From assembly GCF_004307425.1 (NCBI RefSeq), contig NZ_SEWZ01000001.1, forward strand, positions 125,662 to 189,661: a DNA stretch of 64,000 bases. The letters are read 5' to 3'. Positions 1 through 64,000 of the stretch are shown here, piece by piece. How positions within the stretch are numbered: the first letter of the stretch is position 1; every line of letters starts with the position of its first letter. The DNA comes from Aquirufa antheringensis (GTDB lineage: Bacteria; Bacteroidota; Bacteroidia; Cytophagales; Spirosomataceae). The position numbers and the translations under genes were made by a program. The notes beneath the pieces were generated by a model. That model was given only the letters and a program-made list of their open reading frames with translations. It had not been told where the DNA came from and did no database searches.

Positions 1-821
1 GATTTCCAGGTGCCTAAATCAGACCAACCGATGTCCGCTAAAATCACTTTCACCTCGCGTGCTTTCTCCATCACCCCGTTGTCCATCGAAATGCTCTTGC
101 AAACGGCATAAACCTTCCGAATAAATTCAGGCTCTTGTTCGGTATAATAAAAGGCGCGACCCTCTTCGAATTGCTCTGCTAAGCGGGAAAGGTATTTTGT
201 TAACTCGTGTTTAAAAGTAGGAATCGAGAAAACGAATAATCCAGCGTTCCATACGTAATCGCCGCTCTCTAAAAAAGCCTCAGCTAATTCTACGTTAGGT
301 TTTTCCGTAAAGGTTTTCACCGTTTTCGCTGTTTCGTTCGACTCTTGGTATTGAATGTAGCCATAACCGGTGTCAGGTCGTGTAGGAACGATGCCCAAGG
401 TCACTAAAACAGGTTCTTTCGCTGCCTCTAAAGCCTCGTTAACACGCGCCTTGAACGCCTCTTCTTTTAAAATGACGTGATCCGCTGGAGCTACGATTAT
501 TTTCGCTTTTGGATGCTTTTTGCTGATCTTATAAGCCGCATAGGCGATGCAAGGAGCCGTATTTTTGCGTTGCGGTTCTTTGAGGATTTGGTCTGGACTT
601 AAGAAAGGCAATTGTTCTTGTACGATCCCCGCGAATTCCTCGCTGGTGACGACGTAGATGTTTTCTGGAGCGACAATTCCTTCAAAACGTTCTGCCGTTT
701 GTTGCAGCATCGTTTTGCCCACGCCTAAGACGTCGTGGAATTGTTTAGGATAATTACTTCTGGAGATGGGCCAAAACCGGGTTCCGATTCCACCCGCCAT
801 AATGACAAGGCAAGTAGGCAT
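1..821 (-). CDS. manC: Mannose-1-phosphate guanylyltransferase (3' end of gene cut off by window edge)
   Basis: Makes GDP-mannose from mannose-1-phosphate and GTP, a cytoplasmic step supplying mannose and fucose-type sugars for surface polysaccharides. The first 273 residues are visible. The nucleotide-binding signature of the family lies at residues 9-26 (AGGIGTRFWPISRSNYPK), followed by a QF pair; further in are an APADH segment and an FTEKP segment, both typical of this nucleotidyltransferase family. The start is the ATG whose complement lies at 819-821. The C-terminal part runs off the left edge, so I cannot tell whether a mannose-6-phosphate isomerase domain is fused. The DUF3089 lipoprotein gene starts at 1857, reads the same way and ends only 4 bases before this start, so the two probably share a transcript. 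Family assignment is firm; the symbol is by family. Confidence 0.9.
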   Translation of the reverse strand, partial: MPTCLVIMAGGIGTRFWPISRSNYPKQFHDVLGVGKTMLQQTAERFEGIVAPENIYVVTSEEFAGIVQEQLPFLSPDQILKEPQRKNTAPCIAYAAYKISKKHPKAKIIVAPADHVILKEEAFKARVNEALEAAKEPVLVTLGIVPTRPDTGYGYIQYQESNETAKTVKTFTEKPNVELAEAFLESGDYVWNAGLFVFSIPTFKHELTKYLSRLAEQFEEGRAFYYTEQEPEFIRKVYAVCKSISMDNGVMEKAREVKVILADIGWSDLGTWK

Positions 822-825
822 AAGC

Positions 826-1857
826 TTATTTTTGACTGAGGAACGTGTTCACACGTAAGACAGCGTTTTCTCTAATGTTGTGGTAAAATAAATTAATGTC
901 CGCTTTGTGCCAGTTTTTCAACTTAACAAATGCGCGACCGGGTACATAGGGGGTATTTGTCCAAAGAACCCCCAAATGATTCTGTGCATCCGCGAACTCT
1001 TTCACGTATTTAAAACCATAGGATACGCCACCGATGTTCTTTTCTTTCGAAACAAAATTCTCATCGGTAGACCACGTCAATGGATTAACGGAGGCTAATT
1101 CTGTCACCGTTCCTGGATGCCAAGGTGGTAAATAACCTTGCAAAAAGGTAGTATAAGCGACAAAACATCCAGTTTGTGTAGGTGAACTGCAAACAGGGAT
1201 ATTTTTAAACGTGTTGGTAGGCGTCGCTATCCCAATGATATAGGCCGCCACGAGTTGTTTTCCCAGGTCTTTTCCATCAAAATACTCTTTCAAAAGACGA
1301 CTAGCATGGACCGTTCCTTGGCTATGGCTGGCGATGATAATGGGTCTGCCTTTATTCTCATGAGTTACATAATAGTCAAAGGCTCTTTTCACATCGGAAT
1401 AAGCTACGTCTAATGCCGCGTCCTTATCCTCTTTATATTCCGTGACAAAAGCTTGGTAATGTGCCTGGCGGTACCGGGGAGCGAAAATGCGTCCAGCGGC
1501 ATTAAAAGCGGTGGCCTGATTTAGGATGGTTGAACTATCTACGCTGGTGTTCAATGCCGCATCTGTCATGGAGGCATTCCAAACGTATTCGTTTTCCGGC
1601 TTATAAGTGAAAATGGTGGGGTGAATGAAGAAGACGTCCGCTTTCGCATCCGCTTGCCCATCCTGTAGTATTGATTTCCGGGGGACTAAATCTGCTGCAT
1701 CGTATCGGGATGGCAAGGCAGCCCAAGCGGCTGGGTTTGCATAATCCATTTCAGCTGGCTGGGGAGCGTCTTTCCACCTGGTGCTCAGGACATAAGGCGT
1801 CTGGTTGCTTGCGCAAGCGCTCAGGAAAAGTAGACATAAAAAAGCAAGAGCTCTCAT
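826..1857 (-). CDS. DUF3089 family alpha/beta-hydrolase-like lipoprotein
   Basis: A 343-residue protein with a lipoprotein signal peptide: hydrophobic residues 3-14 and a lipobox LSAC with Cys15. The rest matches the DUF3089 family as I know it, a lipase/esterase-like fold. A nucleophile-elbow-like SHSQG motif puts the probable catalytic serine at 179, and Cys223 and Cys231 could form a disulfide. Substrate is unknown. It most likely sits on the periplasmic face or in the outer membrane. It lies 4 bases upstream of the guanylyltransferase gene, and a TAnnTTTG promoter element lies 17 bases upstream of the start. Whether it acts on glycans or lipids linked to the polysaccharide pathway is inference from position only. 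Confidence 0.8.
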   Translation of the reverse strand: MRALAFLCLLFLSACASNQTPYVLSTRWKDAPQPAEMDYANPAAWAALPSRYDAADLVPRKSILQDGQADAKADVFFIHPTIFTYKPENEYVWNASMTDAALNTSVDSSTILNQATAFNAAGRIFAPRYRQAHYQAFVTEYKEDKDAALDVAYSDVKRAFDYYVTHENKGRPIIIASHSQGTVHASRLLKEYFDGKDLGKQLVAAYIIGIATPTNTFKNIPVCSSPTQTGCFVAYTTFLQGYLPPWHPGTVTELASVNPLTWSTDENFVSKEKNIGGVSYGFKYVKEFADAQNHLGVLWTNTPYVPGRAFVKLKNWHKADINLFYHNIRENAVLRVNTFLSQK

Positions 1858-1873
1858 AGCAGGAAATTATACA

Positions 1874-1881
1874 CAAAGCTA
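1874..1881 (-). promoter_or_regulatory. Bacteroidota -7 promoter element for the DUF3089/manC pair
   Basis: On the minus strand this reads TAGCTTTG, a full match to the Bacteroidota -7 consensus TAnnTTTG, 17 bases before the ATG at 1857. No clear -33 TTTG partner is visible. Confidence 0.5.
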
Positions 1882-1989
1882 CTAGTTTAATCCCCCTTTT
1901 TAAAATTAAATGATTGAGCGGTCGACTTTGTAGATAAGCGATTAAATTATTTTCTGAAAAACTAGTAATTTTTTAATACAAACATAGTG

Positions 1990-2017
1990 TTGAATACTGA
2001 AATCTTCTCTATTTTTG
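1990..2017 (+). promoter_or_regulatory. Bacteroidota-type promoter of the TonB receptor gene
   Basis: TTG at 1990-1992, 17-base spacer, then TATTTTTG at 2010-2017, matching the -33 TTTG / -7 TAnnTTTG arrangement. It predicts a start of transcription near 2024 and a leader of about 40 bases before the ATG at 2066. Confidence 0.6.
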
Positions 2018-2065
2018 TTGTAATTCGAGTATCCAAAACAAATTGTGTCATTAAAAACACCCATT

Positions 2066-4948
2066 ATGAAAAAAATTATACAACAGATTTTACCTAGCCT
2101 TGCGCTTATTCTGTTCTTAAGTGCATCCACTTTTGCTCAGACTAAAATAGGTGGTAAGGTAACGGATGCAGATTCTAAAGAGCCATTAATTGGTGTTAGT
2201 ATCGGCGTAAAAGGAGCAGTAACGGGAACAATTTCAGATTCCAAAGGTAACTTCTCGCTATCAACGAACAAACCAGGAGCCTTAACGATCGTCGTTTCGA
2301 TGGTAGGTTATGAGCGCCAAGAAATTCCCGTAAAAGGAAATAAGACCGATTTTCAAATCGCTTTAAAAGAGCAAGCGACTTTGGCTCAAGACGTAGTCGT
2401 TTCTGCGTCACGTGTAGAGGAAAGCGTTATGCAGTCACCTGTTTCAGTAGAGCGCTTAGACATTCGGGCGATTCGCGAAACTCCTGCTGCCTCTTTCTAC
2501 GACGCAATGCGTAACATCAAAGGCGTAGAGGTAAGTGCACAATCGGTGTCTTTCTCGTCTATCGGTATGCGTGGATTTAACAGCAACGGTAACGTTCGTG
2601 TGGTTCAAATGATCGACGGTATGGATAACCAAGCGCCAGGTTTGAACTTCTCGGTAGGTAATATCGTAGGTATTTCAGAATTAGATTTACAATCAGTGGA
2701 CTTATTGCCAGGAGCTGCGTCTGCTTTATACGGCCCTAACGCGATGAACGGTATTATCTTAATGGATTCGAAATCACCTTTCTTATTCCAAGGATTATCT
2801 GCTCAAGTGAAAACAGGAGCCATGTATGCTAGCAATCGTACGGAAACGACGACTCCTTATGGAGATATCTCGATTCGTTTTGCCAAAGCCTTTAACAACA
2901 AAGTAGCCTTCAAATTAAACTTCAACCAATTGACAGCGGATGACTGGCAGTCAACAGATACACGTGACCAATCTTTATTGAATGGAACGGTATTAGGAGC
3001 GGGTTCTCGTGGTACGAACTTAGCTTACAATGGCGTGAGTGTGTATGGTGATGAGACGAACGTGAATATGTTAACTTCATTGAAGCCATTATTAGGAGTT
3101 CCTACGAATCCATTAACGGCAGGTATCAATCAGATCTCTGCTGCTACCGGTGGTTTATTAACTCCATCTGCGATCTTAGGTTACATTGTTCCTAACGTAG
3201 CGATCTCTCGTGAAGGCTATGCTGAGCGTGATTTATCTTCTTATGCAAACCGCAACATCAAGTTCAACGCCGCTTTACACTATCGTTTTAACGACAAGGT
3301 GGAGTTGATCTTGCAAGGATCTTATGGTCAAGGTACAACCATGTACACAGGAGCGGATCGTTATTCGATCAAGAACTTCTCTATGGGACAATACAAGGCA
3401 GAATTAAAAGGTTCTAACTTCTTCGTTCGTGCGTATACAACGCAAGAGAATTCCGGTGATGCGTATGCAACAGGTACTTTAGGTCAATTAGTCAACGAAG
3501 CAGCTAAGCCATCAACAGCTTGGTATCCTCAATACTTCTCGACTTTCGCAGGTTTGGCATTGACAAACTTTGGAACCGTATTACAAACGAACTTATTGAA
3601 AGGTGTGGCACCTGCTTCAGCAGTAGGTTTAGCTGTAGCTAGTACACAATCTTCTTTCCCTTACTACCATGGAACTGCTCGTGCGGTTTCAGATGCAGGT
3701 CGTTTAGTGCCAGGTACAGCAGCGTTTAACGCGGCGGTGGATGCGATTAAAGCTAAACCACTTCCTCAAGGAGCTAAGTTTACAGATAAGTCAGCTTTAT
3801 ACCACTTAGAGGGTATGTATAACTTGACGGAGAAATTGAATAACAAACTAGAATTGATCGTAGGTGCAAACTTCCGTCAGTATGCCTTGAATTCAGAGGG
3901 AACGTTATTTGCTTTACAAGATGATGGAAGCGAGTTTTCTATCAACGAATATGGTGCGTATGCACAAGCATCTAAGAAATTATTTGCAGATCACTTGAAG
4001 GTAACGGGTTCACTTCGTTTTGATAAGAATGAGAATTTTGACGGAGTTTATAGTCCGCGTCTTTCTGGAGTGTATACTCAAGGAACGTCTAACTTCCGTG
4101 CTTCCGTGCAAACAGGTTTCCGTATCCCTACAACACAGGATCAATACATTAACTTGTTGACTCCATCTGCTCGTTTATTAGGTGGTTTAGCAGTCGTTCA
4201 AGATCGTTACAAATTATCGGGTAACTCTTACACGTTACAATCGATCTTAGCAAATCAAACAGATCCTACGAAGTGGGTAACTTACAAGTCGAAGGCTTGG
4301 AAGCCAGAGCAGGTTCAAACAGTGGAATTAGGTTACAAAGGAATGATCACACCACAAATGTTCGTGGATTTCTATGCTTACCAATCCAACTTCACGAACT
4401 TCTCAGCGGGTCAAGTGGTAGCGCAACCTAGCACGACTTTGGCAGGTTCATTAAACTACTTCTCTTTCCCATCTAACGTAGATAACGAAGTAGTGACTAA
4501 CGGTTGGGGCTTAGGCATCGACTATGATTTAGGAAATCGTTGGGCATTAGGAACAAACGTTTCTTACAATGCAGTAAAAGACAATGGTGGATTAGCTGAT
4601 TACCAATTAGGTTTCAACACACCGAACTACCGTACGAACGTTTCTTTAGGAAACCGTAACATCGGAAATTCAGGTTGGGGCTTCAATACGACTTGGAGAT
4701 ACCAAGATCAATTTGTTTGGCAATCCTCTTTCGTGAACCAAGTAGTGAATCAACAACAATTATCTGTGATTCCTGCGTTCTCAACGTTCGATATGCAAGT
4801 AAGCAAGAAAGTATCTGAGATTAAGTCGATCATCAAAGTGGGTGGTACGAACTTAGGCGGAGTTGCTTATACAACAGGATGGGGTAACCCATTAATCGGA
4901 AGCATGTACTATGTAAGTATCACTTTCGACGAATTGTTGAACAAATAA
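2066..4948 (+). CDS. TonB-dependent outer-membrane receptor (SusC/CirA type with CarboxypepD_reg domain)
   Basis: A 960-residue TonB-dependent transporter that would import a large or scarce ligand through the outer membrane using energy from TonB-ExbBD. It has a Sec signal peptide (residues 1-25, ending STFAQ), then a carboxypeptidase-regulatory-like domain (about 27-105, with the DSKGNFSL turn), a plug domain (about 110-235, with RGFNSNGNVRVVQMIDG), and a long 22-strand-type barrel to the end. I chose the ATG at 2066, not the in-frame GTG at 2045, because only the former puts the signal peptide at the N-terminus. There is no SusD partner, so a starch-type glycan utilisation locus is not indicated; the substrate is unknown. 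Codon use is strongly biased (TTA, CGT, AAC), as in highly expressed genes. A strong terminator follows at 4968. Confidence 0.92.
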   Translation: MKKIIQQILPSLALILFLSASTFAQTKIGGKVTDADSKEPLIGVSIGVKGAVTGTISDSKGNFSLSTNKPGALTIVVSMVGYERQEIPVKGNKTDFQIALKEQATLAQDVVVSASRVEESVMQSPVSVERLDIRAIRETPAASFYDAMRNIKGVEVSAQSVSFSSIGMRGFNSNGNVRVVQMIDGMDNQAPGLNFSVGNIVGISELDLQSVDLLPGAASALYGPNAMNGIILMDSKSPFLFQGLSAQVKTGAMYASNRTETTTPYGDISIRFAKAFNNKVAFKLNFNQLTADDWQSTDTRDQSLLNGTVLGAGSRGTNLAYNGVSVYGDETNVNMLTSLKPLLGVPTNPLTAGINQISAATGGLLTPSAILGYIVPNVAISREGYAERDLSSYANRNIKFNAALHYRFNDKVELILQGSYGQGTTMYTGADRYSIKNFSMGQYKAELKGSNFFVRAYTTQENSGDAYATGTLGQLVNEAAKPSTAWYPQYFSTFAGLALTNFGTVLQTNLLKGVAPASAVGLAVASTQSSFPYYHGTARAVSDAGRLVPGTAAFNAAVDAIKAKPLPQGAKFTDKSALYHLEGMYNLTEKLNNKLELIVGANFRQYALNSEGTLFALQDDGSEFSINEYGAYAQASKKLFADHLKVTGSLRFDKNENFDGVYSPRLSGVYTQGTSNFRASVQTGFRIPTTQDQYINLLTPSARLLGGLAVVQDRYKLSGNSYTLQSILANQTDPTKWVTYKSKAWKPEQVQTVELGYKGMITPQMFVDFYAYQSNFTNFSAGQVVAQPSTTLAGSLNYFSFPSNVDNEVVTNGWGLGIDYDLGNRWALGTNVSYNAVKDNGGLADYQLGFNTPNYRTNVSLGNRNIGNSGWGFNTTWRYQDQFVWQSSFVNQVVNQQQLSVIPAFSTFDMQVSKKVSEIKSIIKVGGTNLGGVAYTTGWGNPLIGSMYYVSITFDELLNK

Positions 4949-4967
4949 GATTTTTTGAAATTATGTT

Positions 4968-5000
4968 GAGGCTGCCCCTAAAAGGGCAGCCTCTTTTTTT
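4968..5000 (+). terminator. Rho-independent terminator after the TonB receptor
   Basis: A perfect 10-bp stem (4968-4977 with 4984-4993, GAGGCTGCCC/GGGCAGCCTC), 6-base loop and seven T. It separates the receptor gene from uvrA. Confidence 0.9.
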
Positions 5001-5001
5001 G

Positions 5002-5009
5002 TACCTTTG
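5002..5009 (+). promoter_or_regulatory. -7 promoter element for uvrA
   Basis: TACCTTTG, a full TAnnTTTG match, directly after the terminator and 22 bases before the chosen uvrA ATG. It supports the 5032 start over the in-frame ATG at 4963, which lies upstream of both elements. Confidence 0.6.
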
Positions 5010-5031
5010 TGGATCGATCTATTCCCTACCT

Positions 5032-7866
5032 ATGGCTTCTAAAGCGTCTGATTCTACTGGATTTTCCCACATTCAAGTGCTGGGTGCACGCGAGCATAAT
5101 TTAAAGAATATTGACGTTTCCATTCCGCGCAATCAGCTCGTGGTGGTGACGGGTATTTCCGGGTCGGGAAAATCGTCTTTAGCCTTTGATACGATTTATG
5201 CAGAGGGCCAAAGACGCTACATGGAATCGTTCTCCGCCTACGCTCGATCTTTCCTAGGAAACATGGAGCGCCCGGACGTAGACAAGATCGAAGGCCTTTC
5301 GCCGGTGATCTCTATCGAACAAAAGACGACCTCTAAAAACCCGCGCTCTACGGTAGGAACGACCACAGAAATCTATGATTTCTTGCGTCTGCTGTACGCC
5401 CGCGCAGGAGAGGCGTTCTCTTATCTTTCGGGGGAGAAAATGGTCAAGCAGTCCGTGGACCAAATCATCGAGACCTTATTAACCCAATTCAACAAAGGCA
5501 AAGTCGTTTTACTCGCGCCCGTAGTCAAAGGCCGGAAAGGACATTACCGCGAATTGTTCGTGCAAATCGCAAAGTGGGGATATACGAAGGTACGTATCGA
5601 TGGCGAAATCATGGACATCGAGCCGAAGATGCAGGTCGATCGTTTTAAAGTGCACGATATTGAAATAGTGGTGGATCGTTTAGTGGTGGCAGAGGACGAA
5701 CGATTACGTTTATCCCAAAGCCTACAAACCGCGATGAACCAAGGCAAAGGACAGGTTTACGTCCTAGATGCTAAGAATAAATTACATTACTTCTCCCAGA
5801 CCTTAATGGATCCGGTGACCGGTTTGTCCTACGATGAACCCGCACCAAACACTTTTTCATTCAACAGTCCTTACGGCGCCTGCCCTTGTTGCAATGGCCT
5901 GGGCGTAGTAGAAGAAATTACCGAAGATTCGGTTATCCCAGATCGTTCGTTGAGTATCATCCGTGGTGCCATCGCGCCGATTGGGGAATACCGCGAACTT
6001 TGGATATTCAAGCAATTAGAGGTGCTCTTAAAGCCCTTCAAAGTGGGTCTTTCGACTCCCATCGCAAAATTCCCAGCGGAGGCTGTGGAGTTAATGCTAT
6101 ATGGTTCGGATGCGCCGGTTGCGGTGCCGTCTAAGAAATACGAAGGAACAGAATGGAATACGAAATACGATGGTATCGTGAATTTCCTGAAACGCCAGCA
6201 AGAGTCAGGTTCTGAAAAGACCCAAGACTGGTTAAAGGATTTTATGATGATCAAAAAATGCCCGGATTGTAATGGGTATCGCTTGAAGAAAGAATCCTTA
6301 CACTTCCGTATCGCTGATAAACACATCGGGCAATTAGCCCAAATGGATATCAACGAACTCGAGGCTTGGTTCGCTGACGTGGAAACGCGGATGAGCGATC
6401 GCCAGCAGCAGATCGGGGTAGAAGTCTTGAAAGAAATTAGAAAACGGGTGGGCTTTTTAACCCAAATCGGCTTGACTTATCTCACGCTCGATCGACCAAT
6501 GAAAAGTCTTTCTGGTGGTGAGGCGCAGCGGATTCGTTTAGCGACGCAGATAGGGACGCAACTTGTAGGCGTCCTGTACATTATGGATGAGCCGAGTATC
6601 GGTTTGCACCAGCGCGATAATGAGAAATTAATACATGCGTTAAAAGATTTAAGGGACTTAGGTAATTCGGTCTTAGTCGTGGAACACGACAAGGACATGA
6701 TGCTGGAGTCCGATTATATTTTGGATATCGGTCCGGGTGCGGGTCGCCATGGAGGAAATGTGGTGGGTTCCGGTACACCAGCTGAGTTCTTGAAATTGAA
6801 GACGCCTACGGCGGCTTATTTGAATGGTGCGCTGGAGATTGCGGTGCCCGCTGTCCGCCGCAAAGGAAATGGTTTGACTATCGAATTGAAAGGGGCGACT
6901 GGGAATAATTTGAAGAACGTGTCGGTGAAGTTTCCGTTGGGGACTTTGACGGTCGTGACGGGGGTTTCTGGGTCCGGGAAATCGACTTTGATTCACGATA
7001 CGTTGGTGTTAAAATTAAAGCAGCATTTCGATCGTACGAAGCGAGATGCGATGCCGTATAAGTCGATTGTTGGTTTGGAAAATATCGATAAAGTAATCGA
7101 AGTGGACCAAAGTCCCATCGGCCGCACCCCTCGTTCTAATCCAGCTACTTATACGAATATGTACAGCGATATTCGTACGCTGTATTGTGAATTGCCCGAA
7201 TCGAAGATTCGAGGATACAAGGCGGGGCGATTCAGTTTCAATGTAAAAGGTGGCCGTTGTGAAGGTTGTGAGGGAGCGGGTCGTAAGAAGATTGAGATGG
7301 AGTTCTTGCCGGATGTATTAGTGGAATGCGAGACGTGTAAAGGAAAGCGTTTTAACCGTGAAACCTTAGAGGTTCGCTTTAAGGGAAAATCGATCTCTGA
7401 CGTGCTCGACATGACGGTGGAGCAGGCTTTGGAATTCTTTGAGAATCAACCGCGTATTTTCCGTCGGGTACAGACCTTGGCTGAGGTAGGTTTAGGTTAT
7501 ATCACCTTAGGGCAACACGCAACCACCCTTTCAGGCGGCGAGGCGCAACGTGTAAAGCTGGCAGAAGAACTTTCTAAAAAGGATACAGGTAAGACGCTCT
7601 ATGTCTTAGATGAGCCTACGACTGGTTTGCATTTTCAGGATGTACGTCTTCTTTTAGATGTGTTGCAGAAACTTGTGGACAAGGGAAATACGGTCTTAAT
7701 CATCGAACACAACATGGACGTCATCAAGGTGGCTGATTACCTCATCGACATGGGTCCAGAGGGTGGAAATGCCGGAGGCCAATTGCTAGCCAGTGGAACG
7801 CCGGAGCAGATTGCGAAAGAGAAAAATAGTCACACAGGACGCTTTTTGAAAAAGGAATTATCGTAG
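5032..7866 (+). CDS. uvrA: Excinuclease ABC subunit A
   Basis: DNA-damage recognition ATPase of nucleotide excision repair; acts as a dimer that loads UvrB. At 944 residues it is close to the usual length (about 940). Two ABC ATPase modules are present: Walker A at residues 41-48 (GISGSGKS) and a second in the C-terminal half (GVSGSGKST), two LSGGEAQR signatures, and zinc-binding cysteine pairs (CPCC...CPDC in the first half; CEGC...CETC in the second). The start is the ATG at 5032, because the upstream in-frame ATG at 4963 would include a terminator and a promoter element. No uvrB or uvrC lies nearby, and the gene appears to be monocistronic. Confidence 0.97.
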   Translation: MASKASDSTGFSHIQVLGAREHNLKNIDVSIPRNQLVVVTGISGSGKSSLAFDTIYAEGQRRYMESFSAYARSFLGNMERPDVDKIEGLSPVISIEQKTTSKNPRSTVGTTTEIYDFLRLLYARAGEAFSYLSGEKMVKQSVDQIIETLLTQFNKGKVVLLAPVVKGRKGHYRELFVQIAKWGYTKVRIDGEIMDIEPKMQVDRFKVHDIEIVVDRLVVAEDERLRLSQSLQTAMNQGKGQVYVLDAKNKLHYFSQTLMDPVTGLSYDEPAPNTFSFNSPYGACPCCNGLGVVEEITEDSVIPDRSLSIIRGAIAPIGEYRELWIFKQLEVLLKPFKVGLSTPIAKFPAEAVELMLYGSDAPVAVPSKKYEGTEWNTKYDGIVNFLKRQQESGSEKTQDWLKDFMMIKKCPDCNGYRLKKESLHFRIADKHIGQLAQMDINELEAWFADVETRMSDRQQQIGVEVLKEIRKRVGFLTQIGLTYLTLDRPMKSLSGGEAQRIRLATQIGTQLVGVLYIMDEPSIGLHQRDNEKLIHALKDLRDLGNSVLVVEHDKDMMLESDYILDIGPGAGRHGGNVVGSGTPAEFLKLKTPTAAYLNGALEIAVPAVRRKGNGLTIELKGATGNNLKNVSVKFPLGTLTVVTGVSGSGKSTLIHDTLVLKLKQHFDRTKRDAMPYKSIVGLENIDKVIEVDQSPIGRTPRSNPATYTNMYSDIRTLYCELPESKIRGYKAGRFSFNVKGGRCEGCEGAGRKKIEMEFLPDVLVECETCKGKRFNRETLEVRFKGKSISDVLDMTVEQALEFFENQPRIFRRVQTLAEVGLGYITLGQHATTLSGGEAQRVKLAEELSKKDTGKTLYVLDEPTTGLHFQDVRLLLDVLQKLVDKGNTVLIIEHNMDVIKVADYLIDMGPEGGNAGGQLLASGTPEQIAKEKNSHTGRFLKKELS

Positions 7867-7874
7867 ATTTTTTT

Positions 7875-7882
7875 TACATTTG
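7875..7882 (+). promoter_or_regulatory. -7 promoter element of the Fe-S/hydrolase operon
   Basis: TACATTTG (TAnnTTTG) lies 19 bases before the ATG at 7902. Only 35 bases separate uvrA from that ATG. No well-spaced -33 element is seen. Confidence 0.5.
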
Positions 7883-7901
7883 TGTACTTTCTACATCAAC
7901 G

Positions 7902-9215
7902 ATGACCTATTTGCCTCAGATACTATTTATCGCCCTTCTAGGGGGTATGTCTTACCTGATTTTTCAGCGATTTTCGCTTATCATACAGACGATTCGCCTA
8001 GCTCGTCCCGTGGAATTATCGGATCATCCGTCTGAACGTTTTAAACGAATGGCTTTATTAGCCTTCGGTCAAAAGAAGATGTTTTCCAAGCCTGTTGTCG
8101 GCTTTTTTCACTTCCTGATTTACATCGGATTTGTACTCATTAATATCGAAGTGCTTGAAATTATCTTAGATGGTATTTTAGGGACACATCGCCTTTTTGC
8201 TCCTTTTTTAGGCTCTTTCTATGCCGGATTGATGAACTTTTTTGAGATTTTAGCTGGGGGCGTTTTCTTGGCCTGTGTGTTCTTTTTTCTCCGTCGTGGG
8301 GTATTTCGCACCAGTCGTTTACAAGCCGCTAATCACAAAGAATTAACTGGCTTTCCTGTCAAGGATGCCTATCAAATTTTACTCATCGAAGTTATTCTAA
8401 TGCTGGCCTTGTGGACGATGAACGGAGCGGATGCGGTGCTGCAAACGCGAGGGGTGGAACATTACCAGCCAGTAGGTTCTTTTGTGATTTCTGGTCAGTT
8501 AATCAGTATTTTTTTACAGCTTTCGACTTCCGCTTTAATTTTGCTTGAGCGCGCCGCCTGGTGGTTTCACATCTGCGGAATTTTAGCTTTTGCCTTGTAC
8601 GTGACTTATTCAAAGCACTTGCATATCTTTTTTGCCTTCCCGTCCGCTTATTTCTCTAGTCTAGAATCGTCTGCGAAGATGTCCGCGATGCCAGCGGTAA
8701 CACACGAGGTGAAGTTGATGTTAGGTCAGCCGGTGGAGGAGCAGCCGGTAACGAATGCGAAGTTTGGTGCCAAAGACGTGATGGATTTAACCTGGAAGAA
8801 TGCTTTAGATGCATATTCTTGTACGGAATGTGGTCGTTGCACGGAGCAATGTCCGGCGAATCAAACCGGTCGCGCCTTGTCACCACGTAAAATTATGATG
8901 GATACCCGGGATCGATTAGAGGAAGTGGGTGGTATTTTAAAAGCGAATAAAGGGGCTTTTGTGGAGGATGGAAAATCATTATTCGATCGAATCTCTGCTG
9001 AAGAGTTACGCGCCTGCACGTCTTGTCAGGCCTGTGTAGAGGCCTGCCCGATGGAGCTTTCTCCTTTGAATATTATCTTAGAAATGCGTCGCTTCCAGAT
9101 CATGGAGCTTTCGGATGCACCGGGGGCATGGAATGCCATGTTTGCGAATGTGGAGACGAACCAAAGTCCGTGGAAATTTAACCCTGCCGATCGTTTGAAT
9201 TGGGCAAAAGAATAA
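7902..9215 (+). CDS. Membrane-bound (Fe-S)-binding oxidoreductase subunit, HdrC/GlpC-like
   Basis: A 437-residue membrane electron carrier. The first ~245 residues hold about five hydrophobic segments (near 5-25, 66-90, 108-130, 158-176, 220-240) like the cytochrome-b/nitrate-reductase-gamma membrane domain. The C-terminal part has two [4Fe-4S] motifs, C307-C310-C313-C317 and C372-C375-C378-C382, each followed by P. Such proteins pass electrons between the quinone pool and a CCG-domain partner. That partner is encoded at 11079, three genes downstream on the same strand with almost no gaps, so both probably work in one complex. The substrate dehydrogenase is not encoded here. The exact reaction is unknown. 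Confidence 0.85.
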   Translation: MTYLPQILFIALLGGMSYLIFQRFSLIIQTIRLARPVELSDHPSERFKRMALLAFGQKKMFSKPVVGFFHFLIYIGFVLINIEVLEIILDGILGTHRLFAPFLGSFYAGLMNFFEILAGGVFLACVFFFLRRGVFRTSRLQAANHKELTGFPVKDAYQILLIEVILMLALWTMNGADAVLQTRGVEHYQPVGSFVISGQLISIFLQLSTSALILLERAAWWFHICGILAFALYVTYSKHLHIFFAFPSAYFSSLESSAKMSAMPAVTHEVKLMLGQPVEEQPVTNAKFGAKDVMDLTWKNALDAYSCTECGRCTEQCPANQTGRALSPRKIMMDTRDRLEEVGGILKANKGAFVEDGKSLFDRISAEELRACTSCQACVEACPMELSPLNIILEMRRFQIMELSDAPGAWNAMFANVETNQSPWKFNPADRLNWAKE

Positions 9216-9218
9216 GCT

Positions 9219-10208
9219 ATGAAGAAAATACTTGGAGTCATTGTTCTACTGATCGCCGTCTATTTTTTAGGGCCTAAACCAGCGGCGCCTGTACTTACGC
9301 CTAGTGCGAGTTGGACGGATATTCCGGATTCTGTTAGTCAAATCGATGCTTACATTGCAGCTAAAGAATCGAAGACGGTGTTGAAGCCGGGGAATGAGGC
9401 GCGTGTTATTTGGGCAGATTCAGCGCAGCCTAAAAAGACCAAAATTGTCTTTATGTACGTGCACGGATTTTCTGCTTCACCTATGGAAGGTGATCCTTTG
9501 CACCGGGAGGTGGCGAAGAAATTTGGCGCGAACTTATTGCTAGCCCGTGTGGCGGGTCATGGGGTGCCAGATTCGGATTCCACTTATGCTACCGTGACAG
9601 CGGATGAATATTACCAAAGTGTCGAAAACTACTATGCAATCGCGAAGAAATTGGGTGATGAGGTAGTGGTTTTGGGAACGTCTTTTGGGGGAGCGATGTC
9701 GCTCGTTTTAGCGGCTAACCATCCGGAAATTAAGGCTTTAATGCTCTACGGACCTTGCATCGCGATCAAAGATCCCAATGCGACCTTATTGGATAATCCG
9801 TGGGGATTGCAAATGGCCCACCTGATAACGGGAAGTGATTACCGGGATATTCCAGTGATGGCGCCAGGACACGCGGAAAATTGGAGTTTGCATTATAGAC
9901 TAGAGGGCGTGGTGGCAGTGCAGAACTTATTGACGCATGCGATGACAAAAGAAGTCTTTGAAAAGGTGAAAATCCCCGTATTTATGGGTTATTATTATAA
10001 AGATGAGGAACACCAGGACAACGTGGTTTCGGTGGATGCGATGAAGGAAATGTATGCCGCTTTAGGCACACCTGCTGCGTTGAAAAGGGAAGAGGCTTTT
10101 CCTAATTCGGGCAATCACGTGATTACGTCTAACCTACTCGGTAAATTAACGGATAAACCAATTGCATCGTCGGAGGATTTCTTGCGCGATGTGGTTAAAC
10201 TAAACTAA
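9219..10208 (+). CDS. Alpha/beta hydrolase with N-terminal membrane anchor
   Basis: A 329-residue serine hydrolase of the alpha/beta fold. Residues 4-18 form a hydrophobic anchor or uncleaved signal. An HGF oxyanion-type motif is at 82-84, the nucleophile elbow GTSFG puts the serine at 155, and a late SGNH near residue 298 probably supplies the catalytic histidine. The overall look is that of monoacylglycerol-lipase-like carboxylesterases, but I cannot name the substrate. It begins 3 bases after the HdrC-like gene and ends 1 base before the hydroxylase-type gene, so it is co-transcribed with both. The neighbouring lipid-modifying enzyme makes a lipid ester substrate plausible (inference). Confidence 0.82.
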   Translation: MKKILGVIVLLIAVYFLGPKPAAPVLTPSASWTDIPDSVSQIDAYIAAKESKTVLKPGNEARVIWADSAQPKKTKIVFMYVHGFSASPMEGDPLHREVAKKFGANLLLARVAGHGVPDSDSTYATVTADEYYQSVENYYAIAKKLGDEVVVLGTSFGGAMSLVLAANHPEIKALMLYGPCIAIKDPNATLLDNPWGLQMAHLITGSDYRDIPVMAPGHAENWSLHYRLEGVVAVQNLLTHAMTKEVFEKVKIPVFMGYYYKDEEHQDNVVSVDAMKEMYAALGTPAALKREEAFPNSGNHVITSNLLGKLTDKPIASSEDFLRDVVKLN

Positions 10209-10209
10209 G

Positions 10210-11079
10210 ATGGGACCAACTTTAATTTTATACGCGGTACCCTTTTTCCTATTCACGGTTCTTTTAGAGTCGTATATCGTCTATAAGATGCACCGAGATT
10301 ACGTGGAGGCAAAGGATTCGATGACGTCGATAGGCTTAGGTTTAGGGAATTTAGGGATTGGATTTGTGACGAAGGCGATTACGTTCGGTGCATCATTTTA
10401 TGTATACAATAACTGGAAATTGTTTGATTTAGGCCAAACCTGGCCCATTTGGGTATTGGCCTTCTTCGGTGAAGACTTGACCTATTATTGGGTTCACCGC
10501 ATCTCACATGAGATTCGTTTTTACTGGGCTTCCCACATGGTGCACCATTCGTCACCTCATTATAATTTAGCGGCGGCCTTGCGTCAAACCTGGACGGGGA
10601 ATCTATCAGGTGGTTTTGTCTTTTGGCTTTGGTTGCCTTTGATTGGGGTGCATCCGTTTATTGTGATGTTCTTCCAGCAAACGAGTTTACTGTACCAATA
10701 CTGGATTCACACGGAATTGATTAACAAGATGCCGCGCTGGTTTGAATATATTTTGAATACACCCTCGCACCACCGCGTGCACCACGGGACGGATTTGGAT
10801 TATTTAGACACGAATTATGCGGGGGTGTTGATTATTTGGGATCGGATGTTTGGGTCCTTCGTGAGTGAAAATCAACGTCCACATTATGGCTTAACGAAGC
10901 AGATTGAGAGCTATAATCCGGCTAAAATTGCCTTCTATGAATGGGTTCAAATCGCCAAAGACGTGGCTAGCGCAAAAAGTATGAAAGCGGTATTTGGGTA
11001 TATTTTTGGGCCTCCGGGCTGGAGTGACGATGGAAGTCGATTAACGGTGACGCAAATGCGCGAGCAACAAAAGAAATAA
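10210..11079 (+). CDS. Sterol desaturase / fatty acid hydroxylase superfamily protein
   Basis: A 289-residue integral membrane di-iron oxygenase of the fatty acid hydroxylase superfamily (PF04116). The metal-binding histidine boxes are complete: HRISH at 96-100, HMVHH at 109-113 and HHRVHH at 187-192. About four membrane segments surround them. Members hydroxylate or desaturate lipid tails, carotenoids or sterols with O2 and an electron donor. In this operon it lies between two Fe-S proteins (7902 and 11079) that could supply electrons, but that link is inference. The stop TAA overlaps the next gene's ATG by one base (TAATG), showing translational coupling with the CCG-domain gene. Confidence 0.88.
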   Translation: MGPTLILYAVPFFLFTVLLESYIVYKMHRDYVEAKDSMTSIGLGLGNLGIGFVTKAITFGASFYVYNNWKLFDLGQTWPIWVLAFFGEDLTYYWVHRISHEIRFYWASHMVHHSSPHYNLAAALRQTWTGNLSGGFVFWLWLPLIGVHPFIVMFFQQTSLLYQYWIHTELINKMPRWFEYILNTPSHHRVHHGTDLDYLDTNYAGVLIIWDRMFGSFVSENQRPHYGLTKQIESYNPAKIAFYEWVQIAKDVASAKSMKAVFGYIFGPPGWSDDGSRLTVTQMREQQKK

Positions 11080-11852
11080 TGGAGACGATTAAAACGATGG
11101 CTGAATTCGCCGCAGCGGGGGAGCAGCCGGAATTTCTTTTTTGGGTAGGATGTGCGGGTTCTTTTGATGACCGCCACAAGAAAGTGACCCGGGCCTTTGC
11201 GGAGATTTTGCAAAAGGTAGGGATCAGCTTTGCTGTCCTAGGCACGGAAGAATCGTGCACCGGAGATCCAGCACGCCGTGCGGGGAATGAGTTTTTATTC
11301 CAAATGCAGGCGATGTCTAACATCGAGGTTTTAAACCTCTATGCGGTAAAGAAAATAGTGACGGCTTGCCCGCATTGTTTTAATACTTTAAAAAATGAAT
11401 ACCCTACGTTGGGCGGGAATTATGAGGTGATTCACCATAGCCAGCTTTTGGCAGAATTAATCTCCTCAGGCAAGATTAAAGCCTCTGATGGCTCCTCTCT
11501 GGAACAAGTGGCCTACCACGATTCTTGCTATTTAGGCAGAGGAAATGGGGTCTATGAAGCACCGCGCGAGATCATTGCCGGATTGAAAAAGGAACTAATT
11601 GAGTTAAAAAGTTGTAGAACAAAAGGCCTCTGCTGTGGAGCAGGCGGCGCACAAGTATTCAAAGAACCGGAAGCGGGCGGCGAAGACGTGCAGGTGAAAA
11701 GAGTCCAAGAAATGGTCGATTCTGGAGTCAGTAAAGTGGCCTTAGCATGCCCCTTCTGCATGGTCATGGTCCAAGACGGCCTGAATAAAGTAGGCAAAGA
11801 AAAGCACATCCAAGTAGTAGATTTAGCTGAGTTAGTGCAGCAATCCATGTAA
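11079..11852 (+). CDS. CCG-domain (Fe-S)-binding protein, HdrB/GlpC-C-terminal-like
   Basis: A 257-residue soluble protein with two cysteine-rich CCG domains: C25, C60, C97-C100 in the first and C150, C185-C186, C224-C227 in the second. This is the heterodisulfide-reductase B / lactate-utilisation LutA pattern, which holds an unusual Fe-S cluster and does two-electron chemistry. Its natural partner is the membrane HdrC-like protein encoded at 7902; in relatives the two are usually adjacent, whereas here two lipid-type enzymes lie between them. The ATG overlaps the preceding stop by one base. The actual substrate cannot be deduced. Confidence 0.87.
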   Translation: METIKTMAEFAAAGEQPEFLFWVGCAGSFDDRHKKVTRAFAEILQKVGISFAVLGTEESCTGDPARRAGNEFLFQMQAMSNIEVLNLYAVKKIVTACPHCFNTLKNEYPTLGGNYEVIHHSQLLAELISSGKIKASDGSSLEQVAYHDSCYLGRGNGVYEAPREIIAGLKKELIELKSCRTKGLCCGAGGAQVFKEPEAGGEDVQVKRVQEMVDSGVSKVALACPFCMVMVQDGLNKVGKEKHIQVVDLAELVQQSM

Positions 11853-11855
11853 TAT

Positions 11856-12329
11856 ATGTATTTACCCATCGAACAAATGCCTGATCATTCCCGCGTCTGG
11901 GTCTATCAAGCGAACCGACCTTTTACGGCACCCGAAAAGCAAGCCATTCAGGACTATTTAGCACCAGCCATAACCCAATGGGCGGCACACGGAGCAGGTT
12001 TAAACGCGTCTTTTGAGATTCGCTTTCAACAAGTGATCGTCATCGCGGTGGACGAAACCGTGAATGCAGCCTCCGGCTGTTCGATCGATGCGTCCACGCG
12101 CTGGTTTAAGGAGATGGGTGCAAACTTAGGAATTGACTTCTTCGATCGCAGTACGGCGGTAGTGGTGGGAGAAGAACTTACCTTGATCCCTCTGGCTGCT
12201 TTGAAAAACAATCCTTTGCTTTCGCCATCTACTCCAATTATTCCATTGCAAACGGAATCATTGGGCGCTTACCGAGCGGGCTGGTTACAAGCCGCAAATA
12301 CCACTTGGTTACAACGTTATTTCGCATAA
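11856..12329 (+). CDS. Conserved Bacteroidota protein of unknown function
   Basis: A 157-residue protein I recognise as a widely conserved Bacteroidota family, often mislabelled as an ABC transporter ATPase. It shows no Walker A, signature or other nucleotide-binding motif, so that label is not supported. It starts with the MYLPIEQMPDHSRVWVYQ-type N-terminus characteristic of the family. It has no signal peptide or membrane segment, so it is probably cytoplasmic; Cys79 lies in a conserved-looking SGCSID stretch. It begins 3 bases after the CCG-domain gene and ends 1 base before the methionine sulfoxide reductase gene, so it is co-transcribed. Function unknown. Confidence 0.75.
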   Translation: MYLPIEQMPDHSRVWVYQANRPFTAPEKQAIQDYLAPAITQWAAHGAGLNASFEIRFQQVIVIAVDETVNAASGCSIDASTRWFKEMGANLGIDFFDRSTAVVVGEELTLIPLAALKNNPLLSPSTPIIPLQTESLGAYRAGWLQAANTTWLQRYFA

Positions 12330-12330
12330 G

Positions 12331-12822
12331 ATGGCAGAGGATCTAGTAAAAATCGAGGGAACCCGCGCAGAAAAATACGCGTCCTTATATCCCCAAATTC
12401 AATCTCTCTTAGCCGGAGAAACCGACAAATACGCGAACCTAGCGAATATCGCGGCGGCGGTGCACGAGGTATTCGGCTTTTTCTGGGTAGGTTTCTACCT
12501 CACAAAGGAGAATCAATTAGTCTTAGGGCCATTCCAGGGTCCTGTAGCTTGCACCCGAATTCCATTCCATAAGGGAGTTTGCGGGCATGCTTATACAACG
12601 AAAGAAACGGTTTTAGTGCCGGATGTAGAAGCATTCCCAGGTCACATTGCCTGCGCTTCGGCTTCGAAGTCAGAGATTGTTTTACCTGCGATCGTGAATG
12701 GAGAAGTCGTGCTGGTTTTTGATCTGGATTCAGACCAATTAGCAGATTTTTCTGAGGTGGATCAGCAAGGGCTAGAAAAAATAATTCGATTAATCGAGGA
12801 GTCTTGGACTTCTTGGGTCTAA
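12331..12822 (+). CDS. msrC: Free methionine-(R)-sulfoxide reductase (GAF domain)
   Basis: Reduces free methionine-R-sulfoxide in the cytoplasm, part of oxidative-stress repair. It is a single 163-residue GAF domain. The three family cysteines are at 74, 84 and 108; their spacing (10 and 24) is the same as in the E. coli enzyme (84, 94, 118), which strongly supports the assignment and an active enzyme. It is the last gene of the run beginning at 7902, with 1 base to its upstream neighbour. Its TAA overlaps the convergent psd stop within the 4 bases CTAA. Confidence 0.93.
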   Translation: MAEDLVKIEGTRAEKYASLYPQIQSLLAGETDKYANLANIAAAVHEVFGFFWVGFYLTKENQLVLGPFQGPVACTRIPFHKGVCGHAYTTKETVLVPDVEAFPGHIACASASKSEIVLPAIVNGEVVLVFDLDSDQLADFSEVDQQGLEKIIRLIEESWTSWV

Positions 12823-13478
12823 GCTAATCGCGCAATCACCGTTTCGCCGCCTACTGGTTTGTCGTCGATGTTTACACAGATTTCTGCGTCTAAAGGCAGA
12901 TAGATATCGATTCGGCTACCGAATTTGATAAAGCCAAATTCTGTTCCTTGAACAACCGCATCCCCTTCTTTCGCATACCAGCAAATACGCTTTGCAAGAG
13001 CTCCTGCAATTTGACGAAAAAGGACCTCTGTCCCATTTTCGTGCTTTACTACGTAGGTAGTGCGCTCGTTTTCGGTACTTGATTTAGGGTGCCAAGCGAC
13101 TAAAAATTTGCCTGGATGGTATTTAAAATAAGAAACGATACCAGAGATTGGATTGAAATTCACGTGTACATTAAGGGGAGACATGAAGATCGAAACCTGG
13201 CGGCGTGGACCTTTAAAATATTCTGTCTCGACCGTTTCCTCGATCACTACTACCTTTCCATCTGCCGGAGCGATGATATTTTTAGGGTCCAGCACGGTCT
13301 GGCGCTTAGGAACACGGAAAAATTGTAGGATGATTAAGTAAAATAAGGAGGTGATCACCACGATGGCCTCTCTTACATAGACATTTTCTGGAAAGAAGTA
13401 CGCAACCAGGCCATTAATACCTAATACGATGAGTAATGATGTCAATAATAAGGTTCGTCCTTCTCTATGTAATGTCAT
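12819..13478 (-). CDS. psd: Phosphatidylserine decarboxylase family protein
   Basis: Converts phosphatidylserine to phosphatidylethanolamine at the inner membrane. This is the short, 219-residue form common in Bacteroidota. It has two hydrophobic segments near the N-terminus (about 10-29 and 37-54), a conserved APADGKV stretch at 70-76, and the autocleavage site GS at 187-188, where Ser188 becomes the pyruvoyl group. It converges with msrC (4-base stop overlap). Its promoter element overlaps the promoter of the divergently transcribed sensor-like gene. Confidence 0.93.
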   Translation of the reverse strand: MTLHREGRTLLLTSLLIVLGINGLVAYFFPENVYVREAIVVITSLFYLIILQFFRVPKRQTVLDPKNIIAPADGKVVVIEETVETEYFKGPRRQVSIFMSPLNVHVNFNPISGIVSYFKYHPGKFLVAWHPKSSTENERTTYVVKHENGTEVLFRQIAGALAKRICWYAKEGDAVVQGTEFGFIKFGSRIDIYLPLDAEICVNIDDKPVGGETVIARLA

Positions 13479-13498
13479 ACGTGGAATGCTAAATAAAC

Positions 13499-13527
13499 TT
13501 GTTAATTTGCAAAATTAGTTATTTTTG
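13499..13527 (+). promoter_or_regulatory. Promoter of the sensor-like gene at 13547
   Basis: TTG at 13499-13501, an 18-base spacer, then TATTTTTG at 13520-13527. It lies 19 bases before the ATG at 13547 and overlaps the opposing psd promoter element. Confidence 0.6.
13510..13517 (-). promoter_or_regulatory. -7 promoter element of psd
   Basis: TAATTTTG on the minus strand (TAnnTTTG), 31 bases before the psd ATG at 13478. It falls inside the spacer of the plus-strand promoter, so polymerase binding at the two sites should be mutually exclusive. Confidence 0.5.
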
Positions 13528-13546
13528 GGGACGCAACCACAATAAC

Positions 13547-14965
13547 ATGCTAAAAAAAGCGAGTCTGTTTCTTCTATTCCTCCTCTTAATAGGCTCTTCA
13601 GCGAGCGCACAGTTTATTAAATGGCAGGAGGAGAATTCCTCGAGTTTTTTAAGACTGAATTTAAATTCCCACGAAATTTCGCGTTTTAACCCTAAAACAG
13701 GTTGGATGCGCCTAGACACTCTTCATACGGAGGATGTCGATTTTAAAGATTTAATGCCCACATCTGAAGGGGTTGTTGAATTCAGAATTAACAAAACATC
13801 CACCTTCTATTTGACCATTCATTGTACGGGACAGGTCTATCTATTAGATAAGTCAAATTGGTCACTTAAGCGCTTAGATAAAACCTTTTACCGGGGGGCA
13901 AATTGCAAAAATAGCGTGTTCATGCGAGGGGATGAGTTGTTTTCTTTTGGCGGCTATGGGTTTTGGCATTCATCAAATATTTTAACCAAATATGATTTTA
14001 TAGGGAAGGAATGGCTCTCCATCGCGGCGGATGGCGATATTCCAGCGTCTATTTTCGATGGCATAGTAGGTTATGCCCCTAAAAAAGACCGCTTCTATGT
14101 GTTAAGCACGGTGGAAATGAATGATACGGAGAAGAAAACGGCTTTCAATCGAGATTATGGGATGTATGAATATGATTTCTTTAATCAAAAGTTTTCGCGC
14201 ATCGGGGAAGTTAAATTAAAAGAAGTGCGTGATTTTTTGAATACGAAATTGATTAAGCATTATCTCTTCACTGGGCGCTATTTTATAATTCCGGATAAGC
14301 CTAACCAAGAGTACCCTTACGATACGATGCTAATCATTGATGTGGAAGATGATTTTAAAGTTTATCAATGGACAAACCCGCACCGTATTTTCCTAAATAC
14401 CCATGGTGGAGAAGAAGTAGAAACGTACATGCGGGTGAAAGGGGATAGTCTGCTTTGGTCTAGCCAAATCGAACGAACAGTGAACCGCGAATTGGCTTAT
14501 TCTCATTTGCTCATCAGTCAAGTGCTGCGAGAGTCAGCTTATATTGGTACATTGGACGAAAGTCCTTGGTATGAGAAGTTTTCTGTTGTGTTAATTTCGC
14601 TTGTCTTTTTGGCTGTCCTAATCCTAGGAATCAGATTGTTCCGTCATCTTCAGCAATCTAAATTGAAGAAATCCATTCGCTTCATGTTAGGAGCAAATGA
14701 ACGGTTATTTTTAGATTTTCTAGTTTTGAATTACGACCAGGGCTTTGTGAATGGTCATCAGATTATCGCCTTCTTTGGCAAACATAAAAGCTCTCCAGAA
14801 TCTCAAAGGCAGTTTAGAGCCAAGTTAATCGAGAATTTTACCAAGACACTGGGTTTGATTTTTACGGATCAAGACATACTAGACGTACAATTAGACGAGC
14901 GTGACCAGCGGATGTTTACGTACCGTTTGCAACCAGAAATTTATAAAAAGCTGAAATCGCTTTAG
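13547..14965 (+). CDS. Membrane-anchored sensor-like protein with periplasmic beta-rich domain and cytoplasmic wHTH-like tail
   Basis: A 472-residue protein I cannot assign to a named family. Residues 1-22 are a signal peptide (ending SASAQ). Residues about 25-335 are rich in repeated aromatic, Kelch-like stretches (SFGGYGFWHSSN at 133-144; TKYDFIGKEW), consistent with a beta-propeller outside the inner membrane. A single membrane helix lies at 345-366, followed by a basic ~100-residue cytoplasmic tail. That tail resembles the C-terminal winged-helix-like region of Bacteroidota one-component membrane regulators. No histidine kinase or response-regulator motif is present. The ATG at 13547 was chosen over an upstream in-frame start at 13499 because it begins the signal peptide and lies after the promoter. 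The regulatory role is inference. Confidence 0.7.
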   Translation: MLKKASLFLLFLLLIGSSASAQFIKWQEENSSSFLRLNLNSHEISRFNPKTGWMRLDTLHTEDVDFKDLMPTSEGVVEFRINKTSTFYLTIHCTGQVYLLDKSNWSLKRLDKTFYRGANCKNSVFMRGDELFSFGGYGFWHSSNILTKYDFIGKEWLSIAADGDIPASIFDGIVGYAPKKDRFYVLSTVEMNDTEKKTAFNRDYGMYEYDFFNQKFSRIGEVKLKEVRDFLNTKLIKHYLFTGRYFIIPDKPNQEYPYDTMLIIDVEDDFKVYQWTNPHRIFLNTHGGEEVETYMRVKGDSLLWSSQIERTVNRELAYSHLLISQVLRESAYIGTLDESPWYEKFSVVLISLVFLAVLILGIRLFRHLQQSKLKKSIRFMLGANERLFLDFLVLNYDQGFVNGHQIIAFFGKHKSSPESQRQFRAKLIENFTKTLGLIFTDQDILDVQLDERDQRMFTYRLQPEIYKKLKSL

Positions 14966-15507
14966 TCTTTGAAAATAACGATGGGATCGGTTTCAATCGT
15001 ATTACTTTGATTAAACGCATTATCCCGGATGAAAATCTTAAACTTTAGGGTGTCGTTCTTCGCTGTGAATTGCGGGCTGTATCCTTTGTAGAAGGCGTAC
15101 ACAAATTGGGTAGAATAATCGATGCTACCTTCGATGGGGCCTGCTTTTTGATTTGGTTTGAAGTTAAAATTCATCAAACCGCCTAAAGCTGGGGTGAACG
15201 TGATGGGAATAAAGACACCATTCTTTTGCAACATGACAGCCACCTCGAAATTGCGAAAATCCTTATACTTAGGGTCCGATTTTAATTGAGCTTCCGTAAG
15301 CCCTAAATCGCCTTCCGCATCTTGGAAGTTAATGCTCATAATAACCGAATCGATTTTCGTCGTGCCGCCAAAACCATCATTACTCGATTTTGTGATCTTT
15401 TGAATCGACTTAAATGAAATCGCAGGTGTAGAGCTAAAGCTAGGTTCTTGTACACAAGCACCCAGACTCAATAAGATAATCGCTACAACTCCAATTAATT
15501 TTCGCAT
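14962..15507 (-). CDS. Putative lipoprotein of unknown function
   Basis: A 181-residue lipoprotein: basic N-terminus, hydrophobic stretch 5-16 and lipobox LGAC with Cys18. The mature part is beta-rich with an FQDAEGDLG segment and an IFIRDNAFNQSN segment, a pattern I have seen in short Bacteroidota lipoproteins without assigned function. It converges with the sensor-like gene with a 4-base TTAG overlap of the two stops and diverges from the LuxE-like gene. No function can be given. Confidence 0.75.
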   Translation of the reverse strand: MRKLIGVVAIILLSLGACVQEPSFSSTPAISFKSIQKITKSSNDGFGGTTKIDSVIMSINFQDAEGDLGLTEAQLKSDPKYKDFRNFEVAVMLQKNGVFIPITFTPALGGLMNFNFKPNQKAGPIEGSIDYSTQFVYAFYKGYSPQFTAKNDTLKFKIFIRDNAFNQSNTIETDPIVIFKD

Positions 15508-15549
15508 TGATTCATTGAAATTTTCAACAGTAAAGTTAATGATTTGCGT

Positions 15550-15557
15550 TAATTTTG
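15550..15557 (+). promoter_or_regulatory. -7 promoter element for the LuxE-like gene
   Basis: TAATTTTG (TAnnTTTG) 21 bases before the ATG at 15579. No clear -33 element. Confidence 0.45.
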
Positions 15558-15578
15558 CGCTACATCAGGTAAAATCAA

Positions 15579-16619
15579 ATGGATCAAGCGATCGCACAGG
15601 AAAGGGAGAGTTTAAAAAGCCGGGTCTTGCACATGCAGGTAGCTGATTTTGACGCGCTTTCTTTAGATGTCTTTCGTTTTCAGTATGCCTATAATCCACT
15701 CTACCAGCAGTATGTGCAGCTATCCGGTGTGTCGCCAGAAAAGGTGGAGCATTGGACGCAGATCCCTTTTTTGCCGATTGAATTATTCAAAAATCACCAA
15801 GTGTTAACCGGTTCTGAGCCCGTTTTATTCTCTTTTGAAAGTTCCGGAACGACTGGTCAGATTCCCTCCAAACACCCCGTTTGTGATCCCGGATTCTACC
15901 AAGAAATTTCGAAAATCGCCTTTGAGCGGGAATATGGATCACTCAGCGATTACCATATTTTCGCTTTATTACCTTCCTACTTAGAGCGCTCGACTTCTTC
16001 GCTGGTCTTCATGATGGATCATTTTATCAAAGCGTCGGGGTCAGACTTGTCTGGCTTTTATTTGAATCAGTATCAGGAGCTGGTGCAAGCTTTGCGGAAA
16101 GCCTTGGCGACAGATAAGAAAGTTTGGCTGATGGGCGTGACCTTTGGTTTGTTGGATTTAGTGGATTCGGGTATTGATTTGTCTTTCTTAAATGAGCACA
16201 AAGAGCGCTTGATTGTGATGGAGACGGGTGGGATGAAAGGTCGCCGCGAGGAGTGGATTCGCGATAAGGTACATGCTTATTTACAAGAGAAGATGGGGCT
16301 AGATTCTATCGCCTCGGAATATGGGATGACGGAGTTGTTTTCGCAGGGATATGCAAAATTTCAGGGAATATTTACGCCGGCTTACACGATGCGCGTTTGT
16401 TTGCGGGAGGTGGGCGATCCGTTTGCCTTAGTGACTCAGCCGCATAAAACGGGAGGGATTAAAGTCGCGGATTTGGGAAACATCGATTCCTGTTCCTTTA
16501 TTGAAACAAAGGATTTAGGTTCCTTAGAAGACGATGGGATCCGATTTAAAGTACTTGGCCGTTTCGATAATTCCGAAATGCGCGGTTGCAGCCTGATGGT
16601 CTCAGGGATGGGGAACTAG
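15579..16619 (+). CDS. LuxE-like acyl-protein synthetase / adenylating enzyme
   Basis: A 346-residue member of the LuxE-type branch (PF04443) of the adenylate-forming superfamily. The phosphate-binding loop is FESSGTTGQIPSKH at about residues 88-101, and a YGMTE motif near 247-251 matches the conserved adenylate-binding motif of these enzymes. LuxE activates fatty acids for bioluminescence, but no luxC, luxD or luciferase genes are here, so another acyl or carboxylic acid substrate is likely. It is shorter than full acyl-CoA synthetases and lacks their separate C-terminal lid domain as far as I can judge. It converges with moaE with an 18-base coding overlap. Substrate unknown. Confidence 0.8.
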   Translation: MDQAIAQERESLKSRVLHMQVADFDALSLDVFRFQYAYNPLYQQYVQLSGVSPEKVEHWTQIPFLPIELFKNHQVLTGSEPVLFSFESSGTTGQIPSKHPVCDPGFYQEISKIAFEREYGSLSDYHIFALLPSYLERSTSSLVFMMDHFIKASGSDLSGFYLNQYQELVQALRKALATDKKVWLMGVTFGLLDLVDSGIDLSFLNEHKERLIVMETGGMKGRREEWIRDKVHAYLQEKMGLDSIASEYGMTELFSQGYAKFQGIFTPAYTMRVCLREVGDPFALVTQPHKTGGIKVADLGNIDSCSFIETKDLGSLEDDGIRFKVLGRFDNSEMRGCSLMVSGMGN

Positions 16620-17021
16620 CCACGATGAGCCGTCCTCGTAGAATTCATTTTTCCAAATTGGCACTTCTTGTTTCAAGGTATCAATCAACCATTCGCAGGC
16701 TTTGAAAGCTTCTGCTCGGTGTACGGAAGTCACTCCAATCAACACGGCAATATCTCCTATTTCTAAAGGACCCGTTCTGTGGACCAAAGCGATGCGCTCG
16801 ATGGGCCATTTTTCAGCCGCTTGATCGCATAATAATTCGATTTGCTTCAAAGCCATGGGAGGGTATGCTTCCATCGTCAAAGCTTTGACCTCTTTTCCTT
16901 GGTTCTTATTTCTAATGGTTCCTATAAACAGACAAATGCCACCTGCCACCGGATCCTGCAAGAATTGGTAGTAGGGGTCGATCGAAATCGCTTCCGCGCT
17001 TAAGTCGATTTTGTGAATCAT
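16602..17021 (-). CDS. moaE: Molybdopterin synthase catalytic subunit
   Basis: Transfers sulfur from the MoaD thiocarboxylate to precursor Z to make molybdopterin. It is 139 residues, near the family norm of about 150. The conserved HRTGPLEIGD stretch is at 81-90 and VHRAEAF at 100-106, and the active-site lysines appear as K117 and K124. Other molybdenum cofactor genes are absent from the window. It overlaps folA by 4 bases (ATGA), so the two are translationally coupled; both act in pterin chemistry, which may explain the pairing (inference). The 3' end overlaps the convergent LuxE-like gene by 18 bases. Confidence 0.93.
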   Translation of the reverse strand: MIHKIDLSAEAISIDPYYQFLQDPVAGGICLFIGTIRNKNQGKEVKALTMEAYPPMALKQIELLCDQAAEKWPIERIALVHRTGPLEIGDIAVLIGVTSVHRAEAFKACEWLIDTLKQEVPIWKNEFYEDGSSWLVPHP

Positions 17022-17506
17022 TTTCTGCTGTAGGTCAAATAGCTGTACTGGTAGGTATTTTTCTCATCGGTCACCCCGCGTTCTTTTTCCGTCACCGTCC
17101 ATTGGTCTGCGGAAATTTCAGGGAAAAAGGCATCCCCCTCGAAAATGTCATGTAGTTGAGTGACTAAAATTTGATCCGCCACCGCTAAAGAAAGCGCATA
17201 AATTTCAGCACCACCCACGATGAAAATGTCTTCGCGGCTTAATGATTTTGCCTTTAAGATGGCCTCTTCGATGGAAGTCGTGCAGATGACGCCTTCGATT
17301 TGTAGGCCAGGCGTGCGTGAAATAACAATCGTGGTACGATTAGGAAGTGGCTTTCCAATGGAATCGTAGGTTTTGCGCCCCATGATGATCACATGACCCG
17401 TGGTTAAGGCCTTGAATCTTTTCAGATCCGCCGGCAAATGCCAAATCAGTTCATTGTTTTTTCCAATGACCCGGTTTTCATCAAAAGCAACGAGTATTTT
17501 TATCAC
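17018..17506 (-). CDS. folA: Dihydrofolate reductase
   Basis: Reduces dihydrofolate to tetrahydrofolate with NADPH. At 162 residues it has the usual length. The catalytic acid is Asp27 within WHLPADLKRF, the NADPH-binding IMGRKTYDSIG segment lies at about 41-51, and FIVGGAEIY is near the C-terminal third. It precedes moaE with a 4-base overlap. The divergent carB gene starts 174 bases away. Confidence 0.97.
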   Translation of the reverse strand: MIKILVAFDENRVIGKNNELIWHLPADLKRFKALTTGHVIIMGRKTYDSIGKPLPNRTTIVISRTPGLQIEGVICTTSIEEAILKAKSLSREDIFIVGGAEIYALSLAVADQILVTQLHDIFEGDAFFPEISADQWTVTEKERGVTDEKNTYQYSYLTYSRK

Positions 17507-17581
17507 GATTTCTACAATTTGTTGTCAAAAATAAGGGAAATTTTGGGTTCTGCCGAACCTTAACGAAAGTCTATTTTTTAT

Positions 17582-17612
17582 TTTGCAAATCGACCTTAAA
17601 ACGCTAACTTTG
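17582..17612 (+). promoter_or_regulatory. Promoter of carB
   Basis: TTTG at 17582-17585, a 19-base spacer and TAACTTTG at 17605-17612: one of the best matches to the Bacteroidota consensus in the window. It implies a leader of about 60 bases. Confidence 0.7.
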
Positions 17613-17680
17613 CACAATTTTGGAGCTTACCCAAGCAAGCCAAAAAACACATATCCTTTCAGAATTTAATTTATACCCCT

Positions 17681-20515
17681 GTGCCAAAAGATTCCTCGAT
17701 TAAATCCGTCCTAATTATTGGTTCTGGTCCTATTGTGATCGGTCAAGCTTGTGAATTTGATTACTCTGGTTCCCAAGCCGCTCGTTCCCTGAGGGAAGAA
17801 GGCATCGAGGTGATCTTGATTAACTCGAATCCGGCGACCATTATGACGGATCCAATGAACGCGGATCACGTGTATTTGAAGCCTTTAGAGAAAGCGTCGA
17901 TCATTCACATCTTAGAGAATCATAAAGTGGATGCCGTTTTGCCTACGATGGGAGGTCAAACAGCCTTGAACTTAGCGATCGACTGTGATGCGGCGGGGAT
18001 TTGGGCCAAATACGGTGTGCGCATCATCGGGGTCGATATCAAAGCCATCGAAACGACGGAAGATCGCGAGAAATTTCGTTTGAAGATGTTAGAAATCGGG
18101 GTGGGCGTTTGTAAAGGACGTACGGCTCGTTCCTTTCTGGAAGGAAAAGAGATTGCACAAGAAACGGGATTCCCGTTAGTGATTCGCCCTTCGTTTACCT
18201 TAGGTGGAACGGGTGGAGGTTTCGTGCATGATCCTAAAGATTTTGATGCTGCCTTGAACAAAGGTTTGCATGCATCCCCTACACATGAGGTGTTAGTGGA
18301 GCAATCCATCATGGGTTGGCAAGAATACGAATTAGAACTTTTACGCGATAATTTAGGCAACGTGATCATCATCTGTTCGATCGAAAACTTCGATCCAATG
18401 GGTATTCACACGGGCGATTCGATCACGGTAGCGCCAGCAATGACGCTTCCAGATACGATCTACCAACGCATGCGTGACATGGCCATCAACATGATGAACG
18501 CCATCGGTCAGTTTGCGGGTGGTTGTAACGTACAGTTCTCGTTGAATCCGGAAACAGATGAAATTATCGCGATCGAGATTAACCCACGGGTGTCTCGCTC
18601 TTCGGCTTTGGCCTCTAAAGCAACCGGATATCCGATTGCGAAGATCGCTGCGAAAATGGCGATCGGTTATAATTTAGATGAATTAACGAATGCGATTACG
18701 GGGACGACGTCTGCTTATTTCGAGCCGGCTTTAGACTACGTGATTGTGAAAGTGCCGCGTTGGAATTTTGACAAATTCAAAGGGGCAGATCGTACCCTTG
18801 GATTGCAAATGAAATCCGTAGGAGAAACGATGGGTATCGGTCGTAATTTCCAAGAAGCCCTACAAAAAGCGTGTCAATCTCTTGAGATTAAGCGTAATGG
18901 AATGGGTGCAGATGGAAAAGAATTACGCGATCAAGATGCGATTTTGTACTCTTTGGCGAATCCATCTTGGAACCGTTTATTCCATATTTATGATGCCTTC
19001 AAAATGGGCATTTCGTTCAAAACGATTCAGCAATTAACGAAGATCAACAAATGGTTCTTGAACCAAATCGAGGATCTAGTGCGCGTGGAAAAAGAGATGG
19101 AGAAATACTCGATTCACACTATCCCGACGATTTTATTAGAAGAAGCGAAGCACAAAGGTTTCGCAGATCGCCAAATCGCCCACACCTTGCGTTGCCTAGA
19201 ATCAGAGGTATACGACAAGCGTAATGCAGTAGGCATCAAGCGTATTTACAAATGTGTAGATACCTGTGCGGCAGAATTTGAAGCGAAGACTCCCTATTAC
19301 TACTCGACATTCGGTCAAGAAGGAGCATCGGCGGTGTTAGATAACGAATCAGTTTCATCGACAAAGAAAAAAGTAGTCGTTTTAGGTTCAGGTCCTAACC
19401 GTATCGGTCAAGGGATTGAGTTTGACTACTCGTGTGTGCACGGCGTATTAGCCGCAAAAGAAGCGGGTTACGAGACGATTATGATCAACTCGAATCCAGA
19501 AACAGTTTCGACAGACTTTGACATAGCAGATAAATTATACTTCGAACCGGTATTCTGGGAACACGTATACGATATCATTCAACACGAAAAGCCAGAAGGC
19601 GTTATCGTTCAATTAGGAGGCCAAACAGCCTTGAAATTAGCCGAAAAGCTTTCTAAATATGGTATCAAAATCCTAGGAACGTCGTTCGAGGCCTTGGATT
19701 TAGCGGAAGATCGCGGTGCGTTCTCGAGTCTGTTGAAAGACTTGGATATTCCATACCCTAAATTCGGAGTATGTGAAGATGCGGATAATGCAGTGGTTTT
19801 AGGTCGCGAATTAGGTTACCCCTTATTAGTTCGTCCATCGTATGTATTAGGTGGTCAGTCGATGAAAATCGTGATCAACGAGCAAGAATTAGAGCAACAC
19901 GTAGTGGATATCTTGCGCGATATCCCAGGAAATAAAATTTTATTAGATCACTTCTTAGAGAACGCGATCGAGGCGGAGGCAGATGCGATCTGCGATGGCG
20001 AAGACGTGTACATCATCGGAATGATGGAGCACATTGAGCCAGCGGGTATTCACTCAGGTGACTCTCACTCGGTCTTGCCTCCATTCGATTTATCGGAAAA
20101 TGTAATGAAGCAAATCGAAGATCACACGCGTAAAATTGCGGTGGCTTTGAAGACCAAAGGTCTATTAAACATCCAGTTCGCCGTGAAAGACGAAGTGGTA
20201 TACATTATTGAAGCGAACCCACGTGCTTCTCGTACCGTTCCATTCATTTGCAAAGCTTACCAAGAGCCTTATGTGAATTACGCGACGAAGGTAATGTTAG
20301 GTGACAAGAAGGTGAAAGATTTCAATTTCAAACCGGTCAAGAAAGGATACGCAATCAAGATTCCTGTCTTTTCTTTCAGTAAATTTCCGAACGTAAATAT
20401 GGAATTAGGACCCGAAATGAAGTCGACGGGTGAAGCGATCTATTTCATTGATGATTTGAAGGATGATTTCTTCCGTAAAGTGTATGGTGAACGAAATTTA
20501 TATCTAAGTAGATAA
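17681..20515 (+). CDS. carB: Carbamoyl-phosphate synthase large subunit, lacking the C-terminal allosteric domain
   Basis: Makes carbamoyl phosphate for pyrimidines and arginine from bicarbonate, ATP and ammonia delivered by CarA. Both synthetase halves are present: the first starts with GSGPIVIGQACEFDYSGSQA (about residues 14-33) and the second with GSGPNRIGQGIEFDYS near 568, each with its ATP-grasp domain (RPSFTLGGTGGG; RPSYVLGGQSM). The protein ends at 944 residues soon after the second ATP-grasp, whereas the E. coli enzyme has about 1,070; the MGS-like domain that binds UMP and ornithine is missing. Translation starts at GTG 17681, the first codon giving the MPKDSSIKSVLIIG N-terminus. carA is not in the window. 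The next gene follows after 1 base. Confidence 0.96.
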   Translation: MPKDSSIKSVLIIGSGPIVIGQACEFDYSGSQAARSLREEGIEVILINSNPATIMTDPMNADHVYLKPLEKASIIHILENHKVDAVLPTMGGQTALNLAIDCDAAGIWAKYGVRIIGVDIKAIETTEDREKFRLKMLEIGVGVCKGRTARSFLEGKEIAQETGFPLVIRPSFTLGGTGGGFVHDPKDFDAALNKGLHASPTHEVLVEQSIMGWQEYELELLRDNLGNVIIICSIENFDPMGIHTGDSITVAPAMTLPDTIYQRMRDMAINMMNAIGQFAGGCNVQFSLNPETDEIIAIEINPRVSRSSALASKATGYPIAKIAAKMAIGYNLDELTNAITGTTSAYFEPALDYVIVKVPRWNFDKFKGADRTLGLQMKSVGETMGIGRNFQEALQKACQSLEIKRNGMGADGKELRDQDAILYSLANPSWNRLFHIYDAFKMGISFKTIQQLTKINKWFLNQIEDLVRVEKEMEKYSIHTIPTILLEEAKHKGFADRQIAHTLRCLESEVYDKRNAVGIKRIYKCVDTCAAEFEAKTPYYYSTFGQEGASAVLDNESVSSTKKKVVVLGSGPNRIGQGIEFDYSCVHGVLAAKEAGYETIMINSNPETVSTDFDIADKLYFEPVFWEHVYDIIQHEKPEGVIVQLGGQTALKLAEKLSKYGIKILGTSFEALDLAEDRGAFSSLLKDLDIPYPKFGVCEDADNAVVLGRELGYPLLVRPSYVLGGQSMKIVINEQELEQHVVDILRDIPGNKILLDHFLENAIEAEADAICDGEDVYIIGMMEHIEPAGIHSGDSHSVLPPFDLSENVMKQIEDHTRKIAVALKTKGLLNIQFAVKDEVVYIIEANPRASRTVPFICKAYQEPYVNYATKVMLGDKKVKDFNFKPVKKGYAIKIPVFSFSKFPNVNMELGPEMKSTGEAIYFIDDLKDDFFRKVYGERNLYLSR

Positions 20516-20516
20516 G

Positions 20517-20768
20517 ATGTTAAAACTTATTGCGCTCGGTTTAGTTTTATACTATGTGGTGATTCCCTTACTTCGTTTTTTGATGAAGGGTTATGTCATT
20601 ACGCAGGTGCATAAAAAGATGTCTGAGCAAGATATTCGTTCGAAGCAAGCTGCTTCGAAATCTCGCAAAGAGGGCACAATTGATGTGGATTATGTACCAC
20701 CTAAAACGAAAGCTAAAACGGATGATGTGGGGGGCGATTATGTTCCCTACGAAGAAATTAAAGAGTAA
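20517..20768 (+). CDS. DUF4834-like small membrane protein
   Basis: An 83-residue protein with one membrane helix (about residues 4-25) followed by a basic, charged cytoplasmic-looking tail containing YVPPK and a terminal DYVPYEEIKE. This layout matches the small Bacteroidota family DUF4834, whose function is unknown. It starts 1 base after the carB stop and is followed after 3 bases by another small gene, so it is probably in the carB transcript. Confidence 0.65.
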   Translation: MLKLIALGLVLYYVVIPLLRFLMKGYVITQVHKKMSEQDIRSKQAASKSRKEGTIDVDYVPPKTKAKTDDVGGDYVPYEEIKE

Positions 20769-20771
20769 GTA

Positions 20772-21068
20772 ATGATCAGAGGAATACTTGTTTATTTCTT
20801 GTTAGTATGTTGTCTTTTAACGAAGGATGGACTTTCGTTAGCGCTAGATACATGGGTCGAAAAGAGTAGCCTCTCTCTAGAGATGTCATTCGAAGATTCT
20901 TTGGAAGAAGATGGATCGGATGATTTTTTTGCGAGTGAAGATTTTGGTCCAAAACTAGACCTAAATCAAAACGATAGTTATACTGATAAATCAATTAGTG
21001 ATCAGTATAGTCAGTCCGCCTTACAAGTGCTTTTAGAGCAAGTGATTCCCCCTCCCCGCATCGCGTAA
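20772..21068 (+). CDS. Small secreted acidic protein, unknown
   Basis: A 98-residue predicted secreted protein: hydrophobic N-terminal segment (residues 4-25) followed by a very acidic middle (SFEDSLEEDGSDDFFASEDF) and a short C-terminal PPPRIA. I recognise no family. It lies 3 bases after the DUF4834-like gene, on the same strand, in a tightly packed run, which supports it being real. Nothing more can be said of its role. Confidence 0.5.
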   Translation: MIRGILVYFLLVCCLLTKDGLSLALDTWVEKSSLSLEMSFEDSLEEDGSDDFFASEDFGPKLDLNQNDSYTDKSISDQYSQSALQVLLEQVIPPPRIA

Positions 21069-21140
21069 TACGCGTGCCTTATTGAAACAAAATCATAAAA
21101 TCTTCTTGTAACGTATGCTTTGCCGCATACAAAAATCGAT

Positions 21141-21395
21141 ATGAAAATATACGCCTTAGCGTCTATGTTCGTCTGTGTCGTTTTTATAGGAATGGCTCAG
21201 GGTAAGCACTATAAAAATCAGATAAACAGGACATTGAAAGATAATGTACAGATGGAGAAAAAGGTGGAAGTAAAAGAACAGAAACCTCGTAATCAAACCC
21301 CTAAGTACCAAGTAAATACGCCTAATATTGATTGGGTGGATACCTTTAAAACGAAACCGTCTTCCTACAAGCAACATGGAGGAAGACCAAACTAA
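21141..21395 (+). CDS. Small secreted basic protein, unknown
   Basis: An 84-residue protein with a signal peptide (about residues 1-20, MKIYALASMF to GMAQG) and a short basic, proline- and asparagine-rich mature part (KEQKPRNQTPKYQV). I recognise no family. The ATG at 21141 was preferred to an in-frame ATG at 21120 because it begins the signal peptide. It ends 6 bases before the efflux adaptor gene and could be its first cistron. Confidence 0.5.
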   Translation: MKIYALASMFVCVVFIGMAQGKHYKNQINRTLKDNVQMEKKVEVKEQKPRNQTPKYQVNTPNIDWVDTFKTKPSSYKQHGGRPN

Positions 21396-21401
21396 GTAGT
21401 T

Positions 21402-22505
21402 ATGACAAGATACCTTTTGGGATTATTGCTTTTAGCAGCCTGCACGGCTAAAAAAGACGAGACAGTGGAAATACAAACGTTAGAAGTGTCTTCTCCCATC
21501 TCATTAGATACCACGATTCGCCAGGAATTTGTGGCGGACATTCATGCGGTCCAAAACGTAGAAATACGAGCCCGCGTCAAGGGGTATTTAGACCGCATAT
21601 TAGTGGATGAGGGGAAGCAGGTTAAAAAAGGTCAGATCATGTTCACGATTAATAGCCAGGAATACGTGGCTGACTTAGCTCGGGCGAAAGCGGTTTTGAG
21701 CCAAGCTTCGGCAGAGTTAAAAGCAGAAGAATTGACACTAGTCAACACGCGCTTACTAGTCGATAAAAATGTGATCTCGAAAAACCAATTAGCTATTTCA
21801 CTGGCGAAAGTGGATGGTCTTAAAGCGAAACGAGAGGAGGCTTTAGCCCATGTGAGTGCAGCAGAATTAAAAGTAGAACACTCGAATATTCGAGCGCCTT
21901 TTGATGGAATCGTGGATCGATTGCCCTTCAAGCGGGGTAGCTTAGTAGATGAAGGCACCTTGTTAACGACGCTTTCCGATAATCAAAACGTATACGCTTA
22001 TTTCAATGTTTCGGAACAGGAATACTTGGCGTTTAGTGAGCAAGGCGGGGTAAATAAAGCGGCGAGCGTGGACCTGGTATTAGCGAATGGTGAGCACTAT
22101 CCGCAAAAGGGCATAGTGGAAACAATCGAAGGAGAATTCGATAAGAATACGGGAAATATCGCATTTCGTGCCCGTTTTACTAATCCGACTAAACTCCTAC
22201 GCCATGGGGCTTCAGGAAAAGTGCAATTACCTAAGAAGGTCGCTGGCTATTGGGCCATTCCCCAAAAATCAGTTTTCGAAATTCAGGAGAAGAGTTATGT
22301 TTTCGTGAAAGATGCAGCAGGAATAGTCAAGATGAAAAGTATCGTTCCAGACTTACGCATTCCGCATTTCTACTTAGTTAAAACGGGATTTTCAGCAAAG
22401 GATACGGTATTGATTGAGGGAATTCAATTGGTGAAGCAGGGGCAAAAAATCAAGTCAACTTTCAAGCCAATGCGCCAATTATTAACGGATTATAAAGCAC
22501 TGTAA
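21402..22505 (+). CDS. RND efflux periplasmic adaptor (membrane fusion protein), lipoprotein
   Basis: A 367-residue adaptor that joins the inner-membrane pump to the outer-membrane channel. Lipobox LAAC with Cys14 anchors it by a lipid. Then come a lipoyl half-motif (VEIRARVKGYLDRILVDEGK, about 46-65), an alpha-helical hairpin (about 85-145), the second lipoyl half (IRAPFDGIVDRLPF), a beta-barrel and a membrane-proximal domain. It belongs to the AcrA/MexA class. It is followed after 1 base by the pump gene, giving a complete adaptor-pump-channel operon. The exported drug is unknown. Confidence 0.93.
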   Translation: MTRYLLGLLLLAACTAKKDETVEIQTLEVSSPISLDTTIRQEFVADIHAVQNVEIRARVKGYLDRILVDEGKQVKKGQIMFTINSQEYVADLARAKAVLSQASAELKAEELTLVNTRLLVDKNVISKNQLAISLAKVDGLKAKREEALAHVSAAELKVEHSNIRAPFDGIVDRLPFKRGSLVDEGTLLTTLSDNQNVYAYFNVSEQEYLAFSEQGGVNKAASVDLVLANGEHYPQKGIVETIEGEFDKNTGNIAFRARFTNPTKLLRHGASGKVQLPKKVAGYWAIPQKSVFEIQEKSYVFVKDAAGIVKMKSIVPDLRIPHFYLVKTGFSAKDTVLIEGIQLVKQGQKIKSTFKPMRQLLTDYKAL

Positions 22506-22506
22506 C

Positions 22507-25500
22507 ATGGTACAACAATTCATCACTAGACCGGTATTGTCGATCGTCGTATCGATTTTTATCGTGATTTTAGGGGTTATTGCCATGAAGCAATTGCCCA
22601 TTACTCAGTTCCCAGATATTGTTCCTCCGGCGGTAACCGTAACGACAAAGTACACCGGTGCTAATGCGGAAGTATGTGCAAAGGCCGTGGTGACGCCCCT
22701 CGAGCGCGCCATCAACGGTGTAGCCGGTATGACCTACATGACGTCCGTTTCAGGTAACGATGGAACCAGTATTATTCAGGTCTATTTCGAAGTAGGAACT
22801 GATCCCGATGTGGCAGCGGTAAACGTTCAAACGCGGGTTCAGACCGTATTAGATGAATTACCCGAAGAGGTCATTAAAGCGGGGGTAATTACGGAGAAAG
22901 AGGTAAATAGTATGTTGCTGTATGTGAATTTGTTGAGCGAGGATTCGGATATCGACGAGAAGTTTATTTACAATTTCGCGGATATCAATGTGCTTCCCGA
23001 GTTAAAACGAATTGATGGGGTAGGTTTCGCAGATATTATGGGCCAAAGAGAGTACGCCATGCGTATTTGGTTACATCCAGATCGCTTGTTCGCCTATAAA
23101 TTATCAGCTGAAGATGTGATTCAGGCTTTGCGTAATCAAAACGTGGAAGCGGCCCCGGGAAAAATAGGAGAGAGTTCCGGAAAGCACCCGCAGGCATTGC
23201 AGTATGTCATGCGTTACACGGGGAAGTTTACGCAGGTAGCAGAATATGAGAATTTAGTGATTAAAGCGACGGAGACGGGACAGATTTTGCGCTTGAAAGA
23301 TGTGGCAGAAGTCGAGTTTGGATCCTTGGATTACGATGTACTTTCGAAAGAAAATGGTCGACCTTCTGCGGCGATCTTATTGAAGCAACGTCCCGGTTCG
23401 AATGCAGCAGAAGTAATCGAGAATGTGAAGAATCGCTTAGCCGAATTGAAGACGACGACCTTCCCCCCAGGAATGGGCTTTACAATCTCCTATGACGTAT
23501 CTCGTTTCTTGGATGCTTCGATTCACGAGGTGATCAAGACCTTGCTTGAGGCCTTTTTATTAGTCGCTCTCGTCGTGTTTATTTTCTTGCAAGATTGGCG
23601 GGCGACTTTAGTCCCGATTATTGCAGTGCCTGTTTCTTTAGTAGGAACGTTCACGTTCATGTTAGCTTTCGGGTTCTCCATTAACTTGTTGACCCTGTTC
23701 TCTTTAGTTTTAGCCATCGGTATTGTGGTGGATAATGCCATTGTCGTGGTGGAAGCGGTCCATGCCAAAATGGAGGAAAAAGACATGCCCGTTCTCGCCG
23801 CCACGCAAGAGGCAATGCAGGAGATTTCAGGCGCAATTTTAGCGATAACGCTCGTGATGGGTGCGGTGTTTGTGCCGGTGGCCTTTCTTTCTGGTCCGAT
23901 TGGTGTTTTCTTCCGGCAGTTTTCAGTCACGATGGCGATATCGATTGCCTTATCGGGCTTAACGGCCTTGACTTTGACTCCCGCACTTTGTGTGTTATTG
24001 TTGAAAAAGCCAGAGCACAATCAAAATAACGTGCTTGGAAAATTCTTCCATGCCTTTAATCAGCGTTACGATCAAATCGCTCAAAAATACCTCGTATGGG
24101 TAGGGGCTTTGATCAGCAAGCGATTGCTGATGTGGCTGATTTTACTCGGTTCTGTTGTAGGAACGGTGATTTTGTCTGGGATTGTACCTAGTGGATTTAT
24201 TCCTTCAGAAGACCAAGGAACGCTTTATGTGAATGCAACAACTCCAGCAGGGGCTACTTTAGAGCGGACGGAAGGGGTGATGGATCAGGTATTTAAATCC
24301 ATTAAAGGGGTGGATGCCATTGAGTCCTTTTCCACCTTAGCAGGGTTTAGTTTATTGACGGATGGTTCTGGAGCCTCCTATGGCACGGGTATTATTACCT
24401 TGAAACCTTGGGAGGAGCGAAAGGAGACGATTGATGAATTAACGGAGATTATTCGGTCGAAAACCAGTGGAATTAAGGATGCGAGTATTCAGTTTTTCCC
24501 TCCGCCGGCCGTTCCTGGTTTTGGAAATGCCTCTGGTTTTGAATTTAGAATTCAGGATCGAAGTGGTTCTGGAGATCTTCAAAAGTTGGCTACGGTTTCG
24601 AATGATTTTGCCAAAAAACTCAACGAGACCCCAGCGATTCAAAATACCTTCTCCAGTTTCGATCCTAGTTTTCCGCAGTATATGTTAGAAGTGGATCAAG
24701 AGGCTGCTGCCCAAAAAGGGGTGAATGTCCTCCCTGCCATGGATAACTTGCAAACGCTGCTAGGTAGTTTTTATGCGACGAACTTTATTCGCTTTGGCCA
24801 AATGTACAAAGTGATGGTCCAAGTGGATCCGCGTTACCGCGCGCATCCAGATGATGTGCTGAAGTTTTATGCGAAAAACAAATCTGGAGAAATGGTTCCT
24901 TATTCCTCTTTCGTCAAGATGAAGCGGGTGTATGGACCGGAGCAATTTACGCGCTATAACATGTTTACTTCAGCGATGGTCAATGGCGAACCTGCCCCTG
25001 GATTTTCTTCTGGAGCCGTGTTAGACATCATTCGGGCGGAGGCCTTAAAGAGTTTGCCTCGAGGTTTTACGCTCGAATGGTCTGGGATGACACGGGAAGA
25101 GGATTTAGCTGGAAACCAGGCCATTTTCATCTTTGCCATCTGCTTGCTTTTTGTCTATTTATTGCTGGCAGCACAATACGAATCCTTTCTGTTGCCCTTC
25201 CCCGTTTTGCTTTTCCTTCCCATGGGGGCGATGGGAACCTATGCGTTCTTGTATGTATTTGGCCTACAAAATAACATTTACGCGCAAGTGGCGCTGGTCA
25301 TGCTCATCGGTTTATTAGGAAAGAACGCGATCTTGATTGTGGAGTTTGCGATTGCGAAACAAAAGGAAGGGGCTTCCATTATTGAGGCAGCAAAAGAGGG
25401 TGCTTTCTCTCGTTTGCGTCCCATTTTGATGACCTCTTTTGCCTTTGTGGCTGGATTAATTCCGTTGATGATTGCCTCCGGTGCGGGAGCCATTGGAAAC

Positions 25501-25626
25501 CGGACGATTGGTACGGCGTCTGCTGGGGGTATGATTTTAGGAACAGTAGGAGGTTTGTTGGTTATTCCGGGGTTATATGTGGTGTTCGCATCACTCTCGG
25601 CTAAATGGTCTAAAAATGAAAAATAG
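22507..25626 (+). CDS. RND multidrug efflux transporter, AcrB/HAE1 type
   Basis: A 1,039-residue inner-membrane proton-driven pump with the usual 12 helices and two large periplasmic loops. The typical N-terminus MVQQFITRPVLSIVVSIFIV, a TM4 motif GIVVDNAIVVVEAV and a TM10 lysine in IGLLGKNAILIVEF are visible. In E. coli AcrB the TM4 pair is Asp-Asp (407/408); here the second is Asn, which could alter proton relay, although I believe such variants occur naturally in Bacteroidota. It begins 1 base after the adaptor gene, and the last 11 bases overlap the outer-membrane channel gene. Probable substrates are hydrophobic drugs or detergents (family knowledge). Confidence 0.95.
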   Translation: MVQQFITRPVLSIVVSIFIVILGVIAMKQLPITQFPDIVPPAVTVTTKYTGANAEVCAKAVVTPLERAINGVAGMTYMTSVSGNDGTSIIQVYFEVGTDPDVAAVNVQTRVQTVLDELPEEVIKAGVITEKEVNSMLLYVNLLSEDSDIDEKFIYNFADINVLPELKRIDGVGFADIMGQREYAMRIWLHPDRLFAYKLSAEDVIQALRNQNVEAAPGKIGESSGKHPQALQYVMRYTGKFTQVAEYENLVIKATETGQILRLKDVAEVEFGSLDYDVLSKENGRPSAAILLKQRPGSNAAEVIENVKNRLAELKTTTFPPGMGFTISYDVSRFLDASIHEVIKTLLEAFLLVALVVFIFLQDWRATLVPIIAVPVSLVGTFTFMLAFGFSINLLTLFSLVLAIGIVVDNAIVVVEAVHAKMEEKDMPVLAATQEAMQEISGAILAITLVMGAVFVPVAFLSGPIGVFFRQFSVTMAISIALSGLTALTLTPALCVLLLKKPEHNQNNVLGKFFHAFNQRYDQIAQKYLVWVGALISKRLLMWLILLGSVVGTVILSGIVPSGFIPSEDQGTLYVNATTPAGATLERTEGVMDQVFKSIKGVDAIESFSTLAGFSLLTDGSGASYGTGIITLKPWEERKETIDELTEIIRSKTSGIKDASIQFFPPPAVPGFGNASGFEFRIQDRSGSGDLQKLATVSNDFAKKLNETPAIQNTFSSFDPSFPQYMLEVDQEAAAQKGVNVLPAMDNLQTLLGSFYATNFIRFGQMYKVMVQVDPRYRAHPDDVLKFYAKNKSGEMVPYSSFVKMKRVYGPEQFTRYNMFTSAMVNGEPAPGFSSGAVLDIIRAEALKSLPRGFTLEWSGMTREEDLAGNQAIFIFAICLLFVYLLLAAQYESFLLPFPVLLFLPMGAMGTYAFLYVFGLQNNIYAQVALVMLIGLLGKNAILIVEFAIAKQKEGASIIEAAKEGAFSRLRPILMTSFAFVAGLIPLMIASGAGAIGNRTIGTASAGGMILGTVGGLLVIPGLYVVFASLSAKWSKNEK

Positions 25627-27040
25627 CATATTCGTCATTGGTTTTTGGCTGGCGCTAGCCTCCTGCACAAATGGGCTGATGAGAGAGCAGCGTAAGATAA
25701 GCGCTGAATTAGATACGTATCGGTCTGAAAAGGAGCAATCCTCCGTGTCAGGTGTTCAGGAATGTTGGAAGCGAGACTCGCTCTTAGTTCAACTAATTGA
25801 TTCGGTTTTAGTCCGAAGTAATGACATCAAGCAGGGCTTTTTGCAGGTAGCCATGGCGAAGTCAGAATTTGGTTACCAAAGAGGACTGCGTAAACCAACC
25901 GTCAGCGGGCTAGTTCAGCCCAGTTTGAGACGTTTTGGAAAATACACCATGGATGGAGTGGGAAATTACGATACGCAATTCTCTACGAATATTACCCGGG
26001 ATCAGATTATTCCGGAGCATTTGCCAGACCTGCAAATAGGGGTGCAGACGGCATGGGAATTAGATATTTGGGGTAAGTTAGCCAAACGAAAAAAGGCCAG
26101 CGCCCTCCGGTATTTAGCTACCGAGTCTGGTCAGCAATGGCTCATAACGTCGCTGGTCGCAGAAGTGGCGGGCGCTTATGGGCAGTTAATTGCGCTTGAT
26201 AAGGAACTCGATATTTTGAAAACCAATATTGAAATTCAACGCAAAGCCTTCGAACTTGTCCAAGTACAGAAAGAAGCCGGCGCGGTGAATGAGTCCGCGG
26301 TGCAACAATTAGAGGCTCAGTTGTTAAATTCCCGTGCACAAGAAGGAGGTGTTTTGCAGCAAATGACGAGTTTAGAGAATGAGATTCGCTTGTTATTAAA
26401 TAAACCGAACGCGCCCATATTTCGGTCGAAATTCCCTTTTCAATGTGCATTGGACAGTAGCTTGTTTGCGCGAGTGAAGATTGATCAATTAGAGCGCAGA
26501 CCAGACATTAAACAAGCAAAGTTAAATCTGATGGCTGCGTTGGAGACGAAAGAAAGTGCCTCTTTGGCACTAAAACCGTCCATTGTTCTGTCAGGGATTC
26601 TAGGCGTTCAGGGATTTCAGCCTGCCTATCTGTTTCAATTGCCGGCCTCTATGGCGTATCAGTTGTTAGGAGGAATTACGATGCCTTGGTTAAATCGTTC
26701 GGCGATTACGGCGGAGATGTTGCGATCTGAATCCCAATGGAAATGGCAAGATATTGCGTATCAAAATGCGCTGGTGAAAGGCTATTTAGAGTGGGATACG
26801 CAGGTAAAATCTTTGGCCTATTTACAAAAACAACAGCAGCTAAAACAACGAGAGGTGCTCTTAACGAAAGGGGCTATCAATACGGTGGGAACGCTCTTTT
26901 TGACCGCGAATGCAAGCTATTTAGAAGTGCTAACAGCACAACAAAACGCCTTGCGATCCGAGTTAGAGCTCTTAGAAATTTCGAGAAATCAATGGATGCG
27001 CGCGATTAATTTATACCGCGTGTTAGGAGGTGGCTGGTAA
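25616..27040 (+). CDS. Outer-membrane efflux channel lipoprotein (TolC/NodT family)
   Basis: A 474-residue outer-membrane factor completing the RND pump. It has a lipobox LASC with Cys17 and two long alpha-helical repeats (roughly 60-260 and 280-470), including the QLGVQTAWELDIWGK-type motif at about 136-150 and an LEVLTAQQNALRSEL stretch near the C-terminus. The ATG at 25616 was preferred to an in-frame start at 25577, because it opens the lipoprotein signal. It overlaps the pump gene by 11 bases and the convergent purN by 18 bases. Confidence 0.93.
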   Translation: MKNSIFVIGFWLALASCTNGLMREQRKISAELDTYRSEKEQSSVSGVQECWKRDSLLVQLIDSVLVRSNDIKQGFLQVAMAKSEFGYQRGLRKPTVSGLVQPSLRRFGKYTMDGVGNYDTQFSTNITRDQIIPEHLPDLQIGVQTAWELDIWGKLAKRKKASALRYLATESGQQWLITSLVAEVAGAYGQLIALDKELDILKTNIEIQRKAFELVQVQKEAGAVNESAVQQLEAQLLNSRAQEGGVLQQMTSLENEIRLLLNKPNAPIFRSKFPFQCALDSSLFARVKIDQLERRPDIKQAKLNLMAALETKESASLALKPSIVLSGILGVQGFQPAYLFQLPASMAYQLLGGITMPWLNRSAITAEMLRSESQWKWQDIAYQNALVKGYLEWDTQVKSLAYLQKQQQLKQREVLLTKGAINTVGTLFLTANASYLEVLTAQQNALRSELELLEISRNQWMRAINLYRVLGGGW

Positions 27041-27595
27041 AACAAGCGATTCGATCACCTTAGGGAAATCCCGGTGCTCTAATACCTGGCCTTTTTTAGC
27101 GACATCTTCTGGAGTATCACTCGGTAAAACCGGGAATGAACTCTGGAAGATAGTTGCTCCCTCATCATAATGCTCATTCACGTAATGAATCGTAATCCCT
27201 GATTCTTTTTCGCCAGCAGCCACCACCGCTTCGTGTACAAAATGGCCATACATGCCTTTTCCGCCAAATTTAGGCAGTAAAGCTGGGTGAATATTCACAA
27301 TACGTTGAGGGAAAGCTTTCACAAAATCAGCCGGGATTAACCATAAAAAACCCGCCAAAATAATCCAATCTGTCCTGAGCGATTGAACTTCTTTTAACAC
27401 CGTTCCGTTCTTGTAGGATTCTCTGTCAAACACGCGACACGGTATGCCTAATCGCTCAGCTCGCTGAATAATCCCCGCTGACGGGTTATTGCAGTAAATA
27501 TGAGTGATGCGAACCTGATCGGATCCTTTGAAATGTTCGATGATTTTTTCGGCATTAGAACCCGAACCAGACGCAAATAAGACGAGATTTTTCAA
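27023..27595 (-). CDS. purN: Phosphoribosylglycinamide formyltransferase
   Basis: Third step of de novo purine synthesis: transfers formyl from 10-formyl-THF to GAR. At 190 residues it is of normal length. The phosphate-binding FASGSGSNAEKII (about 7-19), the catalytic NIHPALLPKFGGKGMYG region (about 100-116, N-H pair) and the ITIHYVNEHYDEGATIFQ segment with the catalytic Asp are all present. It is separated from the other purine genes (purK-purE at 51464). It diverges from bshA and carries a TAnnTTTG element upstream. Confidence 0.96.
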   Translation of the reverse strand: MKNLVLFASGSGSNAEKIIEHFKGSDQVRITHIYCNNPSAGIIQRAERLGIPCRVFDRESYKNGTVLKEVQSLRTDWIILAGFLWLIPADFVKAFPQRIVNIHPALLPKFGGKGMYGHFVHEAVVAAGEKESGITIHYVNEHYDEGATIFQSSFPVLPSDTPEDVAKKGQVLEHRDFPKVIESLVLPATS

Positions 27596-27615
27596 AGGTT
27601 ATCGATTGTTTAGGA

Positions 27616-27623
27616 CAAATTTA
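27616..27623 (-). promoter_or_regulatory. -7 promoter element of purN
   Basis: TAAATTTG on the minus strand (TAnnTTTG), 20 bases before the purN ATG at 27595. No PurR-like operator could be identified. Confidence 0.45.
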
Positions 27624-27647
27624 CATTCTTTCAGTTAAATTTAAGGC

Positions 27648-28799
27648 ATGAAAATAGGGATCGTTTGTTATCCGACGTATGGCGGAAGTGGTGTGGTGGC
27701 GACCGAATTAGGTAAAGCTTTGGCCTTAGCGGGTCACCAGGTGCACTTTATCACGTACACGCAACCCCCTCGTTTAGATATTTTCTCGGAAAATATCTTC
27801 TATCACGAGGTTTCTGTCGCGTCCTATCCCTTATTCGAATACCTTCCATATGAGTCTGCCTTAGCCAGTAAAATGGTGGATGTGACAGTAAATGAGAAGT
27901 TGGATTTAATCCACGTACATTATGCGATTCCACACGCTTCTGCAGCCTATTTAGCGAAGCAAATTCTAAAATACAAAGGTATTCACGTACCAGTTATTAC
28001 CACGCTTCACGGAACCGATATCACGCTTGTGGGTCGCGATCCGTCTTTCGAGCCAGTAGTTACCTTTTCCATCAATGAATCGGATGGCGTAACGGCGGTG
28101 TCTGAGAGTTTGAAAAATGATACCTATGAGGAGTTCGAGATCTTGAGTCATATCGAGGTAATTCCTAACTTCATTGATTTAAATCGTTTCCAAAAACGCC
28201 CGCACGAGCACTTCAAAAAGTCCCTTTGTCCTAATGGCGAGAAGCTATTAATGCACACCTCTAATTTTCGAAAAGTTAAGCGAATTGAAGATATAGTACG
28301 CGTTTTTGCCTTAGTGCGCAAGAAGATTCCAGCTAAATTAGTGTTGATAGGTGATGGTCCTGAACGTTCCGGTATCGAAGCATTGTGCCGCGAGTTAGAA
28401 GTACAATGCGATGTCCGTTTCTTAGGAAAGATGGATGGGATTGAGGAGGCATTGTCTTTAGCGGATTTGTTTTTATTAACCTCTGAAAAAGAGAGTTTTG
28501 GTTTAGCTGCTTTAGAGGCAATGGCTTGCGAAGTGCCGGTGATTTCATCCAATGCCGGGGGAATTCCAGAAGTAAATATTCACGGCGTGACGGGTTATGT
28601 GAGCGAAATAGGCGATGTGAAAGACATGGCGGCGAATGCCATTAAGATGTTATCTGATCCTATTTTGCACGACCAGATGAAGGCGAATGCGCTAGCTCGG
28701 GCACAGGAATTTGACATCGTTAAAATTCTGCCTTTGTACGAAAAGTATTACGAGCGGATTACCTCCAAAAGCTGGAAATTCCCTAAACAGAACGATTAA
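27648..28799 (+). CDS. bshA: N-acetyl-alpha-D-glucosaminyl L-malate synthase (bacillithiol synthesis)
   Basis: Family 4 glycosyltransferase that joins GlcNAc from UDP-GlcNAc to L-malate, first step of bacillithiol synthesis. The 383-residue protein has the characteristic N-terminus MKIGIVCYPTYGGSGVVATE, the HVHYAIPHA segment, the LHGTDITLVG segment, and the C-terminal nucleotide-sugar motif EKESFGLAALEAMA. It implies bacillithiol as the low-molecular-weight thiol; bshB and bshC are not in the window. The last 17 bases overlap the convergent folK. Confidence 0.95.
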   Translation: MKIGIVCYPTYGGSGVVATELGKALALAGHQVHFITYTQPPRLDIFSENIFYHEVSVASYPLFEYLPYESALASKMVDVTVNEKLDLIHVHYAIPHASAAYLAKQILKYKGIHVPVITTLHGTDITLVGRDPSFEPVVTFSINESDGVTAVSESLKNDTYEEFEILSHIEVIPNFIDLNRFQKRPHEHFKKSLCPNGEKLLMHTSNFRKVKRIEDIVRVFALVRKKIPAKLVLIGDGPERSGIEALCRELEVQCDVRFLGKMDGIEEALSLADLFLLTSEKESFGLAALEAMACEVPVISSNAGGIPEVNIHGVTGYVSEIGDVKDMAANAIKMLSDPILHDQMKANALARAQEFDIVKILPLYEKYYERITSKSWKFPKQND

Positions 28800-29268
28800 C
28801 CTGGCTTTCGTCAGCGCAAGCCGCTAATAGAGCCGTCATTGATTTACGTGATGTCGGATCTTCAAATAAGGGCGCTATCTCTGCTAATGGCGTCAAGATA
28901 AATTTGCGTTCCGCGATGCGTGGATGTGGGATACTTAAATCAGGTGCTGCGATAATTACATCACCGTAAAACAGTATGTCTAGGTCTAGTGTTCGCGGCC
29001 CCCAGCGTTCTTTGCGTTCCCTTCCAAATTGCCGTTCAATTTCGAGTAGTTCCGTTAAACAGGCCTCTGGTTTCAGTGTGGTAGTCACGAGTACTACTTG
29101 GTTTAAGAAGTCTTCTTGTGGGATGGGGCCCCAGGCTTCTGTTTGGTATATCGACGAGTAAACCGCAATTTTTCCTATTTTTTTTTCAATATGCGGGTAG
29201 GCCCCCTCGAATATTTCCCGGGTATTTCCTAGATTGCCGCCTAAAGAGAGGAACAGGTGTTGAGTCAT
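28783..29268 (-). CDS. folK: 2-amino-4-hydroxy-6-hydroxymethyldihydropteridine pyrophosphokinase
   Basis: Pyrophosphorylates 6-hydroxymethyl-7,8-dihydropterin in folate synthesis. The 161-residue protein has LSLGGNLGNT at 7-16, the EAWGP/QEDFLNQV region, and the signature ERWGPRTLDLDILFYGD at about 86-102. The enzyme is of normal length and single-domain. It converges with bshA (17-base overlap) and diverges from yqgE, 30 bases away. Confidence 0.96.
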   Translation of the reverse strand: MTQHLFLSLGGNLGNTREIFEGAYPHIEKKIGKIAVYSSIYQTEAWGPIPQEDFLNQVVLVTTTLKPEACLTELLEIERQFGRERKERWGPRTLDLDILFYGDVIIAAPDLSIPHPRIAERKFILTPLAEIAPLFEDPTSRKSMTALLAACADESQVNRSV

Positions 29269-29298
29269 TCCTTAAAATTACGAAAAAAGCGCGATGCA

Positions 29299-29862
29299 AT
29301 GAGTTATACCGCAGATGATTTACAGCCAGGGATGCTTTTGCTGGCGGAACCTTTTCTAGAGGATCCGTCTTTTCATCGCTCGGTGATCTTACTTTGCGAG
29401 CATACAACGGCGCATTCATTTGGCTTAGTGTTGAATAACAAACAAGAAATTGTCTTTGATTCCTTTGTCGACGAAAAAGTCTTAGAGGACGTGCCCCTGT
29501 TTTCTGGCGGCCCGGTGGATCCCACGATTATGCAGTTTGTGCATCGCAGGCCTGATTTAATTCCGGATGGCGTGTTGATCGGCCCCGGGATATATTGGTC
29601 AGGGAGTTTCGAAGTCGCTATTGACAAGGTGGTGGCTGGCGAGATCGGATTCGATGAAATCAAATTCTTTATTGGGTATTCGGGTTGGGGAGCTGGGCAG
29701 CTGGAGCGCGAGGTGCGTTCGAATGCTTGGATTCTACATCCGGGGAATGATAAATTAGTATTTGACGAGCCTCACGAGCGTTTGTGGAGGAAGATTTTAC
29801 ATGCCAAAGGAGGGGATTTCAGAGTCCTTTCCACTTATCCAGACGACCCTAATTTGAATTAA
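29299..29862 (+). CDS. yqgE: YqgE/AlgH family protein (UPF0301)
   Basis: A 187-residue member of the YqgE/AlgH family, a small alpha/beta protein of unclear biochemical function (AlgH was reported as a regulator of alginate in Pseudomonas). The family marks are here: LQPGMLLLAEPFLEDPSFHR at the N-terminus, FSGGPV, and the GYSGWGAGQLEREV stretch. The ATG at 29299 gives the standard family N-terminus; an earlier in-frame start at 29257 would overlap folK. The stop overlaps that of recG in the 4 bases TTAA. Confidence 0.88.
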   Translation: MSYTADDLQPGMLLLAEPFLEDPSFHRSVILLCEHTTAHSFGLVLNNKQEIVFDSFVDEKVLEDVPLFSGGPVDPTIMQFVHRRPDLIPDGVLIGPGIYWSGSFEVAIDKVVAGEIGFDEIKFFIGYSGWGAGQLEREVRSNAWILHPGNDKLVFDEPHERLWRKILHAKGGDFRVLSTYPDDPNLN

Positions 29863-31958
29863 GAGATGCGGGCCCAGTTGGTCGTGTCTTTGCGCTGGGT
29901 TCTGACTTGTTCGCGAATCATCGCATATTCGGATTTTTCGAGGTTCGGATCTTCTTCTAAGATTTTTTGAGCCGTTTCTCGGGCTACTTTTAATATTTCA
30001 CCGTCTTTAGCGAGGTCAGCGATCATGAGGTCGATGGCGCCACTTTGGCGAGTGCCGGAAATATCACCCGGTCCACGCAATTGCAAATCCACTTCGGCGA
30101 TTTCGAATCCATTATTGGTTTTCACCATCGTTTCGATCCGTTTTTTGGTGTCTGCGCTTATTTTGAATCCGGTCATCAAAATACAATAACTCTGTTCTGC
30201 TCCTCGGCCTACGCGACCGCGTAATTGGTGTAATTGCGATAAACCGAATCGTTCTGCGCTTTCGATCACCATAATGGAGGCATTAGGCACGTTTACGCCT
30301 ACCTCGATCACGGTGGTGGCTACCATGATTTTTGTCTCGTTTTTCACGAAACGAGCCATCTCGATGTCTTTGTCTGCAGGTTTCATTTTGCCGTGTAAGA
30401 TTCCCAAAGGTACCTCTGGGAACGCCCGCGAAATACTTTCGTAGCCATCCATCAAGTCTTTGAAGTCCATTTTCTCGGATTCTTCGATTAAAGGATAGAC
30501 AATATAAATTTGGCGGCCTTTGCTGAGCTCGCTTTGGATGAAGGCAAAGACTTGCAGGCGATGGGTGTCGTAGCGATGGGTAGTCTGGATGGGCTTGCGG
30601 CCCACGGGTAATTCGTTAATTATCGAAATATCTAAATCTCCATAGAGCGTCATCGCTAAAGTCCTTGGAATCGGCGTCGCCGTCATGACTAAAATGTGGG
30701 GATGGAACGTTTTGTTTTTGTCCCAAAGCTTAGCCCGTTGTGCCACCCCAAACCGGTGTTGCTCATCGATGATGCACATCCCTAGGTTCTTGAATTGAAC
30801 AGAATCCTCGAATAAAGCATGTGTTCCCACTAAAATCTGTAATTTCCCGGACTGCAAATCCTCATGTAAGCCCACGCGGTCTTTCTTCTTAACAGACCCG
30901 GTCAGCTTCGCGATCGTGATGCCTAATAAATCCGCAAATTGTTTTAAACCTTGGTAATGCTGATCTGCCAAAATCTCTGTAGGCGCCATCAAACACGCCT
31001 GAGCCCCATTATCAATCGCTAAAAGCATCGAAATAAAGGCCACAATCGTCTTACCTGATCCCACATCTCCTTGCAACAAGCGATTCATTTGCTTGCCTGA
31101 CCGCATATCGGCAAATATCTCCCGAATCACCTGCTTCTGGGCATTGGTTAATTCGAAAGGCATATGCTCTTGGTAGAACGTCGTTAATAAGGCGGCTGAA
31201 GAAAACACCTGCCCCGGGAAGGCTACTTTTCGAATCAAATTCTGCTTGATCAAGCGCAATTGATTGTAAAATAATTCCTCAAATTTCAATCGGCGACGGG
31301 CCTGGTGAAGCCACGTTTCGCTTTGGGGTAAATGAATATGGTATAAAGCCTCCTGCTTGGAAATCAACTTAAACTGAGCGGTAACATCCCCCGGCAAAGT
31401 CTCTCTGATGTAAGGAAACGCAATTTCTAATAGGTTTTTTTGTAAGGTGGCGATCGCCTTGCTATCGATGTATTTCTTCCGAAGCTTCTCTGTCAAAGGA
31501 TAAACGGGTTGAAAATACTTGCCCGATGCTTGCTCCCCTTTGTAGACCTCCATCTCTGGGTGGGTCATCTGAATCGTGCCATTGAAGCTGGTGGGCTTGC
31601 CATAAAACAGGTAGTCTACGCCGGTATTCAAAGACTTTTCGAGCCATTTCACTCCTTGAAACCAAACGATTTCAATGCAGCCGGTTGCATCACAGACCTG
31701 TGCCACGATGCGCTGCCGGTGTCCAGCCCCTATTTTTTCTTTGAAGCGGATTCTTCCTACGAACTGTGCATGATCCATTTCGTCCGTGATGGAGGCGATG
31801 GGATGAACCACCGTACGGTCCTCGTAGCGGAACGGAAAATATTGAATCAAGTCACCGTAGGTAAACATCCCTAGTTCGGTCTGTAGCAACGTAAGCTTCG
31901 CAGGGGTCATCCCACGAAGTTTGGCTAAATCAGTATCGAAAAAAGGTACGAGTGACAT
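29859..31958 (-). CDS. recG: ATP-dependent DNA helicase
   Basis: Branch-migrating helicase for stalled forks and Holliday junctions. 699 residues, the usual size. It has an N-terminal wedge (OB) domain, helicase motif [12 protein letters not shown] in the middle, a DEQH motif II, a [11 protein letters not shown] motif III, the QLRGRVGRG motif VI, and the C-terminal TRIP-type region ([12 protein letters not shown]). It diverges from nuoB; the two ATGs are 61 bases apart, with no convincing promoter motif for recG in between. Confidence 0.97.
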
Positions 31959-32019
31959 GCACGAAAAATTTTGTGAATTTAGGTATATTTACAGAACGAT
32001 TGCGAAAATAACCCCAAAC

Positions 32020-32535
32020 ATGAAGAGTTTTTTAGACCAAGAATTTGAATCCGACGGCTTTGTGCTCAGCAATGTCGAAGATTTATTTAATTGGGCGAGG
32101 GCGAGTTCGCTTTGGCCAATGAGCTTTGGTTTAGCGTGTTGCGCGATCGAAATGATGCAATCCTTTGCGTCAGGTTACGATTTAGATCGTTTTGGGGTAT
32201 TTCCTCGGCCTTCCCCGCGTCAGTCTGACGTGATGATTGTGGCTGGAACCGTGACATTTAAAATGGCAGATCGCATTCGCCGTCTATATGAACAAATGCC
32301 AGAACCGCGGTATGTGATTTCCATGGGTTCTTGTGCGAATTGTGGCGGTCCTTATTGGGAACACGGCTACCATGTGGTGAAAGGAGTGGATAAAATTATT
32401 CCCGTGGACGTTTATGTTCCGGGTTGCCCACCGCGTCCAGAAGCACTTTTAGGAGGCATCATTAAATTACAACAAAAGATCAGTCAGGAGACCCTTGTAG
32501 CTCCTAAACGTATATTAGAAGCTTTAAACAAATAG
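32020..32535 (+). CDS. nuoB: NADH-quinone oxidoreductase subunit B
   Basis: Complex I subunit carrying the terminal N2 [4Fe-4S] cluster, in the peripheral arm near quinone. The cluster cysteines are in [18 protein letters not shown] and [10 protein letters not shown] chose the ATG at 32020 (171 residues), because the added N-terminus from an upstream start at 31921 overlaps recG and does not resemble the family. It is followed after 1 base by nuoC. No nuoA precedes it and no nuoD follows, so this is a detached two-gene piece of complex I. Confidence 0.93.
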
Positions 32536-32536
32536 G

Positions 32537-33016
32537 ATGGAACTGTCAGCAATTCAAGCATTCTTGCAAGCAGAATTTGGTTTTGAATCCCAGTGGGAGG
32601 AGGAATTAAGTCGTTTGACTTTGCCTGCGGAGCAGATTTTGCCGGTTTGTGATTTTCTCTGGAAAAATCCAGCTACCTATTTTGATTCCCTTTCCTGCAT
32701 CACGGCTATCGATCAAGGGCCAGAAGCGGATAAAATGGAAGTTGTTTATACGCTTTATTCCATCCCGAATCATATCACCTTGCATTTGCGGGTAATTTTA
32801 GAACGCTCGGCACCCGTGGTTTCTTCTGTATCTTCTGTCTGGAGAACGGCGGATTGGCACGAGAGAGAGGCGTTCGATTTCTTTGGCATTGAATTTACCA
32901 ATCATCCTGATTTACGCAGAATATTGCTTCCAGAAGACTGGGAGGGACATCCATTGCGGAAAGATTACGTGGAACAAACGAAATACCACGGTATTCAAGT
33001 GAAATACGATCGATGA
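32537..33016 (+). CDS. nuoC: NADH-quinone oxidoreductase subunit C
   Basis: The 30-kDa-type subunit of complex I, 159 residues, somewhat short against typical 170-200. The family signature WHEREAFDFFGIEFTNHPDL at about 112-131 and the downstream LLPEDWEGHPLRKDY at 134-148 are clear. It is coupled to nuoB (1 base apart) and overlaps the next, unrelated glycosyltransferase gene by 4 bases (ATGA). Confidence 0.95.
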   Translation: MELSAIQAFLQAEFGFESQWEEELSRLTLPAEQILPVCDFLWKNPATYFDSLSCITAIDQGPEADKMEVVYTLYSIPNHITLHLRVILERSAPVVSSVSSVWRTADWHEREAFDFFGIEFTNHPDLRRILLPEDWEGHPLRKDYVEQTKYHGIQVKYDR

Positions 33017-33888
33017 AAATAGCCGGATTTACCTTTATTCGGAATGCGGTGAAGAACGATTATGCCATCGTAGAAGCCATCACGTCTATTTTACCCATCT
33101 GCGACGAGTTCGTGGTGGCGGTAGGGGCGTCGGAAGATGAGACTTTGGCCTTAATTCAATCGATTCCGTCGGATAAAATCAAAATCGTGGAGACGGTTTG
33201 GGATGATGCTAAACGAGAAGGCGGCGCCACATTTGCCTTAGAAACAGATAAAGCGCTTCAGGCGATTTCCAAAGATATCGATTGGGCTTTCTATATCCAG
33301 GGTGACGAATGCGTGCATGAAGCTGATTTGCCTGTCGTGAAAGCGGCGATGGAGGCGAATTTGGCTGATTCAAACGTGGAAGGTTTGCTCTTTCATTACC
33401 GACATTTTTACGGTTCTTATGGCCACGTGGCAGTGTCACGGCGTTGGTATAGAAGAGAAATTCGGGTCGTAAAAATGCATCCAGGTGTTCATTCCTACAA
33501 GGACGCGCAGGGTTTTAGAAAAGACGGCAAGAAGCTGAAAGTGAAATTAATTCCGGCTTATATTAACCATTATGGCTGGGTAAAACCGCCAGAGGGTTTG
33601 AATAATAAGGTGCGTAACTTTACGCAATTCTACCACGATGACGCTTGGTTAGCCGAAAATGTGCCGGCAGATTACCAATTTGATTACGGTAATGCGGAAC
33701 GATTGTTCCGATTTGAAGGCACACATCCAGCCGTGATGGCAGACCGCGTGGCGCGATCGAACTGGCCATTCTATTTTGATCCGGTCGAATTAGAAAAGAA
33801 AATGACTTTCCGCCGCAAGATTTTGCAGAAGATCGAAGACCTCACGGGGTACCGCGTGGGTGAATACAAAAACTACCGCATGCTATAA
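33013..33888 (+). CDS. Glycosyltransferase, GT2-like
   Basis: A 291-residue protein with a glycosyltransferase-A type N-terminal domain: FTFIRNAVKNDYAIVEAI (7-24), a DEFVVAVGASEDET segment, and a GDE acidic motif in FYIQGDECVHEAD near residue 94, standing in for the usual DxD. No membrane segment. Its C-terminal half is basic and aromatic. The substrate and acceptor are unknown; surface polysaccharide is likely. It overlaps nuoC by 4 bases and its stop overlaps the ATG of the next glycosyltransferase by one base. Confidence 0.8.
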   Translation: MKIAGFTFIRNAVKNDYAIVEAITSILPICDEFVVAVGASEDETLALIQSIPSDKIKIVETVWDDAKREGGATFALETDKALQAISKDIDWAFYIQGDECVHEADLPVVKAAMEANLADSNVEGLLFHYRHFYGSYGHVAVSRRWYRREIRVVKMHPGVHSYKDAQGFRKDGKKLKVKLIPAYINHYGWVKPPEGLNNKVRNFTQFYHDDAWLAENVPADYQFDYGNAERLFRFEGTHPAVMADRVARSNWPFYFDPVELEKKMTFRRKILQKIEDLTGYRVGEYKNYRML

Positions 33889-34778
33889 TGGAAGAGTCGA
33901 TTCAATTTTTCCCGGCATCTAAGGCGCCCGCTAATCCCTATTTCTCCATCCTCATTCCGAGTTGGAATAATTTGGCCTACTTGCAATTATGTATTGCGGC
34001 CATCCGAAAACATTCGACGACCTCTTTTGAAATCATCTTGCATTTGAATGAGGCGAATGACGGCTCAAAAGAATGGGTCGAATCACAAAAGGATATCGCT
34101 TTTTCCTATAGCCCGATCAACGTGGGCGTTTGTTACGCGATGAATGCAATGGTCAAGCTAGCGCGTGCAGATTATTTCTTGTATTTGAACGACGATATGT
34201 ACGTGCTGCCTCATTGGGATGGTTTTCTGAAAGAGGAGATTGAGAGCATCGGCCATACGGAATTTTTTTTATCGGCCACGGCCATCGAGCCTAAAGCTCA
34301 AAGTGCTTGTTCCATTCAGGCCGATTTTGGCCGTTCGCTAGCCACTTTCGAGGAAGCGAGATTACTTGAAACCTATGACTCTTTACCTTTTGCTGACTGG
34401 CAAGGAGCGACTTGGCCGCCTAATGTGGTGCACCGGTCGCTTTGGGATAAAGTAGGAGGTTATTCGAATGAATTTACGCCGGGAATGTATTCAGATCCCG
34501 ATTTCTCTATGAAATGCTGGCAGGCGGGCGTTCGCTTGTTTAAAGGGATTTCGCGGAGTAGGGTTTATCATTTTGGGTCCATTTCCGTGAAGCGTGTGAA
34601 GCAGAACAAGGGATATTACCAGTTTATTCGCAAATGGGGGATGACCTCGTCTACCTTGTCGAAATACTACCTGCATCGCGGGGATACATTTGATGGACCG
34701 TTGGTTCAGCGCCCGATTCCGTTTACAGTGCATTTGAAGAATCTGTATTACCGATTAAGTCTTCCGTTTAGAAAATAG
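33888..34778 (+). CDS. Family 2 glycosyltransferase
   Basis: A 296-residue GT2 enzyme. SILIPSWNNLAYLQLCIAAI (about 20-39) is the family N-terminus, and LNDDMYVLP near residue 104 holds the DxD-type acidic motif. A WPPNVVHRSLWDKVGGY region and an SDPDFSMKCW segment match the acceptor-side GT2 motif. It starts at the preceding gene's stop, so they form a pair. It converges with the next glycosyltransferase with an 11-base overlap. The donor is unknown. Confidence 0.87.
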   Translation: MEESIQFFPASKAPANPYFSILIPSWNNLAYLQLCIAAIRKHSTTSFEIILHLNEANDGSKEWVESQKDIAFSYSPINVGVCYAMNAMVKLARADYFLYLNDDMYVLPHWDGFLKEEIESIGHTEFFLSATAIEPKAQSACSIQADFGRSLATFEEARLLETYDSLPFADWQGATWPPNVVHRSLWDKVGGYSNEFTPGMYSDPDFSMKCWQAGVRLFKGISRSRVYHFGSISVKRVKQNKGYYQFIRKWGMTSSTLSKYYLHRGDTFDGPLVQRPIPFTVHLKNLYYRLSLPFRK

Positions 34779-35673
34779 AAAATAGAAGTTTGAAGCTGTA
34801 AAGGAAACTACCTAACGCCGATTTTCCTTTGTAGGCTAACATCGCTCGGTGGTGTGTAGCGACGGTGAGAAATCTACGTATACGTGCTGCGATGTCAGTT
34901 GACGCAAAATCCTGAGCTAATGCCTGCAAAATTTCCCGTTCATCGCTGGCAGGACAACGATCTGCGAGTAAATTAAGTCGCTTCACAATCCGAGCATTTC
35001 GCTCCTCTCTCGTGTTATAATTTTTCTTTCCTTTACTCAAATCCGCCCCCATCGTGTTACTGCTGTGTTGGCGGTAATTCACTAAGGTCGTAGGGAAATA
35101 GGCAACGCCGTTTAGGGCTGCTGCGGCAAAACCCAGGATATAATCGTGTCCCACATAATCTGGGAAAGGTAAGGCGATGTCGATAATTTCGCGCTTGAAG
35201 AGCATCGCATGCCCCATGGCTTTGGTCCCAAAAACATAGTGCAGCGCAGTCGGATAATCACATAAATGATTCCGATCGGAGAATTTTCCAGTGACAGTAC
35301 CGGCCGCATTGGTCAAAGCAGAGTCTGCATAGATCATAGAATGCGAACCAATGGCACCTGCTAACAAGCTGATTTTATCCAACATCCACACATCATCCTG
35401 GTCCGCTAGCGCCATTATTTCGCCTTTTGCTGCCTTGATTCCGGTTTCGAAAGTGGATAATAAGCCTTGATTGACAGTGTTTGCGACTATATGAATGCGA
35501 GAATCAGTAAGGGCATATTTCCGCAAAATCGCAAGTGATGAATCAGAAGAAGCATCATCCACAAATACAAATTCCAAAGACGGATAGCTTTGAGCTAACA
35601 AGCTGTCCACTTGCTCTCGGAGGTATTTCTCCCCGTTATAGGTGGCCATCACTATGGAAATTAAGGGCGACAT
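34768..35673 (-). CDS. Family 2 glycosyltransferase (rhamnosyl/galactosyl type)
   Basis: A 301-residue GT2 protein. It opens with the classic ISIVMATYNGEKYLREQVDS, has FVFVDDASSDSSL and ALADQDDVW (DxD), and a late VGHDYILGFAAA segment. This class commonly adds rhamnose or galactofuranose in cell-surface polysaccharide. It converges with the plus-strand glycosyltransferase by 11 bases and diverges from the ABC exporter gene. The sugar specificity is not visible. Confidence 0.87.
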   Translation of the reverse strand: MSPLISIVMATYNGEKYLREQVDSLLAQSYPSLEFVFVDDASSDSSLAILRKYALTDSRIHIVANTVNQGLLSTFETGIKAAKGEIMALADQDDVWMLDKISLLAGAIGSHSMIYADSALTNAAGTVTGKFSDRNHLCDYPTALHYVFGTKAMGHAMLFKREIIDIALPFPDYVGHDYILGFAAAALNGVAYFPTTLVNYRQHSSNTMGADLSKGKKNYNTREERNARIVKRLNLLADRCPASDEREILQALAQDFASTDIAARIRRFLTVATHHRAMLAYKGKSALGSFLYSFKLLFSIF

Positions 35674-35731
35674 TCGGATATTGTTTCTGAAAATTGTCGT
35701 AATTTGACCAAAATTTCGATAAAAAGCCGCA

Positions 35732-37567
35732 TTGAAAACATATTTTCGCTTATTAAGCTACGCCGTTTCGATCCGCAAGTATGTATTTCCATACTTCGGG
35801 TTTTCCTTGCTAGCGAGTTTGTTCGGCATTCTTAATTTTACTTTGCTGATTCCTTTGTTGAACGTCTTGTTCAATCAATCGGCTCCGGAGAATATTCAGA
35901 TTTACCGCGTTTTACCCGCTTTTTCGTTAACTCCCTCTTATTTCTCGTTCTTGTTTAACCACTATTTCTATGGTGCTTTGGAGGATTTTGGACGGATTGG
36001 AGCGCTGAAATATGCCTGTGGGGCGATTATGGTTTCGGTGATTTTGTCGAATTTCTTTCGGTATTTTTCCCAAAGAGTCCTCAAAACAGTCGAAGCAGAC
36101 ACCATTGCTTCCTTGCGTCAAGCGGTTTTTGAACGGGCGATTCGCCTAGACCTTAGTTATTTCACAGAGCAGAAAAAGGGCAACCTGATGTCCCGTTTAA
36201 CGACAGACGTTCAGGAAGTGGAGAATAGTATTGGCCGCGCCTTCACGGCAACTTTTAAAGAGATTTTTACGCTGGTTTTATTCTTCGTTTTTCTGGCGAG
36301 TATGTCAGTGAAGCTGACTTTGTTTTCGTTGATCATATTGCCCCTTTCGGGTTCAGTGATTGCGACGATTACGAGACGTTTACGCCGTGCAGCCGGAGAA
36401 GTGCAACAGCATTTGAGTGGAATTATCAGTTTGTTGGATGAGACCTTTGGGGCCATGCGAGTGGTGAAAGCCTTTCGGGCTGAGAAGATGATGGATGCAC
36501 GGTTTCAAGCGGGGAATGATCGCTACCGAAATTCCTTGCTAAAGATGGTATTCCGCCAAGAACTAACATCCCCCACCTCTGAAAGTCTAGGCGTTTTAGT
36601 GGTAACAGGTATCTTATTATATGGCGGTAGTTTAGTTATTAGTGGAGAAGGTGAATTATCCGCTTCGACGTTTATCGCGTTTATTGCGACTTTTTCGCAG
36701 GTAATGCGTCCGGCGAAAGCCATCGCGGATGCGTTCAGTGGCATTCAGCGTGGGGTGGCTTCGGCTGATCGTATTATTGAAATATTGGATACGCAATCTG
36801 AAATTGTAGCAGAGGATCCGATTACGCAGGTGGATGAATTTACAGATAAAATTAGCTTCCAAAAAGTCGGTTTCGAATATGTGAAGGGGCGCTCTGTGTT
36901 GAAAGAAGTGAGTTTCGATATTCCTAAAGGAAAGACGATTGCCCTGGTGGGCGCCTCCGGTGGCGGGAAGTCTACGCTAGCGGATTTATTGCCGCGTTTT
37001 TACGATCCATCGTCGGGTATGATTACCTTGGATGGAGTGCCGTTGAAAAACATTCCTTTGGACGACTTAAGAGGCTTGATGGGAATTGTGACCCAAGAAT
37101 CGGTCTTGTTTAATGATACGATATTCAATAACATCGCTTTTGGGACGGAGGCTACCTTAGCGGAGGTTCAGGCCGCGGCGAAGATTGCGAATGCACACGA
37201 TTTCATTTCGGCGAATCCGGAAGGTTACGAAACGGTGATCGGGGATAGGGGTTCTAAATTATCAGGGGGCCAAAGACAACGCATCTCCATCGCCCGCGCC
37301 GTTCTCAAAAATCCACCCATTTTGATTCTAGACGAGGCCACAAGTGCGTTAGATAACGAATCCGAAAAGTTAGTACAAGAGGCTTTGAGCCATTTAATGG
37401 AGAATCGCACGGTTCTAGTTATTGCTCACCGTTTGTCTACGATTCAACACGCTGACCAAATTTTAGTCGTACAACAAGGCGAAATCATCGAACGTGGTAC
37501 GCACGAAGAATTGATGAAGATCGAGAAAGGGGCCTATGCGGTTTTGGCACAAGGTATTACAGCCTAA
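35732..37567 (+). CDS. ABC exporter, MsbA-like (fused membrane and ATPase domains)
   Basis: A 611-residue half-transporter. Six membrane helices lie in residues 1-335, followed by an ATPase with Walker A GASGGGKST, signature LSGGQRQR and Walker B ILILDEATSALD. It resembles the lipid flippase MsbA. The predicted start is a TTG at 35732; no ATG or GTG lies close by in frame, and the family N-terminus needs the sequence from here. Neighbouring glycosyltransferases suggest a lipid or lipid-linked saccharide cargo (inference). No following gene is closely spaced. Confidence 0.9.
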   Translation: MKTYFRLLSYAVSIRKYVFPYFGFSLLASLFGILNFTLLIPLLNVLFNQSAPENIQIYRVLPAFSLTPSYFSFLFNHYFYGALEDFGRIGALKYACGAIMVSVILSNFFRYFSQRVLKTVEADTIASLRQAVFERAIRLDLSYFTEQKKGNLMSRLTTDVQEVENSIGRAFTATFKEIFTLVLFFVFLASMSVKLTLFSLIILPLSGSVIATITRRLRRAAGEVQQHLSGIISLLDETFGAMRVVKAFRAEKMMDARFQAGNDRYRNSLLKMVFRQELTSPTSESLGVLVVTGILLYGGSLVISGEGELSASTFIAFIATFSQVMRPAKAIADAFSGIQRGVASADRIIEILDTQSEIVAEDPITQVDEFTDKISFQKVGFEYVKGRSVLKEVSFDIPKGKTIALVGASGGGKSTLADLLPRFYDPSSGMITLDGVPLKNIPLDDLRGLMGIVTQESVLFNDTIFNNIAFGTEATLAEVQAAAKIANAHDFISANPEGYETVIGDRGSKLSGGQRQRISIARAVLKNPPILILDEATSALDNESEKLVQEALSHLMENRTVLVIAHRLSTIQHADQILVVQQGEIIERGTHEELMKIEKGAYAVLAQGITA

Positions 37568-37606
37568 TTTTTACACATTTTATTAGCTTATCCGTCTGCA
37601 AAAAAG

Positions 37607-37614
37607 TAATTTTG
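37607..37614 (+). promoter_or_regulatory. -7 promoter element for the aminotransferase-nhaD pair
   Basis: TAATTTTG, 38 bases before the ATG at 37653. A TTAG at 37583-37586 with a 20-base spacer is a weak -33 candidate. Confidence 0.5.
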
Positions 37615-37652
37615 CAGTCGATTTTATATACAAATATTCGTTTCTAGATACC

Positions 37653-38855
37653 ATGTCACAAGCACAATTAGCCCAAAGAATTCAAGCATTAGAAGAATCC
37701 TCTACGTTAGGGATGACGAAAAAAGCGCGCGAATTAGCAGCTCAAGGTCACAAAGTAATCAGTCTTTCTGTAGGGGAGCCGGATTTTAAAACACCTGCTC
37801 ACATCTGTGAGGCGGCTAAAAAGGCGATTGATGATGGTTTTCACGGGTATTCGCCTGTTGCAGGTTATCCAGATTTGCGTATGGCGATCGCCAATAAATT
37901 AAAGCGTGATAATAACTTAGAGTGGGGTTCAGAAAATATCGTGGTGAGCACGGGTGCAAAACACTCGCTAGCAAACGCGATTGCTGCCTTAATTAACCCA
38001 GGCGACGAAGTGATCATCTTCTCTCCTTATTGGGTTTCTTACTCGGAGATGGTGAAATTAGCCGAAGGAACTTCGGTAATTGTTCAAGGTGCTTTTGATA
38101 ATAACTTCAAAGTGACTCCAGAGCAATTCGAAGCTGCAATCACGCCTAAAACGAAAATGGTGATGTTCGCATCCCCTAACAATCCTACAGGATCGGTTTA
38201 CACAGAATCAGAATTACGTGATATCGCAAATGTGGTAGCACGTCACGAAAATATCTTTGTCCTAGCGGATGAAATCTACGAATACATCAACTTCACACAA
38301 GGTGGTCACTTCTCGATCGGATCTATTCCAGAAATCAAAGAACGTGTGATCACGGTGAATGGGGTGGCAAAAGGTCACGCGATGACAGGTTGGAGAATTG
38401 GATTTATCGCTGCGGCTAAATGGATCGCAGATGGAATCGAAAAATTACAAGGTCAAGTGACTTCAGGTACGAACTCGATCGCTCAAAAAGCGGCAGTCGC
38501 AGCCTTCAATGGTAGCTTAGATCACGCTTACGAAATGAAAGCGGCCTACGATCGCCGTCGCAAGTTAGTGGTAGAAAAATTACGTGATATCCCAGGTTTC
38601 AAGGTAAATATGCCAGATGGTGCATTCTATGCGTTCCCAGATATTTCGTATTATTTCGGTAAAACAGATGGTACTACGATGATCAAAGATTCAGATGATT
38701 TCTGTTCTTGGTTATTAGCAGATGCTTTTGTAGCAACAGTGGCTGGTTCAGGTTTCGGAGCACCGGATTGTATGCGTATTTCTACAGCAGCAGCAGACGA
38801 ACAATTAGTAGAAGCTTGCGATCGCATTAAGGCGGCCGTGGCTAAATTAAAATAA
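37653..38855 (+). CDS. aspC: Pyridoxal-phosphate aminotransferase, aspartate aminotransferase class I
   Basis: A 400-residue fold-type I aminotransferase that most likely interconverts aspartate and oxaloacetate with 2-oxoglutarate/glutamate. Markers: SVGEPDFKTPAH (39-50), GYSPVAGYPDLR (65-76), SPNNPTGSVY (174-183), DEIYEY (206-211) and the PLP lysine K240 in NGVAKGHAMTGWRIG. It belongs to the Iγ/Iβ-type subgroup common in Bacteroidota, so exact specificity (aspartate, possibly prephenate or aromatic) is not certain. The following gene, nhaD, begins after one base. The codon bias indicates high expression. Confidence 0.9.
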   Translation: MSQAQLAQRIQALEESSTLGMTKKARELAAQGHKVISLSVGEPDFKTPAHICEAAKKAIDDGFHGYSPVAGYPDLRMAIANKLKRDNNLEWGSENIVVSTGAKHSLANAIAALINPGDEVIIFSPYWVSYSEMVKLAEGTSVIVQGAFDNNFKVTPEQFEAAITPKTKMVMFASPNNPTGSVYTESELRDIANVVARHENIFVLADEIYEYINFTQGGHFSIGSIPEIKERVITVNGVAKGHAMTGWRIGFIAAAKWIADGIEKLQGQVTSGTNSIAQKAAVAAFNGSLDHAYEMKAAYDRRRKLVVEKLRDIPGFKVNMPDGAFYAFPDISYYFGKTDGTTMIKDSDDFCSWLLADAFVATVAGSGFGAPDCMRISTAAADEQLVEACDRIKAAVAKLK

Positions 38856-38856
38856 C

Positions 38857-40110
38857 ATGGGAATCGCGTCCATTATTGTCTTTATTTTAGGGTATTTAGC
38901 CATTACCTTAGAGCACCCCTTAAAAATTAATAAAACGGCTACAGCCTTAGTTACGGGTGTACTTGTTTGGACAATTTATGCGATTTCTACAGGAGATGCC
39001 TCTGAATTAGGTCATCACTTAGCGTCTACTTCGGAGATCTTATTCTTCTTGTTAGGAGCGATGACGCTAGTGGAATTAGTGGATGCCCACCAGGGGTTTT
39101 ACTTCGTCTCTCGATTAATTAAAACAGATAAGGTGATTAAACTGCTTTGGATAGTGGGTTTAATCACCTTTTTCATGTCTGCGGTTTTAGACAATTTGAC
39201 GAGCTCGATTGTGATGGTCACCTTGCTTCGGAAGTTGATCAGCAATAAAGAAACCCGGAAGTATTTTGTGGGAATCGTGGTCATTGCCGCGAATGCAGGC
39301 GGTGCTTGGTCGCCCATTGGAGACGTAACGACGACGATGTTGTGGATAGGAGGTCAAATTTCGGCTACCGGTATTATTCAAAGTTTATTGTTGCCTTCTT
39401 TAGTAGCTTTACTTGTGCCTTTGATTGTTGCTTCTTATGTCTTGAAAAACCAAGCCATTGGTCAGGCAGCCGCTTCAGTTGCCTTAAGTTCGACTGAAGA
39501 ACGCGATGGAAAGATCATGCTTTTTGCAGGCGCCGGTTCTTTGATAGGCGTTCCTATTTTCAAAACGTTGACACATTTACCTCCCTACATGGGTATTTTA
39601 TTAGCCTTGGGCATCGTTTGGATTTTGTCAGAACTCTTGCATTCAGAGAAAGACGAGGAGGCGAAGAAACACTTGAGTGTGGGCTATGCGTTGACCAAAA
39701 TCGATACGTCCAGCATTCTCTTTTTCTTAGGGATCCTGTTAGCCATTGGAGGATTAGAGTCCTTCGGTTATTTACACGCACTCTCGGATCAATTAGCACA
39801 CGCATTAGGCAATCAAAACATAATCGTCACCATCATTGGTTTAGCATCAGCGGTTGTGGATAATGTGCCATTAGTGGCAGCTACGATGGGAATGTATTCG
39901 CTAACAGACTTTCCGATGGATCATGTCATGTGGGAATACCTCGCCTTCTGTGCGGGTACGGGTGGAAGTATCCTGATTATAGGATCTGCCGCTGGAGTGG
40001 CCGTGATGGGAATGGAGAAGATTGAATTCGGCTGGTACCTGAAAAAAATAGGCTTTCTTGCCTTGCTGGGTTATTTCGCTGGCGCCGGTTTGTATTTGTT
40101 ATTGCACTAA
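38857..40110 (+). CDS. nhaD: Na+/H+ antiporter NhaD-type
   Basis: A 417-residue inner-membrane protein with about 11-12 helices that exports Na+ in exchange for H+. Distinctive segments include VLDNLTSSIVMVTLL (about 110-124) and the paired second-half motif AVVDNVPLVAATMG (about 331-344), the re-entrant DN motifs of the ion-transporter superfamily, plus GGAWSPIGDVTTTMLW. It follows the aminotransferase by one base. Its stop overlaps that of the convergent PAP2 gene within CTAA. Confidence 0.92.
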   Translation: MGIASIIVFILGYLAITLEHPLKINKTATALVTGVLVWTIYAISTGDASELGHHLASTSEILFFLLGAMTLVELVDAHQGFYFVSRLIKTDKVIKLLWIVGLITFFMSAVLDNLTSSIVMVTLLRKLISNKETRKYFVGIVVIAANAGGAWSPIGDVTTTMLWIGGQISATGIIQSLLLPSLVALLVPLIVASYVLKNQAIGQAAASVALSSTEERDGKIMLFAGAGSLIGVPIFKTLTHLPPYMGILLALGIVWILSELLHSEKDEEAKKHLSVGYALTKIDTSSILFFLGILLAIGGLESFGYLHALSDQLAHALGNQNIIVTIIGLASAVVDNVPLVAATMGMYSLTDFPMDHVMWEYLAFCAGTGGSILIIGSAAGVAVMGMEKIEFGWYLKKIGFLALLGYFAGAGLYLLLH

Positions 40111-40778
40111 AATCCAATCGACATACTCGCGCCGTAATACGCTGGGGCCACTTGAGGAGTCAAGGTGAAACGATTCAGTTTTTGCCACTGATGACGCACT
40201 TTAGGATATAAAAGATAGGCTAATTCTGCCGAAGCGATACCTATCGCCGAACCCATTAACACATCCGTTACCCAATGTTTGTTATTTGCGATTCGTAGCG
40301 CACCTGTAGCGGTAGCTAACGCATAACCTGCTATCACGAACTCGGGATGGGAATCGCGGTATTCATGCGCTAAAACAGTCGCTCCGAAAAAGGCCGTGGC
40401 TGTATGGCCAGAAGAGAACGTTTTTTCCGTTCCGTCTGGTCTAGCCTCTGTGATCGCTGCTTTTAATCCCTGTGTAGTCGCTACATAGATTCCAGTGCCT
40501 AGAAGAAAAACTCCAGCCTGATCGAAAGCCTCCTCTTTGCTCTTGAATTCAGCGATATTCAAGCCCACATACATCGCTGCAGGTCCATATTGAAGGTAAT
40601 CATCTAAGTGAGTGATACGTCCAGGAGCGACGATTTTCGTTTGAATTTGCTTGGCAAATGGATTGTACGTTAATCCACTGGCAATACCTAAAGCTAAAGG
40701 CATCTTCCACTTTTTAAAAGACGGTTTCTCTGCCTGTACAGAAAAAGTAAGTAGGCAAATAAGGGCGATGATTCTCAT
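40107..40778 (-). CDS. PAP2-family membrane phosphatase
   Basis: A 223-residue PAP2 phosphatase with a signal peptide (residues 1-16). The three catalytic blocks are complete: KAAITEARPDG (KxxxxxxRP), SSGHTATAFF and RIANNKHWVTDV (RxxxxxHxxxD). Likely targets are undecaprenyl pyrophosphate, phosphatidic acid or a lipid A phosphate; none can be chosen from sequence. It follows the thioredoxin-like gene with a single-base overlap, so the two are one unit. It converges with nhaD in a 4-base stop overlap. Confidence 0.88.
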   Translation of the reverse strand: MRIIALICLLTFSVQAEKPSFKKWKMPLALGIASGLTYNPFAKQIQTKIVAPGRITHLDDYLQYGPAAMYVGLNIAEFKSKEEAFDQAGVFLLGTGIYVATTQGLKAAITEARPDGTEKTFSSGHTATAFFGATVLAHEYRDSHPEFVIAGYALATATGALRIANNKHWVTDVLMGSAIGIASAELAYLLYPKVRHQWQKLNRFTLTPQVAPAYYGASMSIGF

Positions 40779-41995
40779 TATTTTTCGGCTAAAAGGCTCT
40801 GAATCGTATGTTCAAAATCGGTGATCCAATCGGCATAGTATTTTCCCGTTCCGGGGCCAGAGAATCCCGTGTGAATTTCTCTCACAATCCCTTTTTTGTC
40901 GATGATGAAGGTGGTAGGGTATCCGTTCATTTTACTTAGCATCGGTAATACTTTCTCGATGGTTTTATCTTCCGCCGTTCCGGCAAAAAGTAAAGGATAG
41001 CTGATGCCTATTTTCTTTTGAAAATTATTAATCTTAGGCCCTGCAACCGCGATGTCAGCTGAATTCTCAAAAGCAATGCCGATCACTTCCACGCCTTTGT
41101 CTTTGTATTTTGTATAGAAGGGAGCTAAATAACGAGATTCATCTAGGCAGTTTGGACACCAAGATCCCATTAATTCAATCACAACGACTTTGTTTTTATA
41201 GCGATCATCTTGTAGGCTAATTTGTTCGCCTGAGGTAGTAGGAAGAGTAAAATTGATGCGATCGAATCCGGGTTTTAGAAAGCTTAGCTTCTTTAAATCT
41301 GGCAAGGCGGCTGCAGGATCAAATTTGGCTTCAACGGTTCTAACTCCGCTTAAACCCGAAGTAAATCTTCCCGTCAATTGCGTGCCCTTCACCTTCGCAC
41401 GTAACATGTTTATGCCACTGCCGTCGAAGTAACTTAGAAACAAACTATCCCCGCTCACGTTGCCTTGCAAATAGCGGTAGTCACCAGATGTGCGTAGAAA
41501 AGTTCCAGTAACTTGGTTTCCTTCTTGTTCGAAAACACCTACGCCAGGGCTATGGTTCGTGGCATCACTAAAGAAGTCAGCCATCCACTTTCCGCTCACG
41601 TTTACGGTAGCAGGTTGTAGGTTAAGAAATCTATCTGCAGGGCCTGCAAGTGCTGAAACGGGTAAGCGATAGGCGGTTTTTCCATTTCTTTTCTTGACGA
41701 AATAGCCTTTCATTTCAGTGGCTTTTGTCACTAGAAAAACGAGCTCAGCTTCGTAGAGGTCGAATGGGACAACTAATGAATCCGCTCTAAAATAGGATTC
41801 TCCTAACGTGGATTTCTCCGCACCATTTACCAGTTTGATATCTAAATTTGCTGATTTTGAACCAGGGTTAATTTCAAATTGAATGGGTAATTCGCCGCCA
41901 TGTGTAGCAAGAGAAGCCCGCCAAAGTCCCGTAACAGGTGCTTGGGCTAAGCTCAATAAAGGAGCAAATAGGAGAGCAAATAAGGTCTTTTTCAT
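40778..41995 (-). CDS. Periplasmic TlpA-like thioredoxin with N-terminal unknown domain
   Basis: A 405-residue secreted protein: signal peptide 1-18 (ending SLAQA), a beta-rich region (20-235) of unknown family with repeated GxW and TGxF strands, then a TlpA/AhpC-type thioredoxin domain with active site WCPNC (C280, C283). Such proteins reduce or isomerise disulfides in the periplasm. The ATG at 41995 starts the signal peptide; an upstream in-frame start at 42136 would cross the promoter region. A good minus-strand promoter lies just upstream. It is coupled to the PAP2 gene. Confidence 0.87.
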   Translation of the reverse strand: MKKTLFALLFAPLLSLAQAPVTGLWRASLATHGGELPIQFEINPGSKSANLDIKLVNGAEKSTLGESYFRADSLVVPFDLYEAELVFLVTKATEMKGYFVKKRNGKTAYRLPVSALAGPADRFLNLQPATVNVSGKWMADFFSDATNHSPGVGVFEQEGNQVTGTFLRTSGDYRYLQGNVSGDSLFLSYFDGSGINMLRAKVKGTQLTGRFTSGLSGVRTVEAKFDPAAALPDLKKLSFLKPGFDRINFTLPTTSGEQISLQDDRYKNKVVVIELMGSWCPNCLDESRYLAPFYTKYKDKGVEVIGIAFENSADIAVAGPKINNFQKKIGISYPLLFAGTAEDKTIEKVLPMLSKMNGYPTTFIIDKKGIVREIHTGFSGPGTGKYYADWITDFEHTIQSLLAEK

Positions 41996-42019
41996 CGTTG
42001 AATCCCGTAGGCGTTTGAA

Positions 42020-42049
42020 CAAAGATACGGGTTCGAAACTTGTCACAAA
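42020..42049 (-). promoter_or_regulatory. Promoter of the thioredoxin-like/PAP2 operon
   Basis: On the minus strand, TTTG (42046-42049), 18-base spacer and TATCTTTG (42020-42027), 24 bases before the ATG at 41995. Full match to both Bacteroidota elements. Confidence 0.65.
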
Positions 42050-42099
42050 AAAATCATATACAAATTCGTGAATTGATGGCATAGCCGAGGGATAATTTG

Positions 42100-42107
42100 T
42101 ATTTTTG
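42100..42107 (+). promoter_or_regulatory. -7 promoter element of rsmH/cell-wall cluster
   Basis: TATTTTTG (TAnnTTTG), 15 bases before the rsmH ATG at 42123. The nearest TTG upstream is 24 bases away, rather long. Confidence 0.45.
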
Positions 42108-42122
42108 TTTTCATCCAAAATT

Positions 42123-43037
42123 ATGCCAGAAAACACCTACCATACCTCCGTCATGTTGCACGAATGCATCGATGGTTTGCACATTGATCCAGCGGGAACC
42201 TATGTGGATGTGACCTTTGGTGGAGGAGGCCATTCGAAGGCGATTTTAGCTAAACTCGGTCCAAAAGGCCGGTTGTTTTCCTTTGATCAGGATCCAGATG
42301 CTTGGGAGCAAGCAGAGAAAATTGATGATGAGCGTTTAACGCTGATTACGGCTAATTTTCGTCACTTAGAGAAGTATTTGCGTTTGCATCGCGTGAAGCA
42401 GGTAGATGGTATTTTGGCGGACTTCGGAGTATCTTCCTTTCAGTTAGATGCGCCGGAACGTGGATTCTCCATTCGTTTTGATGGTCCTTTGGACATGCGG
42501 ATGGGACCTTCTGCCTCGATGACGGCCGCTGAGTTATTGAACAGCTATTCGGCAGATGAATTGCAGCGCATTTTAGGGATGTATGGGGAGGTGAAGAATG
42601 CACGGACTTTGGCCCAAGCAATCATTCAGGCCCGTACCAGAAAAGCTCTTGAAACGACGCAAGAATTCAAAGAAATTTTGAATAAATTAGCTCCTAAACA
42701 CCGGGAGTTTAAATACTTCGCACAAGTCTTTCAGGCGATTCGCATAGAGGTGAATCAGGAGCTAGCGGTGATTGAAGAATTTTTAGCTCAAGCACCAGCG
42801 GTTTTGAAGCCAGAAGGTAGGCTTGTCATTATGTCTTTCCATTCGTTAGAGGATCGCTTGGTAAAGAATTTTATCAAAGCGGGGAATGTGCAGGGGAAAG
42901 AAGATAAAGATTTATTTGGGGTGGTGCATCGACCGTTTGAGTCGGTGATTCGCAAGCCGATTACGGCCTCAGAAGAAGAATTGAAATTGAACCCGCGCTC
43001 TCGAAGTGCAAAATTAAGAATAGCGTCTAAATTATAA
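42123..43037 (+). CDS. rsmH: 16S rRNA (cytosine-1402-N4)-methyltransferase
   Basis: Methylates C1402 in the ribosomal P site using SAM. 304 residues, the usual length. Markers: VMLHECIDGLHIDPAGTYVDVTFGGGGHS begins the SAM site (glycine loop near 34-38), FSFDQDPDAW, ILADFGVSSFQLD, and the C-terminal SFHSLEDRLVKNF. The ATG at 42123 starts the family N-terminus. It is the first gene of the division/cell-wall run; mraZ, usually just upstream, is absent. Confidence 0.95.
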   Translation: MPENTYHTSVMLHECIDGLHIDPAGTYVDVTFGGGGHSKAILAKLGPKGRLFSFDQDPDAWEQAEKIDDERLTLITANFRHLEKYLRLHRVKQVDGILADFGVSSFQLDAPERGFSIRFDGPLDMRMGPSASMTAAELLNSYSADELQRILGMYGEVKNARTLAQAIIQARTRKALETTQEFKEILNKLAPKHREFKYFAQVFQAIRIEVNQELAVIEEFLAQAPAVLKPEGRLVIMSFHSLEDRLVKNFIKAGNVQGKEDKDLFGVVHRPFESVIRKPITASEEELKLNPRSRSAKLRIASKL

Positions 43038-43038
43038 C

Positions 43039-43422
43039 ATGGCAACACCCATCGAACCTAAAGAAGCAGGGCCTAAGCGAATCTCCTCTCCTAAGAAGGA
43101 AGGGATTTTTGATTCCATTTTCAATATCGATAATTTCACAGGAGGGGAACTTCCGGTCATGTGGGTGAAAAGAATCGCCTTCGTTGCTTTTTTGACCCTC
43201 ATCAATATCTATTATTCGATGCTAGCTGATGGTAAATTGCATCAAATTCAGAAAGAAAAAAGTGCTTTAGAGGAGGATCGTGCTGATTATACCACGCAGA
43301 AGGCGGAGTATATGAAGGTGAGCAAGCAAACGAATTTGGAAGAGACACTGAAGCGTTATCAAATCGGGGTGAGTACGCTTCCTCCCACTAAAATCATCAT
43401 TCAAGTCAATAAAGAGCAATAA
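43039..43422 (+). CDS. ftsL: FtsL-like cell-division protein
   Basis: A 127-residue single-pass protein: cytoplasmic basic N-terminus (1-41), one membrane helix (about 44-63) and a periplasmic coiled coil (about 68-95). Position between rsmH and the FtsI-type transpeptidase is the usual one for FtsL, which activates septal peptidoglycan synthesis with FtsB and FtsQ. Sequence identity alone would be weak, so the call rests on topology and position. It ends in a 1-base overlap with the transpeptidase gene. Confidence 0.8.
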   Translation: MATPIEPKEAGPKRISSPKKEGIFDSIFNIDNFTGGELPVMWVKRIAFVAFLTLINIYYSMLADGKLHQIQKEKSALEEDRADYTTQKAEYMKVSKQTNLEETLKRYQIGVSTLPPTKIIIQVNKEQ

Positions 43423-45572
43423 TGGCGAAGGAGAAAAGACCTAATATTCGGGGCTTAATTACGAGACGTTTCTACACGTTTTTTATCATCATTTTGGCTG
43501 TCTTCTTGTACCTACTGTTTAGTTTGTACAAAGTGGTCGTACTAAAAGGGCCCAAGTTTCGCTCAGAGGCAATGGCCACTTATGTGAAAAAGCGGAAGAT
43601 AGAAGCTACGCGTGGTAATATCTATTCGGATGATGGAAGTCTGTTGTCGACCACTTTGCCTAAATACCGCTTAGGGATGGATCCATCTGTTTTGACGGGG
43701 AATGCGAAGGCAGATGAATTCTATAAACAGCATATTGATGGATTAGCTGCGGCATTAGCGAACTTCTTTAAGGATCGCACGGCGGATGAATACAAGGAAA
43801 AGATTGCGGCAGCCAGACGCAGTGGTCGGACCTATTTGTTGTTGAATAATCGCTTGTTAGACTTCCAAGAAAAGAAAAAGGTGTTGAGTTTTCCGTTGTT
43901 TAAAGAAGCGAAAAATTCCAATAAATCAGGCGTTGTTTTTGATAAGATTAATGTGCGCTATGCACCCTTTGGCCAAATGGCCTATCGTACCGTAGGGTAT
44001 CTCAAGGATCTGCGAGATAAAGGACGTGTGGGGATTGAGAATAGTTTTGATAAAGAGTTGCGTGGAGAGTTTGGAGAGGGGATGTACGAGAAAATGGATA
44101 ATAATACTTGGCGTCCAGAGCCCGGCGATGAGCCTAAGTTGCCGGTAGCGGGTGTGGATTTGCACTCTACTTTGGACATCAATATCCAAGAGATTGTGGA
44201 ATCTGCCCTACTAAATGGGATGAAGAAATTTAAAGGTAATTACGCGGTAGCCATTGTGATGGAGGTTTCGACCGGTAAGATTAAGGCCTTGTCGAATATT
44301 GCGGCGAATCCGCTTTCGCCCACTGGCTATTCTGAAACCTATAATTATGCCTTACTTGAGGCGCGTGATCCGGGTTCAGTTTTCAAGTTGCCATCCATTA
44401 TGGCCGTATTAGAAGAGAAAAACTATCCATTGACGAAGATGGTGAATACGGGAGATGGTAAATTCCGATTGTATAACGGTGTAATGTCGGATTCACATCC
44501 ATTAGGTACGATTTCATTAGAGCAGGTGATTGAAAGTTCCTCGAACGTGGGGACGATGAAGCTGGTTCAAGAGGCTTTTGGGACTACTAACAATGAGAAG
44601 TTTTATAATTACCTGAAGAAGTATCACTTAATTGAATCTTTGGATTTTCAATTGAAACCGAGTAGAAAACCCGTTTTCCCGGTGCCTTCTAAATGGGATG
44701 GTTTGCAGTTATTGTGGTCTTCTGTGGGTTATTCGACGCAGTATACGCCATTGCAGATTTTGGCCTTCTATAATGCGATCGCAAACAATGGCTACTGGAT
44801 TCAGCCCATTATTGTCAGTAAGGCAACGCGTGGGGATGAAGTAGTAACAGATTATATGGCTACACAGATGCGTGATTCGAAGCCATTATGTTCTCCTGAA
44901 ACGTTGAAAAAATTACAAATCATGCTGGAGGGCGTGGTCACCAAAGGAACCGCGAATAACATTAAAGGATCTGTTTATGGCATTGCCGGTAAAACAGGTA
45001 CTGCTCAACGTACGGTAACTGGAGCAAAAGGCTATCGTAAGGGAAATTACTACACAACATTTGCGGGGTATTTTCCTGTTAAGAACCCCAAATACTCGAT
45101 CATTATCGCAGTAGATGAACCGAAGGGTAATTCGGAAGGAACGTACGCTCGTCAAGTAACAGCCCCCGTTTTCAAGGAAATTGCGGATCGAATTTATTTG
45201 CGCGATATGAAATTGCAACAAACCTTACGAGGTTATTTGCCAGACTCGTTGAACAAGAATAAGTTGTCGAGTACACTTCATCCAGCAGACCAAAATATTC
45301 TATTCTCGCATTTAGGTTTGCCTAAAGTGGAGGAAAATGGCCAATGGTTGAACTTCAATTTAGAAAAGAAGACCATAAGAAATCAAGCCATCACCATGAC
45401 CCCTAAAACGGTACCTAATGTGGTAGGCATGAATTTGCGCGATGCCTTGTTTGCTTTAGAAAATAAAGGATTGAAGGTGCGGGCGAATGGGTTTGGGACG
45501 GTGACAAATCAATCCATCCCAGCTGGTACAGCTGCCGCGAAAAATAGTTTAGTCTTTATTCAACTGCATTAA
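43422..45572 (+). CDS. ftsI: Septal peptidoglycan transpeptidase (PBP3-type) with C-terminal PASTA domain
   Basis: A 716-residue class B penicillin-binding protein. It has a cytoplasmic start, one membrane helix (about 18-40), a dimerisation domain with RGNIYSDDG (64-72), and the transpeptidase with the three catalytic motifs: SVFK (Ser319 and Lys322), SSN (373-375), KTGT (near residue 528). A PASTA domain (about 650-716) ends it. It cross-links septal peptidoglycan. It lies in the FtsL-FtsI-MurE order of division clusters and overlaps ftsL by one base. Confidence 0.95.
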   Translation: MAKEKRPNIRGLITRRFYTFFIIILAVFLYLLFSLYKVVVLKGPKFRSEAMATYVKKRKIEATRGNIYSDDGSLLSTTLPKYRLGMDPSVLTGNAKADEFYKQHIDGLAAALANFFKDRTADEYKEKIAAARRSGRTYLLLNNRLLDFQEKKKVLSFPLFKEAKNSNKSGVVFDKINVRYAPFGQMAYRTVGYLKDLRDKGRVGIENSFDKELRGEFGEGMYEKMDNNTWRPEPGDEPKLPVAGVDLHSTLDINIQEIVESALLNGMKKFKGNYAVAIVMEVSTGKIKALSNIAANPLSPTGYSETYNYALLEARDPGSVFKLPSIMAVLEEKNYPLTKMVNTGDGKFRLYNGVMSDSHPLGTISLEQVIESSSNVGTMKLVQEAFGTTNNEKFYNYLKKYHLIESLDFQLKPSRKPVFPVPSKWDGLQLLWSSVGYSTQYTPLQILAFYNAIANNGYWIQPIIVSKATRGDEVVTDYMATQMRDSKPLCSPETLKKLQIMLEGVVTKGTANNIKGSVYGIAGKTGTAQRTVTGAKGYRKGNYYTTFAGYFPVKNPKYSIIIAVDEPKGNSEGTYARQVTAPVFKEIADRIYLRDMKLQQTLRGYLPDSLNKNKLSSTLHPADQNILFSHLGLPKVEENGQWLNFNLEKKTIRNQAITMTPKTVPNVVGMNLRDALFALENKGLKVRANGFGTVTNQSIPAGTAAAKNSLVFIQLH

Positions 45573-45573
45573 G

Positions 45574-46992
45574 ATGGCGCAAATCACGTTATTTCCAGGA
45601 ATTGAAATTCAACAGTTGTGCTTTGACTCGCGTCAGGCCAAAGCCGGTTCTGTCTTTTTTGCCATTCCGGGTACACAAGTGGATGGGCATTCGTTTTTGC
45701 CTCAAGTGTACGAGCAAGGTTGTAAACTTTGGGTGGTGGAAAAGGCCCCGCTAGAGCTTCCAGCCGATGTAACTTATGTACAGGTATCTGATTCGAATCA
45801 AGCCTTAGCGGAGGCTGCAGCGGAATTCTATGGACATCCTTCTAAGAAATTGAAATTAGTTGGGATCACCGGGACGAATGGAAAAACGACGACCGTTACT
45901 TTACTTTTTGAATTATTCAAACGATTAGGTCATCGCTGTGGATTGATTTCGACGGTGGTGAACAAGATTGAAGACAAAATTATTCCATCGACACATACAA
46001 CGCCTGACGCGCTCAGCTTGAATGCTTTGTTAGCGGATATGGTTTCGGCGGGTTGTAGTCATGCCTTTATGGAGGTGAGTTCACATGCTGTCGTCCAAAA
46101 ACGGATTCACGCTTTGCAATTTTCCGGTGCTATCTTCTCTAATATCACCCGCGATCACCTAGATTTTCATGAAACCTTTGACGAATACATTAAGGCCAAA
46201 AAAGGTTTCTTCGACGCCCTCCCCGCAACTGCTTTCGCGTTAACAAACGTAGATGACAAGCGCGGAATGGTGATGTTGCAAAATACAGCGGCAAAGAAAT
46301 ATGGTTTTGGTTTATTGAACGCGGCAGATTTTAAAGCGAAGATTATCAGCAACGGCGTAGGCGGATTACAATTAGAGATCGATCACCAGCAAGTACACGC
46401 GCAATTAATCGGGACTTTTAATGCTTATAATTTATTGGGAATCTACGGAGCCGCTTTGTTGCTTGGAGAAGAGTCACACGAAGTATTAGTGCAGATTTCG
46501 GCTCTTAAGACAGCTCCTGGTCGTTTCGAGCAATTAGCTGGGTCTAATCATAAGATGGGGATTGTGGATTATGCCCACACGCCGGATGCTTTGGAAAATG
46601 TGCTGAAGACGATTCAGGCGATTCGAGATAAATCACAGCGTATCATTACGGTGGTGGGTTGTGGTGGGAATCGCGATTCAGGGAAGCGTCCGATTATGGC
46701 GGAATTAGCGGCTAAATACAGTGATTCTGTTGTGTTGACTTCAGACAATCCGCGGAAGGAAGATCCAGAATTGATTTTAGATCAGATGGAAGCGGGTGTG
46801 CCGGCTGCCTTAAAGTCAAAGGTGCACCGCGTATCAGACCGAAAGGAAGGGATTTTTTACGCCGTTCGAGAATTAGCTGCGTCAGGTGACATTATTTTAG
46901 TGGCAGGCAAAGGCCACGAAAATTACCAAGATATTCAAGGCGTGAAATACGACTTTGATGATAAACTAGTCCTGGGAGAGGCGTTTAGCTGA
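45574..46992 (+). CDS. murE: UDP-MurNAc-L-Ala-D-Glu--meso-diaminopimelate ligase
   Basis: Adds the third residue to the peptidoglycan stem peptide. The ATP loop GITGTNGKTTT is at about residues 97-107, and DNPRKEDP (about 391-398) contains the DNPR motif that marks the meso-diaminopimelate-specific enzyme; lysine-type enzymes differ there. 472 residues, a normal size. It begins 1 base after ftsI, and mraY starts 51 bases downstream. Confidence 0.96.
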   Translation: MAQITLFPGIEIQQLCFDSRQAKAGSVFFAIPGTQVDGHSFLPQVYEQGCKLWVVEKAPLELPADVTYVQVSDSNQALAEAAAEFYGHPSKKLKLVGITGTNGKTTTVTLLFELFKRLGHRCGLISTVVNKIEDKIIPSTHTTPDALSLNALLADMVSAGCSHAFMEVSSHAVVQKRIHALQFSGAIFSNITRDHLDFHETFDEYIKAKKGFFDALPATAFALTNVDDKRGMVMLQNTAAKKYGFGLLNAADFKAKIISNGVGGLQLEIDHQQVHAQLIGTFNAYNLLGIYGAALLLGEESHEVLVQISALKTAPGRFEQLAGSNHKMGIVDYAHTPDALENVLKTIQAIRDKSQRIITVVGCGGNRDSGKRPIMAELAAKYSDSVVLTSDNPRKEDPELILDQMEAGVPAALKSKVHRVSDRKEGIFYAVRELAASGDIILVAGKGHENYQDIQGVKYDFDDKLVLGEAFS

Positions 46993-47043
46993 GTTTGAAT
47001 TCCCCTCGATTTTTTGCAATTTTATAAATTAAAACCCATTTAG

Positions 47044-48228
47044 ATGCTTTATTACCTCTTCGAATACCTAGACAAGACCTTGAATATTCCGGGCGCCGGT
47101 GTTTTTCAATACATCACTTTCCGTGCATTTGCGGCCATCATTACGTCTTTGGGTATTGCAGCGATTTGGGGTAAATCGGTGATTTACCGTTTGCAACGTT
47201 TGCAAATTGGGGAGGAAATTCGGGATTTAGGTTTAGAAGGCCAAATGGCTAAAAAAGGCACTCCTACGATGGGAGGCTTCATTATTTTATTGTCTTTATT
47301 GATCCCAACCCTTCTTTTTTCGAAGGTGACGAACGTTTATATTGTGCTTTTAGTGACCTCTGCGATTTGGTTAGGCGCTGTGGGTTTTGCCGATGATTAT
47401 ATCAAGGTATTTAAGAAGAACAAAGAAGGTTTATCAGGTAAATTTAAGGTCGTAGGCCAAATAGGCCTAGGCATCATCGTGGGTCTAACCATGTACTTTA
47501 ACCAGCATATCAAGGTGCGAGAATTTGCGGCTGATGGGACCTTCGTAGACCACAAATCGTTATTGACGACTGTGCCTTTTATGAAGGATAACCAGTTCGA
47601 TTACAATATGTTGCTGCCTAGTTTCATTCCGGACGAATACGTGTGGATTGTCTATGTTTTAGTGGTGATTTTCATCATTACGGCGGTGTCTAATGGCGCG
47701 AATATCACGGATGGAATTGATGGATTGGCAGCCGGAACATCGGTGATAATTGGTATCGCTTTGGCCATCTTAGCCTATGTTTCTGGTAACAAGGTTATTT
47801 CACAATACTTGAACGTGATGTTTATTCCTAATTCAGGGGAGCTTGCGGTCTTTTGCGCGGCCTTCGTGGGAGCTTGTATCGGTTTCCTTTGGTATAACGC
47901 CTATCCTGCCCAGGTATTTATGGGCGATACGGGAAGTTTGATGCTGGGGGGAGTAATCGCCACCTTAGCGATTGTAATCCGCAAGGAAATGTTGATTCCG
48001 GTTTTGTGTGGAATCTTCTTAATCGAAAATTTATCGGTCATCATTCAGGTGGCCTATTTTAAATATACAAAACGCAAATATGGAGAGGGGCGTCGCGTCT
48101 TTTTGATGTCGCCATTGCACCACCATTTCCAAAAGAAAAACTACCACGAATCGAAGATCGTTATTCGTTTCTTAATCGTGGGAATCATCTTAGCCGTTTT
48201 ATCATTAGTCACTTTAAAATTGCGTTAA
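47044..48228 (+). CDS. mraY: Phospho-N-acetylmuramoyl-pentapeptide-transferase
   Basis: Integral membrane enzyme that makes lipid I from UDP-MurNAc-pentapeptide and undecaprenyl phosphate. 394 residues, about 10 helices. The conserved loops are visible: [36 protein letters not shown] (Asp-Asp pair), [25 protein letters not shown] and the histidine-rich PLHHHFQKK. In related species murD follows; here aroA does. It lies 13 bases ahead of aroA. Confidence 0.97.
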
Positions 48229-48241
48229 TCGCAAACCTGTT

Positions 48242-49480
48242 TTGAGTCAAATTACTTTATTTCCTCGTACGACGTCCTTTTCTGAGATTATCCCTTTGCC
48301 AGCCTCTAAATCAGAGAGCAATCGAGCTTTAGTGATTAATGCCTTAGCGAATGGATCGATTGACAATCTGTCTAATCTAGCTGAAGCGCGTGATACGCAA
48401 ACGATGATTCGCTTGTTGTCTGAAAGCGGTCCAGAGGCAGATGTCCTAGATGCAGGAACGAACATGCGTTTTTTGACTGCTTATTATGCGGTCACGGGTG
48501 CCGTTAAAAAGATGACGGGAACACCACGTATGTGTGAGCGCCCGATCGGTATTTTAGTGGATGCCTTGCGTGCCTTAGGTGCTGACATTACGTATTTGAA
48601 CAAGGATGGTTATCCTCCAATGCAATTAAATGGTTTCACCTTTAAAGGGAACCGGGAGATTTCCATCCGTGGCGACGTAAGTTCGCAGTTTATTTCAGCC
48701 ATTTTGATGGTAGCACCTTTGCTGCCAGAAGGTTTAAAATTGCAAATTACGGGGGCGCTTGGTTCGAAGCCTTACATCGAGATGACCTTGGCTCAAATGA
48801 AGCATTTTGGTATTCAGGCTACAGCAGATTGGTCCAAAGGAAGCATTGAGATCCCTGCCCAAAAATACACATTACAGCCTTTTGCTGTAGAATCGGATTG
48901 GTCCGGAGCCAGCTATTGGTATTCGATGGTGGCCTTGTCGCCATTTGAAGATAGTTCATTGGAATTATTAGGCTTAAAGGAAGATTCCTTGCAAGGAGAT
49001 TCTGCCATTAAAGCTATTATGGAGCCATTGGGTGTAAAAAGTACGTATACGGGGCGCGGTTATTTATTGACCAAAATCCCAGCTCAGGCTTCCCTAGCTT
49101 GGGATTTTACCGATTGCCCAGATTTAGCCCAAACCATCTGCGTCATCGCCGCTGTAAAGGATATTCCGTTGACTTTAACCGGTTTAGAATCATTAAAAGT
49201 GAAGGAAACGGATCGTGTGTTAGCCTTACAAAATGAATTGAAGAAATTAGGGGCCGCTTTAGTAGAAAAAGAAGCGAACCATTTGTACGAAGTGACGGGC
49301 AATTTTGCGGCTGTTTCTGCCATCGAACCCATCGAAACCTATGATGATCACCGGATGGCGATGGCCTTTGCGCCGGTGGCCATGCAAAAAGAAATTACTT
49401 TGCTAGATCCTTCGGTAGTCAATAAAAGCTACCCAAGCTTCTGGAAACACGTTTCAATATTATTAACATCTACCCTATGA
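48242..49480 (+). CDS. aroA: 3-phosphoshikimate 1-carboxyvinyltransferase (EPSP synthase)
   Basis: Joins phosphoenolpyruvate to shikimate-3-phosphate. The 412-residue protein has LPASKSESNRALVINAL (about 19-35; KS/SNR PEP and shikimate contacts), DAGTNMRFL (64-72), GTPRMCERPIGILVDALRALGA and the C-terminal DHRMAMAFAP. The start is a TTG at 48242; the family N-terminus SQITLFP begins there and there is no ATG or GTG near. It is translationally coupled to the amidohydrolase gene (ATGA overlap), and joined to the cell-wall run by 13 bases. Confidence 0.95.
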   Translation: MSQITLFPRTTSFSEIIPLPASKSESNRALVINALANGSIDNLSNLAEARDTQTMIRLLSESGPEADVLDAGTNMRFLTAYYAVTGAVKKMTGTPRMCERPIGILVDALRALGADITYLNKDGYPPMQLNGFTFKGNREISIRGDVSSQFISAILMVAPLLPEGLKLQITGALGSKPYIEMTLAQMKHFGIQATADWSKGSIEIPAQKYTLQPFAVESDWSGASYWYSMVALSPFEDSSLELLGLKEDSLQGDSAIKAIMEPLGVKSTYTGRGYLLTKIPAQASLAWDFTDCPDLAQTICVIAAVKDIPLTLTGLESLKVKETDRVLALQNELKKLGAALVEKEANHLYEVTGNFAAVSAIEPIETYDDHRMAMAFAPVAMQKEITLLDPSVVNKSYPSFWKHVSILLTSTL

Positions 49481-50751
49481 AAAAAGTATTGACCTTAGGT
49501 TTAAGCCTTTTGGCTTTTACTGGTTTTGCCCAAAAAACCATTTTGCACTGCGGTTCTCTCATCGACGTTAAAACACAAACAATCTTAAAAAACCGTACCA
49601 TTGTGGTGGAAGGAAAGAAAATTGTGTCCGTTTCTGAAGGATACCTTAGTCCTGCCAAAGGCGATGTGGTGATCAATTTGAAAGACAGAACGGTGATGCC
49701 GGGTTTAATCGATTCACACGTACACTTAGAGTCGGAAACGAATCCAGGCGCCTATTTAGATCGTTTTGTGAAGAATCCGGGCGATGTGGCCTACCAGGCT
49801 TTAGTCTATGCGAAGAAGAATTTGATGGCCGGCTTTACTACAGTGCGTGATTTAGGAGGTAGCCACGTGGTGATTAGTTTGCGTAATGCGATTAACAAAG
49901 GCCTTGTAGAAGGGCCTCGCGTTTTTACAGCCGGCGTTACCATAGGAACAACTGGTGGTCACGCGGATGATTCGAATGGAATTAATGAAGCATTCAAAAA
50001 GGATTTAGGACCTGAGGATGGTGTTGTAAATGGAATAGCGGATGCGGCGAAAGCGGTGCGTCAGCGTTACAAAGAAGGATCGGATTTGATTAAAATCACG
50101 GCAACAGGTGGTGTGTTAAGTTATGCCAAAGATGGTTCAGGTGCCCAATTCACCGAAGAAGAAGTGCGTACCATTGTTCAAACGGCGAAAGACTACGGTT
50201 TTAAAGTAGCGGCGCATGCTCACGGAAAAGAGGGCATGAAACGTGCCGTTTTGGGTGGTGTTTCTTCGATTGAACACGGTACTTATATGGATGAAGATGT
50301 GATGGAATTGATGAAAAAGATGGGAACGTATTACGTACCTACCGTAATCGCAGGTCGTTCCGTAGCAGATTCGTCTAAAATCCCGAACTACTACCCAGAA
50401 ATGGTGGCGAAGAAAGCAGCGGCGATCGGGCCGATCATCCAGGGAACGTTCGGTAAAGCGTACAAAGCTGGTGTGAAGATTGCGTTTGGTACGGATGCGG
50501 GGGTTTTTGGCCACGGAAAGAATGGCTATGAGTTTATCTTGATGAACGAAGCAGGAATGCCCGTTTTAGAGGCAATTAAGTCAGCGACAGTTAATGCGGC
50601 AGATCTTTTAGGGCAAAGTGACTTAATCGGATCTATCGAGGTAGGAAAGGCCGCAGATATCATCGCGGTTCCTGGTGATCCAGTAGCTGATGTTAAATTG
50701 ATGACAAAGGTGAGCTTTGTTATGAAAGACGGAAAGGTCTACAAAAACTAG
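49477..50751 (+). CDS. Secreted amidohydrolase (Xaa-Pro/imidazolonepropionase-like)
   Basis: A 424-residue metal-dependent hydrolase with a signal peptide (residues 1-18). It has the amidohydrolase metal ligands: HVH in IDSHVHLES (about 80-82), the carboxylated-lysine candidate K in SDLIKITATGG, histidines in AAHAHGKEG and SIEHGTYM, and Asp in FGTDAGVFGHG. It is closest to the periplasmic imidazolonepropionase-like group that includes Xaa-Pro dipeptidases. Its substrate is unclear. It overlaps the aroA stop by 4 bases and is followed by a bidirectional terminator. Confidence 0.87.
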   Translation: MKKVLTLGLSLLAFTGFAQKTILHCGSLIDVKTQTILKNRTIVVEGKKIVSVSEGYLSPAKGDVVINLKDRTVMPGLIDSHVHLESETNPGAYLDRFVKNPGDVAYQALVYAKKNLMAGFTTVRDLGGSHVVISLRNAINKGLVEGPRVFTAGVTIGTTGGHADDSNGINEAFKKDLGPEDGVVNGIADAAKAVRQRYKEGSDLIKITATGGVLSYAKDGSGAQFTEEEVRTIVQTAKDYGFKVAAHAHGKEGMKRAVLGGVSSIEHGTYMDEDVMELMKKMGTYYVPTVIAGRSVADSSKIPNYYPEMVAKKAAAIGPIIQGTFGKAYKAGVKIAFGTDAGVFGHGKNGYEFILMNEAGMPVLEAIKSATVNAADLLGQSDLIGSIEVGKAADIIAVPGDPVADVKLMTKVSFVMKDGKVYKN

Positions 50752-50762
50752 ATAGACATCAA

Positions 50763-50804
50763 CAAAAAAGGGTCGGCTCGCATCTGCAAGCCGACCCTTT
50801 TTTT
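50763..50804. terminator. Bidirectional intrinsic terminator
   Basis: A 9-bp perfect stem, GGGTCGGCT (50770-50778) with AGCCGACCC (50789-50797), 10-base loop. A run of A lies before it and a run of 7 T after, so it can stop both the plus amidohydrolase transcript and the minus-strand DUF6580 transcript. Confidence 0.9.
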
Positions 50805-50817
50805 ATGCATAAAATTT

Positions 50818-51363
50818 CTAGCGCAAGGCTGGAACTTGTTTTTTCAATACTTCAAAAGCTCCGAAGAACAACCCTGAGAATAAGAATTGGCTAGCGATGG
50901 TATTCTTTAGGAAAGGGATGCCAGCAGCATAGCAACTTAATAAACCAGCTAGATCTTTTGTGTAAGCGATATCGGATCCAACCCATACCGCGAAGTTAGA
51001 TAGGAAGAAAAAGCCCATGGCTGCTGCTAGGTTAGTTCCGATGAAACGTGAGGCGCTTGCGGTCGTATTTGTTCCTAATAAAGAGATCAAGGCAAATAAT
51101 CCCATGTGCACGGCATCAAATCCGAAAGAAAATCCCGGGAAAAAGGCATCATACAAGGTGTTGTTAAGAATCAAATTTGATCCCCAAACCGCTAATAAGG
51201 TCCAAGCTATCGCTTGTTTGCGGTTATGCAAATAGGCACCTACAAATAGAGCCATAGAAGCCATTGGTGAGAAGTTTGCCCAACCCGGTCCTGCTAAAAT
51301 CAATAAACGACTCGCGATTGCAAGTAAGATGAAGGCGATAATCGTGGTATTTCTTTTTGTCAT
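50818..51363 (-). CDS. DUF6580-like membrane protein
   Basis: A 181-residue integral membrane protein with about five helices (near 7-24, 35-50, 55-70, 85-105, 110-130, 150-170). An N-terminal region with RLLILAGPGWANFSPMASMALFVGAYL matches the DUF6580 family of Bacteroidota, thought to be a substrate-binding component of transport systems. No partner ATPase lies nearby. Function is therefore unknown; cofactor uptake is only a guess. The minus-strand promoter element at 51418-51425 precedes it. Confidence 0.7.
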   Translation of the reverse strand: MTKRNTTIIAFILLAIASRLLILAGPGWANFSPMASMALFVGAYLHNRKQAIAWTLLAVWGSNLILNNTLYDAFFPGFSFGFDAVHMGLFALISLLGTNTTASASRFIGTNLAAAMGFFFLSNFAVWVGSDIAYTKDLAGLLSCYAAGIPFLKNTIASQFLFSGLFFGAFEVLKKQVPALR

Positions 51364-51417
51364 GAGCTTATATCATTTTCCTGTAAGAATATTTTTTCTC
51401 GAGGTCTAAATAATTTC

Positions 51418-51425
51418 CAAAGGTA
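51418..51425 (-). promoter_or_regulatory. -7 promoter element of the DUF6580 gene
   Basis: TACCTTTG on the minus strand (TAnnTTTG), 54 bases before the ATG at 51363. Confidence 0.45.
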
Positions 51426-51463
51426 AAACAAAAGCCGTAATTTTACCCATTGAATTCGAATTT

Positions 51464-52597
51464 ATGTCTAAATCACTTCCCAAAATCGGATTATTAGGCG
51501 GCGGCCAGCTAGGACGAATGCTTTTGCAAGCAGCAATCGACTTAGACTTGCCCATTGCCTGCCTTGATCCAGATCCTGAAGCTTCTTGTCACACGTTGAC
51601 TACCCAGTTCACGCAGGGTTCGTTTCAGGATTTTGATACGGTATACCACTTTGGGAAACAATTCGATTTAATCAGCATCGAAATTGAGCATGTGAACATC
51701 GAAGCGCTAGAGCAATTAGAAGCGGAGGGAATTAAAGTCTACCCGCAACCTCATCTGCTTCGCATGATTCAGGACAAGCGCATTCAAAAAACCTTTTTTC
51801 AAACCCACGGTTTTCCTACAGCTGATTTTAGATTGATCGAATCGTCCGCGGAAATCATCGCAAACGAGGACTTTTTACCCGCTTTTCAGAAATTAGGAAA
51901 AGGGGGATACGATGGTAAAGGCGTTCAGTACATCGGTTCAGCTGCGGATATCGCTAAGGGTTTTGATGCCCCTGGTCTATTAGAAAAGGCGATTGATTTC
52001 GATAAGGAATTAGCCGTGATTGTGGCGCGTAATCCGCAAGGAGAAATAAAAGCGTTTCCGGCGGTGGAGATGGTTTTTCATCCGGTCCAAAACCTGGTAG
52101 AATTCCTCGTTTCCCCCGCAGCCATTTCGCCTGAAATTGAAAAAGAAGCAGAAGATATCGCTGTTCGATTGATTGATCAGATGGGCTTAGTAGGAGTTTT
52201 AGCGGTGGAGATGTTTTTGACTAAAGACGGCCAAATCCTCATCAACGAAGTCGCTCCTCGACCACACAATTCAGGCCATCAAACGATCCGAGCAAACGAT
52301 ACGTCGCAATACGAACAACATTTACGAGCGATTACGGGCATGCCATTAGGAGATACGAAAGCACATTCCTTCTCAGGAATGTTAAACTTATTAGGAGCAG
52401 ATGGCTTCACGGGACCAGCGAAATACGAAGGTTTGGATACGATTTTAGGCATTTCCGGCGTTCATCCTTTTTTATACGGAAAGAAAATAACGAAGCCTTA
52501 TCGCAAGATGGGGCACATCACTTTGCTAGGGGAATCCCGCGAAGAGATTGAACAAAAAGCAGAACAAGTAAAACAAAGCATACGCGTCATCGCATAA
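51464..52597 (+). CDS. purK: 5-(carboxyamino)imidazole ribonucleotide synthase
   Basis: Uses ATP and bicarbonate to make N5-CAIR in purine synthesis. 377 residues with the ATP-grasp fold: GLLGGGQLGRML (9-20) at the N-terminus, KLGKGGYDGKGVQYI in the middle and EVAPRPHNSGHQTI near residue 263. Its partner purE follows 10 bases downstream; no other purine genes adjoin. The possible upstream element TAATTTTA (51438-51445) differs from the promoter consensus in one base. Confidence 0.96.
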   Translation: MSKSLPKIGLLGGGQLGRMLLQAAIDLDLPIACLDPDPEASCHTLTTQFTQGSFQDFDTVYHFGKQFDLISIEIEHVNIEALEQLEAEGIKVYPQPHLLRMIQDKRIQKTFFQTHGFPTADFRLIESSAEIIANEDFLPAFQKLGKGGYDGKGVQYIGSAADIAKGFDAPGLLEKAIDFDKELAVIVARNPQGEIKAFPAVEMVFHPVQNLVEFLVSPAAISPEIEKEAEDIAVRLIDQMGLVGVLAVEMFLTKDGQILINEVAPRPHNSGHQTIRANDTSQYEQHLRAITGMPLGDTKAHSFSGMLNLLGADGFTGPAKYEGLDTILGISGVHPFLYGKKITKPYRKMGHITLLGESREEIEQKAEQVKQSIRVIA

Positions 52598-52607
52598 ATA
52601 GCTAGCT

Positions 52608-53096
52608 ATGGTAGGAATTATAATGGGCAGTAGCTCGGATCTTGGAGTCATGCAAGAAGCCATTCAGGTTTGTAAGGATTTTGGAGTGGCTTATGAAGTG
52701 GACATCGTTTCTGCGCACCGCACCCCAGTGAAAATGTTGCATTATGCTCAGCAAGCTAAGTCTCGTGGCATTCAGGTGATCATTGCAGGCGCAGGCGGGG
52801 CAGCCCATTTACCAGGAATGGTGGCTTCGGCGACTATTTTACCGGTGATAGGTGTTCCTGTCAAATCGTCTAATTCCATCGACGGCTGGGATTCGGTTTT
52901 ATCTATTTTACAAATGCCTAATGGCGTCCCTGTCGCAACCGTAGCCCTTAATGCGGCTAAAAATGCCGGTTTATTAGCGATCCAAATGCTAGCGATTTCT
53001 GATGCGTCTTTGGCCGCAAAATACACCGCCTACAAAGCGGAATTAGAAGATAAAGTGGCTGAAATGAGCCAAGAAACGAAAGCTAAATTTTCATAA
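52608..53096 (+). CDS. purE: N5-carboxyaminoimidazole ribonucleotide mutase
   Basis: Class I PurE, converts N5-CAIR to CAIR. 162 residues, normal for the family. GSSSDLGVM at 8-16, SAHRTPVKM at about 43-51 and IAGAGGAAHLPGMV at about 74-87 are conserved active-site stretches. It is directly downstream of purK, with which it functions. Confidence 0.97.
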   Translation: MVGIIMGSSSDLGVMQEAIQVCKDFGVAYEVDIVSAHRTPVKMLHYAQQAKSRGIQVIIAGAGGAAHLPGMVASATILPVIGVPVKSSNSIDGWDSVLSILQMPNGVPVATVALNAAKNAGLLAIQMLAISDASLAAKYTAYKAELEDKVAEMSQETKAKFS

Positions 53097-53097
53097 A

Positions 53098-53724
53098 ATG
53101 AGTGAGAACGAAGAAAGCAGCAAATTGCCCGTCATCACCTTGGGCATACTTTTATTGACCTTAGTAGGCTTAATCGCCGTAGGATTTGAGCATTTTGTTA
53201 GTCCAGATAAGGACGAATTAATTAAGGCGGAGAAATTTGTCGAGACAGAGGAAGAGGTGTTGCCGGAAGCATCACAAGTAGTGATCGATTCTACGCAAGA
53301 TCCAGCGGATTCATTGATCGTTCCCAAGGATTCCATTATCAGCAAGTCTGACGAAGAAGAATTAGCGGAACAAAAGAAAGAGGCAGAAGCAGAAGTCGTT
53401 CCTGAAGTAGCTGCCCCAGCCGGAAAATCACATGCCATTACGGTGGAGAAAGGGGAGACCTTTTCCGCTGTTGCTCGGCATTATGGTTTGAAAGTGGATC
53501 AATTAAAAGCCTTGAATCCAGGGGTCAATCCGGATGGTATTAAAAGTGGTTCGACTAAATTAAACGTGAAGATTCAAGCGATTCATACGGTAGGGCCGGG
53601 CGATATCATGCGCAAAGTGGCGGAGAAATATGGTGTGAGTAAACAAGCGATTATGGACGCGAATCACAAGAAAGATGATATCACGCTTCGGGGTGAAGTG
53701 CTCATCATTCCGTTGAAAAAATGA
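53098..53724 (+). CDS. LysM-domain membrane protein
   Basis: A 208-residue protein with one membrane helix (about 12-32), a long acidic linker (about 37-100, rich in Glu and Ala) and two LysM domains (about 104-153 and 155-207), peptidoglycan-binding modules. It probably binds the cell wall from the inner membrane. It starts 1 base after purE and overlaps the peptidase gene by 4 bases (ATGA), so it is functionally paired with that cell-wall enzyme (inference). Confidence 0.83.
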   Translation: MSENEESSKLPVITLGILLLTLVGLIAVGFEHFVSPDKDELIKAEKFVETEEEVLPEASQVVIDSTQDPADSLIVPKDSIISKSDEEELAEQKKEAEAEVVPEVAAPAGKSHAITVEKGETFSAVARHYGLKVDQLKALNPGVNPDGIKSGSTKLNVKIQAIHTVGPGDIMRKVAEKYGVSKQAIMDANHKKDDITLRGEVLIIPLKK

Positions 53725-54620
53725 TTTTAATTGGTCTTTTCCAGCTTTTATTGCTTTTCTTGGAGAATACGGGAGCTCAAGCTCGTATTTGTGTGCCAGA
53801 TAAGCTAGATTCGCTGGATTGGGATGAGTTTAAATGGTTGTATAAGCAGCAAGATTCTACTTTTTCAGGCGATTCTGTTGCGGCCTATGTCTTTGTACGC
53901 ATTAACCCGGATGGCTCGCGTGAGACAAGGGAAGTAGCTGAATTACACCAGCCTTGGACGGATTTGTTGGCCTCAGAAATTGATTCATTTGAAGTGAAGC
54001 GGGACAGTTTAATCAAGCGTATTCACGCGCCTTATCGCTTAAAATATACCTCCACCACCCGCAATAAGAAGCAACAATTAGCTTTGCAGAAGAAGGGCTT
54101 TTCCAAAGCCTTTATCTCCTTTCATAACTTCGGATTAGCGGCTGATGGTGCCATTGCACGCAAGGGTAGGCATTTGCGTCGCGGGGCCATTTATGATCAA
54201 TATGGTAAGAAAGCAAAGGAGATTGGTTTGTTTTGGGGTGGCGATTTTGTGGGTTTCCCAGATCCTGGTCACATTCAAGCCTTTTTGAATAGTGCGAGTT
54301 TAATTCAGAAATACCCGGAGGTTGCGTTAGAATATGAGCCTTTCAAGAATGCCTATGAACGAAACTACTTCAAAAAAGTGAATCTAGGTAGGGAAGAGCT
54401 AGTGGAGGATTCCCGCGATTTATTGATTGAATTGAATCAGTTACGCGAAAATAAACCTTGCGCTTGCTCTCAGGCAATCCCTTTTCCTGCGTCGGCTTCG
54501 GGTCTCCAATTGAAACCGTATACCATTACTGTCTTAGCAAACCTGCAGGAAAATTATATTTTTATCCAAAAAGGCTCCTATGGTTACTTTTATTCGACAG
54601 GTCGCTGGAAGCTAGACTAG
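53721..54620 (+). CDS. Secreted M15-family peptidase (D-Ala-D-Ala / L-Ala-D-Glu type)
   Basis: A 299-residue protein with a signal peptide (residues 1-20). Zinc ligands typical of the M15 peptidases appear as H135 and D142 in SFHNFGLAADG and H184 in DPGH, with D181 the likely catalytic acid. The N-terminal ~110 residues and C-terminal ~90 residues match nothing I know. It would trim peptidoglycan peptides in the periplasm. It is coupled to the LysM protein by a 4-base overlap; both act on peptidoglycan. The convergent stop with fmt overlaps in CTAG. Confidence 0.85.
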   Translation: MILIGLFQLLLLFLENTGAQARICVPDKLDSLDWDEFKWLYKQQDSTFSGDSVAAYVFVRINPDGSRETREVAELHQPWTDLLASEIDSFEVKRDSLIKRIHAPYRLKYTSTTRNKKQQLALQKKGFSKAFISFHNFGLAADGAIARKGRHLRRGAIYDQYGKKAKEIGLFWGGDFVGFPDPGHIQAFLNSASLIQKYPEVALEYEPFKNAYERNYFKKVNLGREELVEDSRDLLIELNQLRENKPCACSQAIPFPASASGLQLKPYTITVLANLQENYIFIQKGSYGYFYSTGRWKLD

Positions 54621-55534
54621 AAATTAAAATTATATCCACGTAAAAAGTCCTCGATTTTCAATCGCTTTTTACCTTCCATTTGCCACTCTAGAATGTTGAT
54701 GTAGCCATCGCTGCAGCCCACGCGTAGAAACGTTTTTTGATCCGTATCCCAAACCCCCACCCCTAAATCAGGGATAATTTCCGGATGAAATTCCACGGCA
54801 ACCAGCTTGCAATTTTTGCCTTGAAATACGGTATGAGCCCCCGGGAATGGATTCATTCCGCGTACTAAATTCACGATATCACGTCCTGCGCGCGTCCAAT
54901 GCACTTCGCCAGTACTTCGGTCTAATTTAGGAGCTGATTTCAGTTCATCGATTTCTTGCTGCGGCCTCGGGTGAATGTCGCCAGATTCGATCGCTTTAGT
55001 CGTTTTGACGACTAAGGCGCCACCTTTATTCATCAATCGTTCGTACAATTCTCCTGTGGTATCAGTCTCTGAAATCGGTTCAGTCTCTTGGAATAATAAG
55101 TCTCCTGTATCGATTTCGTGTTGTAAAAAGAAGGTCGTAATCCCGGTTTCGGTCTCCCCATTAATTACTGCCCAGTGGATGGGCGCCGCACCGCGGTATT
55201 GAGGAAGCAGTGAAGCGTGCAAATTAAACGTACCCTTGGGAGGCATATTCCAAACAGCCTCTGGCAACATTCGGAAGGCTACGATTATTTGAAGGTCAGC
55301 CTTATACGCAGCCAATTCTTCTAAAAAGGCAGGATCTTTTAATTTTGCCGGCTGCAAAACGGGTAAGCCTACGGAAACCGCATACGCTTTCACCGGGGAA
55401 GATTGAATCTGTTGTCCACGGCCTGCAGGTTTATCTGGGGCAGTTACTACGGCCACGACATCCAGTTTAGCCTCAACTAAGGCTTGTAAACTGGCTACTG
55501 CAAACTCTGGGGTTCCAAAAAATATAATCCGCAT
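54617..55534 (-). CDS. fmt: Methionyl-tRNA formyltransferase
   Basis: Formylates initiator Met-tRNA. 305 residues. Catalytic NLHASLLPQYRGAAPIHW (about 105-122) with the N-H pair and the ITTFFLQHEIDTGDL segment with its Asp are present. The N-terminus MRIIFFGTPEFAVASL is the family's. The C-terminal tRNA-binding OB domain is present. No def gene is adjacent. It diverges from greA over a 195-base region. Confidence 0.97.
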   Translation of the reverse strand: MRIIFFGTPEFAVASLQALVEAKLDVVAVVTAPDKPAGRGQQIQSSPVKAYAVSVGLPVLQPAKLKDPAFLEELAAYKADLQIIVAFRMLPEAVWNMPPKGTFNLHASLLPQYRGAAPIHWAVINGETETGITTFFLQHEIDTGDLLFQETEPISETDTTGELYERLMNKGGALVVKTTKAIESGDIHPRPQQEIDELKSAPKLDRSTGEVHWTRAGRDIVNLVRGMNPFPGAHTVFQGKNCKLVAVEFHPEIIPDLGVGVWDTDQKTFLRVGCSDGYINILEWQMEGKKRLKIEDFLRGYNFNF

Positions 55535-55549
55535 CCTTGATCTTGATAG

Positions 55550-55583
55550 TTTGTGGAATCCGTCTGAATTTTTATTATCTTTG
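55550..55583 (+). promoter_or_regulatory. Promoter for the greA leader
   Basis: TTTG at 55550-55553, a 22-base spacer and TATCTTTG at 55576-55583. The predicted start is near 55590, giving a leader of about 140 bases before the greA ATG. Confidence 0.6.
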
Positions 55584-55589
55584 TCCTCT

Positions 55590-55700
55590 ACAAAACAACC
55601 AATACGTGCTGTTAGAAAAACAAAAACTTTAGTTGCGAATCCGAAACAAAACTACAAATAAATTAGGTAGAACGGTCGGAGGCCGTTCTATTTTGTTTTT
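55590..55700 (+). ncRNA. Putative terminated leader RNA upstream of greA
   Basis: Predicted RNA of about 110 bases between the promoter at 55550-55583 and the intrinsic terminator at 55668-55700. It contains one very short possible leader peptide, GTG at 55605-55607 reading MLLEKQKL then stop. No known riboswitch fold is recognised, and the transcript is inferred from flanking signals only. Confidence 0.35.
55668..55700 (+). terminator. Intrinsic terminator or attenuator before greA
   Basis: An 8-bp stem TAGAACGG/CCGTTCTA (55668-55675 with 55683-55690), 7-base loop, followed by TTTTGTTTTT. It lies between the promoter and greA, 30 bases ahead of the ATG. Confidence 0.7.
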
Positions 55701-55729
55701 AAGCACGGAGGTAAAACCCTAAAAAGAGT

Positions 55730-56203
55730 ATGGCAAAGTTTCAATATTACACGGCAGAGGCGCTAGATAAATTAAAAGCGGAATTACATTATTTGAAGAT
55801 TACAGGTCGTTCAGATATGGCCAAACAAATCGCAGAGGCGCGTGATAAAGGCGATTTAAGTGAGAACGCAGAGTATGATGCGGCGAAAGATGCACAAGGC
55901 TTATTGGAATTGAAGATCTCTAAAATGGAGGAAATTATTTCAATTGCACGTGTTTTGGATGAATCGACGATCGATTTATCGGTTGTTTCAATCTATTCCA
56001 TTGTTCAAATCAAAAACACGAAAAGTGGCATGACCGTAACCTATACGATTGTTTCAGAAGAAGAGGCAGATTTGAAATTGGGAAAAATCTCGGTTTCGTC
56101 TCCTTTCGGAAAAGGTTTGTTAGGCAAGAAAGTGGGGGATTTAGCGGAAATCACTGCCCCGGCTGGAAAATTAGAATTTGAGATTATGTCCTTAACGCGT
56201 TAG
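55730..56203 (+). CDS. greA: Transcription elongation factor GreA
   Basis: Rescues backtracked RNA polymerase by stimulating transcript cleavage. 157 residues, a standard size. The N-terminal coiled coil has the acidic tip in ARDKGDLSENAEYDAAKDAQG (about 38-58), and the C-terminal FKBP-like domain begins around residue 83. The leader region upstream has a terminator-like hairpin, so expression might be set by attenuation (inference). Its stop overlaps that of the convergent YggS gene (TTAG). Confidence 0.97.
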   Translation: MAKFQYYTAEALDKLKAELHYLKITGRSDMAKQIAEARDKGDLSENAEYDAAKDAQGLLELKISKMEEIISIARVLDESTIDLSVVSIYSIVQIKNTKSGMTVTYTIVSEEEADLKLGKISVSSPFGKGLLGKKVGDLAEITAPAGKLEFEIMSLTR

Positions 56204-56877
56204 TGACGAGGACCGAAGATGGCTGATCCTACTCGAACTAAGGTAGCCCCTAGTTCAGCTGCGATCAAGTAATCACCAGACATACCCATGGACAATTCAG
56301 TCCATTCCACAAGACCGGTCGAAACGCCGGTTTTGTTGTTTTTAAGCTGTTGGAAAAAATCCGCTAGGCTCTTGAATTCGCGTCGAATCTGATCTTCATC
56401 TGCCGTGAAACTCGCCATTCCCATTAAACCCACGATACGGATGTGTTTCATCTCTGCAAACGAGGCATCCGCTAAAAGGGCCTCGGCTTCCTTAAAATCC
56501 AAACCAAACTTACTTTCCTCCGTCGCAATGAAAATCTGCAACAAACAGTGGATGACGCGGTTATTTTTCGCCCCTTGCTTGTTGATTTCCTTCAATAAAT
56601 TCATCGAATCCACCGAATGAATTAGGTGTACGAAAGGCGCAATATACTTTACTTTGTTTGTCTGCAGGTGTCCGATTTGATGCCAAAGAATGTCCTCAGG
56701 CAACACCGCCTGCTTTTCGACCATCTCTTGCACGCGGTTTTCTCCAAATTCGATGGCTCCCGCCGCATACGTCTCTTGCAGCTCCTCGATGCTTCTTGTC
56801 TTCGTGACCACAATAAGTCGAGCGGTGCTGTCGTTTAATTGCTTGTTAATCAAGGAAATTTGTTCTGCGATGGCCAT
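56200..56877 (-). CDS. yggS: YggS-family pyridoxal phosphate homeostasis protein
   Basis: A 225-residue PLP-binding protein of the YggS/PROSC family, which keeps PLP and branched-chain amino acid balance. The fold-type III N-terminal barrel is present: VVTKTRSIEEL with the PLP lysine near residue 26, FGENRVQEMVEK and IGHLQTNKVKYI (IGxLQxNK is the family mark). ELSMGMSGDYLIAAELGATLVRVGSAIFG closes the barrel. It is convergent with greA in a 4-base overlap. Confidence 0.93.
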   Translation of the reverse strand: MAIAEQISLINKQLNDSTARLIVVTKTRSIEELQETYAAGAIEFGENRVQEMVEKQAVLPEDILWHQIGHLQTNKVKYIAPFVHLIHSVDSMNLLKEINKQGAKNNRVIHCLLQIFIATEESKFGLDFKEAEALLADASFAEMKHIRIVGLMGMASFTADEDQIRREFKSLADFFQQLKNNKTGVSTGLVEWTELSMGMSGDYLIAAELGATLVRVGSAIFGPRH

Positions 56878-56933
56878 AGGGCGGAAAGGCTAAATTTTGT
56901 TTGGACGAAAAAATAATATTAAAATTAATTTAT

Positions 56934-56941
56934 TATTTTTG
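56934..56941 (+). promoter_or_regulatory. -7 promoter element of the coiled-coil protein gene
   Basis: TATTTTTG (TAnnTTTG), 33 bases before the ATG at 56975, in a 50-base AT-rich tract that separates it from yggS. Confidence 0.45.
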
Positions 56942-56974
56942 ATTCAGGAGTAAAAGATCAAATAAAGCAAATAA

Positions 56975-57949
56975 ATGGAATCGGATAATTCGAGGGGAAA
57001 CGAAAGTAGTTTGAAGAGTCGCGTGACCTGGTTAACCCTGTTGGTTTTTTTATTGCTGGCCTATATTCTGTCGGATAAGTTTGGTCTGCTGGATCGAATT
57101 ACGCAACCTTCTCAGGCGGAATTTGTTGAAAATGCCCAGGTGAAGCTAGATTCAGTAGCAGAACAATTGAATTTGCGTTTAGTCCAAATCAAAAAATTAG
57201 GCGGTAAAGTCAATGAATTAGAAAAGGCCAAAGCCCAAATCCTAGGCGATCAGAAGCATTTAAGCGACATCGATCCAGCCGAATTCCAAAAGAAACTTAG
57301 TTATTATTTGCACCTCTTAGGTCAAAAGGATGCGGAAATTAAAAAATTGAAGAAGGAAAACGTCGTTTTAATTCTACGCAACGATTCCCTAAGCCGCGAA
57401 GCTCAAATTCTAAAAGTAGGTTTAGTGAATATCCAAAAGGCACTCGAGGATTCGAGCAAAACCTTTGGCCTAAAGGAAAGGGAACTCAGTGAAAAGTCCC
57501 GCGTGCTGGAAATTCGGAATAAGGAATTAACCGAAAAGGTGAGTGCTGCCGCTGCCTTGCGTGCGGAGGGAGTAAATGTGTATGCCATTTCTTCTCGAGG
57601 TAAAGAGTCCTCCGTTAACAATCAAAAAGCCCGCAAAGTCGATAAAATTCGCGTAATGTTCCATTTGCAGGAAAATACGTTCGCAAGTAAAGAGATTAAA
57701 ACAGTCTTTTTGCGCATCATTGAACCCACCGGCACAACGATATCAGATTATAACCTAGGGTCCGGTACCTTCGACTTTAAAGGTCGCGAACTAACGTTTA
57801 CGAGTCGTCAACGTATTTTCTATGAAAACAACCACCAATCGGTGGAATTTATCTATTCTAGACCTAATGGGTTCAAAGCTGGGAAGCATGAAATTGAACT
57901 TTATGCGGAGGGATATTTGATTGGGCTAGGAACCTTCGAGGTGCGCTAA
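56975..57949 (+). CDS. Single-pass membrane coiled-coil protein, unknown
   Basis: A 324-residue protein with a short cytoplasmic N-terminus, a membrane helix (about 17-37), a long coiled coil (about 55-195, with heptad-like Leu/Lys/Glu) and a beta-rich C-terminal domain (about 205-324) ending in YAEGYLIGLGTFEVR. Similar proteins are widespread in Cytophagales, some mislabelled as partitioning proteins, but I know no function. It is monocistronic, between yggS and rpsF. Confidence 0.7.
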   Translation: MESDNSRGNESSLKSRVTWLTLLVFLLLAYILSDKFGLLDRITQPSQAEFVENAQVKLDSVAEQLNLRLVQIKKLGGKVNELEKAKAQILGDQKHLSDIDPAEFQKKLSYYLHLLGQKDAEIKKLKKENVVLILRNDSLSREAQILKVGLVNIQKALEDSSKTFGLKERELSEKSRVLEIRNKELTEKVSAAAALRAEGVNVYAISSRGKESSVNNQKARKVDKIRVMFHLQENTFASKEIKTVFLRIIEPTGTTISDYNLGSGTFDFKGRELTFTSRQRIFYENNHQSVEFIYSRPNGFKAGKHEIELYAEGYLIGLGTFEVR

Positions 57950-57972
57950 TTCCAAAATTTTGTTGTTAACGT

Positions 57973-58002
57973 TTTGATTGTGAAGGAATATTCGTACCTT
58001 TG
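57973..58002 (+). promoter_or_regulatory. Strong promoter of the rpsF operon
   Basis: TTTG at 57973-57976, 18-base spacer and TACCTTTG at 57995-58002. It drives rpsF-rpsR-rplI and is one of the closest consensus matches here. Confidence 0.75.
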
Positions 58003-58042
58003 CAGTCCAAATTTTTACCAGTTTTTAAACAACAATTTTTTT

Positions 58043-58405
58043 ATGGAATTAAAAAACTATGAGACGGTGTTCATTTTAACTCCCGTTTTGTCTGAACAAC
58101 AGACAAAGGACACTGTTGAGAAATTCAAGAATCTGTTGGTAGAAAACGGTGCGCAAATCGTTCATGAAGACGCTTGGGGCTTACGTAAGTTAGCTTACCC
58201 GATTCAGAACAAGCACACTGGATACTATCAAATTTTCGAATTCGCAGCAGCTCCTACCTTAGTCGCTAAATTAGAATTAGAATACAAGCGTGATGAGCGC
58301 GTGATTCGTTTCTTAACCCTAGCGGTAGATAAGCATGCATTAGCTTATAACGAAAAAAAGAGAAAAGGATTAGTAGGTAGAAAACCAGAAAAAACAGAAG
58401 CATAA
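58043..58405 (+). CDS. rpsF: 30S ribosomal protein S6
   Basis: Binds the platform of the small subunit next to S18. 120 residues. The ATG at 58043 was chosen because the family N-terminus is [17 protein letters not shown]; an in-frame upstream start at 57974 would begin inside the promoter. S6 has the [20 protein letters not shown] strand-turn typical of the family. The gene is followed by rpsR after 1 base, and the strong promoter is immediately upstream. Confidence 0.97.
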
Positions 58406-58406
58406 T

Positions 58407-58658
58407 ATGACACTAGTTAACGAACCTGTAGATAAGAACGGAAACCGCAAAAAGTATTGCCGTTTCAAGAAATCTGGTATTCAATACATCGATTTCAAAA
58501 ACCCTGATTATTTATTGAAGTTAGTGAACGAGCAAGGTAAAATCTTACCTCGTCGTATCACTGGAACTTCTTTGAAATTCCAACGTCGTGTGGCACAAGC
58601 TATCAAGCGTGCTCGTCACTTGGCTTTGATGCCTTACGTGGCTGACGGTTTAAAATAG
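58407..58658 (+). CDS. rpsR: 30S ribosomal protein S18
   Basis: 83-residue small-subunit protein that forms a heterodimer with S6. It has CRFKKSGIQYIDFKNPDYLLKL and the C-terminal basic GTSLKFQRRVAQAIKRARHLAL typical of S18. It has the usual place between rpsF and rplI. Spacing to rplI is 36 bases. Confidence 0.97.
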   Translation: MTLVNEPVDKNGNRKKYCRFKKSGIQYIDFKNPDYLLKLVNEQGKILPRRITGTSLKFQRRVAQAIKRARHLALMPYVADGLK

Positions 58659-58694
58659 TACCTTATCCAATAAACATTTGATTGTAAACATAAG

Positions 58695-59138
58695 ATGGAA
58701 ATTATATTAAAAACAGATATTGCTGGATTAGGTTACAAAAACGATATCGTTGCAGTGAAAGCTGGTTACGGTCGTAATTACTTAATTCCACAAGGTTTCG
58801 CTATCATGGCGACTCCGTCTAACCGCAAGGTTGTAGCGGAAAACATCAAGCAAGCTGCTCACAAAGTAGAGAAAGTTCGTCAAGATGCATTCGATTTAGC
58901 TACAGCTATCGGTGAAATGACATTAACTATTCCTGCGAAGACAGGTGATAGCGGAAAAATCTTTGGTCGTGTGACTAGCCTTCAAATTTCAGAGATGTTG
59001 AAAGAAAAAGGTTTCGATATCGATCGTAAGAAGATTTCATTCGATACAGAAGTGAAGACAACCGGCGATTACGCTGCTACGCTTGACTTACACAAAGAAG
59101 TAAAACACAAGATTGCTTTCTCTGTGGTTTCAGAATAG
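58695..59138 (+). CDS. rplI: 50S ribosomal protein L9
   Basis: A 147-residue large-subunit protein spanning the L1 stalk base. The N-terminal MEIILKTDIAGLGYKNDIVAVKAGYGRNYLIPQG pattern (here 1-34) is diagnostic; the C-terminal domain is GKIFGRVTSLQISEML. It ends the ribosomal operon, followed by the terminator at 59164 and the hairpin arrays. Confidence 0.97.
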   Translation: MEIILKTDIAGLGYKNDIVAVKAGYGRNYLIPQGFAIMATPSNRKVVAENIKQAAHKVEKVRQDAFDLATAIGEMTLTIPAKTGDSGKIFGRVTSLQISEMLKEKGFDIDRKKISFDTEVKTTGDYAATLDLHKEVKHKIAFSVVSE

Positions 59139-59163
59139 TATTTGAAACAAAACGATAAGAAGG

Positions 59164-59194
59164 AATCGCGCTGAGCAATCGGCGCGATTTTTTT
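59164..59194 (+). terminator. Intrinsic terminator of the rpsF-rpsR-rplI operon
   Basis: Stem AATCGCGC (59164-59171) with GCGCGATT (59182-59189), 10-base loop, T run 59188-59194. It is 25 bases after the rplI stop. Confidence 0.85.
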
Positions 59195-59225
59195 ATTTTA
59201 TGCCCCGGCATAAAATAAAAAAATC
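59186..59225. repeat. Perfect 19-bp palindrome with 2-base centre
   Basis: Arms 59186-59204 and 59207-59225 are exact reverse complements around the central CC; each arm carries a T7/A7 run, an ATTTTA element and GCC. It shares its first bases with the rplI terminator and abuts the left hairpin array. Confidence 0.9.
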
Positions 59226-59403
59226 TAGTCGCCTTCGGCTTAGTCGGCGCGGTGCGCCTTAGTCGCCTTCGGCTTAGTCATCGCTGCGCGATTTAGTCGG
59301 CGCGGTGTGCGCCTTAGTCGCGACTTCGTCGCTTAGTCATCGCTACGCGATTTAGTCGGCGCTTGCGCCTTAGTCGCCTTCGGCTTAGTCATCGCTGCGC
59401 GAT
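59226..59403 (+). repeat. Left array: ten variable mini-hairpins separated by constant TTAGTC
   Basis: Ten self-complementary units (each 9-15 bases) are joined by TTAGTC. Units in order: GCCTTCGGC (59231), GGCGCGGTGCGCC (59246), GCCTTCGGC (59265), ATCGCTGCGCGAT (59280), GGCGCGGTGTGCGCC (59299), GCGACTTCGTCGC (59320), ATCGCTACGCGAT (59339), GGCGCTTGCGCC (59358), GCCTTCGGC (59376), ATCGCTGCGCGAT (59391). Stems are 3-5 bp, loops 2-5 bases, and every stem pairs exactly although its sequence changes, while the linker never changes. I do not recognise the element. Confidence 0.9.
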
Positions 59404-59423
59404 TTGCTCGAAAATGTCAGCAC

Positions 59424-59459
59424 AAAAAAAATCCGAAGAGGAATTTCTTCCCCTCCGGA
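59424..59459 (-). terminator. Minus-strand intrinsic terminator between the two arrays (probably for icd)
   Basis: Hairpin arms 59432-59443 and 59448-59459 (10 of 12 pairs, loop TTTC); read on the minus strand it is followed by eight T (complement of 59424-59431). It lies 129 bases beyond the icd stop, so the right array would be in the icd 3' UTR. Confidence 0.75.
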
Positions 59460-59465
59460 CTCTTT

Positions 59466-59591
59466 GACTAAGTTGCGAAGCAACGACTAAGACGAAGTCG
59501 ACTAAGTCTCGAAGAGACGACTCATTTTAGACTAAGTTGCGAAGCAACGACTAAGCGACGTAGTCGCGACTAAGCCGCCTGCGGCGACTTA
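59466..59591 (-). repeat. Right array: six variable mini-hairpins separated by constant GACTAA (inverted relative to the left array)
   Basis: Units on the plus strand: GTTGCGAAGCAAC (59472), GACGAAGTC (59491), GTCTCGAAGAGAC (59506), GTTGCGAAGCAAC (59536), GCGACGTAGTCGC (59555), GCCGCCTGCGGC (59574), joined by GACTAA, the reverse complement of the left linker. One linker is broken by CTCATTTTA (59521-59529). The last motif, GACTTA (59586-59591), overlaps the icd stop codon (59589-59591). Read on the minus strand, these are the same TTAGTC-hairpin pattern as the left array. Confidence 0.9.
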
Positions 59592-60818
59592 CGCCAGCGC
59601 AGCCTTCAAATTCGTATCTAAAGCCTCTAAGAACTCTTCTGTGTATAAGTAGTGTTCTCCGTGAGTAACTTTGTTACCGTGGATACAAACGGCTAAGTCT
59701 TTGGTCATCTTACCTGACTCCACTGTAGCCACACATACTTTTTCCAATGTTTGGCAGAAATTAATCAAAGCCGCATTGTTATCTAATTTACCACGGAACT
59801 CTAAACCACGAGTCCAAGCGAAGATAGACGCGATTGGATTCGTAGAAGTAGGCTTTCCAGCTTGGTGATCGCGGTAGTGACGAGTCACTGTTCCGTGAGC
59901 CGCTTCCGCTTCCATCACTTTTCCGTCTGGCGTAATCAATACAGAAGTCATCAAACCTAATGAACCGAAACCTTGCGCAACGGTATCAGACTGAACGTCT
60001 CCATCGTAGTTTTTACAAGCCCAAACAAAGTTACCATTCCACTTTAATGCAGAAGCAACCATGTCATCGATCAAACGGTGCTCATAAACGATCCCTGCAG
60101 CTTCGAATTTCGCTTTGTAATCTGCTTGGTAGATCTCTTCGAAGAGATCTTTGAAACGACCATCGTATTTCTTCAAGATCGTGTTCTTAGTTGATAAGTA
60201 TAAAGGCCATCCTTTGCTTAATGCCATGTTAAAGCATGAGTGTGCGAAACCTTTGATGGATTCATCTGTATTGTACATGGTCATTGCAACGCCATCGCCT
60301 TTGAAGTTATAAACTTCGAACGTTTGAGCTGCACCACCATCTTCTGGTTGGAATGTAACGGTTAATTTACCTTTTCCTTTTGTGACGAAGTCAGTCGCGC
60401 GGTATTGATCACCAAACGCGTGACGACCGATCATGATCGGAGCAGTCCAGTTAGGGACTAAACGAGGAACGTTTGCACAAACAATTGGCTCACGGAAAAC
60501 AGTACCATCTAGGATGTTACGGATCGTTCCGTTTGGAGATTTCCACATTTGTTTCAAATCGAATTCCGTTACACGAGCCTCATCAGGAGTGATGGTAGCA
60601 CATTTGATACCTACACCGTATTTTTTGATTGCCTCAGCTGCTTCGATTGTTACTTGGTCATTCGTCTCGTCGCGGTATTCTACACCTAAATCATAGTACT
60701 TGATGTCTAGCTCTAAATAAGGTAAGATTAATTTATCCTTGATGAATTTCCAGATAATTCGAGTCATTTCGTCGCCGTCTAATTCAACGACTGGGTTGGC
60801 AACTTTAATTTTTTCCAT
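59589..60818 (-). CDS. icd: NADP-dependent isocitrate dehydrogenase (eukaryotic-like type)
   Basis: Oxidises isocitrate to 2-oxoglutarate in the TCA cycle, producing NADPH. 409 residues, type II (eukaryotic-like) family: [24 protein letters not shown]-terminus, [19 protein letters not shown] substrate segment, [16 protein letters not shown] and a C-terminal [18 protein letters not shown]. The ATG at 60818 was chosen over an in-frame upstream start at 60890 because it begins the family N-terminus and lies below the promoter element at 60859. Codon use is strongly biased, suggesting high expression. Its stop codon lies inside the last unit of the right array. Confidence 0.96.
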
Positions 60819-60858
60819 TTTTGTTATATCAAAATTTTGATAGGTTGTGTTAATCCTG

Positions 60859-60866
60859 CAAAGGTA
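60859..60866 (-). promoter_or_regulatory. -7 promoter element of icd
   Basis: TACCTTTG on the minus strand (TAnnTTTG), 40 bases before the icd ATG at 60818. No strong -33 partner. Confidence 0.5.
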
Positions 60867-60900
60867 AAGACTAAATCTTTTTTCCTCCATTATTTTGGGG

Positions 60901-60908
60901 TATTTTTG
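60901..60908 (+). promoter_or_regulatory. -7 promoter element of purU
   Basis: TATTTTTG (TAnnTTTG), 21 bases before the purU ATG at 60930. It excludes an upstream in-frame start at 60837. Confidence 0.5.
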
Positions 60909-60929
60909 TCAAAATTTCGCTTTTTTTTG

Positions 60930-61763
60930 ATGGAAACAGTAATTAAGATTGCTTGTAGGGATGAGAAGGGTTTAGTTCATAAAATAACGGGGGTGTTATT
61001 CGCTAAATTATTGAATGTCACCCAAACCAATGAATTTGTGGATGAACCTAAGGATCGCTTTTTTATGCGGGTTTCTTTTAGCGGATCTACTGATCTGAAG
61101 TCGCTGACTCAGGAGATCGAAGCCGTCTTGCCTTCAGATGCAAAAGTCGAGGTGATTCCGCCAGCTAAGAAGCGAGTTTTAGTATGTGTGACGAAAGAGC
61201 ACCATTGTTTGGGAGATTTATTGATTAAATCTCAATTCGAAGATATGCCCTTTTCGATTGTGGGGGTGGTAGGTAATCATGCGGTGTTAGCACCACTTTG
61301 TGCCCAGTTTTCGATACCATTTACTTACGTGCCGGCAGAAGGGTTAACGAGAGAAGCGCATGAGGCGCAGCTTAGGCTGATTATTGATGCAGCAAATCCT
61401 GATTTAATTGTGCTGGCTAAATATATGCGCATTCTGACACCAGAATTTGCTTCTGCCTATTTAGGTAAGATGATCAATATTCACCATTCTTTTTTGCCTG
61501 CCTTTGTCGGAGCTAATCCGTACCAGCAAGCTTTTCAGCGTGGCGTAAAGATTATTGGAGCGACCGCTCATTTTGTGACGGATGATTTAGATGAAGGTCC
61601 GATTATTTGTCAAGATGTGGTGTCAGTAAACCACTCTTATGATGCGAAACAAATGTCGAAGGCAGGAAAGGAAGTAGAAAAATCGGTTTTGGCCAAAGCT
61701 TTGCAACTCGTCCTCGAAGATCGCGTCTTTATTCATGAAAACAAGACAATTTTATTTGATTAA
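60930..61763 (+). CDS. purU: Formyltetrahydrofolate deformylase
   Basis: Hydrolyses 10-formyl-THF to formate and THF, balancing one-carbon units. 277 residues with an N-terminal ACT-type domain (METVIKIACRDEKGLVHKI, FMRVSF region, 1-80) and a C-terminal formyl-hydrolase domain containing the catalytic MINIHHSFLPAFVG stretch and the TAHFVTDDLDEGPII segment with its catalytic Asp. The start is the ATG at 60930, after the promoter element. It is monocistronic. ffh starts 45 bases downstream. Confidence 0.95.
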   Translation: METVIKIACRDEKGLVHKITGVLFAKLLNVTQTNEFVDEPKDRFFMRVSFSGSTDLKSLTQEIEAVLPSDAKVEVIPPAKKRVLVCVTKEHHCLGDLLIKSQFEDMPFSIVGVVGNHAVLAPLCAQFSIPFTYVPAEGLTREAHEAQLRLIIDAANPDLIVLAKYMRILTPEFASAYLGKMINIHHSFLPAFVGANPYQQAFQRGVKIIGATAHFVTDDLDEGPIICQDVVSVNHSYDAKQMSKAGKEVEKSVLAKALQLVLEDRVFIHENKTILFD

Positions 61764-61808
61764 AATTTGCCTGAAAAAGCGTAAATTGCAGTCCTTTTTT
61801 TAGATACT

Positions 61809-63143
61809 ATGTTTGAGAATTTAAGTTCGAAGTTGACCACTGCTATGCGTACCCTGAAGGGGAATGGCAGAATTACAGATATTAACGTTGCCGCTACGGT
61901 AAAAGAAATTCGCCGTGCCTTGATGGATGCGGACGTTAACTATAAGGTGGCAAAAGAGATTACTGATCGTATCAAGGATCAGGCAATGGGCCAAAAAATC
62001 CTGATCTCCGTCGAGCCTGGTCAATTATTGATTAAAATCGTTCACGAAGAGTTAACCCAGTTAATGGGTGGTCAGAAGCAGGACATTAACCTAAAAGGCG
62101 ATCCAGCTGTCGTTTTGATTGCCGGTTTACAAGGTTCTGGTAAGACGACTTTCTCGGGTAAGTTAGCTCAATACATTAAAAAAGGGGGTCGCAATGTGCT
62201 ATTAGTAGCCTGCGATATTTACCGTCCAGCGGCGATTGACCAATTGAAAGTATTGGGAGAGCAGGTAGGAGTGGAAGTGTACGCAGAGCCTGAAAATAAG
62301 AATGCCGTTAGCATCGCGGAGAACGCTTTGTCATATGCCCGTAAAATGGGTAAAAAAGTAGTCATTGTCGATACCGCGGGTCGTTTAGCGGTGGATGAGG
62401 CGATGATGAATGAGATCGCAGCCGTGAAGGAGGCGATTAAACCGACCGAGATTTTGTTCGTTGTGGATTCCATGACGGGTCAAGATGCGGTGAATACGGC
62501 GAAGACCTTTAATGATCGATTGAATTTTGATGGTGTTGTTTTAACCAAATTAGATGGGGATTCCCGCGGTGGTGCGGCCCTTTCTATCCGTCAAATTGTA
62601 GATAAACCAATCAAATTCATTTCTACTGGGGAGAAAATGGAAGCCTTAGATCAGTTCTATCCTGATCGTATGGCGAACCGTATCCTCGGAATGGGTGACG
62701 TGTTGTCTTTAGTGGAGCGTGCGCAGCAGGCTTTTGACGAAGATGAAGCAGCTCGTTTAAATAAGAAGATACGCCAAAACAACTTTACATTCGAAGACTT
62801 CTACGCACAATTACAGCAAATCAAGAAGATGGGTAACATCAAGGATTTGATGGGTATGGTGCCAGGGATGAGCCAAGCGGTGAAGGATGTGGATATTTCC
62901 AATGATTCTTTTAAGCCGATCGAAGCAATCATCAATTCGATGACTGCGAAGGAGCGTCAGAATCCTGATATTTTGAACCCATCGCGCAAGAATCGCATTG
63001 TGGCAGGGTCGGGAACATCGATTCAAGAGGTGAATAACCTGTTGAAGCAGTTCGAAGACATGCGCAAAATGATGAAGATGATGAACAAGGTTCAGGACGG
63101 AAAGATGAAGATGCCTAATTTAGGTGGCATGTTCAAGCGCTAA
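61809..63143 (+). CDS. ffh: Signal recognition particle protein Ffh
   Basis: GTPase subunit of SRP that delivers membrane proteins to FtsY. 444 residues. The GTP-binding G1 loop GLQGSGKTTFSGKLA (about 107-121), DTAGRLAVDE (about 188-197) and TKLDGDSRGGAAL (about 245-257) are present, followed by a methionine-rich M domain (about 325-440) with GMVPGM and the RNA-contacting SGTSIQEVNNLL. The SRP RNA gene is not in the window. The stop abuts that of pheT with no gap. Confidence 0.97.
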   Translation: MFENLSSKLTTAMRTLKGNGRITDINVAATVKEIRRALMDADVNYKVAKEITDRIKDQAMGQKILISVEPGQLLIKIVHEELTQLMGGQKQDINLKGDPAVVLIAGLQGSGKTTFSGKLAQYIKKGGRNVLLVACDIYRPAAIDQLKVLGEQVGVEVYAEPENKNAVSIAENALSYARKMGKKVVIVDTAGRLAVDEAMMNEIAAVKEAIKPTEILFVVDSMTGQDAVNTAKTFNDRLNFDGVVLTKLDGDSRGGAALSIRQIVDKPIKFISTGEKMEALDQFYPDRMANRILGMGDVLSLVERAQQAFDEDEAARLNKKIRQNNFTFEDFYAQLQQIKKMGNIKDLMGMVPGMSQAVKDVDISNDSFKPIEAIINSMTAKERQNPDILNPSRKNRIVAGSGTSIQEVNNLLKQFEDMRKMMKMMNKVQDGKMKMPNLGGMFKR

Positions 63144-64000
63144 TTACTTTCGAATTAGCGCCCCTATTTCCTTCTCGAATCCTTTCATTAAGCGATCCAT
63201 CGTGGACTCAATCACCTTATCTGTTAAGGTTTGAGACTCATCTTGTAGCGTAAAGCTTACGGAATAAGCTTTCTTGCCTTCGCCAAGATTTTTGCCCTCA
63301 TAGACGTCAAAAATCGACACGTTTTTCAGTAAACTCTTCTCGTATTGCTCCGCTAGTTTGCGAATCGCTTGGTAGCTAACCGTTTTATCAATAACAAGTG
63401 ATAAATCGCGACGAACCTCCGGGAATTTAGAAATCTCTTGGTAGACGAAGTCAGCCTTCTCTTGTTTTACCCAGTAATCCCAGTCGAAATCAGCGAAGAA
63501 GACGTCTTGTTTAACCTCCCATTTACTGGCTAAATTCGGGTGAATCATACCTACTTCGAGACACGCTTTCTTGTTGATGGAAATGCGTAATCCGAAGGCA
63601 AACACACTCGAGTTCTCGATGGTATCTGTCTCAAATTCGGTTACCCCGAGTGAGCGCATTAATTCGATGCTGACTTGATATAAATGGTGAAGTGCCGTTT
63701 TCGTAGGTGCGCTGGACCAGGTTTCTCCGGCCCATAAACCCGTCGTGAATAAAGCTAAATGCTTCTTTTCGATGTATTTAGCGCCTTTTTTATGGTAGGT
63801 TTTGCCAAATTCAAAGACTTTCAAGTCTTTTTGACGGCGGTTAATATTGTGAGCTAACACCTCTAATCCGGAGAAAGACATGTGCTGTCTCATCACGCCT
63901 AGGTCTTCGGAAAGACGGTTTAGGATTTCTACCGTTTCGAAGGATAAATCTTTGGCGATGGCAGCATGTGCATCGGCTTTAGTCAATGAGTTGGTGATGA
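63144..64000 (-). CDS. pheT: Phenylalanine--tRNA ligase beta subunit (C-terminal part, gene cut off by window edge)
   Basis: C-terminal about 285 residues of PheT, which with PheS charges tRNA-Phe. The reading frame runs open through the right edge (in-frame ITNSL precedes the TTG at 63984-63986, so no real start lies here). Visible parts are the catalytic-like core ending in NRRQKDLKVFEFGKTY and the FDX-ACB anticodon domain (SKFPEVRRDLSLVIDKTVSY, near the C-terminus). The stop directly abuts the ffh stop. Confidence 0.95.
   Translation of the reverse strand, partial: ITNSLTKADAHAAIAKDLSFETVEILNRLSEDLGVMRQHMSFSGLEVLAHNINRRQKDLKVFEFGKTYHKKGAKYIEKKHLALFTTGLWAGETWSSAPTKTALHHLYQVSIELMRSLGVTEFETDTIENSSVFAFGLRISINKKACLEVGMIHPNLASKWEVKQDVFFADFDWDYWVKQEKADFVYQEISKFPEVRRDLSLVIDKTVSYQAIRKLAEQYEKSLLKNVSIFDVYEGKNLGEGKKAYSVSFTLQDESQTLTDKVIESTMDRLMKGFEKEIGALIRK

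Follow-up and report, generated by a model that had tools for sequence, protein, structure and literature searches.

The site between rplI and icd

The window analysed is a stretch of 64,000 nucleotides from Aquirufa antheringensis. Two arrays of mini-hairpins face each other in it, both between two convergent genes, which we take to be rplI and icd (isocitrate dehydrogenase). The features of the site are:

58695..59138, + strand: open reading frame, presumably rplI (50S ribosomal protein L9), left neighbour of the arrays
59164..59200, + strand: terminator-like hairpin with T run 3' of rplI, from reading the sequence; it recurs in carriers of the arrays
59186..59225, no strand: perfect AT-rich palindrome of 40 nt (18-bp arms, 4-nt loop); it overlaps the T run that follows the rplI terminator-like hairpin
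59226..59403, + strand: left array, ten mini-hairpins with TTAGTC linkers on the + strand
59404..59465, no strand: core of 62 nt between the two inward-facing arrays, from reading the sequence
about 59424-59461, - strand: icd terminator-like hairpin within the core, from reading the sequence
59466..59591, - strand: right array, six mini-hairpins with TTAGTC on the - strand (GACTAA on the + strand)
59589..60890, - strand: open reading frame, icd-like gene

The ten and six palindromic units joined by TTAGTC and GACTAA that an earlier note had described are present, apart from three deviating loops; one unit of the left array has a 5-nt loop, and each array contains one 12-mer unit. The linker, called invariant in that note, is mostly so, with three exceptions: the first linker of the left array is CTAGTC, one linker of the right array is longer (GACTCATTTTAGACTAA), and the last of the right array, GACTTA, is the first linker on the - strand and overlaps the icd stop codon (59589-59591). 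The arrays are indeed non-coding at this site. An Rfam search of positions 58600-60000 of the window gave eight weak matches, none of them above the gathering score.

The contents of this intergenic region vary among relatives. The genome of the window (G000), G023 and G013 have different arrays, while G007 has heptamer repeats instead and no hairpin array at icd. The icd stop codon lies within the first linker in G000, G027 (TAA) and G030 (TAG), and the G023 array at icd starts slightly later than the stop. Of the genomes that do not carry arrays, six have rplI and icd together on one locus, 117-121 nt apart in five cases and 228 nt apart in G016. Among the loci read, the icd product ends in KAALA in five carriers and in KVALA in three non-carriers; in the latter, icd has a TAA stop and a short terminator region. 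In G013, a different palindrome, near-perfect to perfect, occupies the place of the 59186..59225 palindrome.

Anatomy of the repeat unit

A unit consists of the 6-nt linker TTAGTC and a perfect hairpin with a 3-5 bp stem, a C-G closing pair and usually a 3-nt loop, and is mostly 15, 17 or 19 nt long. The usual triloop is TNC or TNT, which corresponds to GNA or ANA on the GACTAA strand. The array regions analysed in four genomes (G000, G007, G013 and G021) contain 314 units bounded by a strict linker on either side. Of these, 270 form flush hairpins that pair perfectly and have 3-5 nt in the loop, against a mean of 3.4 and a maximum of 10 in 200 letter shuffles; random self-complementarity, which the earlier note had named as one refuting outcome, does not explain them. 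In the window, TTAGTC occurs 45 times on both strands together, the shuffle mean being 26 and none of 100 shuffles reaching 45.

The 257 triloop hairpins of these four genomes have 27 different stem sequences, with stems of 5 bp (175), 3 bp (57) or 4 bp (25); the closing pair is C-G in 256 of them. TNC loops, which read c(GNA)g when taken from the GACTAA strand, account for 203. With relaxed linkers and a fifth genome (G008), 541 of 639 units are perfect. Their loops are TNC (419), TNT (65), GNA (18) or other (39), and the linker preceding the hairpin is TTAGTC in 403 cases and GTAGTC in 16.

According to Hirao and Yoshizawa, the c(GNA)g loop reportedly gives very stable DNA mini-hairpins. PMC6479982 cites d(GCGNAGC), which has this loop, as forming such mini-hairpins. 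The likeness to our units lies in the C-G closing pair and the GNA triloop on the GACTAA strand; the d(GCGNAGC) hairpins are a physical motif, not a genomic repeat family.

Distribution over genomes

The pattern TTAGTC-R-N7..13-Y-TTAGTC matches 76 times in G000 (completeness 99.55%) and not once when read backwards; a looser pattern gives 82 matches, against 19 in the control. The matches fall into 21 clusters at about 20 sites on both strands, one of the clusters (L042) being a non-palindromic match inside an open reading frame. Ten of the 38 genomes of the genus, the own genome included, carry 21-101 units each, so that the copies sought by the earlier note exist both elsewhere in this genome and in relatives. 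The other 28 have 0-2 pattern matches, as a group no more than the backward controls, and the six listed (in five genomes) are not hairpins of the TTAGTC type. Requiring three linkers in a row returned the same ten carriers among 59 genomes, the own one included. An rplI orthologue was found in 32 of the 38 genomes; because L9 identity to the protein of the window is 98-100% in eight matched carriers and 87-93% in 24 matched non-carriers, the ten carriers look like one subclade.

A scan of 291 genomes of the order gave five with matches, namely G000, G145, G216, G229 and G298. The last four were rejected as carriers, the matches listed being tandem repeats; among those listed for G145, one is a tandem repeat with a 3-bp palindrome in identical copies. 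Long tandem octamers (TTAGTCAT) also occur in G145, at C91:1026-1095 and C129:37522-37599. Among 120 stretches from named genomes, at least 15 contain a minimum of two units of this type, and all 15 bear titles of Cytophagaceae metagenome-assembled genomes. A phage origin was discarded: 40 viral stretches match the three-linker pattern, two of these contain any flush palindrome of at least 3 bp, and neither of the two has a C-G-closed triloop. Our literature search recognised no published description of a TTAGTC hairpin family; in PMC4853749, TTAGTC occurs in a primer only.

In-frame copies and heptamer repeats

One coding sequence also contains the repeat. A transporter, which we take to be of the RND type, is fused to a presumably TolC-like part (L286-L294), and in-frame repeats lie in the linker that follows a hydrophobic stretch. 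At this place, G007, G008 and G013 have hairpins and several GACTAA linkers; G015 combines hairpins with heptamers, and G023 has both together with a single GACTAA linker. In G000, G002, G021 and G030 the repeats are heptamer-like. In-frame GACTAA-linked hairpins are thus present in four of the nine carriers read, or five if G023 is counted. The linker is short in all 17 readable loci of the 21 non-carrier loci.

Heptamers with the core GACT match in nine of the ten carriers and in eight of the 28 non-carriers, two of which (G006 and G012) also have four and three control matches. The three-heptamer pattern matches 166 times in G000, against no control match, and once in G007, against two. Degenerate GACT-core heptamer arrays in G000 include C1:330610-330713 and C2:148059-148141; at L046, a GACT heptamer array grades into a hairpin array. 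Other heptamer-like repeats, such as TGGTAAA, also occur in G000. As the heptamers are more widespread than the hairpin arrays, the latter may have grown from GACT heptamer repeats at similar sites.

Heptamer direct repeats are familiar from cyanobacteria, as the STRR sequences. The TAACTGA heptamers of MacGregor are described, in PMC4679880, as found in five Bacteroidetes, mostly intergenic and oriented relative to start and stop codons, some of which they overlap. Their orientation to start and stop codons is comparable to that of the TTAGTC arrays, and GACT heptamers share a site with these arrays here. Heptamer direct repeats differ in sequence, however, and have no hairpins between the repeats. 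The hairpin arrays are not built of tandem 7-nt units, the heptamer arrays being a separate, partly adjoining kind.

Conservation of shape and turnover of units

Orthologous sites were paired through their flanking sequence. In 151 aligned hairpins, of which the query members were preselected as perfect and their partners were not, 700 stem pairs could be compared: 611 are the same, 66 compensated, 17 broken and 6 G-T, i.e., 66 of the 89 changed pairs are compensated. Sixty-two of the 151 hairpins are fully identical. Under a stricter filter (143 hairpins), 28 differ at one pair, with 16 compensated and 12 one-sided changes. Part of the compensated pairs probably reflects the exchange of entire units. 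The covariation check proposed in the earlier note thus supports its suggestion that the shape of the hairpin, not the sequence of the stem, is maintained.

In 91 hairpins with identical stems, substitutions at loop positions 1, 2 and 3 number 5, 21 and 14. Eleven of the 14 at position 3 are C-T, and the GNA/ANA form is therefore mostly kept. The 52 hairpins with one mismatch have, on the TTAGTC strand, 25 A-C, 10 G-T and 17 other mismatches (19 A-C and 9 G-T when terminal pairs are excluded), a weak hint that GACTAA is the folding strand.

Clean gaps of 15, 17 and 19 nt between orthologous arrays were found in 5, 4 and 7 cases; those of 14 and 16 nt are absent, and those of 18 and 20 nt number two and one. 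Another 36 clean gaps measure just 1-2 nt, and at least one of the 15-nt gaps does not correspond to a unit. The whole-unit gaps can be explained wholly as losses, no gain of a unit having been polarised. Tandem higher-order repeats occur among the arrays, for instance at L045.

Position and orientation relative to genes

The genes in the position counts are mechanical open reading frames, and many of the counted loci are orthologous, so the counts are not independent. In four genomes, 70 of 103 arrays have a same-strand reading frame upstream, a figure to which convergent regions contribute by symmetry. Between tandem genes, 19 arrays are sense and 19 antisense; arrays also precede gene starts and run antisense to genes. 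In five genomes, 102 of 132 arrays have their 5' side nearer to a coding edge than the other side; among the 62 that are alone in their region, 44 do. Opposite-orientation neighbours within 350 nt point inwards in 24 cases and outwards in none, while 12 of the 36 neighbour pairs are on the same strand. A fold-back origin of the inward pairs was rejected, the orders of units on the left and right being unlike, as judged by eye in a few pairs.

In 15 of 71 rows, the upstream stop codon occupies one and the same position of the first linker (distance -4), and the stop is TAG in 33 of the 52 arrays with an upstream gene end within 60 nt, compared with 36 of 179 other reading frames. The 24-to-0 inward rule and the stop codons within linkers need explaining under any model.

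Many arrays have a second, MITE-like looking repeat next to them, which is several tens of bases long and contains the inverted repeat TTGACA...TGTCAA. It was seen at L037, L038, L039 and L041 in G000 and at L227, L229, L230 and L231 in G007.

These regularities of position, together with the constancy of the linker, speak for boundary elements with a function for the host, in which a protein bound to the hairpin-spaced TTAGTC linkers at the borders of intergenic regions would insulate promoters and terminators, or the linkers would supply stops on both strands, and selection would keep orientation and shape. We consider this explanation rather unlikely, as arrays are absent from 28 of the 38 genomes of the genus, their contents vary among relatives up to the replacement by heptamers at icd in G007, copies are found inside a protein and, in the fragmented genome G008, the 5'-edge rule is obeyed by only 4 of 12 single arrays.

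Folding of the arrays

Folding of the whole left array is no better than that of most shuffles (DNA z -0.09 and -0.90, RNA z -1.22), and its RNA fold is not a string of mini-hairpins. The right array folds better as RNA than its shuffles do (z -2.50, 3 of 200). When the TTAGTC strand of 27 arrays is folded as RNA, on average 25% of the mini-hairpin pairs are formed. More of the mini-hairpins form on the GACTAA strand, in 20 of the 27 arrays as DNA and in 23 as RNA; in a random-loop control, the difference between the DNA strands was as large or larger (0.083 vs 0.045), and the idea that energy models show the observed loops to favour the GACTAA strand was dropped.

The earlier note had also considered a multi-hairpin 3' UTR RNA, which would protect mRNA ends or aid termination, as proposed for REPs. 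The icd array, between the stop codon and the terminator-like hairpin, fits this proposal, as do the RNA fold of that array and the frequency of same-strand upstream genes, inflated though the latter is by the symmetry of convergent regions. The left array, however, lies beyond the rplI terminator-like hairpin and its RNA disfavours the mini-hairpins, the family also occurs before gene starts and inside a coding sequence, and the A-C mismatches outnumber the G-T ones on the TTAGTC strand. Because arrays occur both sense and antisense, without the prevailing sense orientation of a 3' UTR stabiliser, a pure 3' UTR RNA is improbable. The arrays are maintained as a shape, more probably on the level of DNA than of RNA, since strand relative to the gene is irrelevant, some copies precede gene starts or lie within a protein, and RNA folding produces the mini-hairpins poorly.

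Known repeat systems and candidate enzymes

With CRISPR, the arrays share a short constant repeat and a variable insert; the inserts here are self-complementary, mostly 9-13 nt long, and the same ones recur across sites, in agreement with the earlier note, which had set CRISPR aside. Rickettsia palindromic elements lie in frame in proteins, and one gene of the present family has in-frame copies. These elements and the CGTC-tagged palindromes differ from the units described here, in which TTAGTC flanks each hairpin, the stems are variable and arrays are formed; the commonest linker ends in AGTC, not CGTC.

A mere minisatellite, changing through slippage and biased conversion with no role of the hairpin in copying, would account for the unit-size gaps and the tandem higher-order repeats. 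It seems quite improbable in view of the 27 kinds of perfect triloop stem, the compensated changes, the constrained loops and the occurrence at about 20 sites on both strands.

REP, BIME and REPIN sequences are, according to PMC3733652 and PMC3116915, small dispersed palindromes, mostly extragenic, near gene ends and often in inverted pairs. To that extent the likeness is clear, the inverted pairs of REPINs having their counterpart in the inward-facing neighbours. REPs and REPINs, however, have a conserved palindrome tagged with GTAG, whereas in the present arrays the constant part is the linker, the stems vary, and units of 15-19 nt follow one another in tandem. GTAG is not the regular tag at the foot of the palindrome here; the linker GTAGTC, which contains it, precedes 16 of 541 hairpins.

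No match to Y1_Tnp (PF01797, E<=0.001) was found in the ten carriers, several of which are incomplete (G000, G013 and G007 are 96-99.55% complete, the others less so), while 12 of the 28 non-carriers have one. A RAYT or Y1 enzyme was therefore rejected as the present driver, and the REP-like element with a RAYT-type transposase of the earlier note is unsupported. That the arrays are REP-type elements moved by a RAYT or another Y1 (HUH) transposase, since lost or supplied from elsewhere, is very improbable despite the palindromes beside a short tag, the REPIN-like inward pairs and the mostly extragenic location, given the lack of Y1_Tnp matches, the unconserved stems and the differences of arrays among carriers.

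Two other enzymes were considered and rejected. Reverse transcriptase (RVT_1) is present in 5 of the 38 genomes, three of the ten carriers (not the own genome) and two of the 28 others, and is uncorrelated with carriage. The SbcD model TIGR00619 matches none of the 38 genus genomes, carriers or not; it matches 13 of 14 control genomes, 8 of them over the cut-off. The loss of the hairpin nuclease SbcCD was rejected as the cause, the lack of an SbcD match being common to carriers and non-carriers; such a loss may be permissive for the arrays but does not discriminate carriers.

Proposed origin and maintenance

The reading we prefer, with a probability of roughly 0.45, is that the arrays are a lineage-specific, dispersed, REP-like but RAYT-less family, which is maintained as a DNA structure and whose units turn over through slippage, template switching and conversion. 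They would be mostly selfish DNA that is tolerated at the borders of genes and within a protein linker. Units would be lost through slippage between the 6-nt direct repeats; homogenisation of the arrays would come from template switching and from conversion among hairpins of like shape, which would also yield compensated stem changes in one step. The likely substrate would be c(GNA)g mini-hairpins formed by the GACTAA strand while it is single-stranded during replication. Against this reading, neither a copying event nor an intermediate or an enzyme was observed. Plain slippage predicts neither the inward rule nor the pull towards coding edges, and both may reflect a function.

More tentatively, and with considerable doubt, the arrays may represent a new class of repeat, whose constants are the 6-nt linker, the hairpin shape and the c(GNA)g loop, the stem being free. 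Such a self-complementary minisatellite would spread and be proof-read via single-stranded DNA hairpins on one strand, with no transposase, and would grow inward from gene edges.

In these arrays, shape is separated from sequence, with many natural stem variants and compensated changes at shared sites of related genomes. This makes it testable by what route small palindromic repeats spread when no transposase is known for them, and whether the spread is driven by hairpins that one of the DNA strands forms when single-stranded.
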